Part shown: one piece after another, positions 1 through 35,012 of the stretch | Layout of the letters: each line of letters begins with the position of its first letter | Numbering within the stretch: the stretch's first letter is position 1 | NCBI GenBank assembly: GCA_018066145.1 | Contig: JAGHRY010000092.1 | Span: forward strand, 1 to 35,012 | DNA: 35,012 nt | Source: Candidatus Colimorpha merdihippi | Lineage (GTDB): Bacteria; Bacteroidota; Bacteroidia; Bacteroidales; P3 | Direction: 5' to 3' | Position numbers and translations under genes: made by a program | Notes under the pieces: generated by a model | Told to the model about the DNA's origin: nothing | Seen by the model: only the letters and a program-made list of their open reading frames with translations | Database searches by the model: none

Positions 1-43
1 AACATTTAACTTTTTTGACAATCTACATATCGAATTTTTTTCG

Positions 44-51
44 TATCTTTG
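44..51 (+). promoter_or_regulatory. Bacteroidota-type -7 promoter element TATCTTTG (TAnnTTTG)
   Basis: TATCTTTG match about 218 bp upstream of the DUF4248 start; no well-spaced -33 TTTG seen. Confidence 0.45.
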
Positions 52-118
52 CAAAACTTTCGTACCATAATATTCATTCGTTAATCCCTAAATATTAGCA
101 CAGTACTATATGTTTGTT

Positions 119-195
119 CGTTTATTGCTCGTTCTATATTCGCTCATTCTTCGCTGCTGCTTCGCTCTTCCTTCGCTTTACCGACGAAGAATGAT
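119..195 (+). repeat. 11-bp-phased degenerate repeat array (copy A), 7 units each starting with CG
   Basis: CG at 119,130,141,152,163,174,185 (exact 11-bp steps); units CGTTTATTGCT/CGTTCTATATT/CGCTCATTCTT/CGCTGCTGCTT/CGCTCTTCCTT/CGCTTTACCGA/CGAAGAATGAT; inverted arms TCATTCTTCG (144-153) and CGAAGAATGA (185-194). Confidence 0.75.
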
Positions 196-268
196 ACAAA
201 AACAGCCGAAGTCACCTATACCCAGCCTCGAAACAACAAGGAGTCATCAACCCAAATACCAAACAACC

Positions 269-508
269 ATGAAAAACGAAAAACCTTCTTCCCCCCTGCT
301 CCGAGTCTACGGCCGATCGGAACTGGCACAACTCTACTACGGCCGACCCATCAGCGACCGCGGCGCCCGCCTTTGGTTTATGCGCGAGCTCAGTTACGTG
401 CCGAGCCTGATGGCGAAGCTCCGCACCCTCGGCCTCACCACCAAAGGCAAGATCTTCACCCCCGCCCAAGCGGCCGCCATCTTCGACGCTCTGGGGGAGC
501 CGGGGTAA
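269..508 (+). CDS. DUF4248-like small protein
   Basis: MKNEKPSSPLLRVYGRSELAQLYYGRPISDRGARLWFMRELSYVPSLMAKL...KGKIFTPAQAAAIFDALGEPG resembles the DUF4248 pattern (YG.sELA.lY.P..s...A...l..wi......l...L......k..TP.Q...i...lGeP); the internal ATG at 269 is preferred to 110, which would translate the repeat array. Confidence 0.7.
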   Translation: MKNEKPSSPLLRVYGRSELAQLYYGRPISDRGARLWFMRELSYVPSLMAKLRTLGLTTKGKIFTPAQAAAIFDALGEPG

Positions 509-554
509 GAAACGGCTGACGCCGGAAGAAAACAAAGATTGATAGCGATCTGAT

Positions 555-571
555 TAGGGGCGTGGCCCCTA
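555..571. other. Short inverted repeat TAGGGGC-GTG-GCCCCTA downstream of the DUF4248 gene
   Basis: 7-bp perfect arms; a second hairpin TTCTTTC-TCTT-GAAAGAA follows at 586-603. Confidence 0.45.
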
Positions 572-637
572 GAACCCTATTTCATTTCTTTCTCTTGAAA
601 GAAGACGAGAAGCCCCAGTGAGGCTTCGAGCATATTG

Positions 638-660
638 TCCAAGACTTCCCTAGTCTTGGA
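638..660. other. Hairpin TCCAAGACT-TCCCT-AGTCTTGGA
   Basis: 9-bp perfect stem with 5-nt loop in noncoding DNA. Confidence 0.6.
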
Positions 661-752
661 ATAGAAAAATGGTCCTTAGAATGAAAATCAAGGCTGTGCG
701 TACAAAGGCTAAAAAAGCGGCAGAAATGCTAAAGTGATTTAAACTCGCACTG

Positions 753-795
753 GAGCCCTGTTTCGTAATGAATCCCTCATTTATTTCCAGGGCTC
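753..795. other. Inverted repeat GAGCCCTG...CAGGGCTC
   Basis: 8-bp perfect arms, 27-nt loop. Confidence 0.45.
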
Positions 796-1203
796 ATGTT
801 TTGAAGGATTCCCTAATCTCTGCTCAGACAGAAATCCCTTCTTAACGCTTTTCTGCACTTTTTCTTAACGCCTTCTCCCGCAAGGCCACGGGGCGGGGGC
901 CGTCATTTGCATACAGCATTGATGCTTGGGTCGAAAAATGTGGGGCGGGGGCTGTTTCACTCAATCATTAATCAATCCACCGCGAAAAACGCAAAAAAGA
1001 GTAGTTTCGCTGGCGAAACTTGGGGACAGCAGACCGGGAGCCCTCCCAAAATTTGGAGTGAGATTTTAAAACGCGTATGACAGCAAATTATCGGAAATTT
1101 TCAGTAGATTAATTTATTGACAAATAATTATTTATGAGAAATTCGCGGGCCATTTATGGCAATTCATGTTTCAACCAAAATGAATAATTAGAGGTTTTAG
1201 ATA

Positions 1204-1235
1204 TTCACAAAATTCACAAATTCACAAATTCACAC
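1204..1235. repeat. 8-bp tandem repeat (TTCACAAA)n
   Basis: TTCACAAAA TTCACAAA TTCACAAA TTCACAC in the noncoding region downstream of hydF. Confidence 0.75.
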
Positions 1236-1289
1236 GCGCTATATTTTTGTTGATTTGATTTGTGGTGATATCTGAAACTCCCAAGCAAG

Positions 1290-2486
1290 CTATTGAAATA
1301 TGCGCATAGCGCGATGAAAAATACCATTCATGTAGGCAATGGCCAGACCGTAGTTGCTGACAGGTATGCCCGCCTCGATAGCTGGAGCCAAACGCGAAGC
1401 CAACTGCTTGGCTGTGATAACGCATCCTCCACACTGAATGACCAATGCATATTCAGAAATTGGTCGTGGTAGATTAGAGAATCCGCTGACAGTTTCGCAA
1501 TGGAGCTGTTTGCCTGTAAATTTTGTCAGCAATTTGGGTAGTTTTACTCGTCCAATATCTTCGCATGTAACATTATGCGTACAGCTTTCCAGCATCAGCA
1601 CATTATCGCCATCGTGTAAAGAAGAAATGGCCGGGGTGCCCTTGACATAATCTTCAAAAAGACCTTTAGCCCGAGCCAGCACTACGCTGAAACTCGTCAG
1701 GAACACCTCCTCAGGTACCAAAGGAGACACCTGTGCATAGGCTTGGCTATCGGTGATAACCAGACGTGGCGGAGACTGCAAGCTGGCAAGCAACTTTGGC
1801 AGTTCTTCAGGCTGGCAAAAATATGGCATAGCATGTATGTCCAACAAATCTCGCAGCACCTGCACCTGAGGCAATATCATGCGTCCTTCAGGGGCCGAGG
1901 AATCGATGGGTGTAACCATTACCACAGTGTCAGCCGGACGGACAACATCGGCCAGCATAGAACGATGTGTGAAAGCCGTCTCAGGAAGCGCATCGCGAAT
2001 AAGGGATGTAAGGGGATCGCGTAACTTGGGGTTATGAACTGTAAGGACGAAAACCTGCGTGAAATAGTCGTGTTCGAGCTGGGCAAGAAGGGCCTGATCG
2101 GGTGCAAATCGATCGGCTTGTGAGTAGATAAGAATAAATGGAATATTGCGCTTTCTGCAGAACTCGACCAACATCACCTCCTCAGCCTCGAATCGGTTAT
2201 TTGTGAAAAGGATCAGCGCCAAATCGGCCTGGCCAAGCATATCCAAACTCTTATCAATGCGCATGTGGCCGACAACGCCCTGGTCGTCGATACCTGCAGT
2301 ATCAATCCATACCACGGGACCCACCCCGCCGATTTCCATCGACTTCTTGACAGGATCAGTAGTGGTACCGGCCACATCAGAAACGATAGCAACCGACTGT
2401 CCTGTAAGGAAATTAATAAGGGAACTTTTGCCGTAATTGCGACGGCCGAAAATGCCTATATGGGGCTTTAATTCGTTTCCACGCAT
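1290..2486 (-). CDS. hydF: [FeFe] hydrogenase H-cluster maturation GTPase HydF
   Basis: GRRNYGKSSLINFLTGQ P-loop, DVAGTTTDP switch, DTAGIDD, and a C-terminal CTH-x46-QCGGC cluster-binding region. Confidence 0.92.
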   Translation of the reverse strand: MRGNELKPHIGIFGRRNYGKSSLINFLTGQSVAIVSDVAGTTTDPVKKSMEIGGVGPVVWIDTAGIDDQGVVGHMRIDKSLDMLGQADLALILFTNNRFEAEEVMLVEFCRKRNIPFILIYSQADRFAPDQALLAQLEHDYFTQVFVLTVHNPKLRDPLTSLIRDALPETAFTHRSMLADVVRPADTVVMVTPIDSSAPEGRMILPQVQVLRDLLDIHAMPYFCQPEELPKLLASLQSPPRLVITDSQAYAQVSPLVPEEVFLTSFSVVLARAKGLFEDYVKGTPAISSLHDGDNVLMLESCTHNVTCEDIGRVKLPKLLTKFTGKQLHCETVSGFSNLPRPISEYALVIQCGGCVITAKQLASRLAPAIEAGIPVSNYGLAIAYMNGIFHRAMRIFQ

Positions 2487-2518
2487 AAATATTCAGATAC
2501 TGAGTAATAGGAAAAGCA

Positions 2519-2899
2519 TTAATGCCCGCAGGAACTCTGTTCGCCACGGTTAGCTGGCTGGCAGCATTTAGGAAGATCCTTGATAGCGCGGGGATTAGCT
2601 GCATAATGCTCGGTGCGAACCCCATTGTCGGAGAGTGACTTTTCTATGCGGTCGGGATTGGTCTTCTTGCTTCGATATACAACATTTACACGTTTATGTT
2701 CCTTATCTAGGGTCCAGCTGACAACGCCACGCTCATAAGCGAGGGTATTCTCAATGGTGGGATTGAGGCTATTGCAGCACCAACCGGGGATATTGATCTG
2801 CGCGGTCTTAGCGTCGGCAGGAAGTTTCTTGTTTTGCGCTGAAATAGTACCGCAAAGGGTTGCCATAATGGCAAGGAACAGGAGAAATCTTTTCATCAT
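2519..2899 (-). CDS. Secreted HMA-like (heavy-metal-associated fold) protein with Cys-rich tail
   Basis: Signal peptide MMKRFLLFLAIMATLCGTISAQ; HMA-like spacing IPGWCCNSLNPTIENTLAYERGVVSWTLDKEHKRVNVVYRSKKTNPDRIEKSLSDNGV; tail CCQPANRGEQSSCGH. Confidence 0.7.
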   Translation of the reverse strand: MMKRFLLFLAIMATLCGTISAQNKKLPADAKTAQINIPGWCCNSLNPTIENTLAYERGVVSWTLDKEHKRVNVVYRSKKTNPDRIEKSLSDNGVRTEHYAANPRAIKDLPKCCQPANRGEQSSCGH

Positions 2900-3011
2900 A
2901 GTAAGTATTTTGTTATTATAAACGAGGCTGGGGAGAAAATATTGTGAATTGCACTGCTTTTTTGACAACAGCAATCAGTGCCCAATCCTCTACCCTATCC
3001 AGCCAAATAAG

Positions 3012-5048
3012 CTATCTAACATTGTAGCGGAAACCCAAGTAGAATAGTCGGCCCATAAGCGGGGCATATACGACCGAAGCATCAAACACTTGCGAAAACG
3101 GCTGATCGTAGCCGGCAATGGGGTGTTGCTGAACATAATTAGTGATATTCTCGACTCCGCCATACAACTCACAACGCTTGAATTTGCGGGTCACCTGTCC
3201 AAGCATATAAATATATGTATTGGTGTAGCCGTTATGCTGAGACACATTCAGTGGAAGCCGTTGCGGACCGTTTAGTTGGGTGGTAAGGTCAAAGCGCCAT
3301 TTTTCAAAAGGAGTATGATATGTCAGCACCAACAAGGCACGCCATTTGGAAGTATATGGCTTATCCATCAATACACCCTGGTATGTGCACTTGACGTTGC
3401 TAAGTTTTCCCGCCAGGGAAATTTCAAAATTACGGATAGGTTCGTAACTCATATCCAATTGAGCCACTGTCGAAAAACTTCGGCCATCAAGGCTGTAGAA
3501 ATATACATCTGTAGCGCTCTGATCCAAATCAGCCACCAGCTGGCTAACAAACTCTGTGTGATAGACATCAGCCGTAATTTTCACCTTCCGCTCGTCGGAG
3601 AGAGAAAAATTCTTATTGATATTGAATCCTCCATTCCATGCTTCTTCAAGAGGGACCTGGCCAGCGAAATGAATGTTGCGATTGGAGGCCAAAATGCCGA
3701 TGTTGTCGGCCACCACGTTCGGAGTGCGGAAGCCTCGACCCGCCGAAGCCCTGAAAATCAGCGACTGCACAGGCTCCCAACGCATATGAATGCGAGGTGT
3801 AACCAAATGGCGCGAATGAAAACTATTATAGTCGTAGCGCAGGCCAGCCGTAGCCGTAAAAAGGGTTCCTGCCTTTAGCGTATATTCGGCATAGGCACCC
3901 GGCACCACTTCGGAAATATCATTGGAGAGAAATGTACCGTAATCGATAACACATCCGCTAACGTGTGGATTGCCCACAAGTTCCTCACGTATAGAGCTGC
4001 CTCGCAACGAAATACCGCAAGAAAGATTGGTAAGGGCTCCCGTTTCGATATCGAGCAACAGATTTGCATAAACATCCTGCTCCTGATTATTGTAGGACTT
4101 GATTCCGTAAATCGAAGATTGGTCGGTATATGAGTACGAAAGCTGCGACCCAAAGCCCACCTTGCTATTGAGCGGCATGCCGTTTTTGGTAAAGAAATGG
4201 AAGCGACGTGTGTCGCCTTCAATGCCGTAATAGCGTAAAGTATCCTGCTTTTGGAAGTCGCCACGCTGGTATCGCATATCTCCTCCAAGACGATCTTCAT
4301 AAGTGTAATTAAACAACGTAATGGAATTAAACCCATTATCGGCTTGATAGAGCCACCGGTTGACAACATTGACCTGTGTTTGGAGCGGGAAATCGCGATA
4401 TCCATCATGCCCGAGATGATCGACACTTAGCATATTCTTCGCGCCAAAAACCAATAAACCCGTGGAAAGGTGATCATTGAACTGATGGTTGAGTTTGGCA
4501 GTAATTTCGCTTTTGAGATCGCTATTCTCATACAAATTAAGCGAGAAGCGATTGCCACGCTGAGGCTTCTCATATTCAAGATTAATGGTGCCGGTAATGC
4601 TCTCGTAACCGTTTTTCACTGTGCCGGCCCCTTTGCTCACTGAGATACTCTCGAGCCATTGTCCGGGAACAAACCCCAACCCATAAGGTGCTGCCACTCC
4701 CCGCAAAAAGGGAATATTTTCAAGCATCATTTGGGAATATATGCCAGTAAGGCCGAGCAGCTGAATCTGGCGGCTGCCGGTAACTGCATCAGAATAGCCG
4801 ACATCAACCGAAGCCGAATTTTCGAAACTCTCGCCCAGATTACAACAGGCCAAACCTTTCAGTCCATCGGCAGTAATCACTTCGTTCTGTTCGACCGAAG
4901 ACAGCTTCTGGAAACTGCGCTCATGGCGAGCACGTAAGCGGAAGGTCGGGAGCGTTTTGACCTTAGGCAAAGTATCTTGAGCCTCAACTACCAATGGCAA
5001 TGCCATCAGCAACAAAAGAGGAATGACTAGAAAACTGTATTTTTTCAT
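3012..5048 (-). CDS. TonB-dependent outer-membrane receptor, probably metal-related
   Basis: Signal peptide; plug-domain motifs (LGESFENSASVDVGYSDAVTGSRQIQLLGLTGIYSQMMLENIPFLRG; VSKGAGTVKNGYESITGTINLEYEKP); beta-barrel C-terminus; metal-gene neighbours. Confidence 0.88.
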   Translation of the reverse strand: MKKYSFLVIPLLLLMALPLVVEAQDTLPKVKTLPTFRLRARHERSFQKLSSVEQNEVITADGLKGLACCNLGESFENSASVDVGYSDAVTGSRQIQLLGLTGIYSQMMLENIPFLRGVAAPYGLGFVPGQWLESISVSKGAGTVKNGYESITGTINLEYEKPQRGNRFSLNLYENSDLKSEITAKLNHQFNDHLSTGLLVFGAKNMLSVDHLGHDGYRDFPLQTQVNVVNRWLYQADNGFNSITLFNYTYEDRLGGDMRYQRGDFQKQDTLRYYGIEGDTRRFHFFTKNGMPLNSKVGFGSQLSYSYTDQSSIYGIKSYNNQEQDVYANLLLDIETGALTNLSCGISLRGSSIREELVGNPHVSGCVIDYGTFLSNDISEVVPGAYAEYTLKAGTLFTATAGLRYDYNSFHSRHLVTPRIHMRWEPVQSLIFRASAGRGFRTPNVVADNIGILASNRNIHFAGQVPLEEAWNGGFNINKNFSLSDERKVKITADVYHTEFVSQLVADLDQSATDVYFYSLDGRSFSTVAQLDMSYEPIRNFEISLAGKLSNVKCTYQGVLMDKPYTSKWRALLVLTYHTPFEKWRFDLTTQLNGPQRLPLNVSQHNGYTNTYIYMLGQVTRKFKRCELYGGVENITNYVQQHPIAGYDQPFSQVFDASVVYAPLMGRLFYLGFRYNVR

Positions 5049-5089
5049 TTTCTAGATTAACGTAAAATAATGAATATTATTGTTCGACA

Positions 5090-5659
5090 TCAAATTTCAT
5101 CCAACCCTACTCGATGTGCATAACGAACCTGCCCACTAAGTTGAATAAAAGTAGAGGGAGTCATTCCTGTTTCCTGTTTGAACTGGGTGCTCAAATGGGC
5201 CGGACTCGAATATCCTAATCGGTAAGCCACTTCGCTAATATTCAATTGGCTGTAGCACAATAATTCCTTGGCAAACTCGATTCTCTGCAAGATACAGTAG
5301 CGCTCGATAGTAATGCCGCGCATTTGGCTGAATAGCTTGCTCAGCGTGCTATAGTCCTTGCCGAGTGCGTGCTGAAGAAAAAAGGATAATTTCTCTTTTG
5401 GCTCTTCTTTCCGCACCCATGAGATAACGGCAGTGCGAACTTGTTCCACACATTGGTTCTGGCTATCGTCAATAAGTTCAAATCCTAAAGACTCCAACCC
5501 CTTGCGACAAGAGTCGAACTGCTCGGGCGAAAGATCTTGGGTAATCTGAGCCAAGCCCAAAGTAACCTCGGAATAGGCAATTCCCAATTCGCCTAACAGT
5601 TGACGAACAGCCATCACGCAACGTGGACAAACCATGTTTTTGATATGCAGTTCTATCAT
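5090..5659 (-). CDS. HMA domain-AraC DNA-binding domain fusion regulator
   Basis: N-terminal MIELHIKNMVCPRCVMAVRQLL (HMA CxxC), C-terminal AraC HTH (IEFAKELLCYSQLNISEVAYRLGYSSPAHLSTQFKQETGMTPSTF). Confidence 0.85.
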   Translation of the reverse strand: MIELHIKNMVCPRCVMAVRQLLGELGIAYSEVTLGLAQITQDLSPEQFDSCRKGLESLGFELIDDSQNQCVEQVRTAVISWVRKEEPKEKLSFFLQHALGKDYSTLSKLFSQMRGITIERYCILQRIEFAKELLCYSQLNISEVAYRLGYSSPAHLSTQFKQETGMTPSTFIQLSGQVRYAHRVGLDEI

Positions 5660-6885
5660 TTTGCCAACAATTTAAAGCCTACTGACTCAATAGCTTTGCG
5701 CAACTCATCTTCGGGCACATCGCCCTCTACAAATGCTTCTTTCGTTTCCAACACCACACTTGCGCTGGTAACGCCAGCTACACCCTGCAGTGCTTTTTCT
5801 GCTGCAGCACGGCAGTGGGGACAATTCATGCCTTCTATCAGATAGGTTTTTCCTTTCATAGTTTCATTCTTTGTTGGGTTAATATAAAATCTAGATAATA
5901 CAAAAGCATTGAGCAGCAGCAAAGCCAGCAAACCCGAACAGAACCAGGCGAACCAACCATCGTGACGACAGCCGCATGCACAGCTATGCTGAAGGCCCAA
6001 AGCACCAATAAAATCAACAATATGATTAAAATTCAAATAGTCGACCAAGCAGCCAAAAGCAATGGCACCGGCAACCACAGATACCAGGTATATCACCAAC
6101 GACCGGGTACCCATAACCGAACGTACCACCAGCACACTGGCCATATTGCAAGCCGGTCCCGCCATCAGCAGCACCAATGCTGCACCCGGCGTGATTCCTT
6201 TGAGCAGCAATGCCACAGCAATTGGAATCGAACCCGTGGCACAAAGATACATCGGTATGGATATGGCCAGCACCACCAGCATCGAAGCAAGGGTATTGCC
6301 TTCGAATACGGCAAACCAATGCTGCGGCACAAAAACAGTTATCAATCCGGCGATAACCAAACCCAGCATCAGCCATTTGCCAATGCTTTGTATCATATCA
6401 AGGAAAGCATATCGGAGTGCCTCCTTCAATCGGCCAATCACGGAAACATGTTTCTGCTCAGGAGCGCAGCTTTGGCATAATGCAGATTCTTTACCGCGGT
6501 CGAATAAATTGGATAGCGTGCCTCCGGCCAACGCTGTCACCAGTGCAGCAACGGGGCGAACTATGGCAAACGGCAATCCCAACAGTCCATACGTGGCCAG
6601 GATGGAATCCACGCCTGTCTGCGGAGTGGCAATCAAGAATGAAGTGACAGCACCGTTGGAAGCGCCCTCCTTGCGAAGCGACATCGCTGTAGGAATGACC
6701 CCGCACGAACATAATGGCAGCGGAATGCCAAATAAAGCAGCTTTTATCACCGACCCGAATGATGGTTTCGAGAAATGTTTTTGGTAGAAACGGGAAGGAA
6801 TAAAGGCATGCATCACCCCTGCAATAAGAAAACCCAACAGCAGATAAGGCGACATCTGATTGATTAAGTGTAGTATATCTTCCAT
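5656..6885 (-). CDS. SO_0444-type Cu/Zn efflux permease with C-terminal HMA domain
   Basis: PSFGSVIKAALFGIPLPLCSCGVIPTAMSLRKEGASNGAVTSFLIATPQTGVDS permease signature; C-terminal GMNCPHCRAAAEKALQGVAGV HMA; 4-bp ATGA overlap with the HMA-AraC gene. Confidence 0.85.
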   Translation of the reverse strand: MEDILHLINQMSPYLLLGFLIAGVMHAFIPSRFYQKHFSKPSFGSVIKAALFGIPLPLCSCGVIPTAMSLRKEGASNGAVTSFLIATPQTGVDSILATYGLLGLPFAIVRPVAALVTALAGGTLSNLFDRGKESALCQSCAPEQKHVSVIGRLKEALRYAFLDMIQSIGKWLMLGLVIAGLITVFVPQHWFAVFEGNTLASMLVVLAISIPMYLCATGSIPIAVALLLKGITPGAALVLLMAGPACNMASVLVVRSVMGTRSLVIYLVSVVAGAIAFGCLVDYLNFNHIVDFIGALGLQHSCACGCRHDGWFAWFCSGLLALLLLNAFVLSRFYINPTKNETMKGKTYLIEGMNCPHCRAAAEKALQGVAGVTSASVVLETKEAFVEGDVPEDELRKAIESVGFKLLAK

Positions 6886-6907
6886 CTCTATCAAATATTT
6901 GTTTTTG

Positions 6908-6915
6908 CAAAAGTA
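6908..6915 (-). promoter_or_regulatory. -7 element TACTTTTG upstream of the metal operon
   Basis: CAAAAGTA on the plus strand = TACTTTTG on the minus strand, 23 bp upstream of the permease ATG. Confidence 0.5.
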
Positions 6916-7083
6916 CGAACTTTCGCCCAAACCGGATTACATAATCATGGAAAAAACTTATATCCCTTCACCCAAACGCCTCGGCGAAGAGCCACTCAAA
7001 TTCAATCCACGCTGCACAGCGATTCTTCAAAGCAACGCCATCACATATTCCATATAAAAAATGCAATTGCGAAAAAAAAGTTG

Positions 7084-7091
7084 TATCTTTG
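7084..7091 (+). promoter_or_regulatory. -7 element TATCTTTG immediately before the GNAT-HD gene
   Basis: TATCTTTG ends 9 nt before the ATG at 7101, implying a very short leader. Confidence 0.5.
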
Positions 7092-7100
7092 CAAGTGAAT

Positions 7101-8249
7101 ATGAACACAAATAGAATCATTCGCAAGGCGCAAGCCGATGAAATACAGACAATCATGTCCATGTGCAACCATTCTCGCAGCATTATGCGGGCCAATGGGA
7201 ATACCACACAATGGGTAAATGGATACCCCTCATCAGCCACCATCGAACTGGATATCGTCAACGGCAATGGATATATTGTGGAAGAAAACAACAAAGCCAT
7301 TGGATATTTTGCCTTTATCATTGGTCCAGACCCCACCTACAGTATTATCGAAAAGGGCAGCTGGCTCGATGACGCTACCCTTTATGGAACAGTACACTGC
7401 CTTGCTTGCGCTCCCGGTTACCACGGCGTGGCAAAAAGCTGCTTCGAATGGTGCCAGACACAAGCCGCCTGCGTGCGGGCCGACACCCATGCCGACAATC
7501 ACATCATGCAGCACATCATGACCGGATTAGGCTTTTGCCGATGCGGCGTAATATATGTGGCTGACGGGACTCCGCGCGACGCTTACCAAAAAATGACTTA
7601 TCCTATGGTAGACTCCAATTTGAAATCCTATATCGAAAACGAAATTCTACCACAATACTCCCACTTCGACTCAGCTCACCGGCTGGACCACATACAATAT
7701 GTGATGGCGCAAAGCCTGGAACTAGCCCAGCACTATCCCCAACTCAATAACAATATGGTATATGCCATTGCCGCCTACCACGACACCGGACTATCTGAAG
7801 GTCGCGAACGCCACCATTTGGTGTCGGGCCAACTGGTACGCAAAGATGCAAATCTGCAAAAATGGTTCTCATCCGACGAAATCGAAACAATGGCTCAAGC
7901 CGTCGAAGACCACCGTGCTTCGGCCCTAAGCGCCCCCCGAAGCCTCTACGGGATGGTGGTGGCAGAAGCCGACCGCGACATTGAGCCCATGAAGATTGTG
8001 CGCCGTACGGTGCAATACGGCCTCACCCACTACCCCACTCTCGACAACGAAGCCCAATGGCACCGATGCGTAGGCCACCTGGAGGAAAAATATGCCGAGG
8101 GCGGTTACCTAAAGTTGCTCATTCCCTACTCGCGCAACAAGGGTCAGCTTGAGAAGTTATGGGCCCTTATCGCCGACAAGAAAGCACTACGCAGGGTATA
8201 TGATGAAATAATTGAGGCAGAAAACATACCAAATAACAAAATCCAATAA
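7101..8249 (+). CDS. GNAT-like acetyltransferase-HD phosphohydrolase fusion protein
   Basis: N-terminal GNAT-like region (IRKAQADEIQTIMSMCNHSRSIM...NGYIVEENNKAIGYFAFIIG...GTVHCLACAPGYHGVAKSCFEWC); C-terminal HD motifs (RLDHIQYV, AIAAYHDTG, HHLVSG, VEDHRAS, AEADRDI). Confidence 0.75.
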   Translation: MNTNRIIRKAQADEIQTIMSMCNHSRSIMRANGNTTQWVNGYPSSATIELDIVNGNGYIVEENNKAIGYFAFIIGPDPTYSIIEKGSWLDDATLYGTVHCLACAPGYHGVAKSCFEWCQTQAACVRADTHADNHIMQHIMTGLGFCRCGVIYVADGTPRDAYQKMTYPMVDSNLKSYIENEILPQYSHFDSAHRLDHIQYVMAQSLELAQHYPQLNNNMVYAIAAYHDTGLSEGRERHHLVSGQLVRKDANLQKWFSSDEIETMAQAVEDHRASALSAPRSLYGMVVAEADRDIEPMKIVRRTVQYGLTHYPTLDNEAQWHRCVGHLEEKYAEGGYLKLLIPYSRNKGQLEKLWALIADKKALRRVYDEIIEAENIPNNKIQ

Positions 8250-8261
8250 ATATAAGACATT

Positions 8262-8762
8262 ATGAACACTTTATTGATTGTATTGGCCATCCTACTGGCT
8301 GTAGTAGGCATCATTGGTTCTGTTGTGCCCGGGCTGCCGGGTCCACCCATCAGCTGGGCGGGTTTGCTGCTATTGAAGTTCACCTCGGTGGCAGACCAAG
8401 CGAACAGTTGGCCCTTACTGATAGGAATGGCGGTAGCCGCCATCGTCATCACCGTGCTGGACTATATCGTGCCAAGCCTCAGCACCAAAAAACATGGCGG
8501 AAGTAAAGCCGGCGTATGGGGTTGCAACATCGGTTTGGTAATATCCATCATTGGCCTCCCCTTTGGCCCACAGGGAATCATCGGCATCATCTTCTGGCCT
8601 TTTGTTGGCGCATTGGTGGGCGAACTTCTCAATGGCAAGCAATCGCGCGAAGCGCTGCGTGCAGCTTGGGGCGCATTCTTGGGATTCCTCCTTGGCACCG
8701 GGCTGAAATTGGCCTACACGCTGGTTGTTGCAGTTATCATTGCACTAGACATCATCCGATAA
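8262..8762 (+). CDS. DUF456 family membrane protein
   Basis: Hydrophobic; VVGIIGSVVPGLPGPPISWAGLLL and GLPFGPQGIIGIIFWPFVGALVGELL typical of DUF456. Confidence 0.82.
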   Translation: MNTLLIVLAILLAVVGIIGSVVPGLPGPPISWAGLLLLKFTSVADQANSWPLLIGMAVAAIVITVLDYIVPSLSTKKHGGSKAGVWGCNIGLVISIIGLPFGPQGIIGIIFWPFVGALVGELLNGKQSREALRAAWGAFLGFLLGTGLKLAYTLVVAVIIALDIIR

Positions 8763-8775
8763 GATAATATTATCT
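8762..8775. other. 14-bp perfect palindrome AGATAATATTATCT
   Basis: Self-complementary, spans the end of the DUF456 gene. Confidence 0.6.
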
Positions 8776-8778
8776 AAG

Positions 8779-8831
8779 AATGGGTTCTATCCATTTGTTG
8801 TTTGACCCAACAGCAATCGATAGAACCCATT
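8779..8831. terminator. Bidirectional terminator candidate between convergent genes
   Basis: 13-bp perfect arms AATGGGTTCTATC (8779-8791) and GATAGAACCCATT (8819-8831) with an inner TGTTG/CAACA stem, between a plus CDS and a minus CDS. Confidence 0.6.
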
Positions 8832-8854
8832 TCTTCTAATTCGCTTGAGCGGTT

Positions 8855-9943
8855 TTATTCAACACCTATCAGTTTTTTCACCCGGCGAACCAATTTCAAC
8901 ACAAATCTCAAACCATAAGCACGGGCAAATATTTCAATCCTCTGGGGTGATTCGTAATACCTGATAATCGGGGCAAACACTTTGCGAGCTTCGCGACACT
9001 GGCGTGTTGTATATTCGGGACAAAAGACAAAAGGCATTGAGTAATTGATTGCCCTGTCGATAAACAAATCATGGTACCGACCTTGGCTCATCTTATCCAA
9101 CCCCAACAGCATATTCACTTCCGAAGCTGCCCCCTTGATCATTTTAAATCGATTCGTCTTCTTGTCTTTCGCAAACTGCGAATTCCACGAACTCTCATCC
9201 ATCTTATATCGATATGCGGCCATTTTGTCGGCAAAATAATAAACCTCGCCTTCAATAGCCGACAGTATCTGCCAACAGTAATCGCACACATGGCATTGAA
9301 GTGTGCAAGGGGTATTGCGCCGCATCTGCTCTATTCTGAAACGCATCATCAATGTACAGGTAATCATATAATTGCCCTTATTCTCAATCATTGCCTCCGG
9401 AGGGACCAGCGTGTCGGTATCAAACCGATGCCAATCAAGTTCGCCATCATTAGTTAACACCTGCGCATCAGAGAAACAAAGCATGCAGCCGGGATGGGCA
9501 TCCATCCAATCGGCCTGGCGCTGCAGTTTGTCAGGCGCTATCCAATAATCATCGCCTTCGCACATGCACATATAATCGGGCGCGCCCATCCACTCGTCGA
9601 AATATGGATAACGCGGCTTGCCTTTCTGCAAGTGATTCTCAGCAAGGAGCACCACCGCCAAGAAACAATTGGGATTCTGCAAATGAGGGCCATACAGCAC
9701 TTCGCCGTACGACGTATTATGTACGCCGTAGTCGGGTTGCGAGGTAAGGTCGCACTGGGTTTGCATATATTCTCTGAGTACCTGTTGTTCGTTGTCGGTA
9801 GAACAATCATCCATAATACAGCACACAAACGGGAAATCAGTTTGCTGCATACTGAACCCGCCCAGGGTATCGAGAATCCGATGGGCCTGGTTATAAGTGT
9901 CGCAACGGACACCCACCTTGAAGTGAAACTTGTTATTCATCAT
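8855..9943 (-). CDS. Family 2 glycosyltransferase
   Basis: KVGVRCDTYNQAHRILDTL...FVCCIMDDCSTDNEQQVL, CEGDDYWIAPDKLQRQADWMDAHPGCMLCFSD. Confidence 0.85.
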   Translation of the reverse strand: MMNNKFHFKVGVRCDTYNQAHRILDTLGGFSMQQTDFPFVCCIMDDCSTDNEQQVLREYMQTQCDLTSQPDYGVHNTSYGEVLYGPHLQNPNCFLAVVLLAENHLQKGKPRYPYFDEWMGAPDYMCMCEGDDYWIAPDKLQRQADWMDAHPGCMLCFSDAQVLTNDGELDWHRFDTDTLVPPEAMIENKGNYMITCTLMMRFRIEQMRRNTPCTLQCHVCDYCWQILSAIEGEVYYFADKMAAYRYKMDESSWNSQFAKDKKTNRFKMIKGAASEVNMLLGLDKMSQGRYHDLFIDRAINYSMPFVFCPEYTTRQCREARKVFAPIIRYYESPQRIEIFARAYGLRFVLKLVRRVKKLIGVE

Positions 9944-9948
9944 AGCGG

Positions 9949-10806
9949 TTAACATCCATATTCTCCAAAACCGGGCTTGAGGCCCAACAATTGACGCAAT
10001 TCGGCAGATGTGCACACCTTGCGACCCATAGCATTGGCTATAGTGCCAATACGTTTAAGGTATTGTGCATTGGTAGCCAGTATAGTACGCTGGTCATCCA
10101 GCCAAATGTTATCTTCCAGTCCTACCCGCACCCCATAGCCCATCGAAACGGCTAACGCATTGATACGCAACTGTGCATTGCCTATGCCGCCAAACACCGT
10201 CACCGACTCTTCGGGCAAATCGTTCACCATCACTCCTACATGCAGCAAATCAGCCTGGGCACAGGCCACATTGCCCATGATGAGATTGAAGAAATAAGGG
10301 GGGCTCAACAGCTTTTTGCCAATAAGATATTTTGCATAATTGATCATGCCGGCATCAAAAACCTCCAATTCGGGTTTGATGCCCTGTTCGGCCATTTTGG
10401 ATGCCAGCCGCATAATCATATCGGGAGAATTGATGCTTGCAGTTTTATTGAAATTGAGGGAACTCAACGTCAAACTGGCCATGTCGGGCTTTGCATTCCC
10501 AATCAGATTCAGCACATCCGAACGCTTATCGAACTCGTTATAGATTCGACCGCTGGTAGTTGCCGAAACCACCAGATCGGGGGCAAACTGACGAATGCCA
10601 ACAATAATTTCTTCAAAATACTCGCGTTCCCATACCGGGTCCTCGGTCTGGGGATGGCGGGCATGCAGGTGCACCGACGAAATGCCTATGGCCACAGCCT
10701 CGCGCACCTCTTCGATTATTTCTGCCGGTGTGATAGGCACATGCGGCGTATCGGACTTGCGCATAAGCATACCCGTTGGTGTAAACGTAACTACTAGATT
10801 ATTCAT
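9949..10806 (-). CDS. BKACE / DUF849 beta-keto acid cleavage enzyme family protein
   Basis: SSVHLHARHP (HxH metal-binding motif), VVSATTSGR, NLIMGN, TVFGGIGNAQLRINALAVSMGYGVRVGLEDNIW (Arg/Glu/Asp motif). Confidence 0.88.
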   Translation of the reverse strand: MNNLVVTFTPTGMLMRKSDTPHVPITPAEIIEEVREAVAIGISSVHLHARHPQTEDPVWEREYFEEIIVGIRQFAPDLVVSATTSGRIYNEFDKRSDVLNLIGNAKPDMASLTLSSLNFNKTASINSPDMIMRLASKMAEQGIKPELEVFDAGMINYAKYLIGKKLLSPPYFFNLIMGNVACAQADLLHVGVMVNDLPEESVTVFGGIGNAQLRINALAVSMGYGVRVGLEDNIWLDDQRTILATNAQYLKRIGTIANAMGRKVCTSAELRQLLGLKPGFGEYGC

Positions 10807-11449
10807 GCTGCTTCACTGAGGTTACTTTTGCCGGCACACCCATCACGGTGCAATAAGAATCAACATTCTTCACAACCACTGCCCCCATACCTACCACACA
10901 TTCATCGCCAATCGTGATGCCATCACGCACCGCCGAGGCTAACGAAATCTCATTGTGATTACCCATTCGCAGCATGCCTCCAACTTTGCAGCCCGGACGG
11001 AAGGTGTTGAAACTACCAATGTTGAACTCGTGGCCAAGATACACCTGCTGCCGAATTACATTGCACGACCCCATCACCCCGCCATAGCCTAAATCGGCTC
11101 CAGCATACACAATATTGTTGTCGCCCATCACCAAATCACTATCAGTAAAGGCTCTGGGGCTAATATAGTTTATCAGTTTGTAAGGACCATCGTGCAAGCG
11201 TTCATATAGTTGCTGAAACACCTGAGGCTTGCCATTTCCACGAACCATCAGCATATCGTATTGTTCGGGCGAATATTTGTCAACCAATTCGTCGTATGGC
11301 ACCACTGGCAAATCATACATTCGGTCGGCTGTAATATACTGGCGGTCAACAGTGAGTACTACCGGATTGACAGCACCAAACCGATCCACCTCTGAAAGGA
11401 ACTGTTGAGTCATATTGGCTGTGCCAAAAATAATAAGGTCTTTTTTCAT
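10799..11449 (-). CDS. PglD/NeuD-like left-handed beta-helix acyltransferase
   Basis: N-terminal KKDLIIFGTANMTQQFL Rossmann-like start, hexapeptide repeats (VYAGADLGYGGVMGSCNVIRQQVYLGHEFNIG...ITIGDECVVGMGAVVVKNV), MGVPAK end motif. Confidence 0.82.
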   Translation of the reverse strand: MKKDLIIFGTANMTQQFLSEVDRFGAVNPVVLTVDRQYITADRMYDLPVVPYDELVDKYSPEQYDMLMVRGNGKPQVFQQLYERLHDGPYKLINYISPRAFTDSDLVMGDNNIVYAGADLGYGGVMGSCNVIRQQVYLGHEFNIGSFNTFRPGCKVGGMLRMGNHNEISLASAVRDGITIGDECVVGMGAVVVKNVDSYCTVMGVPAKVTSVKQHE

Positions 11450-11489
11450 AATCTTGGAAAGAAATGTGCCTATAATTTATAATAAAACA

Positions 11490-12686
11490 TTAATAAACGA
11501 TAGGTTGTATCAAATCGTTAGCATTTTCCACTACCTTTTCGAACAATTCTTTATCTGTAAAACGTAGCATCACAATTCCCACATAAGGTCCTGGCTGATT
11601 ATTTTTTTCAACAGTTTCGTTGGTATCAATCCACATATCGTAATCCACCACATTTGTTACTATCTCAGAACTGATTTTCAGTCGTTGAAACTTGCCAGTC
11701 TGTTCTACATGCGGTGTAGCCATCAACCAGTAGTCGCTAGTTTGGCATATATCGGCCTCTACCATTGGAAGGCCTACAGCCGATAGGATTACATTGTCAA
11801 AAAAATGTGTGCCATAGGCCCTATCTTGGATGGCACAAAGCATGAATCCTCCTGGACGAGGAGAGCACTCCATCATATACGCTTTGCCGTCAACTCCGAT
11901 GCGGAACTCCACATTCAAGATTGTTGTATTTACATGCAGTAACTCAATAAGACGCTGCAGTTGGTTGAGGCAGTCGACCTGTTGTTGCTCCGTTAGGCAG
12001 GTGGGCCATCCAAGCAAATGGGTTGTGAGGGGATTCACCGCTGTAGGGTCAATTCTTTTAAAATTAAATATAGAATGTTGCAATTGACCTTCTACAGCAA
12101 AAAAGTCCGAATCGGATGTTGGTATGTCGGTTTGGATGAAAGTTTCAATAATATATTGCCCGGAAAGCGAATTGTCCAAGGCTTCCCGTATGGCATCAGC
12201 CAGCTGATCGGAATCATTTACGCATGTAACGCCACGGCTGCCAGCCGAATCTACAGGCTTGACTAATACCGGATAATTCCACTCCAATGCTGAAGCGACT
12301 CCTTCTGATAAAGATGAGAACGAACGTTGCACAGGCACATTAAACCCATTATCTTCCAAAAATTGGCGGAATCGGCCTTTGTCCTGAAGAATACAAACCG
12401 ATTCGTATGGAGCAATCAACGGCAGTCCTAACTGTTCCTGTACATATGCAACAGTGTTGATTGGGCGGTCGGACCAGGTGACAATACCATCAACCTGATG
12501 CGTGCGACAATACTCAGCGACTGCATCCTTATCCAAATAGCTCAACTCAGCCATTTCGTCAGCATACTGATGACCCGGATTGCTCGATCTGTTGTCGCAG
12601 GTGATAACGTATATGCCCAATTCACGCGCCCGACGGATGGCCGGTATCGAATCGCGACTAGCGTTTAAAAACAACAACTTTTTCAT
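11490..12686 (-). CDS. ATP-grasp ligase (398 aa)
   Basis: YPVLVKPVDSAGSRGVTCVND, YIIETFI, LNVEFRIGVDGKAYMMECSPRPGG. Confidence 0.85.
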   Translation of the reverse strand: MKKLLFLNASRDSIPAIRRARELGIYVITCDNRSSNPGHQYADEMAELSYLDKDAVAEYCRTHQVDGIVTWSDRPINTVAYVQEQLGLPLIAPYESVCILQDKGRFRQFLEDNGFNVPVQRSFSSLSEGVASALEWNYPVLVKPVDSAGSRGVTCVNDSDQLADAIREALDNSLSGQYIIETFIQTDIPTSDSDFFAVEGQLQHSIFNFKRIDPTAVNPLTTHLLGWPTCLTEQQQVDCLNQLQRLIELLHVNTTILNVEFRIGVDGKAYMMECSPRPGGFMLCAIQDRAYGTHFFDNVILSAVGLPMVEADICQTSDYWLMATPHVEQTGKFQRLKISSEIVTNVVDYDMWIDTNETVEKNNQPGPYVGIVMLRFTDKELFEKVVENANDLIQPIVY

Positions 12687-14134
12687 TTCTGTTTCTCAAG
12701 TTTGATACACAAACGGCTGCATACTATTTCTGCAAGCGGCTCCCATTGCGCCTCGGTACAAACAACCTGTTCGGGACTTTCTATTTGCGCCAAAATAATC
12801 ACCGGTACAGGATTCTTCGGATCTAGGTCAAATGCAATCAATCCCGATTCTGAAGGCAGCGGATGCCCATGGGCAATCACAGTCACACTACATCCCGCTG
12901 CTATCCACTCTGCAAGACGAGCCCTATCGGGCAACCCCATAACAAGTATCCTTCTTTGGGCCATGGCATTTTTAGGAGCAGTATCTTTCATCAATTCGGG
13001 GCATCCATCTACCGACCAGTAAATAAAACTGTTCACGTCAGCCATATTCGTATGGGTAACATGCTGCAGCTGCTCGGTAACGCTGCATTTTTGCCAGCAC
13101 CAACGATAGTTTTCACAATTACGGTAAACTGGTTGGTACTGCCTGGTTTTGTCGAAAACACAAACAATACCCGAAGAACCCCTGTAGCGGGGAGTCAGCA
13201 TCGTCTTATCAAACGACCCCAAGGCTGCCTCTATGGCGCACTGGTGGTAGCTGATGCCAATACCAATATCCACCATAGGATAACTGATAGGCCATCCCCC
13301 CATTCGAGGATTCACCTCTACCAGATACACTTCGTCTTTATGTATAATCAATTCGGTATGGCAGGGACCGTCGGTATGTCCTATAGCGTTAAGTATGCTG
13401 TTGATGGCATCAGTCACCTTTGCCTGCAAGATTTCGGAAATGGGAGCAGGTGCTTGCGCAACCATCTCTACACAATGCGGAGGACCCGATGTAACCATTT
13501 CGGCAATCTGCACCATGTGATGCACCCCTTGGAACGAAAGCGACTCCACCAGATAAATCGTTTCCTCAGGAACAAATTCCTCGGCCAGCATCATTCCCTC
13601 GGCATGTGCATCGTCCATGGTATACTGGTAGGCAGCATCCATCTGCGAGGCATCATTCACCACCATCACCCCCCGCTTGGCACAGCCTTGTCGGGGTTTG
13701 AGAATAAAGGGAAAGGAAAGATGAGCCGCTTCCAAATCGGCAAACGACATCACCTTTGCAAACCGGGGCTGCCGCACTCCAGCAGCTGCTGCCACCTTGG
13801 AGCGCACCCAGTATTTGTCGGTAACATGGAGCCCTTCCTCCAGCGTCATTCCCCTAAGTCCTAGCGCATTGGCCACCCTGGCTGTCGACTCGGTGGTAAT
13901 ATCCGATGTGCTTACCACACCCCCTACCCCTATCTGGCGGCATTGGGCTGCAATGGCATCGACATCGAAAATATCAATTGGATAAAAATAGTCGGCCAAA
14001 GCCTGGGTCGTCGACCCTTGCTCCGACGCAAAGCAATGAGTTTCTACCCCCATCCATCGCGCAGCCACCATGTATATACCAGCAGCCTGACCGGCACCAA
14101 TAATAGCCAATTTTCTAGTTCCTGACCGCAACAT
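12683..14134 (-). CDS. ATP-grasp ligase with extra C-terminal domain (483 aa)
   Basis: FPFILKPRQGCAKRGVMVVND, MLAEEFVPEETIYLVE, HTELIIHKDEVYLVEVNPRMGG; ~100-residue extension RRILVMGLPDRARLAEWIAAGCSVTVIAHG...; 4-bp overlap with the next ATP-grasp gene. Confidence 0.85.
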   Translation of the reverse strand: MLRSGTRKLAIIGAGQAAGIYMVAARWMGVETHCFASEQGSTTQALADYFYPIDIFDVDAIAAQCRQIGVGGVVSTSDITTESTARVANALGLRGMTLEEGLHVTDKYWVRSKVAAAAGVRQPRFAKVMSFADLEAAHLSFPFILKPRQGCAKRGVMVVNDASQMDAAYQYTMDDAHAEGMMLAEEFVPEETIYLVESLSFQGVHHMVQIAEMVTSGPPHCVEMVAQAPAPISEILQAKVTDAINSILNAIGHTDGPCHTELIIHKDEVYLVEVNPRMGGWPISYPMVDIGIGISYHQCAIEAALGSFDKTMLTPRYRGSSGIVCVFDKTRQYQPVYRNCENYRWCWQKCSVTEQLQHVTHTNMADVNSFIYWSVDGCPELMKDTAPKNAMAQRRILVMGLPDRARLAEWIAAGCSVTVIAHGHPLPSESGLIAFDLDPKNPVPVIILAQIESPEQVVCTEAQWEPLAEIVCSRLCIKLEKQK

Positions 14135-14194
14135 ATAATTCAGGTAAAAACAATCATGAATAGGAAATCATGCCCCAGCCCTGCAATCTATTCT

Positions 14195-14593
14195 CTAATA
14201 GATATATCTCGAAATATGGTCGTCGGGGTTTACGGGATTGGTTTCTTGCGTGTTCATGTCCATGAACGAAACCTCGATATCGGTCACCTCGTCTTCATCG
14301 AGATAGAAATAGTCGCTGCAATACCATTCGATAATCCTATTGCCAACAACGCCTTCCACGCCTATGACCACATACGAAGTGGTTGGGTCGGACTCGATTT
14401 CGTAAATCAGATTGTCGATATTCTTAATCTCGCGCCTTGCCACCAGGGTGCCGCCAGCCATGTATTCGAATACCGTCACGTTGGCAAAAGAGGTGGTATT
14501 ATCGGTATAACGAATCGTGTAACTTTTTTCCTTCGAACACGATGCCAAAGCCAGGCTAAGCACGGCTGCCAAAATCAGAAGCAATTTTTTCAT
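14195..14593 (-). CDS. Small predicted lipoprotein
   Basis: MKKLLLILAAVLSLALASCSKEK signal peptide with lipobox LASC. Confidence 0.7.
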   Translation of the reverse strand: MKKLLLILAAVLSLALASCSKEKSYTIRYTDNTTSFANVTVFEYMAGGTLVARREIKNIDNLIYEIESDPTTSYVVIGVEGVVGNRIIEWYCSDYFYLDEDEVTDIEVSFMDMNTQETNPVNPDDHISRYIY

Positions 14594-14638
14594 AATCAAT
14601 ATCAATAATGTTAATAATTAATTTTGTTCAAACTCAAT

Positions 14639-15214
14639 TTATTCGCCAGCCACCTGGGCAAAAGAATGCACCGGGGCTATAGCGTTGATGCGGTCGTGGT
14701 CGTAAAGGTCGGGAAACTCCACCAGGAAGAGGAATTCTTTCACCTTCACCTTATATTCCTTGCCGTCAAGCACCACGGTTTCTCTATTCAGCGCCTCGGC
14801 AATGCCGATGGCGGTGCCGCCGGTGGCGAGGATATCGTCAAAGAACGTCAGCTCAAAGGTGTCGCCATTGGGCTTGCCGGCAGCAATATCGGAAAGACGG
14901 TAATACACATGGTCGGCACCATATTCCTTCATTATTTCCACATCATGCAAGTCGCCCTCGCTGAAGGGGAGCTTGCCTTTTTTGCGAATCGGCACTATAT
15001 TCTGCACCAATTTCGACTGCGTAAGCAGGGGTGCGGCAAAAAAGAAACCGCGAGCCTCCACCGTCACCACATTGGGGCAGTGGGTATGTGCATCAATATC
15101 TCTAACTATCTCATTAAAAGCCTCTTTATTCGACAAAAAAGGCAGTATATCGATAAAGTCTATACCCGGTTTTGGAAAGTCGGGATAATGATTAATTACG
15201 TCTAAATAGTTCAT
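14639..15214 (-). CDS. apt: Adenine phosphoribosyltransferase
   Basis: PDFPKPGIDFIDILPFLSN, VEARGFFFAAPL, FFDDILATGGTAIGIAEAL PRPP-binding motif. Confidence 0.9.
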   Translation of the reverse strand: MNYLDVINHYPDFPKPGIDFIDILPFLSNKEAFNEIVRDIDAHTHCPNVVTVEARGFFFAAPLLTQSKLVQNIVPIRKKGKLPFSEGDLHDVEIMKEYGADHVYYRLSDIAAGKPNGDTFELTFFDDILATGGTAIGIAEALNRETVVLDGKEYKVKVKEFLFLVEFPDLYDHDRINAIAPVHSFAQVAGE

Positions 15215-15237
15215 TCTTTCAACTGTTTTTGAATTTG

Positions 15238-15245
15238 CAAAGATA
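15238..15245 (-). promoter_or_regulatory. -7 element TATCTTTG upstream of apt
   Basis: CAAAGATA on the plus strand, 23 bp upstream of the apt ATG. Confidence 0.5.
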
Positions 15246-15467
15246 CGAAAAATGAGCGAATTGGTAAAATTTTATTTTCACATTCCCGAAAAGTTGATGA
15301 ATAAACGTTACTTTGTCAACGGTAACACTTTCCATCCACCCCCATTCCCCTTCTCACGGGACAATAAAAGAAGAAAACAAAATGTGACACATGGCAAAGA
15401 TTTAATAGTTTTTGACATTCGGAAGCTATATCGAGGAGGAAAAAACGAATATGAAGCCACGCGTACT

Positions 15468-15566
15468 CGCTGCAACTACGCTGCTGCTCCGAAGTAGCTC
15501 CGAGGTAGCTCCGAGGTAAGTCCGACTAGCGGTCGGAGCTACCCCGAAGCTACAGCGAATCTACAG
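15468..15566. repeat. 11-bp-phased degenerate repeat array (copy B), 9 units each starting with CG, partly inverted
   Basis: CG at 15468,15479,15490,15501,15512,15523,15534,15545,15556 (exact 11-bp steps); units include CGCTGCTGCTC, CGAAGTAGCTC, CGAGGTAGCTC, CGGAGCTACCC, CGAAGCTACAG; inverted arms GGTAGCTCCGA (15504-15514) and TCGGAGCTACC (15533-15543). Confidence 0.8.
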
Positions 15567-15652
15567 GGGAATTACATGGTGGTATGGGGGAGCTTTCTAA
15601 TGGTTCGGGCGTGATAGAGGCCATCCCGAGTTGCGGATTTTGGATATTGTGA

Positions 15653-16518
15653 AAAGGGGGTTATCACACCACTCAGATCGCCTCGTTTGAACCCACCGGC
15701 AACGACAAGGTCTCCGTTGACTCCGACCTCCAGATGCATTGGGATGAGAACATACCCAATACAATATATATATACGCTCCAGGATTCAGCTACGAAGCGT
15801 ATGAATTATGGTTTCTTGTAACGCGCCATTATACAGAGTATATACCCACCTCCATTTCTTCAGATAAAAAAACAGCCGTTCTTGAATATTACGATAATCC
15901 AAATGTACAGCCTTTCCCCGCAGACCAGCAAGGCCCATTTTACGCCATAAACATGTTTGGCGGGATATGGCCTGCGCTTGACTCATACATCAATACTGAT
16001 GGATCATTCCATATTGAATCGGCTCATCCAGGCACTAGTTTCAATAATTACAGCTTTATGCCTATGATTGCGCGTGCCGATAACTATGGCCAACTCCCGT
16101 TCAAACATATTTTTGGCATGCTCAAAACTTTTGTAACGGTACCTGATGGTTACACGGTAACTGGTGTTACCCTGATAGGTTTGGTAGGAGTTTATACACC
16201 TGCCACCATAGAAGGGTGTGATGTATCTTGGGATGAAATGGCGACATTACGATATCAAACATCACCAAGGTGGCCCTCCAAGCAAACCAAAGGGAAGACC
16301 TTCGAAACTACCGCTTTAAAGAAGGCAATGGCTATTATTATCTTGCTGCTTGCCCTGGCGACTGGACTGACTTGAGATTCAAAGTGGAAGCTGTAAACTC
16401 CAACCAAAGTCAGGTTGCGTTTGTTAAGACCATGAATCCCAATTCCTCCATTCATCTCGAGCGTGCCGGCATCACCACCCTCAACCTCAACATGACCCCT
16501 GACGACTTGGTTCGATAG
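15653..16518 (+). pseudogene. 5'-truncated, frameshifted fimbrillin-like surface protein gene
   Basis: Coding-quality frame starts without a start codon after the TGA at 15650 (KGGYHTTQIASFEPTGNDKVSVDSDLQMHWDEN...); frame breaks at the AAA run 16236-16238; adding one A joins ...EGCDVSWDE to NGDITISNITKVALQANQREDLRNYRFKEGNGYYYLAACPGDW... Confidence 0.75.
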
Positions 16519-16545
16519 TAGGCATACCATACCAACAATATCAAA

Positions 16546-16576
16546 AAGGACGGCTACCACTACTGCTGCCGTCCTT
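16546..16576. terminator. Terminator hairpin AAGGACGGC...GCCGTCCTT
   Basis: 9-bp perfect arms, 13-nt loop, between convergent features. Confidence 0.7.
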
Positions 16577-16656
16577 CTTGTATTTCTGCATCTTACCTTG
16601 TTGGCGAGCGATAATCATGACTGTCAACAGGCAGCAGCCTATTCGTTATTCGTCAC

Positions 16657-17994
16657 TCATAATTCATACTTCCTATAGTATGCCACCACAAGCACTATTG
16701 CGGCGCCTATCCAGGCCAGCATGTCAATCATCACAATGCCGTTGTAGCCCCAAATCTTGGGAAGGGTGAAGGATGCTGCACAACGAATGGCAAGCTCCAA
16801 CAGCCCGGCCATCAGCGGCCAGAAAGTGCGGCCAATGCCTTGCAACGCATTGCGGTAGACGAATATCAGATAGAGGAATGGGAAGAAGATGGCGGTTACA
16901 AACAAATAACGTCCCGAGGAGTAATAGATTTCGCCCACATTAGGCAGGGCGGCCATTTCGGCATCAACATACATAGAGGTGAATGCATCGGGCCACAACA
17001 GCAACGCGCCCGACGACACCACACACACGGCCATGACGATGGCCAGCGTGGCTCGCACGCCCCGATGCACCCGCAACATATTGCCAGCACCATAGTTTTG
17101 GCCGGCAAAATTGGCTATGGCAGTGCCAAAGGCCATGGCCACCAGAGCACCGATATTCTGTATCTTGTTGGCGGCGGTGAAGCCGGCAATATAGGTGGAA
17201 GGAAACTCGTTGAGGGCCGCCTGCAAGAGGATAAGGCCGATGGACACGATACTAAACTGCAGGGCCATGGGCATGCCGATGCGCAGATGCTCCTTCACCT
17301 CATCCACTTTCAAGTCGAAATCGGCTCGGCCGAGGCGCAGAAACTGGTATTTGCGCATAGCGTAGCCATAGCTTAGCAAAGCCGAGAGGGCCTGAGAAAT
17401 AACCGTGGCCAATGCGGCACCCTTTACGCCCCAATCCATTCTTACGATGAAAAGCAGGTCCAATCCCACATTCACCACCGATGAGAATATAAGGAAATAC
17501 AACGGCGTGCGGCTGTCACCAATGGCACGCAACGCACAGGCTATCATGTTGTAGGCCATCGTAGCCACGATGCCTAGCACAATGACTATCAGATAGCCGT
17601 AGGCATAGCCATACACGTCGGCAGGGGTGCCCATCCAGCGGAGCACCGGACCGCACAAGGCGGCTCCAGCCCCCGTAAGCAGCAGCGCCGTGGCGGCACA
17701 AATAACCAAACTCGTGGCCAGCGAACGACGAAGCTGCGCATAATCGCCTTTGCCGAAAGCCTGTGCCATACAGATGCCCATGCCGCTGGTGATACCCAGA
17801 ATGAAGCCGATGATGAAGAACGTGATGCCGTTGCTCACGCCCAAGCCCGCCAAGGCCTGGTAGCTGACGTTGCGGCCCACTATGATGCTGTCGACCAGCT
17901 GGTAGCATTGCTGGAATACATTGCCAATAATAATGGGTATCGAGTACAAGGTTATCACCCTAACGTACCCACCCTTTGTCAGATCCAGTTCCAT
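16657..17994 (-). CDS. MATE family efflux transporter
   Basis: 445 aa, multi-TM; IPIIIGNVFQQCYQLVDSIIVGRNVSYQALAGLGVSNGITFFIIGF typical MATE N-terminus. Confidence 0.9.
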   Translation of the reverse strand: MELDLTKGGYVRVITLYSIPIIIGNVFQQCYQLVDSIIVGRNVSYQALAGLGVSNGITFFIIGFILGITSGMGICMAQAFGKGDYAQLRRSLATSLVICAATALLLTGAGAALCGPVLRWMGTPADVYGYAYGYLIVIVLGIVATMAYNMIACALRAIGDSRTPLYFLIFSSVVNVGLDLLFIVRMDWGVKGAALATVISQALSALLSYGYAMRKYQFLRLGRADFDLKVDEVKEHLRIGMPMALQFSIVSIGLILLQAALNEFPSTYIAGFTAANKIQNIGALVAMAFGTAIANFAGQNYGAGNMLRVHRGVRATLAIVMAVCVVSSGALLLWPDAFTSMYVDAEMAALPNVGEIYYSSGRYLFVTAIFFPFLYLIFVYRNALQGIGRTFWPLMAGLLELAIRCAASFTLPKIWGYNGIVMIDMLAWIGAAIVLVVAYYRKYEL

Positions 17995-18023
17995 TACAAA
18001 TTATATTACAACATGATAGGACG

Positions 18024-19736
18024 TTAGCGGATTACAACCTTCTGGGCGGGGTGGTTGGCGACCTGTACCAAATAGACACCAGTGGTGAGGACAGGTAACG
18101 CTGTAGAGGAATTAGAGGTGCGGAAGGTGGATAGTAGGCGACCCATAGAGTCGAAAATGCGGACACGCTGATTTGAGGTGCCGGTGATTACCACTTGATT
18201 TCCCGAAGTAGAAATACTGTAGTCGCTGGGTTGGACGCTGTCGATACCTTCTGTGCTGTCAAGCGCAAAATAAGCTATCAGCAAGGTGTCGGAAACTACA
18301 GTAAACGTGTACGGATTTGATGTGCTGCCGTCGCTCCAGTGATGGAAATGGTAGCCTGGTGCAGGTGTTGCGCTTACTACTGCTTGTGGATCTTCACAAG
18401 TGGTGGGCTGAGATAGCACAGCTACGGATCCTTGGGCAGTATCATCGCTCTCGACGCTCACTGAGAACACCATACCTTCGACAAAGTTGGTGAAATAATC
18501 CCAATCAACCGAATAGTTCATCATGCAACCGCAAGGTATGTTGACAATGGTTGAGCGACTGCAAGTGAATACATCCGTTCCTAATGAAGGGGATATTGTC
18601 GGCAAAGCGGTTATCTCAAGAATACTGTCACACCCATAGAAGGCAAGGTGGTCGATTCTGGCGACGGAATTGGGGATAATGACGGAGGTGAGACCACTGC
18701 AATCCCGGAAAGCACCCTGGCCTATGTAAGTGACTGAGGTACCGATGGTAACGGAGGTGAGACCACTGCAATTAGAGAAAGTAGAATTGGGGATGTAGGT
18801 GACGGAATTGGGGATGCTGACGGAGGTGAGACCACTGCACCCAGAGAAAGCACTACTGCCGATGGAGGTGACGGAATTGGGGATACTGACGGAGGTGAGG
18901 CCGCTGCAATTACAGAAAGCCCACTGACCGATCGAGGTGACAGAATTGGGGATGCTGACGTAGGTGAGGCCACTACAATCACGGAAAGCCTGGTCGCCGA
19001 TGGAGATGACGGAATTGCCGATGTTGACGGAGGTGAGGCCACTGCAACCACAGAAAGCAGCATAGCCGATAGAGGTGACAGAATTGGGGATGGTGAGGTC
19101 CCCCGTTAGACCATAGCAACCTTCGAAAGCATATCGGTCGATGGAGATGGCGGAATTGGGGATGGTTAGGTTCCCCGTTAGACTATAGCAACCATAGAAA
19201 GCAGACTGGCCGATGGAGATAACGGAATTGGGGATGCTGACGGAGGTGAGGCCACTACATTGAAAGAATGTATGATAACCAATTGTGGTGACGGAATTGG
19301 GGATGATGAGGCTCCCCGTTAGACCAGAGCAACCTTCGAAAGCAGCATAGCCGATGGAAGTGACAGAATTGGGGATGATGAGGCTCCCCATTAGACGAAA
19401 GCAACCTTCGAAAGCAGAATTGCCGATGGAGGTGACGGAATTGGGGATGGTGAGGTTTCCCGTTAGATCATAGCAACCATCGAAAGCGTGATCGCCGATG
19501 GAGGTGACGGAGTAGGTGGTTCCACCATTGTTTACTGAGGAAGGGATGACGAGGTCACCAGGCATAGAGTATCCATACCAATAATACGGAGATGGACCAG
19601 GATAGGTGACGCTGACGGTGGAACCGGAAATGTTGTAATACAGCGTTTGGCCCGAGGGGGCTACGGCACTGAAATCGTAGCCCCATGAAGCGAGAGCCGA
19701 AACTGCGAGGATGAGGGTGAAGACGATTTTTTTCAT
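18024..19736 (-). CDS. BspA-like leucine-rich-repeat surface protein with T9SS-type C-terminal sorting domain
   Basis: Signal peptide, many ~23-aa repeats (IPNSVTSIGxxAFxGCSGLTSVS), C-terminal VRIFDSMGRLLSTF...LTTGVYLVQVANHPAQKVVIR. Confidence 0.9.
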   Translation of the reverse strand: MKKIVFTLILAVSALASWGYDFSAVAPSGQTLYYNISGSTVSVTYPGPSPYYWYGYSMPGDLVIPSSVNNGGTTYSVTSIGDHAFDGCYDLTGNLTIPNSVTSIGNSAFEGCFRLMGSLIIPNSVTSIGYAAFEGCSGLTGSLIIPNSVTTIGYHTFFQCSGLTSVSIPNSVISIGQSAFYGCYSLTGNLTIPNSAISIDRYAFEGCYGLTGDLTIPNSVTSIGYAAFCGCSGLTSVNIGNSVISIGDQAFRDCSGLTYVSIPNSVTSIGQWAFCNCSGLTSVSIPNSVTSIGSSAFSGCSGLTSVSIPNSVTYIPNSTFSNCSGLTSVTIGTSVTYIGQGAFRDCSGLTSVIIPNSVARIDHLAFYGCDSILEITALPTISPSLGTDVFTCSRSTIVNIPCGCMMNYSVDWDYFTNFVEGMVFSVSVESDDTAQGSVAVLSQPTTCEDPQAVVSATPAPGYHFHHWSDGSTSNPYTFTVVSDTLLIAYFALDSTEGIDSVQPSDYSISTSGNQVVITGTSNQRVRIFDSMGRLLSTFRTSNSSTALPVLTTGVYLVQVANHPAQKVVIR

Positions 19737-19761
19737 AACTGATTATGTTTCATTTTGGATG

Positions 19762-19769
19762 CAAAGATA
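19762..19769 (-). promoter_or_regulatory. -7 element TATCTTTG upstream of the BspA-like gene
   Basis: CAAAGATA on the plus strand, 25 bp upstream of the ATG. Confidence 0.5.
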
Positions 19770-20016
19770 CGAAGAAAAATGCACATGAATAATATTATTT
19801 GTACATTTAACATTTTGAGTGAACAGAACAGCGGATTATTAACATTTGGAAAATCCCACAAGCGGCGCTGAATTCAACCTGCACCACTTTCTTTCGTCTT
19901 TTTTCACCCCCTACGAGCGAAAGTAGAGCAAATCAGTATATAGTAAGACATGTTCCTCTTCCTTATTGATGGATGTTGGCAGGGACACAGTGGCCACAAA
20001 GCTCTTGACAAATGGG

Positions 20017-20337
20017 CTATCGGATAGTGGCGGCAGTGCCCGAGGCAGTAACCATGAGCATACCATTGTCGGCATCCAGCACCTCGTAGTCGATATCTAC
20101 ACCCACGATGGCATTGGCACCTGAACGCATGGCGTGTTCCTCTAATTCTCGTATAGCATTAGCACGTGCTTTGGAGAGTTCTTCCTCTTATGAGCCGGAG
20201 CGGCAGCCAGTGATGTTGCAGATGCTGGCAAAGAAATCTTTTACGAAATTGATACCTGTTATCACCTAACCGAACACGACACCGTGATATTCAACAATCT
20301 GATGACCTTCGACGGTAGGAGTAGTAGTGACAATCAT
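20017..20337 (-). pseudogene. ybjQ: YbjQ/UPF0145 family gene with two in-frame nonsense codons
   Basis: Minus frame: [104 protein letters not shown]; internal TAG at 20266-20268, TAA at 20188-20190. Confidence 0.88.
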
Positions 20338-20365
20338 TTTTTTAGTGAATGGTGAATGGTAATTA

Positions 20366-20393
20366 GAGAATAGGGACTATCGCCCCTATTCTC
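20366..20393. terminator. Hairpin GAGAATAGGG-ACTATCGC-CCCTATTCTC downstream of atoE
   Basis: 10-bp perfect stem, 8-nt loop, 9 bp beyond the atoE stop. Confidence 0.65.
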
Positions 20394-20401
20394 CATTAAT
20401 A

Positions 20402-21754
20402 TTACAATGCCCAGATGACTAAACCGGAGCAGATGATGATACCGGTGATGAGCAGGTCGATGAGGCAGAAGCCCATGATGTCCTTTGCATCGAGTTTGGC
20501 AATAGCCAGGGCCGGGATGGCCCAGAAAGGCTGGATGAGGTTGGTCCACGCATCGCCCCAGGCAATGGCTGTGCCGGTAAGGCCGGGATCGACTCCCAGG
20601 TTGGCACCAGCAGCAAACATAATGGGTGCCTGGATGGCCCAATGGCCGCCGCCAGAGGGAACAAACATATTCAGCAAGGCTGCACAAAGGAATGTGAGCA
20701 GCGGATAGGTGGTAGGCGTGGATATGGAGATGCAGGCATTGCTGATGACGGTGCCGAAGCAGATGCCGCTGGCCCCTACACCGGTGATAATGCCCATGAT
20801 GCCCGCATAGAAGGGGAATTGGAGGATGATGCCCGAGGCACCTGTGGCTGCTTTGCCAAAAGCACGCACATAGGCCAAAGGGGTGCCATGCAGCACTACG
20901 CCCAAGAAGAGGAAAAGCATGATAACGCTGCCCAAGTCGAACGAGCCGCCACGGAATCCCAGATGAATGATCAGATAAGTGAATCCCAGCAGCGCCACAA
21001 TCCAGCTGAGCACACGGGAATTCTCCATACGCTGGGCCGGAGTGAGAGACTGTTGATCTGTTGATTTGTTGATTTGTTGATTTGAATCTTCTTCCAAGAG
21101 GGCGGGATCGACACAGATGATGTCGTTCTTGGGGTGCATCAGCGAATTGGTGATAACGATAGCCACAATCACTACAGCCACAATGATGAGGTTGTGGTAA
21201 TCGAGGATGGTCTGCGACACGGGCACAGGCTCGGTGAGGATTCCGTTGGTGGCTTTGGCAAGGGCTTCGCCAGGGGTGGCCATAGTGAGGGGGATGGAAC
21301 CCGAGAGTCCGGCATGCCACACCACAAATCCGCTATATGCCGAAGCTATCAGCAGGCGGTAGTCGACACCTGACAGTCGCTTGGCTATTTCTTTGGCAAA
21401 GATTACGCCAACAATAAGGCCGAAACCCCAGTTGAGCCAGCAGGCTATGGCCGATATGCCGGTTACGAGGGCAATGGCAGCAGCAGGCGTTTTTGGAATG
21501 CCTGCCAGCGAGCTGATGACACGTTTGATAGCAGGGGCAGCTGCCAATGTGGATCCGCATACGAGCACCAAAGCCATCTGCATGGCAAAGGCCAGCAGGT
21601 TCCACACTCCCCCACCCCAGTTTTCAACCACCTCGATGGGGGTTTGATGGCAAATGGGCATAGCCAGACATGCTGCCACGAGGGTAAGGATGATAGCAAA
21701 AATAAAAGGTTCGGGCAGCCAACGCTGCACCAATTTAACGCAAAATTTTATCAT
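20402..21754 (-). CDS. atoE: AtoE-type short-chain fatty acid transporter
   Basis: WLPEPFIFAIILTL, WGGGVWNLLAFAMQMALVLVCGSTLA, ISAIACWLNWGFGLIVG, FVPSGGGHWAIQAPIM, AWGDAWTNLIQPFWAIPALAI. Confidence 0.92.
   Translation of the reverse strand: MIKFCVKLVQRWLPEPFIFAIILTLVAACLAMPICHQTPIEVVENWGGGVWNLLAFAMQMALVLVCGSTLAAAPAIKRVISSLAGIPKTPAAAIALVTGISAIACWLNWGFGLIVGVIFAKEIAKRLSGVDYRLLIASAYSGFVVWHAGLSGSIPLTMATPGEALAKATNGILTEPVPVSQTILDYHNLIIVAVVIVAIVITNSLMHPKNDIICVDPALLEEDSNQQINKSTDQQSLTPAQRMENSRVLSWIVALLGFTYLIIHLGFRGGSFDLGSVIMLFLFLGVVLHGTPLAYVRAFGKAATGASGIILQFPFYAGIMGIITGVGASGICFGTVISNACISISTPTTYPLLTFLCAALLNMFVPSGGGHWAIQAPIMFAAGANLGVDPGLTGTAIAWGDAWTNLIQPFWAIPALAIAKLDAKDIMGFCLIDLLITGIIICSGLVIWAL
21051..21082. 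repeat. 8-bp tandem repeat TGTTGATC/TGTTGATT x4 inside the atoE CDS
   Basis: TGTTGATC TGTTGATT TGTTGATT TGTTGATT; minus strand encodes NQQINKSTDQQ. Confidence 0.85.
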
Positions 21755-21784
21755 AGCTATAGGTAGTTTTCAATAACCAAACAA

Positions 21785-21811
21785 GAGCCCTGGACACTTC
21801 GTCCAGGGCTC
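21785..21811. terminator. Hairpin GAGCCCTGGAC-ACTTC-GTCCAGGGCTC
   Basis: 11-bp perfect stem, 5-nt loop, between alkaline phosphatase and atoE. Confidence 0.75.
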
Positions 21812-21829
21812 CTATTGCACGGAAATGTA

Positions 21830-22927
21830 TTATTTCAGCAAATCGAGTATGATTCCGTAAAAGTCGGTATTCTGATGGATTCCGGAGAAACGTTCGGCAC
21901 CAGGACCATAGGCAAAAACTGGTACCATTAATCCCGAGTGGTTGCCGGTAGCCCAGGTGAAACGATTCTGGCGATTGGCAATGTTGCCATCCAAGAGCGA
22001 AAGTCCGCTGGTTTCATGGTCGGCAGTAACCACCACGAGGGTGTTGCCATCCTGCTTGGCAAAATCGAGCACGGCATTGAGCATATCCTCGAAATCGGCC
22101 ATTTCGGCCACCAGGTAGGCGCTATCGTTGTTGTGGCATGCCCAGTCAATTTGGGAACCTTCAATCATCAGGCAGAAACCATGGTCGCTGACATTGAGGG
22201 TTTCGATTGCCTTGAGGGAACCCATGGTGAGCATACGACCGCGGTCCATGGCCTTGGCGGGACTGTCGGGGGTGAGCAGACCACAGATGCGGCGGCCTTT
22301 GGCTTTCATTAAATCCAGGGTATTGTATGCCATCTCGTAGCCGCGGGATTTGAGGGTGTCGAGGGGGGCCAAACCATCATGACGGTTGGCCGGGAGAAAA
22401 TGATTTTTGTCGCCGCCAATCATCACTTCGAAGCCACATTGAGCCATCTGCAGCGATATGGTGTCGAACGATTTGCGATTAGCCGCATGTGCATAGGTGG
22501 CAGCCGGGGTGGCATCCAGCACGCTGCATGTGACAACAAATCCGGCAGCCTTGCCAAACATTTGCTTGGCTTTAACCAAGAATGAGGGATAATATTCGCC
22601 AGCAGGGCCGAAAGCAATATGGTAGTTGTCGACCTTATGTCCGGTCATGAGGGCCGATCCGCCAGCACCCGAATCGGTGGTATAGCGATTGTTGGAATAG
22701 GTACGGGAGAATCCGGTGATGGGGAATCTCAGGAAAGCGCTGTTGTTGTCGCCCTGCGAGACAATCGAACTATATACTTGGGCTACACCCATGCCATCGC
22801 CAACGATAAAAATGACGTTGCGGGGTTGTTGGTTTTGCTGTGGTTGCTGTGTCTGACGGTGTTGTTTGCCACGCTGCGCAAAAGCCAGCATCGGCAAAAG
22901 CATTAAGAGTACAAAAATCTTTTTCAT
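21830..22927 (-). CDS. Alkaline phosphatase, secreted
   Basis: Signal peptide; NVIFIVGDGMG, TTDSGAGGSALMTG, IEGSQIDWACHNND, VVTADHETSG. Confidence 0.92.
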   Translation of the reverse strand: MKKIFVLLMLLPMLAFAQRGKQHRQTQQPQQNQQPRNVIFIVGDGMGVAQVYSSIVSQGDNNSAFLRFPITGFSRTYSNNRYTTDSGAGGSALMTGHKVDNYHIAFGPAGEYYPSFLVKAKQMFGKAAGFVVTCSVLDATPAATYAHAANRKSFDTISLQMAQCGFEVMIGGDKNHFLPANRHDGLAPLDTLKSRGYEMAYNTLDLMKAKGRRICGLLTPDSPAKAMDRGRMLTMGSLKAIETLNVSDHGFCLMIEGSQIDWACHNNDSAYLVAEMADFEDMLNAVLDFAKQDGNTLVVVTADHETSGLSLLDGNIANRQNRFTWATGNHSGLMVPVFAYGPGAERFSGIHQNTDFYGIILDLLK

Positions 22928-22956
22928 TAATAAAATAGTTATAAAAGTATATTATG

Positions 22957-24264
22957 TTATTTGTTTTCGTTAGAAGGCAGGATAGCTGCGGCCAAAATAC
23001 CGATGATGGCGGCTACGGCCAATCCCGATAGGGAGATGGATCCAATTGTGATGGCGCCGTTGGGGCAAGCATAGCTGATGCCTATGGCCAGGGTGATGGT
23101 AAGCGCTGTGATTATGAGGTTGCGCGAAACCGTAAGGTCGACATGATTTTCCACCAGACTGCGTATGCCTACTGAAGAGATCATGCCATAAAGTATCAGC
23201 GACACGCCGCCGATGGTGGCAGTGGGCATGGCATAAATCAAAGCGGCAAATTTGGGCGAGAAACTGAAGAGGATTGCCACTACGGCAGCAATCCGGATGA
23301 CGCGGGGGTCGAACACGCGGGTGAGGTTCAGCACACCCGTATTTTCGCCATAAGTGGTGTTGGCTGGGGCACCAAAGAGCGAGGCCAGCATGGTGGCAGC
23401 ACCATCGCCCATAAGGGTGCGGTGGAGACCGGGATCTTCGAGATAATTGCGACCAGTGGTTGAGCCGATGGCGCAAACATCGCCAATATGCTCAATCATG
23501 GTGGCGATGGCGATAGGCATGATGGCGATAACAGCAGTAAGAAGGAAACTCCAATTGCCGCCCATCATGGCATGCATGCCGGTGTTCTCCCACTGGAAGG
23601 GAACGCCTACCCATGCTGCTTCTTGGAGGGCTGCCACTTTGGCGGGTTCCAACTGGCCAAAGAGGGCTGCCAGCACATAAGAGGCAATAACGCCCAGGAG
23701 AATGGGGATAATCTTTATCATTCCCTTACCCCAGATGTTGCAAACCACTACCACTATGATAGCCACCACAGCCACCCACCAATTGGTGAGGATGCTAGAT
23801 ATGGCGGTTCCAGCCAGAATCAATCCAATGGAGATGATGATAGGTCCGGTTACCACTGGAGGGAAAAGTCGCATAATGCGTTTGACACCAAAGGCCTTGA
23901 TACAGGCAGCCAACACGAAATAGAGCAATCCGGACGCGGCCACACCCACACAGGCATAAGGCAGCGCCTCGGCTTGGGTCATTCCCAGTCCTTCGCCCAT
24001 GGCTACTACGGTGGCATATCCACCCAGGAAAGCAAAACTGGACCCTAGGAATGCCGGCACCTTGAATTTCGTAAACCAATGGAACAGGAGGGTTCCTATT
24101 CCGGCAAAAAGGAGCGTTGCCGAAACAGAGAGTCCGGTGATTGTTGGCACCAGGATGGTGGCGCCAAACATGGCAAACATGTGCTGGAATCCTAGCACCA
24201 GCATACGGCCCTTACCTAGCTGGCGGGCATCATGGATGGCATCGGTGGCATTCATATTACTCAT
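22957..24264 (-). CDS. uraA: Uracil permease (NCS2 family)
   Basis: LVLGFQHMFAMFGATILVPTITGLSVSATLLFAGIGTLLFHWFT...VPAFLGSSFAFLGGY; adjacent to upp. Confidence 0.9.
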   Translation of the reverse strand: MSNMNATDAIHDARQLGKGRMLVLGFQHMFAMFGATILVPTITGLSVSATLLFAGIGTLLFHWFTKFKVPAFLGSSFAFLGGYATVVAMGEGLGMTQAEALPYACVGVAASGLLYFVLAACIKAFGVKRIMRLFPPVVTGPIIISIGLILAGTAISSILTNWWVAVVAIIVVVVCNIWGKGMIKIIPILLGVIASYVLAALFGQLEPAKVAALQEAAWVGVPFQWENTGMHAMMGGNWSFLLTAVIAIMPIAIATMIEHIGDVCAIGSTTGRNYLEDPGLHRTLMGDGAATMLASLFGAPANTTYGENTGVLNLTRVFDPRVIRIAAVVAILFSFSPKFAALIYAMPTATIGGVSLILYGMISSVGIRSLVENHVDLTVSRNLIITALTITLAIGISYACPNGAITIGSISLSGLAVAAIIGILAAAILPSNENK

Positions 24265-24351
24265 GGTATAGCGTTGTTGGTTAATCAATGTGTTTGTATT
24301 GTCGGGATGTGGCTCATGCAGCCTCTAACCTATCGTAAAAATATGTGATTG

Positions 24352-24975
24352 CTATTTGGTACCGAAAATACGGTCGCCACAGTCGCCCAAACCGGGCACT
24401 ATATAGGCATTCTCGTTGAGGCACTGGTCGAGCGAGGCGGTGTAGATATCTACATCAGGATGTTCGGTTTGCAGCCGTTTCACTCCTTCGGGTGCTGCTA
24501 CAAGGCACATCATGCGGATGTTTTTATACCCGTCGGCTTTCAAACGGCGGATGGCATCGCAGGCGCTGCCTCCAGTGGCAAGCATCGGGTCGGTAAGAAT
24601 CACCAGGCGTTCGCGTCCGGCAGGCATCTTATAGTAATAGAAAACGGGCTCATGGGTGGTTTCGTCGCGATACATTCCAATATGGCCCACGCGAGCCGAG
24701 GGGATAAGGGTGAGCAGGCCGTCGACCATGCCCAAGCCAGCGCGAAGGATAGGTACCACCACCACCTTGCGACCCGCAATCATTTTGGCAGTAGTCTTGC
24801 ATACGGGGGTTTCGATATCGATTTCTTTCAGGGGGAAATCGCGGGTAACCTCGTAGCCCATCAGCATACCGATTTCTTTCAGCAGTTCGCGAAATTCGCA
24901 TGTGCTGGTTTCTTTTTTGCGCATAATGGTGAGCTTGTGCTGCACCAGTGGGTGGTTTACGATATGTATTGCCAT
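24352..24975 (-). CDS. upp: Uracil phosphoribosyltransferase
   Basis: [82 protein letters not shown]. Confidence 0.97.
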
Positions 24976-25038
24976 AAATCTATTTTTTAATTTATTATGT
25001 TCATTTTTGCACTATTCCCTTTTTCGAAAAAGGCTTTG

Positions 25039-25070
25039 CAAAATTACGAATAAAAAATTACAATAACAAA
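25039..25070 (-). promoter_or_regulatory. Complete Bacteroidota promoter TTTG-N20-TAATTTTG upstream of upp
   Basis: CAAAATTA at 25039-25046 and CAAA at 25067-25070 on the plus strand, separated by 20 bp. Confidence 0.65.
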
Positions 25071-25125
25071 TTTTTAACTAAATTCCTAGCCAAACGTTCT
25101 TTATTACTGGAAAAAATCTTCACTT

Positions 25126-27879
25126 TTATTTAAGTAAAGGGAGGATTTCCTTCTCGAACAAATCGCGGCGGATAATGCGATAGTGGGGATCGTATACCTG
25201 GTTGAAGTGTGCCGAGTGATGCACCACATATTGCCCTTTGTCCATAAAGGAGCGCAATAGGGTGGCATCTTGGTCGAAGTTCTTAGGTTGAGGCGTCACC
25301 TGGCGAACCACTTTTTCAATCCGCTCCCATTGGCCTCGCCAATCGTATAGGGGCATTTTATACGATAGTTTGGCACTCTGCATCAGCAGCTGCACAAATC
25401 TGCCCAGCTCGATTTTTCCATCTTGTATCAAGCGAATATTGACTCTTACAAAATTGTTTTCCACTCCAATGTATTCGTAGTCGGGGTAAGTGTGCGATTC
25501 GGGCTTCATCTGCGAGAGTTCGTTGACGATATACTGCACACACGAGGCGGAGTCTTTGATGATATGGCCGGGACCATATACATCCTGATAGCAGGCTTTA
25601 TATATGTCTTGCAGCTGTGCTTCAGGGAATTGACTCATGTAGTCGCCCAACACTTTGGCTGCCCGATTGGGCACATCATAGGCATGATTGTCTATCAGTT
25701 TCAAGATTTCCCGCGCATGTTTTATTGTTTTTCCGGTTTCCACTTTACAATATGTGAATCGCGTTTTCGGCCAATTGTTTTCATATTCCGAGAGGATGGA
25801 ATCGAACTGTTTTTCGTCAAAGGGTATTCCCTTTTGTTCTGCATCTTTTACAGCTTGGAAGAATTTATTCCAGCGCTGCAAATAGTACTGCGAAAGCAAA
25901 TTCCCCCATGCGCGATTGCCATAGTCGTTTAACACCGTACCTCCCCAAATGGTAATCAAAGTGTTGGCCTGCTGTTCATAGTAGTCTTGCTCTTCTTTAT
26001 CCTTGCCCCATGAGCGGGCGCTGCAAGTCCAGTCACACAATCCTATAGGTGAAAATTCCGATAAAAGAAGATCAGATTTGACAATCAGTTTTATTGCAAC
26101 TTGGGAATAGTGCTCCATGGATTCAAGGTCGTGACGTCGATAGGCATCGGTATAAGCATCGCGCACTTCCATAAAATGGTTGCCCAGCCATTGCGACAAC
26201 AGGTTGGCCAGGTCATAACGGTAGGCTTGCCGTGACGAGGGTTGCACCAGCAGTAGCCGTATGGCGCGAAGCAATGTGGCGTTGTCGTATGAATAATAAG
26301 GTTTGGTGTAATAGGTTCCATGGCCCGAAAGGGTGGGACGCGCCACCATTTGGCTTCCCAAGCCATAGAACGACCAATCTTTGTACACCGAATCCATCAG
26401 CAGCTGCCATGCTTCACGGGCATAGGGATTCGAACCGCCGTAGCGGGCATCGGCCCATTGCTGGGCAAAATGGCGGGTATGGCTGGCCGAATCAGTTCCC
26501 GCCCAAGCATGGTCGAAGAGATAATGGTATATCTGCGGACTATTATCAAAACCTTCCAGCGTAGAGCCTACCCCTATCATATTGCCGGGCTGGTCATGAA
26601 TGGCTTTGTCGTATTTGCTCCCAATGGCGGGAATATCGCCAACGAGCATGGTGTTGCCGCCAAAGTTGCCTAGGTAGCACCAGATGAATGGCTGTCCGTA
26701 GAAAGCCTCCGAAAGGCGCCACACTTCGGTCTTTTCGCAGAAATAGTCAAGCAATATCATCTTGCCCTGCGGCACGGCAGTAAGATAGGCTTTGAGCCGA
26801 TCGGGAGTCCACTGGCCGCGTTTGTAATAAAACACCCAGCTCATCTGCAGCCATCGGGCTTCGGCATCCACTTGCTGAAGCGAGGCATATATGTTCTTTG
26901 ACACTCCGGCCAGATAGTCGGGATCCCAGCTTGGAGGATCCATCTCGTTGAAGGGATCGAGCCCATAGATATGGTCGGTGCCATAGAGGGCTGTTTGTTT
27001 TTGCAGGTATTTCTGTTGGATGACAGCAAACAGGCTATCGGTGGAGTTCATAAAATAGGTAGGTTCAAAACCGCACCAGCTGCTGAGCCGCTGGACATCG
27101 GCCTTAGGGTAGCGCTCGGCTATCTGCCGCGGCACATGCCCTGCAAAGGCTGGCAGCACGGGTGTCATACCCAGCTGGCGTTCACGCTCTACAATATTCT
27201 TTTGCAGTTCTTTCTGGCCGTCAATCCAGCCTTGTGGAAGCGGTCCGCCAAAGCCATCGAGGTTGGCCATCCGGTGCCAAGGCAGATGCGCAGGACCGCT
27301 GAAATAGGCGCGTATCTCTTCGTCGGTCATACCCAACTCGCGCCACACTTCCTGCCACACGGCTTCCTGGCCGGTCAGCGATAGCGGCATATTGATGCCG
27401 TTAAGTGCCATCCAGTCAATCAAATGCTCCCATTGTTCCCATCGCCACCAAACCATGGTGTAGCCATAAGTGCAATAGTTCAGGAAGAAACGCGCTTGCA
27501 CGTCGGCCTTCCGATACACGCGTTCTTTCACCTTGGGCAGACGGCAGGGCAGTTCTATAGGGTCGCTGGAATACCACGATATGGTGGTATGGGCATACTC
27601 TTTCAAGTAGTGGTTCAACGCCATGCACATCGATATGTCGTTATTGGCTACGATGCAAACTTTATTCCCATTTTGGAAAAAGGTATAACTGTCATTCGCG
27701 GGGTTGGGCTCTATTATTGAATTGTGCTGAATGGCATTCCACTGCTTGTAGGTATGGAACTCTACTTGCCGCGCTTTGCTGCCCAAAATGCGTTGAGCCA
27801 ATTGCTGAGCAGCCTGCTGCGCATTTGCCGACAGTGCAACACAGCCTGCCAATAGGATAAAGATGAAGATTCTTTTCAT
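25126..27879 (-). CDS. Alpha-N-acetylglucosaminidase (GH89, NAGLU family)
   Basis: Signal peptide; CTYGYTMVWWRWEQWEHLIDWMALNGINMPLSLTGQEAVWQEVW, FSGPAHLPWHRMANLDGFGGPLPQGWI, YGLDPFNEMDPPSWDPDYLAGVS. Confidence 0.95.
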   Translation of the reverse strand: MKRIFIFILLAGCVALSANAQQAAQQLAQRILGSKARQVEFHTYKQWNAIQHNSIIEPNPANDSYTFFQNGNKVCIVANNDISMCMALNHYLKEYAHTTISWYSSDPIELPCRLPKVKERVYRKADVQARFFLNYCTYGYTMVWWRWEQWEHLIDWMALNGINMPLSLTGQEAVWQEVWRELGMTDEEIRAYFSGPAHLPWHRMANLDGFGGPLPQGWIDGQKELQKNIVERERQLGMTPVLPAFAGHVPRQIAERYPKADVQRLSSWCGFEPTYFMNSTDSLFAVIQQKYLQKQTALYGTDHIYGLDPFNEMDPPSWDPDYLAGVSKNIYASLQQVDAEARWLQMSWVFYYKRGQWTPDRLKAYLTAVPQGKMILLDYFCEKTEVWRLSEAFYGQPFIWCYLGNFGGNTMLVGDIPAIGSKYDKAIHDQPGNMIGVGSTLEGFDNSPQIYHYLFDHAWAGTDSASHTRHFAQQWADARYGGSNPYAREAWQLLMDSVYKDWSFYGLGSQMVARPTLSGHGTYYTKPYYSYDNATLLRAIRLLLVQPSSRQAYRYDLANLLSQWLGNHFMEVRDAYTDAYRRHDLESMEHYSQVAIKLIVKSDLLLSEFSPIGLCDWTCSARSWGKDKEEQDYYEQQANTLITIWGGTVLNDYGNRAWGNLLSQYYLQRWNKFFQAVKDAEQKGIPFDEKQFDSILSEYENNWPKTRFTYCKVETGKTIKHAREILKLIDNHAYDVPNRAAKVLGDYMSQFPEAQLQDIYKACYQDVYGPGHIIKDSASCVQYIVNELSQMKPESHTYPDYEYIGVENNFVRVNIRLIQDGKIELGRFVQLLMQSAKLSYKMPLYDWRGQWERIEKVVRQVTPQPKNFDQDATLLRSFMDKGQYVVHHSAHFNQVYDPHYRIIRRDLFEKEILPLLK

Positions 27880-27883
27880 AGTC

Positions 27884-28633
27884 TTACGATTTGACAGTTT
27901 TTTTGACGATGACAACACTCATTTCGTACAATGCGTATATGGGCAGCGCCACCAGCGTCAGGGTGAACGGGTCGCCCGTTGGGGTGATAACGGCGGCAAT
28001 AATCAATATTACTACTATGGCATGGCGGCGGTATTTGGTCATAAAATGCGACTTCAGCACCCCTATCTTGGCCAGCAGCCAGCACAAGATGGGCAATTCA
28101 AACATCACGCCCATCAAAAAACACAGCATCAGCAGCATTCCCACATACGAGGTAAGGGCTATCTGGTTGGGCACATCCGGACTCACTTGGTAGGTGCCCA
28201 AAAAGCGGAAGGTCAATGGGAATATCAGGAAATAGTTGAGTGCTACTCCCAGCAGAAACATCACATAGCCTCCGCCTACTGCGCGTATGGCATAGCGGCG
28301 CTCGTGTGCATAAAGCCCTGGAGCCACAAAATGAAACAGCAGGTACAGCACATAGGGCGATACTATCAGCAGTCCCATCCATAGCGACACCTTCATGTGT
28401 ACCAGAAACTGTTGGGCCAATTCGGGGTTGAACATATCTACATGGAAATCGGAGCTGATGCCTGTCAACCGGGTGAAGGTGCGATAGATAAAGAAGTCGG
28501 GGCTGCTTGGTGCCATAACGATGGCAAAAAGCCATTCTTTACAGCAAAAGGCGGCCACGGCGCATAACACCACGGCCACCACCGCCTTTACCAGATACGA
28601 GCGAAGCTCGTCCAAATGTTCCCAAAAGTCCAT
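27884..28633 (-). CDS. tatC: Twin-arginine translocase subunit TatC
   Basis: MDFWEHLDELRSYLVKAVVAVV, FFCVAPGLY-like region HFVAPGLYAHERR, six TM pattern. Confidence 0.93.
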   Translation of the reverse strand: MDFWEHLDELRSYLVKAVVAVVLCAVAAFCCKEWLFAIVMAPSSPDFFIYRTFTRLTGISSDFHVDMFNPELAQQFLVHMKVSLWMGLLIVSPYVLYLLFHFVAPGLYAHERRYAIRAVGGGYVMFLLGVALNYFLIFPLTFRFLGTYQVSPDVPNQIALTSYVGMLLMLCFLMGVMFELPILCWLLAKIGVLKSHFMTKYRRHAIVVILIIAAVITPTGDPFTLTLVALPIYALYEMSVVIVKKTVKS

Positions 28634-28655
28634 GCCGACTTTCGTTTATGCAATA

Positions 28656-28838
28656 TTATTTGTCTAGCTGGGGATCGTTTTTCTTAGGCTCTTCAATGCC
28701 GTTCATTCCATCCTTGAAACTCTTCACCCCTTTGCCAACGCCATGCATCAGCTCGGGAATCTTCTTCCCGCCAAAAAGCAACAGCACTACGGCTAATATT
28801 ACAATTATTTCGGTGGTTCCAATAAAAAGCATATTCAT
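28656..28838 (-). CDS. tatA: Twin-arginine translocase subunit TatA
   Basis: [40 protein letters not shown]. Confidence 0.92.
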
Positions 28839-28862
28839 TATTGTTTAGTATTAATATTCTCT

Positions 28863-30272
28863 TTATCCCAGTTTTTCAATCATCGCCATCTGACGAGGGA
28901 TATTGATCTGCTGGGGGCATTCGCTCAAGCAGCGGCCGCAGGCAATGCAATGTTCGGCCTGGCGGTCGGGGTCAACGGCTTTGTTGTAGTTCTTTAGATA
29001 GGCGCGGCGGGCCTTGCGATAGGCGCGACGTTCTTCTGATGAGGCATCTTCGGCCAGATCCTTAATGGCGTTACCCTCGTTGAGCATCTTGTTGTAGTGG
29101 GCAAAAATGCCAGGAATATCCAAGCCGTAAGGACAGGGCATGCAATACTGGCAGCCTGTACAGGGCACCAGCGACATGCCGGCATAACGATTGGCTATAT
29201 CGGCAAGCATCTTCAGTTCATCTTCGCTCAATGGCTTGTGGGGCGAGAGGGTGCGTATGTTGTCCTGCAGGTGCTCCATATAGGTCATGCCGCTCAGCAC
29301 GGTGAGGATACGAGGCTGGTTGGCAGCAAAGCGGAATGCCCACGAAGCCAAACTCTGATTGGGGGCGCGGCGCTTAAGCTCGTCTACGGCAAACTGAGGC
29401 AGGTTGGCCAGTTGGCCGCCCAGCAGAGGTTCCATCACGAATATGGGAATATTGCGCTCGGCCAATTGACCATACAGGTACTCAGAATTGGCATCGCCAC
29501 TGTCGCCATCTTCTGCCAAATCGCCAGCATGCTGCCAGTTGATATAGTTGTGCTGGATGAGCACATGGTCCCAATGAACCTTGCCATGGAGCGAAAGGGC
29601 ATAGTCGAACACTTTCACATCGCCATGGTACGAGAATCCCAAATTGCGGATACGGCCCAGCTTGCGCTGCTCCATCAGCCAATCAAGCATGCCGTTTTCT
29701 TCAAAACGCACTTTGAAGGCGGTCATAGGATCCATGGTCTCGCCGTCGACACCCTTGCAGGGAAGACCTACGCAGTGGAGCATGTAGAAATCCACATGAT
29801 CGGTCTGTAGCCTTCTCAGAGATTCCTCAAACATAGCCTTGCTTCCTTCGAAACTGAGGGTGTCGGGACTCATATTGGAGAGTTTGGTGCTAATCAGATA
29901 TTCGTCGCGGTTGTGGCGGCTCAAGGCAATGCCGATGGCTGCTTCGGAGCGGGCCTTGCAGTAGCGGGGGGCGGTGTCGAAAAGGTTGACGCCATGTGAC
30001 AAGGCATAGTCGGTAAGTTCGTTGATGCGGTCCTGATCTAGGTCGCTATCACGATTGCCTTCTTCTACTGTCGGCAGTCGCATCTGTCCGTAACCCAGCA
30101 CCGACACCTTCTCACCATGTGTACCGGTGCGGTATGTCATCTGGTCGGTAGGAACTTCGCCGAGTTCGAAACCTTCGGCTTGTGTCTTGTTGGGGCTATC
30201 GCATCCGGCTGCAATGGCAGCAGTTGCCAGGGTGCCAGCACCCAAACTCTTCAAAAAATCGCGTCTATTCAT
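28863..30272 (-). CDS. Aldo/keto reductase with C-terminal 4Fe-4S domain and Tat signal
   Basis: MNRRDFLKSLGAGTLATAAIAAGC Tat signal with lipobox-like end; AKR barrel (GVNLFDTAPRYCKARSEAAIG); Cys motifs CTGCQYCMPCPYG and CIACGRCLSECP. Confidence 0.9.
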   Translation of the reverse strand: MNRRDFLKSLGAGTLATAAIAAGCDSPNKTQAEGFELGEVPTDQMTYRTGTHGEKVSVLGYGQMRLPTVEEGNRDSDLDQDRINELTDYALSHGVNLFDTAPRYCKARSEAAIGIALSRHNRDEYLISTKLSNMSPDTLSFEGSKAMFEESLRRLQTDHVDFYMLHCVGLPCKGVDGETMDPMTAFKVRFEENGMLDWLMEQRKLGRIRNLGFSYHGDVKVFDYALSLHGKVHWDHVLIQHNYINWQHAGDLAEDGDSGDANSEYLYGQLAERNIPIFVMEPLLGGQLANLPQFAVDELKRRAPNQSLASWAFRFAANQPRILTVLSGMTYMEHLQDNIRTLSPHKPLSEDELKMLADIANRYAGMSLVPCTGCQYCMPCPYGLDIPGIFAHYNKMLNEGNAIKDLAEDASSEERRAYRKARRAYLKNYNKAVDPDRQAEHCIACGRCLSECPQQINIPRQMAMIEKLG

Positions 30273-30311
30273 ATATTATGAGAGTGTGTATTCTTTTAAT
30301 AATTTGTTTTT

Positions 30312-31583
30312 TTATTTATCGGTAATCTTGATGGTGGTCAGCTGCACCGGCTTGGCGTCGCGCAATTCAATCTTAAACCCTAACATGTCGTCAAGGGCGG
30401 CATCATATCCGTGCAGCATATCCAGTATCGGATTGCTGCGTTCTAGACAGTAGAATTTGTTCACCAGAGTCGAATCTTCGGCCATTTCAAATTCTTGGAT
30501 AATGCTATTTCCTCTTATACCCAAAGAATTGCTGCACAGGCGTGTCCATGCCATTCCCATATCCTTGCAGTCCATACTCATCAGTTCTTCGTGACCGTCG
30601 GCATATTTCAGCCACACTTCTTTAAGCATTACGGTGTCAGTGGCTATATGGCACGATTTCTCCATGGGTCCGCACACCATATCCACATATTGGTGGAACA
30701 GCTGGCTGAAATCGGGTTTGCGCGGAGTGTCGAATTTCACTTTCAGCATCACACGCTCCTCCAGGCTTTGGCCTTCAGGCACCCAATCATACTGCGCGTC
30801 GTCCTGCGTGCCCAGCGATGCCAGTTTGGCTGCTATCTCTGCCGGTTCTCCCACCATATAGAATTGGGTGGTAGCAGAGTCGAGCAGACTCAATTCGGGC
30901 GATTCCATGTCGAGGCTCTCGATATCGGTAAAGGCTTTCTGCGGCACCATTTCCATCGATATGCCGTTAGCCTCATAAGCCACCGGATCGCCTACCATCA
31001 TCAATGGCAGGATGATGGCCAAGCTGTTGTTGGCCACATGTACCAACGCCGAAAGCCAAAAATTGACATTGATGGTAAGCCAACTAAGCACCAGCGCCAT
31101 GCCGAAAATATCCACCAGGCCCAATGCGGATCCTAACGAGAATCCATTGAATCCCGACATATGGCATAGGGCAAAGCCTACCGAAGTGAGCACGGCATTG
31201 ATCCAGCGCTGTATATACAGGTCTCTCACCAGCAGCCACACGGCCAGCACGGCACCTACCACCAGGAGGCCCCACAGGTGCATCTCGCTGACGGTAAACA
31301 CCGTCATCAGCACCAGGCATACAATGGTCATCCAACGTTTGCCCACACCCCACAGGCGGAAACTGACTTCTTCCAATATAGGCTGAAAGAAGCATAACAG
31401 CATCAGGGTGAAGAAAGGCGACATCTGAAACAGGGCTTTGCCATATTCCATCAGGGTTTCCTGGCCGGCAGGAGCATACCCCATTTTGTCCATGATATAC
31501 GATGCCAGCATCGACCCCAGCCACAACGCCAGGCCAATCCACAGCATCGGAAGGTATCTTTTGTCAAATCGTTTCTTTTTCAT
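30312..31583 (-). CDS. CPBP (Abi/Rce1-like) intramembrane protease-like protein with large C-terminal soluble domain
   Basis: EEVSFRLW (EExxxR), FALCHMSGF (FxxxH-like), LVHVANNSLA (HxxxN) in TM segments. Confidence 0.75.
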   Translation of the reverse strand: MKKKRFDKRYLPMLWIGLALWLGSMLASYIMDKMGYAPAGQETLMEYGKALFQMSPFFTLMLLCFFQPILEEVSFRLWGVGKRWMTIVCLVLMTVFTVSEMHLWGLLVVGAVLAVWLLVRDLYIQRWINAVLTSVGFALCHMSGFNGFSLGSALGLVDIFGMALVLSWLTINVNFWLSALVHVANNSLAIILPLMMVGDPVAYEANGISMEMVPQKAFTDIESLDMESPELSLLDSATTQFYMVGEPAEIAAKLASLGTQDDAQYDWVPEGQSLEERVMLKVKFDTPRKPDFSQLFHQYVDMVCGPMEKSCHIATDTVMLKEVWLKYADGHEELMSMDCKDMGMAWTRLCSNSLGIRGNSIIQEFEMAEDSTLVNKFYCLERSNPILDMLHGYDAALDDMLGFKIELRDAKPVQLTTIKITDK

Positions 31584-31620
31584 AATATTAATATTAATGA
31601 TTGTACAAAGCTCTTCTTGC

Positions 31621-33189
31621 TTACCAGCGGCCTGAGGCACCGCCGCCACCCGAATGTCCGCCACCAAAAGAGCCGCCGCTGCTATGGGAGCCTCCACTCC
31701 AGCCGCCCGAGCTGCTGCCACCCGAACTGCTGCTGGTATCCTGCAGCCGGGGGATGCTCACTTGCGCCACTTCTTCGTGGCCGCAAAACTGACAATGATA
31801 GGTGGTTTGGCGCAATCCGCTGCTGTAGTGCGTGGCTTCTTTCAGCGTAACGGTTTTTATCTCTTTCTTGGTTCGGGCTCCACAGGCGCTGCATGCCGAG
31901 TATTTCGTATATGCAATGCCTTTGTCGGCCACCAAGGTTTCATGGCCGTTGGAACAGCGGTAGTGGCGATACTTCATCGACCCGATTTCATTCTCCTTCT
32001 TTTGTTTGTCGGTAAGCCTATTCAGCAAATCTACCGGTTTCATCTGCTGTCCGCATTCTGGACAGTTGCATAGGTCGGCCGATTCTTTGATGTAGCGCTT
32101 ATACATTTTATAGAAGAAGTATCCCACCCAAGGGGCGCAAATCATGGTTATCATCGATACGCCGTTGTTCATGGCTTTCTCGTACATCTGGCTCGGACGT
32201 ACTGCGCTGGCAGCCTTGGATTTGGCTTGGCGAATGGAGCGCCGGTTGTGCCACACGCACACCAGCGTCAGCCACAAGGCCAGCACCAGCCACATTTTTC
32301 TGCCATAACTACTAGGATCGCTGCCGCCTTCAATAAGGACCGAGCCAAATAAGAAAAAGGCTAATGCCGAAAGGCACAGCACCACATAGCGCAAACAGCC
32401 ATGGTGCTCCCAGGCGTTGCCATTCCATTGGGCTGATTTGCCATTGATGCCGTCGACAAAATTAGTGCCGTCGGCAAGCGTCATGCTTTTGCTTTGCGCT
32501 ACGGCAGCACCTTTCTTTTTGTTTTTGCGACCGCGAATCCACCCTTTTACCATGTTGAAGAATCCCACAAACATGGTTACAAAAGCAATAGATCCCATCA
32601 ATCCCCAAGGAAAACTATCCTGAAGCGTAGGTTCGGGAGCCGTGGGGTATTGCACTTGGCCATAATCGGCCACCATGCCTACACCTGGCACATCGCTACT
32701 CCCCCCGAGCAGTTTCACCAGTCCGAAAGCGCCTTCGCGCATGCCTGCGCTGTAGCGGCCTTCTTTCATCAGGGGGATTATCGCCTCATCTATCACTCTT
32801 TTGCAGATGACGTCCGGCAGTATGCCCTCGGTGCCGTAGCCCGTTTCTATCTCTATGGCGTGCTGGTCGTACACCATCAGCAGCAACAGCCCGTTATCCT
32901 TGCTGCGCTCGCCGATTCCCCATTTGCGGAACAGGTTGGTGGCAAAATCACGGGGGTCGTCGTCGCCGATGGAGTTCAGGGCTACAATAAATATGTCCAC
33001 GCTGTCGCGCACCCCCATGCAGGCCAGATTGATGCGTGCCTCGTCGGCATCGTCAATCAAGCTATCGGGGTCGCTCACATGTATGGAGTCGCTCTGCAAG
33101 CGCGTGTTGGGCACCTGTTCGATGGTCCACGACTGCGCGAATGCAGGCAGCGCCCACATCAGCAGCAATATCAATGAGATTCGTTTCAT
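31621..33189 (-). CDS. TPM-domain (YgcG-like) membrane protein with zinc-ribbon pairs and Gly/Ser-rich tail
   Basis: Signal peptide; DSVDIFIVALNSIGDDDPRDFATNLFRKWGIGERSKDNGLLLLMVYDQHAIEIETGYGTEGILPD; CNCPECGQQ, CSACGART, CQFCGHEE; C-terminal GGSFGGGHSGGGGASGRW. Confidence 0.85.
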   Translation of the reverse strand: MKRISLILLLMWALPAFAQSWTIEQVPNTRLQSDSIHVSDPDSLIDDADEARINLACMGVRDSVDIFIVALNSIGDDDPRDFATNLFRKWGIGERSKDNGLLLLMVYDQHAIEIETGYGTEGILPDVICKRVIDEAIIPLMKEGRYSAGMREGAFGLVKLLGGSSDVPGVGMVADYGQVQYPTAPEPTLQDSFPWGLMGSIAFVTMFVGFFNMVKGWIRGRKNKKKGAAVAQSKSMTLADGTNFVDGINGKSAQWNGNAWEHHGCLRYVVLCLSALAFFLFGSVLIEGGSDPSSYGRKMWLVLALWLTLVCVWHNRRSIRQAKSKAASAVRPSQMYEKAMNNGVSMITMICAPWVGYFFYKMYKRYIKESADLCNCPECGQQMKPVDLLNRLTDKQKKENEIGSMKYRHYRCSNGHETLVADKGIAYTKYSACSACGARTKKEIKTVTLKEATHYSSGLRQTTYHCQFCGHEEVAQVSIPRLQDTSSSSGGSSSGGWSGGSHSSGGSFGGGHSGGGGASGRW

Positions 33190-33220
33190 TGGCATCAAGG
33201 GTTTTGACGATTTGGATTTA

Positions 33221-33571
33221 TTATACGGTAGTATGTACTTCGCGTCCTTCAACATAGATGGCCGAGAAAGGGCGCACCGGGCACAGGTGTTCGCAAGCGC
33301 CGCAGCCGATGCAGGTGTTTTCGTTCACAGCCACTACCTTATGGCCGGTGCTGGCATCATCCACCAGGGTGATGGCACCCGTGGGGCAATGGCGCGAGCA
33401 AGCGTTGCAGGCCACGCCCTGACCCAGCAAACAGTTCTGAGGCACCGTTACGGCATGGCCGATACTGATGGCGCTCTTTTCTATTTCGTCAATTTTCTTG
33501 ATGGCCCCGGCAGGGCACACCTCGCTGCAGCGGGTGCAGTCGGTTTTGCAGTAGCCTTTATCGAAAGCCAT
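33221..33571 (-). CDS. 4Fe-4S ferredoxin-like C-terminal fragment of a polyferredoxin
   Basis: CTRCSEVCPAGAI, CNACSRHCPTGAI, CIGCGACEHLCPVRPFSAI; same frame as the upstream ORF, separated by one TGA. Confidence 0.8.
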   Translation of the reverse strand: MAFDKGYCKTDCTRCSEVCPAGAIKKIDEIEKSAISIGHAVTVPQNCLLGQGVACNACSRHCPTGAITLVDDASTGHKVVAVNENTCIGCGACEHLCPVRPFSAIYVEGREVHTTV

Positions 33572-33592
33572 TTCGGGTTGAAGCAGGGTGGA

Positions 33593-34585
33593 TCATCCGG
33601 TGGAGGGACGCAGCACCTTGCTGGGGCACTCGCTCACGCACAGCTGGCAGCCGGTGCAGCGGGTGCTGAAGTTTTTCAGGCTCTGGGCACCGAAAGGCTT
33701 CAGGGGCACCTTGCGCTCGGGCACCTGCTTGTCTTCAATCACAGCCAAGCCGCCATCCACTTTCTTCTCCTGGGCTTCCAGGGCCATGGCAGCAGTAACG
33801 GCAGCGGTGGTCACCACAAACTTGCGGCGCGAACCGTCTACATGCTTTTCTTCCTTCGCAGGACGGCCGTATTGGATTGCGCCCACATTGCAATTCTCGA
33901 TACAATCCATGCAGTTAACGCAGCGCGAATAGTCGATCTTGCGGTTTTCGCCATCAATGCACATAGCTTTGCAATTCTTGGCGCAGCGTCCGCAATGCAC
34001 GCATTTGGTTTCGTTGATATAGGGTTTCAGCAAACTGAAGCGGGCCACGGTGCCCAGCACCGTGCCTACAGGGCAGATGGTGTTGCACCACAAGCGGCCC
34101 CACACGGCCGACAATGCTGCTATCACCACAAAGGTAATCATGGCCACACATGCCACCACATTCATTCCCTGCCAGTGGAACACCGTGTTGGCCATGCGGC
34201 CAAAGGCACTATAAGGAGCCACCAGAATGGCCACGCCATTAATGCCCAGCACCATCAGCACCACAAATACGGCCAGCATAGTCCAGCGCAGCCAGGGCAG
34301 GCCTTTGCTATAGTGCATGTGGTTTTTCTTTACTTTAATTCCGATAGCATAGAAAAAATCCTGCAGCACCCCCATGGGGCATGCCACCGAGCAATACCAG
34401 CGCCCTGCCACCAGGCACACCAGCAATATGCCCACCACTACCACCAGGTTCAGCGCCATCACGGCAGGGAGGAATTGGATCTTGGCCAGCCAGCCCACAT
34501 AATTCTGGGCTTCGGGCACAGCAAACAGTACTACGATGCCTGCAAAAAACAGGACACCCAATGCAATTCTAAGTTTTTTCAACAT
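33593..34585 (-). CDS. Membrane-bound polyferredoxin (NapH/CcoG-like 4Fe-4S membrane protein), apparently truncated
   Basis: CSVACPMGVLQDFFY, CNTICPVGTVLG, CVHCGRCAKNCKAMCI, CVNCMDCIENCNVGAI, CTGCQLCVSECPSKVLRPSTG*. Confidence 0.85.
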   Translation of the reverse strand: MLKKLRIALGVLFFAGIVVLFAVPEAQNYVGWLAKIQFLPAVMALNLVVVVGILLVCLVAGRWYCSVACPMGVLQDFFYAIGIKVKKNHMHYSKGLPWLRWTMLAVFVVLMVLGINGVAILVAPYSAFGRMANTVFHWQGMNVVACVAMITFVVIAALSAVWGRLWCNTICPVGTVLGTVARFSLLKPYINETKCVHCGRCAKNCKAMCIDGENRKIDYSRCVNCMDCIENCNVGAIQYGRPAKEEKHVDGSRRKFVVTTAAVTAAMALEAQEKKVDGGLAVIEDKQVPERKVPLKPFGAQSLKNFSTRCTGCQLCVSECPSKVLRPSTG

Positions 34586-34607
34586 AGGAAATAATAGGAT
34601 TTTGATA

Positions 34608-34928
34608 TTAATTATCGCTATTGGTTTTTGCGTGATTCTTCTGCTCCTCAATCTTGGCTTCGGCAGCTTCGGCTCGCGCTTCGGCTTGTGCCAGGGCTCG
34701 GGCCGATTTCGACTCTTTATACATCCACCAAAACTGAATGCCGTGCACCAAGACCGTTCCCACGCCTAGGAAAAACAATGGCAGGTTGACCGGACTCAGC
34801 TTGATGGCATATACCACCAGGAAAATCGAACCTACAAGGTTCACCAAACGAATTTTCTTTTCGCCTCGCAATACGAACGAAGCCAAAATGATAACGACGG
34901 CAACAACGCCTATAGCAGTAGCACTCAT
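34608..34928 (-). CDS. Small membrane protein with Ala/Glu-rich C-terminal tail
   Basis: Three hydrophobic segments then ARALAQAEARAEAAEAKIEEQKNH; 22 bp upstream of the polyferredoxin gene. Confidence 0.65.
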   Translation of the reverse strand: MSATAIGVVAVVIILASFVLRGEKKIRLVNLVGSIFLVVYAIKLSPVNLPLFFLGVGTVLVHGIQFWWMYKESKSARALAQAEARAEAAEAKIEEQKNHAKTNSDN

Positions 34929-34963
34929 AATGTTATTATTATATTATTCATTTTTACAAAATG

Positions 34964-34971
34964 CAAAAATA
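34964..34971 (-). promoter_or_regulatory. -7 element TATTTTTG upstream of the small membrane protein
   Basis: CAAAAATA on the plus strand, 35 bp upstream of the ATG. Confidence 0.4.
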
Positions 34972-35012
34972 CAAAAAAAAATCCACATACTCATTTTTTT
35001 CTTTTTCACACC

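Follow-up and report, generated by a model that had tools for sequence, protein, structure and literature searches.

At the core of a horizontally acquired five-gene cassette in a Bacteroidales genome of gut type stands a pairing of a BKACE (DUF849) enzyme with an acyltransferase, a pairing that is both widespread and undescribed. The cassette is tentatively read as an operon whose enzymes would decorate a sugar with unusual acyl and amino-acyl groups. Most of what is known about BKACE enzymes comes from catabolic pathways. A clade-wide link to acyltransferases in many phyla would supply a testable function for a part of the family that so far has none, and the cassette offers a compact and self-contained unit for the test.

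Within the 35,012-nucleotide stretch of DNA analysed (the window), the five genes follow one another on the minus strand (Table 1). All five frames are intact, and the operon-like tight spacing is exactly that reported in the initial annotation of this DNA, namely a 4-bp overlap, a 40-bp gap, an 8-bp overlap and a 5-bp gap. The last of these is counted from the ATG of the GT2 gene because the longest open reading frame call begins at a GTG at 10015 and overlaps the BKACE gene. Profile matches likewise bear out the families that had been named: two ATP-grasp ligases, a NeuD/PglB/VioB-like hexapeptide enzyme, a BKACE and a GT2. A Bacteroidota promoter search returned nothing just upstream of the cassette, and its matches were no more numerous than chance.

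Table 1. The cassette and its immediate surroundings, in window coordinates.
Feature	Positions	Strand	Remark
ATP-grasp ligase 1 (P0002)	12683..14134	minus	483 aa; first of the five genes
ATP-grasp ligase 2 (P0003)	11490..12686	minus	398 aa
NeuD/PglD/VioB-like left-handed beta-helix acyltransferase (P0004)	10799..11449	minus	216 aa
BKACE/DUF849 enzyme (P0001)	9949..10806	minus	285 aa; from the acyltransferase-linked clade
GT2 glycosyltransferase	8855..9943	minus	start = ATG at 9943
Strong hairpin between the convergent GT2 and DUF456 ends	8776..8835		possible shared terminator; -27.7 kcal/mol, z -6.7
DUF456 gene	8262..8762	plus	left flank of the insertion, outside the cassette
Small lipoprotein (14195-14605) and APRT-like gene (14639-15214)	14195..15214	minus	right flank of the insertion, outside the cassette

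The cassette is missing at the same site in 12 of the 12 genus relatives examined, in all of which the DUF456 gene and the lipoprotein/APRT pair are direct neighbours. Since the flanks are joined directly in these genomes, the five genes represent one insertion, a precise acquired cassette of 5.4 kb. Its GC and GC3 equal those of the flanks and a foreign base composition is not seen, so the case for acquisition comes from the empty sites and not from composition. Ligase 1 had no phage match, and carriage on a plasmid was rejected, the plasmid matches being distant.

A search for conserved co-occurrence of the five families, as the initial annotation had suggested, gave a divided answer. The five-gene set in order was found in none of the 190 same-family or 393 same-order genomes searched by BKACE, and in none of the 295 genomes searched by ligase 1. 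The exact set is thus seen in one genome only, which leaves strict order conservation unsupported, whereas the BKACE-acyltransferase pair does recur, as does, loosely, the combination of ATP-grasp ligase, acyltransferase, CoA enzyme and GT2. The restriction of the full set to one genome, and the occurrence of all five kinds of gene in polysaccharide loci, would suit a capsule-locus fragment, either decaying or opportunistic, that moved as a block and has no pathway of its own. This is very doubtful, however, given the undisrupted frames, the compact spacing, the retained catalytic residues, the match in GC to the flanks and an insertion that takes exactly five genes. The possibility that the cassette belongs to a capsule locus that is already well characterised, which had been named as a finding that would overturn the original reading, does not apply either, as no flippase, polymerase or aminotransferase lies nearby. 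Genes for an aminotransferase, a dehydratase, a flippase and a polymerase are likewise absent from the cassette itself, and the neighbours scanned (HydF, TonB receptor, ArsP, HD, DUF456, APRT, MATE, LRR, SCFA transporter, phosphatase, permease and UPRT) do not make up the flippase, polymerase or priming transferase, and sugar-nucleotide genes of a capsule or O-antigen locus.

The BKACE matches PF05853 at 259.8 bits (cut-off 24.8) over positions 2-274 of 274. It reaches 217.9 bits on the lysine Kce equivalog NF052387 (cut-off 382), on which the other copy in the genome scores 408.7 bits, and 183.2 bits on the 3-oxoadipate equivalog NF053568 (cut-off 350), which PDB 3no5 and 3chv exceed. Public records name clade members 3-keto-5-aminohexanoate cleavage proteins. 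The cassette BKACE is not a lysine Kce, an identity rejected on its score below the Kce cut-off, the loss of Glu14 and a separate tree position. The Zn ligands H46/H48/E230 and the residues S82/E143/R226/D231 (Kce numbering) are kept, with Thr at S82, and this member of the BKACE family is predicted to cleave a beta-keto acid with acetyl-CoA. The pocket is changed. Glu14 of Kce, which binds the substrate amino group, is Leu in the cassette enzyme, and Ile/Leu stands there throughout the acyltransferase-linked clade (aliphatic in 82 of 83 members), in which Arg86 is invariant, as it is in 3-oxoadipate BKACEs. The loss of Glu14 and the invariant Arg86 are therefore evidence against the beta-amino acyl group that had been suggested as the product.

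Not all DUF849 enzymes cleave their substrate. BsfD of flavophos biosynthesis turns a beta-keto acid into a 1,3-diketone by C-acetylation and decarboxylation, and in it the Tyr implicated in cleavage is replaced by Phe, so that a DUF849 enzyme with Phe at this position performs different chemistry (PMC12871164). The cassette BKACE and all 83 clade members also have Phe at the Kce Tyr145 position, and the enzyme could on this basis be BsfD-like, forming a diketone with no cleavage. This is distinctly improbable, since Phe is not diagnostic: it is found in 7 of the 7 Bacteroidales Kce checked, one of which exceeded the NCBIfam cut-off for Kce, as well as in 3-oxoadipate-type BKACEs. Tyr145Phe was accordingly rejected as a marker of BsfD chemistry, genuine Kces carrying Phe too. 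In addition, the insertion of ~20 residues after strand 3 of BsfD is missing from the cassette enzyme, which has about 4 extra residues there in alignments.

The clade to which this BKACE belongs was sampled from the best 80 of 565+ tblastn-confirmed members and spans at least 15 phylum labels among the members listed. In a recount free of gene calls, a same-strand acyltransferase was present within 400 bp in 75 of the 87 clade loci listed, being NeuD-like in 33 and a GNAT in 42. Among 83 clade loci listed, the direct same-strand neighbour is GNAT-type in 37 and NeuD-like in 30, and the two genes mostly overlap or are separated by less than 40 bp; beside canonical Kce, an acyltransferase was found at 0 of 30 loci. 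Partner type changes 6 times on the BKACE tree as opposed to 30.7 times in shuffles, and interchangeable acyltransferases stand beside one BKACE enzyme type. The original suggestion that the BKACE serves the acyltransferase is strengthened by this adjacency, which recurs in many phyla and with two unrelated acyltransferase folds, and by the glycan loci in which NeuD-linked members lie. Operons of the NeuD-linked members contain DegT aminotransferases, GT2, WbqC, sugar dehydratases and cytidylyltransferases, while in Winogradskyella/Gelidibacter the order is BKACE, GNAT and then ATPgrasp_ST genes, two of them in tandem at three loci (L053, L071 and L077). Many GNAT-linked pairs are two-gene units in marine Flavobacteria beside housekeeping, not glycan, genes, and the general role of the pair may thus exceed glycans. 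Two clade members on plasmids belong to flavin-type clusters in which no adjacent gene is annotated as an acyltransferase. Nothing on point was found in the open-access literature on BKACE with acyltransferases, O-antigen or capsule.

Taken together, it is plausible, if tentative, that an undescribed BKACE subfamily, present in many bacterial phyla and on at least one archaeal contig, makes dedicated acyl-CoA donors for a neighbouring NeuD- or GNAT-type acyltransferase acting on sugars or other amines, and that ATP-grasp ligases repeatedly join the two as additional partners. The order of action could also be the reverse, with the acyltransferase N-acylating an amino keto acid and a BKACE with an uncharged pocket cleaving the product, as a catabolic or salvage pair. 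The clade-wide replacement of Glu14 and the many GNAT-linked two-gene units would fit such a pair, which is nevertheless quite unlikely: NeuD-linked pairs lie within sugar-nucleotide operons, and NeuD-type enzymes are sugar N-acyltransferases (TIGR03570), a model on which the partner of clade locus L042 reaches 178.5 bits, above the subfamily cut-off of 160.8. The cassette acyltransferase scores 132.9 bits over this full model, under that cut-off. Its best PDB matches are VioB, a pilin glycosylation acetyltransferase and perosamine N-acetyltransferase, and its likely catalytic His140 is conserved in 34 of 38 cluster members.

Relatives of four of the cassette genes are typical of capsule-type loci. 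The nearest relatives found for both ligases and the GT2 lie in polysaccharide loci, and those loci in the same family have the order Wzx, DegT, ATP-grasp 2, (x), NeuD-like, MaoC, HpcH/HpaI lyase and GT2. They repeat the scheme of the cassette with other CoA enzymes, MaoC and HpcH/HpaI, in the place of BKACE. The GT2 matches PF00535 weakly (30.5 bits, cut-off 23.3), its BLAST matches are 28-34% to GT2 proteins of polysaccharide loci, and the motifs DDCSTD and EGDDYW are visible by direct reading. Relatives of ligase 2, at 30-40% identity, come from same-family genomes and from another contig of its own genome (C175), and most of them belong to polysaccharide loci.

Both ligases, about 22% identical to each other, resemble L-amino-acid ligases and may, like them, form dipeptides. 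The nearest solved structure to ligase 1 is the L-amino acid ligase BL00235 (E 8e-25). Ligase 1 carries the ATP-grasp residues K146, E261, E273, N275 and R277, all except N275 invariant across four relatives, and its C-terminal ~110 residues are missing from the relatives found. In ligase 2, K143, E260, E273 and R277 are invariant. Structure models had been proposed for both; the AlphaFold model of ligase 2 is usable (pLDDT 90) and has an L-amino acid ligase fold, superposing on BL00235 and BacD with TM 0.84-0.85, while that of ligase 1, built from four sequences, is poor (pLDDT 62) and was left out of the comparison. The likeness of both ligases to BL00235 and BacD raises an alternative possibility, which is judged unlikely, that the product is not a surface glycan and is instead a small molecule free to diffuse, such as a modified compound akin to the dipeptides of BacD-type ligases, which the GT2 would glycosylate. 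The cassette stands by itself, unaccompanied by genes for polysaccharide export, a MATE exporter gene (16657-17994) lies about 2.5 kb upstream, and its BKACE clade has members in flavin-type clusters; against this, the MATE gene falls outside the insertion as set by the empty sites, and the ligases and GT2 have their closest kin in polysaccharide loci.

The sugar decoration that is preferred here would be built in four steps, for which the chemistry, the order, the acceptor and the identity of the acyl group are predicted from sequence. The BKACE would take a beta-keto acid, R-CO-CH2-COO-, and acetyl-CoA to give R-CO-CoA and acetoacetate, with R predicted to be non-cationic. R-CO-CoA would then be the donor with which the NeuD/PglD-like enzyme acylates an amino group; the likeliest substrate is an amino sugar that is linked to a nucleotide and supplied by genes elsewhere in the genome. 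Amide bonds would be formed by the two ATP-grasp enzymes that resemble L-amino-acid ligases, which either attach an amino acid to a carboxylate on the sugar or on the acyl group or link two building blocks, and the GT2 would move the finished sugar onto an acceptor. If this is correct, bacterial glycans would carry acyl groups not yet known, and enzymes that are now annotated as lysine-fermentation enzymes would open new routes to unusual acyl-CoAs.

Kce (NF052387, PDB 2y7d) has in common with the cassette BKACE the TIM-barrel DUF849 fold (by homology), the Zn ligands and the catalytic residues, and the Kce of the same genome is about 32% identical to it; the cassette enzyme differs in having lost Glu14 and gained Arg86 and the stretch SLTLSSLNF, in its acyltransferase partner and in its separate clade with 100/100 support. 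An aliphatic residue 14 and Arg86 are common to it and the 3-oxoadipate:acetyl-CoA BKACE (NF053568). With BsfD it has in common the DUF849 family, the Phe at the Tyr145 position and a likely use of acetyl-CoA, whereas the long insertion and phosphonate genes are lacking and an acyltransferase partner is present (PMC12871164). The NeuD/PglD/VioB sugar N-acetyltransferases (TIGR03570; PDB 7txp, 4m98) and the cassette acyltransferase have the fold, as judged from sequence, and the active-site His in common, although the latter falls slightly below the cut-off. BL00235/BacD are the best structural match of ligase 2 by TM-score and have the ATP-grasp residues in common with it, yet identity in structural alignments is 13-20%, and relatives of ligase 2 occur in glycan loci. 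Finally, the ATP-grasp polysaccharide loci (L147/L148) have a ligase, a NeuD-like enzyme, CoA enzymes and a GT2 in an order similar to that of the cassette, which differs from them in lacking Wzx, DegT and a polymerase and in using BKACE to replace MaoC and HpcH/HpaI.

The five cassette genes lie on the minus strand, and ORF reading and domain calls bore out the block, the positions and spacings, and the gene families described in the initial annotation. By domain search, P0002 and P0003 (ligases 1 and 2) are two ATP-grasp proteins, P0004 is a NeuD/PglB/VioB-like hexapeptide protein and P0001 is a BKACE (DUF849); the fifth gene matches the GT2 profile weakly, yet above the cut-off, and its protein carries legible DDCSTD and EGDDYW motifs. 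DUF456 directly adjoins the lipoprotein/APRT genes in all 12 genus relatives examined (the small lipoprotein gene being unmatched in two), leaving no space for five genes. Because these flanks lie 5.4 kb apart in the window, the insertion comprises exactly the five cassette genes. The APRT-like and HD genes flanking the block are often separated by ~1 kb in genus relatives. No integrase was found among the genes scanned around the cassette, whose GC and GC3 are in line with those of the flanks. A very stable hairpin (z -6.7) is located at the left insertion edge, where the GT2 and DUF456 genes converge. The HD protein is encoded in one frame, with its own N-terminal half and a C-terminal phosphohydrolase half that match as separate stretches in several relatives (e.g. 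G023, G026, G053), which suggests fusion or split.

Coordinates of the cassette, its surroundings and the compared loci
Feature	Sequence	Positions	Strand
Two-part HD protein	window	7089-8249	
Insertion	window	8763-14194	
Hairpin	window	8776-8835	
Five-gene cassette	window	8855-14134	minus
Ligase 1 C-terminal stretch	window	12683-13020	minus
Ligase 2, NeuD-like and CoA-enzyme locus	L147	5745-13480	
Ligase 2, NeuD-like and CoA-enzyme locus	L148	6766-13667	
Long ligase-2-type ATP-grasp, same-genus genome	L150	9812-12046	
Clade BKACE, Salmonella enterica plasmid pRSE21	L189	8001-8870	
Clade BKACE, Streptomyces camelliae plasmid	L190	7989-8843	

The source genome contains two BKACE genes, the second of which (contig C147) is a lysine Kce, its 408.7 bits exceeding the cut-off of 382. 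P0001 was ruled out as either a lysine Kce or a 3-oxoadipate BKACE, since it scored 217.9 bits with the Kce model and 183.2 bits with the 3-oxoadipate model (cut-off 350). Its clade is split from Kce in the tree with full support and by a long branch. In 0 of 190 same-family genomes searched was a P0001-type BKACE found, only Kce-like copies with ~32% identity; because many of these genomes are incomplete, single absences carry little weight, and the pattern spans more than one genome. Clade members occur in 7 other genomes of the order (393 searched; 39-58% identity), and a GTDB-wide scan with the alignment of these order-level members gave 565 relatives. The best 80 bear at least 15 phylum labels and include one archaeal contig, and individual labels may be wrong because many of these relatives are metagenome bins.

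Conservation of all five genes was not supported; the conserved part of the cassette is the BKACE plus ACYLTRANSFERASE. At the level of genomic association, the BKACE-acyltransferase link proposed in the initial annotation has good support. In 75 of 87 clade loci, a GNAT or NeuD-like gene is found on the BKACE strand no more than 400 bp away (42 GNAT, 33 NeuD-like; counted independently of gene calls, with L041 and L067 being one locus), versus 0 of 30 Kce loci, a comparison limited by the origin of all these controls from one bacterial family. Neighbour clustering of 83 loci identified the same two dominant partners, a GNAT protein of ~215 aa (direct neighbour in 37 loci, almost always downstream of the BKACE) and a NeuD-like protein of ~222 aa (30 loci), with spacings that are mostly overlaps or gaps below 40 bp. 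Locus L045 has a different GNAT, by Pfam. Of the 1316 ORFs in the pairing data, 85 belong to these two families, and partner type changes ~6 times on the tree versus 30.7 in shuffles. As two unrelated acyltransferase folds replace each other beside one enzyme, acyl transfer is suggested as their common function.

The Zn ligands H46, H48 and E230 (Kce numbering) are retained in the window BKACE, as are positions S82 (Thr in the window), E143, R226 and D231. SLTLSSLNF and ExExFDxGM served as search patterns, so their invariance is partly forced; residues 14 and 86 lie outside them. Glu14, which in the Kce structure binds the amino group of the substrate, is replaced by Leu in the window BKACE and is aliphatic in 82 of 83 clade members, and Arg86 is invariant. 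An aliphatic residue 14 and Arg86 are also seen in 3no5 and 3chv, two 3-oxoadipate-type structures that score above the cut-off of that model. Judged from these residues, the acyl side group placed on CoA is unlikely to be cationic, and the beta-amino group envisaged earlier is not supported.

BsfD, a DUF849 enzyme, acetylates and decarboxylates rather than cleaving, which is linked to a Tyr-to-Phe change, and the same preprint on flavophos gives Tyr at Kce position 145 in all BKACEs (PMC12871164). Phe occupies this position throughout the clade. It is also present in seven Bacteroidales Kces (L001, L005, L007, L012, L015, L026 and L030), one of which exceeds the Kce cut-off of NCBIfam, as well as in 3no5 and 3chv; since genuine Kces and 3-oxoadipate BKACEs share it, Phe145 was set aside as the decider of clade chemistry.

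The 93 proteins contiguous with NeuD-linked pairs are mostly products of sugar genes, including DegT aminotransferases (11), GT2 (9), WbqC (6), 4,6-dehydratase-type Polysacc_synt_2 (4) and cytidylyltransferases (2), although radical SAM proteins (9) occur there too; one locus, L042, reads DegT, NeuD-like, BKACE, GT2. GNAT-linked pairs of Flavobacteria are frequently found amid housekeeping genes. Amide-forming enzymes are recurrent, not constant, partners of the pair: two tandem sugar-transfer-associated ATP-grasps come after the GNAT-linked pair in Winogradskyella (L053, L071, L077) and at least one does so in Gelidibacter, L045 reads BKACE, GNAT, ATP-grasp, and a FemAB-like protein follows the pair in L072. 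The two plasmid BKACEs, recognised by the GMIP motif, SGR and SLTL[SG]S, lie in flavin-type clusters, adjoining a methyltransferase and GTP cyclohydrolase II; riboflavin synthase and gamma-glutamyltransferase are close by, and RibD (L189) or rosB/ribX (L190) is also near. Since flavophos, an inhibitor of lumazine synthase, is the product of another DUF849 enzyme (PMC12871164), these clusters are a lead to flavin-related natural products.

Taken together, the evidence best supports reading the acquired block as a putative sugar-decoration cassette, with the acyl donor predicted to come from the BKACE. Ligase 2 has a confident predicted fold with L-amino acid ligases as best TM-score matches, and ligase 1 gave a poor model. 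The ~110-residue C-terminal stretch of ligase 1, missing from the relatives found and lacking confident structure, is possibly an extra domain. The L150 ATP-grasp (744 aa) has ~345 additional N-terminal residues with no Pfam match. Counting the source genome, which has a second such locus, 12 same-family genomes hold relatives of ligase 2, and those loci that were opened are mostly polysaccharide loci. Among them, L159 contains NeuB, Wzx, DegT, a ligase-2-type and a ligase-1-type gene separated by one unknown gene, and a hexapeptide gene. Closest to the cassette, and matching it in order, are L147 and L148, polysaccharide loci from two same-family genomes (Wzx, DegT, ligase 2, NeuD-like, MaoC hydratase, HpcH/HpaI lyase, GT2), with one additional gene between ligase 2 and the NeuD-like gene in L147. 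Because their CoA enzymes are 97-100% identical and their NeuD-like genes only 28%, the two look like a single instance of the CoA part with the acyltransferase swapped. They differ from the cassette in that another CoA-linked enzyme pair stands in the place of the BKACE.

Follow-up and report, generated by a model that had tools for sequence, protein, structure and literature searches.

Bacterial dispersed palindromic repeats are usually taken to be decaying mobile DNA. The STRR heptamers of filamentous cyanobacteria are dispersed intergenic tandem arrays of 7-bp units, the unit sequence of which varies by family, and to our knowledge they have no fixed palindrome of four units, a centre and four units. 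Regulators of the OmpR/PhoB family and of the CarH/MerR type bind head to tail to tandem sites at an 11-bp pitch upstream of promoters; as far as we know, their operators usually comprise two to a few units at few loci and form no genome-wide dyad family. BrickBuilt of Porphyromonas gingivalis is a MITE/minisatellite, dispersed and intergenic, made of tandem short units and present in 19 non-identical copies, with some locations common to the sister species P. gulae; its unit is 23 nt long, with no CG pitch and no dyad inversion, and it has a leader and a tail with IS5-like terminal repeats, GAGACCTTTGCA (PMC4596501). The GTAG- and CGTC-tagged REP/BIME sequences are palindromic and mostly extragenic, and occur in many copies that form species-specific families; a REP is a single hairpin of 20-40 bp with a GTAG or CGTC end tag, and mobilisation of the GTAG class is attributed to RAYT (PMC3733652).

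The array described here lies in a window of 35,012 nucleotides (the whole stretch of Candidatus Colimorpha merdihippi DNA that was analysed) and belongs to a set of elements that are a variant of dispersed intergenic repeats: they are real, dispersed and, in a pair of sister species, strongly conserved. Recounting of the positions confirmed the observation of an earlier note on this DNA that nine CG dinucleotides follow one another at exact 11-bp steps (15468, 15479, 15490, 15501, 15512, 15523, 15534, 15545 and 15556), and the unit order that it gave, with a switch to the reverse-complement class and the phase kept through the centre, is also correct: one unit class (CGAAGTAGCTC, CGAGGTAGCTC, CGAGGTAAGTC) stands to the left of the centre and its reverse-complement class (CGGAGCTACCC, CGAAGCTACAG) to the right (Table 1). 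An extra CG is in phase two steps outside the array, at 15446, and a single CG, at 15530, is out of phase. Across the window there are no CG arrays of at least seven at other periods (4 to 39 tried), and when the window was simulated 300 times by a first-order Markov model, the longest in-phase CG run was five, compared with nine in the real sequence. Within its family, the window copy is weakly palindromic, less so than the counterparts in relatives, with 30 of 49 arm positions complementary and z-scores for single-strand DNA folding of -2.8 (+ strand) and -3.8 (- strand).

Table 1. Coordinates of the array in the window, of its parts and of the neighbouring features.
Feature	Position	Strand	Details
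apt-like gene (adenine phosphoribosyltransferase-like)	14639..15214	-	5' end toward array; PRK02304.1-5, 4.6e-30, below curated cut-off
Probable -7 promoter box of apt-like gene (TAnnTTTGC)	15237..15245	-	31 bp ahead of start codon, ~220 bp from array
Class-B inverted array	15468..15566	.	nine CG-initial 11-bp units; genome copies about 26-28
Units of window array, left to right			CGCTGCAACTA, CGCTGCTGCTC, CGAAGTAGCTC, CGAGGTAGCTC, CGAGGTAAGTC / centre CGACTAGCGGT / CGGAGCTACCC, CGAAGCTACAG, CGAATCTACAG
Left palindrome arm, imperfect	15471..15514	+	73% complementary to right arm
Dyad centre CGAC-TAGCG-GTCG (13 bp)	15523..15535	.	CG phase continuous through centre
Right palindrome arm, imperfect	15533..15576	+	73% complementary to left arm, over 44 nt
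Gene remnant, far side of array	15660..16518	+	5' part apparently missing, frame broken near 16260

The proposal that the array is a member of a dispersed family was borne out by genome-wide pattern, word and array searches, all of which found further copies. A seven-CG pattern has 60 matches (overlapping) in the genome of the window, compared with one match for the reversed control, and a word search together with a search with the window array (the latter yielding about 26 distinct places) puts arrays of this type, class B, at about 26-28 sites. The centres of class-B arrays mostly consist of CGAC or CGAG, five variable bases and GTCG or CTCG; the 5-nt core of the dyad varies among copies and the CG...CG spacing of 11 is constant. 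Only 66% of arm positions in the window's own genome form Watson-Crick pairs, and homology between copies fades within about 240 bp around the array. One contig start (L036:1-247) is a near-perfect inverted repeat of 247 bp centred on a class-B array, which is possibly an assembly fold-back, because many G000 contigs end close to arrays. Other CG-phased arrays, with units CGGGGTTCATG and CGGGGTTCCTA, lie within repeated sequence of 0.4-1.1 kb (L015:3313, L046:3977, L047:2004, L044/L045).

The further claim that the array forms one family with copy A (119-186 of the window) did not hold, copy A being of a TTCGTT-type class and lying inside about 400 bp of homologous sequence of its own, which precedes a small ORF (268-507) with no Pfam or NCBIfam match. 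Homologues of copy A on contigs C152 and C191 are 86-91% identical to it. The unit thought to be shared, CGCTGCTGCT, is confined within class B to the window copy, and thus is weak evidence of kinship between the two copies. Units of the copy A class (TTCGTT/TTCGCT, seven CGs at step 11) were observed at 119-186 of the window, at L041:43 and at L032:2528, and further TTCG-type arrays at L040, L042 and L043.

CG arrays at the 11-bp pitch were present in 25 of the 36 other genomes of the same genus that were first examined, and among 24 genomes from other families one had two matches to the 11-bp CG array pattern. What is common to the arrays of many species of the genus is the geometry, with about four 11-bp units per arm and an 11-bp centre; the unit sequences are unrelated from species to species (CGATTGTTCTT in G028, CGGTAGTATTA in G012, CGCTATATGTA/CGGTATATGTA in both G065 and G077, and the CGGACCATC type in G010). 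The dyad is laid out as CGAT-N5-ATCG in G028 and as CGCTT-N3-AAGCG in G077, and the consensus arms of well-preserved families extend for four units past the centre before similarity fades. The elements have a common terminal sequence, GCCCGTTGT...ACAACGGGC, with a weak continuation, CACCTTCTT...AAGAAGGTG; the G028 elements end in CCGTCTG...CAGACGG. Exceptions to the palindromic design are the families of G010, G016 and G018, which are one-sided or direct and partly or wholly non-palindromic. At L117 and L118 of G010, 11-bp arrays of CGGACCATC recur about every 5-6 kb; one end carries a common GTCCGACTTTTATCGGAC hairpin, and direct arrays of several units are confined to one side.

A period scan that is blind to CG found 80 clusters of period 11 across 1.2 Mb of genus sequence, and 235 kb from other families of the order yielded none; in the genus sample, period 7 was also raised (72 clusters), and periods 13 and 17 gave none. 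Heptamer arrays of the TTTTCAA, GTTTACG, TACCCAC, AGTGAAT and CACTCTC types were observed at L070-L079 (contig C1 of G012), L122-L127 and L130; the heptamer clusters of G012 number 28 in 200 kb and are reminiscent of cyanobacterial STRRs. When 198 genomes from across the order were surveyed for an eight-CG pattern, 11 matched, and at least two of these, from other families (G087 and G168), have, by eye, an inverted geometry like that of the genus arrays; thus, the design is not confined to the genus. A single genome can hold several unit words, some of them without CG, and the high-copy palindromic families are CG-anchored. The candidate role of CG as the sole universal key was rejected, since G012 and G072 carry 11-bp arrays that lack it. 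No description of such elements was found in the open-access literature searched, and an earlier account may exist elsewhere.

The placement of the elements was determined from gene calls made by a simple hexamer method, for the 51 elements that have called neighbours on both sides in G028, G012, G077 and G065. All 51 are intergenic: 32 are in divergent gaps, 17 in co-directional gaps and two in convergent gaps. For comparison, the gaps in these sequences that measure 150 bp or more comprise 75 divergent, 147 co-directional and 27 convergent, and the divergent excess relative to the remaining gaps has a Fisher p of 7e-8. The genome of the window, the contigs of which often end near arrays, gave 26 gene-5' sides versus eight gene-3' sides in a hand count of the 34 determinable sides. 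On 59 of 110 gene-5' sides, a sense copy of the Bacteroidetes-type promoter box motif, TAnnTTTGC, lies in the stretch from the element to the start codon, compared with five of 110 in the antisense orientation and nine of 110 beyond the element. Thus, the usual place of the element is upstream of the promoter and outside the transcript, at a distance from the box that is variable, unlike that of a classical activator site, and this placement points to an action on DNA rather than RNA.

The neighbours of the elements include apt-, serC- and tex-like genes; a suggested link to surface-protein genes found no support. As a measure of whether positions persist across distant species with changed units, there are four reciprocal neighbour pairs in which each of the two genes faces an element, compared with about 1.2 expected by our own calculation, in a biased sample. 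The apt-like gene that faces the array in the window is present in 49 of 59 genomes of the same genus. On the two matters that the earlier note had joined, further copies in the genome and conservation of the locus, the outcomes differ: copies abound genome-wide, and an array adjoining apt in the window's position is absent from all 29 relatives examined; G065 has an array near apt, beyond a neighbouring gene. The remnant gene on the far side of the window array consists of two overlapping ORFs (15734-16375 and 16270-16518) and has no Pfam match and no credible NCBIfam match. Elsewhere in the window (18663-19511), BspA-type leucine-rich repeats are encoded by tandem repeats of 69-72 bp; the protein that contains them has a weak match to a T9SS sorting domain. 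Two serC-like (phosphoserine aminotransferase) proteins of otherwise distant species (G012 C1:57638-58753 and L192:8026-9141) are 99.5% identical, which suggests a recent gene transfer; both genes adjoin an 11-bp array of their own species' type.

The conservation of the elements in place can be estimated from G065 and G077, sister species with 92% DNA identity around apt, in which six orthologous places with an element in both species were aligned. The core of the element, taken from first to last CG, differs at six of 529 positions (98.9% identity), compared with 297 of 2245 intergenic positions (86.8% identity) and 481 of 5640 coding positions (91.5%), in a comparison of one species pair on contigs chosen for carrying arrays, such that losses would be missed, and with CG phase used in detection. 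Five of the six pairs belong to the CGCTATATGTA family, in which orthologues differ by 0-1 nt and the median difference between a given copy and the rest is 2-15 nt. The likeness of orthologues thus does not come from homogenisation of the family, and gene conversion was rejected as its cause because each copy retains its own variant. The variable positions of the CGCTATATGTA family co-vary in both arms (A-T/T-A, C-G/G-C), beyond 300 of 300 shuffles. The sequence comparison, in which the elements of the sister pair are more conserved than protein genes, speaks for a function upstream of promoters that constrains the DNA itself.

Judged from these patterns, the elements probably do a so far undescribed job on DNA. 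The window array would be a copy of a dyad-symmetric site, dispersed through the genome, the action of which is on double-stranded DNA, mostly between divergent genes; in the well-preserved families, about four asymmetric 11-bp units, each of one helical turn and with CG steps as joints, lead away from both sides of an 11-bp centre. A putative DNA-binding protein would occupy successive units head to tail on one face of the helix, the dyad would be where two short filaments come together head to head, and the filament complex would serve the promoters on either side as a boundary between them or as their regulator; from species to species, the unit that is read would be replaced wholesale, and the pitch, the number of units, the dyad and the placement would be retained. 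That two such filaments of a hypothetical protein meet upstream of promoters is, in our estimate, evenly balanced between true and false; the protein binding, the polymerisation and the insulation or regulation are what we infer. Against the model count the variable distance from element to box, the non-palindromic families, the weak symmetry of the window copy and its lack of a counterpart beside apt in relatives, and the coexistence of unit words, because one sequence-specific binder cannot read all of them. Of the two guesses in the earlier note, a protein-binding array is the better one, favoured by the position upstream of promoters and by the 98.9% identity of orthologues, with the binding as its conjectural part. 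The broader proposal of functional boundary or regulatory sites that form a class across the genome, with an architecture that is conserved in the genus and sporadic in the order, a unit word that is replaced per species, and a binder that co-evolves with its sites, is tentative and on balance doubtful.

The other guess, a small non-autonomous mobile element, is still a candidate: target duplications, RAYT (in several of the richest genomes) and a phage or plasmid copy were looked for and not found, yet spread of some kind must have occurred. The corresponding explanation, that the elements are MITE- or REP-like repeats without host function, moved by a transposase in trans and tolerated only where untranscribed, upstream of promoters, is rather unlikely, even though tens of near-identical copies per genome, a species-specific sequence and the inverted termini common to copies would be expected from it, and such repeats are known in Bacteroidetes (BrickBuilt, PMC4596501). 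The inverted repeats at the ends are only part of an element that is inverted over its whole length, and no target duplication of constant length was found at the ends of 19 G077 copies. RAYT (PF01797) was undetected in G028, G016, G019 and G065, whereas genomes in which CG arrays are few or absent do have it, and it was rejected as the mobiliser for the richest genomes; the window array has no phage or plasmid match, and a functionless repeat would not reach 98.9% identity in place with intergenic flanks at 86.8%. Alternatively, the pairing of the arms might be what mainly matters, with cruciforms that the negative supercoiling between divergent promoters would extrude and that would act as an insulator or a sink for supercoils. 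The location of elements between divergent genes, a near-perfect 104-nt palindrome in G077 (-63 kcal/mol, z = -22), and the co-variation of the arms with a centre that is free to vary are consistent with this explanation, which is nevertheless unlikely: pairing needs neither an 11-bp pitch, nor repetition of units, nor 99% identity of orthologues, the arms in the window's genome pair at only 66%, and some families are non-palindromic. SbcD attacks such structures in E. coli; it was present in G077 and G000 and undetected elsewhere, with no clear pattern, and the loss of SbcCD was discarded as a permissive condition for long palindromes, there being no clean association.

A transcribed RNA hairpin (a terminator, leader or small RNA) would account for strong hairpin potential, and the 11-bp pitch is about one turn of A-form RNA; in two families the mismatches of the arms tend by eye to G-U over A-C on one strand, and one G077 element (L191) lies, also by eye, between a promoter-like box and the start codon. 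This explanation is very improbable, since convergent gaps, where terminators would be common, hold two of 51 elements, the promoter box is usually between element and gene, which leaves the element outside that transcript, and some arrays have several units on one side only. At gathering score, Rfam 15 had no matches in the window, and the hairpin gave only sub-threshold matches to microRNA precursors. An intrinsic terminator was rejected as a candidate: two of 51 elements are convergent and 32 of 51 divergent, and the sequence that follows the window array (GGGGAATTACATGG) contains no T run.

The sister pair makes function testable, because its elements evolve more slowly than coding sequence, have their identity copy by copy, and stand in front of promoters. 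If it is true that units turn over genome-wide under a constant architecture, a site and its reader would be turning over in concert, which is rarely seen. There is a fair chance that the elements are a new kind of regulatory or boundary site.

BrickBuilt is the nearest described repeat found, probably from the same phylum, and is likewise dispersed, intergenic and tandem; the unit of the array is 11 bp, not 23, and the clusters of the genus are at period 11 and its harmonic 22, with none at 23. With up to two mismatches, the IS5-like terminal repeat GAGACCNTTGCA does not occur near 15468-15566, and its 11 occurrences in the window compare with 9.1 expected. The elements are like REP/BIME sequences in being palindromic, extragenic, species-specific repeats of many copies. 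They differ from the GTAG class of REP in that the array is about 100 bp of 11-bp units, that GTAG/CTAC is not terminal (it recurs inside units, not at one end), and that RAYT is undetected in several rich genomes; the window copy differs from the CGTC class in having no tag nearby (no CGTC/GACG within 15301-15700), although the G028 elements carry CGTC in their ends. Thus, the elements share their dispersed intergenic nature with BrickBuilt and REP, and have the architecture of neither. They resemble STRRs in a fixed odd unit length and a family-specific unit, and the genus also has 7-bp arrays. Their 11-bp pitch upstream of promoters is that of the operators of OmpR/PhoB-family and CarH/MerR-type regulators; at the arrays, the binder is hypothetical.
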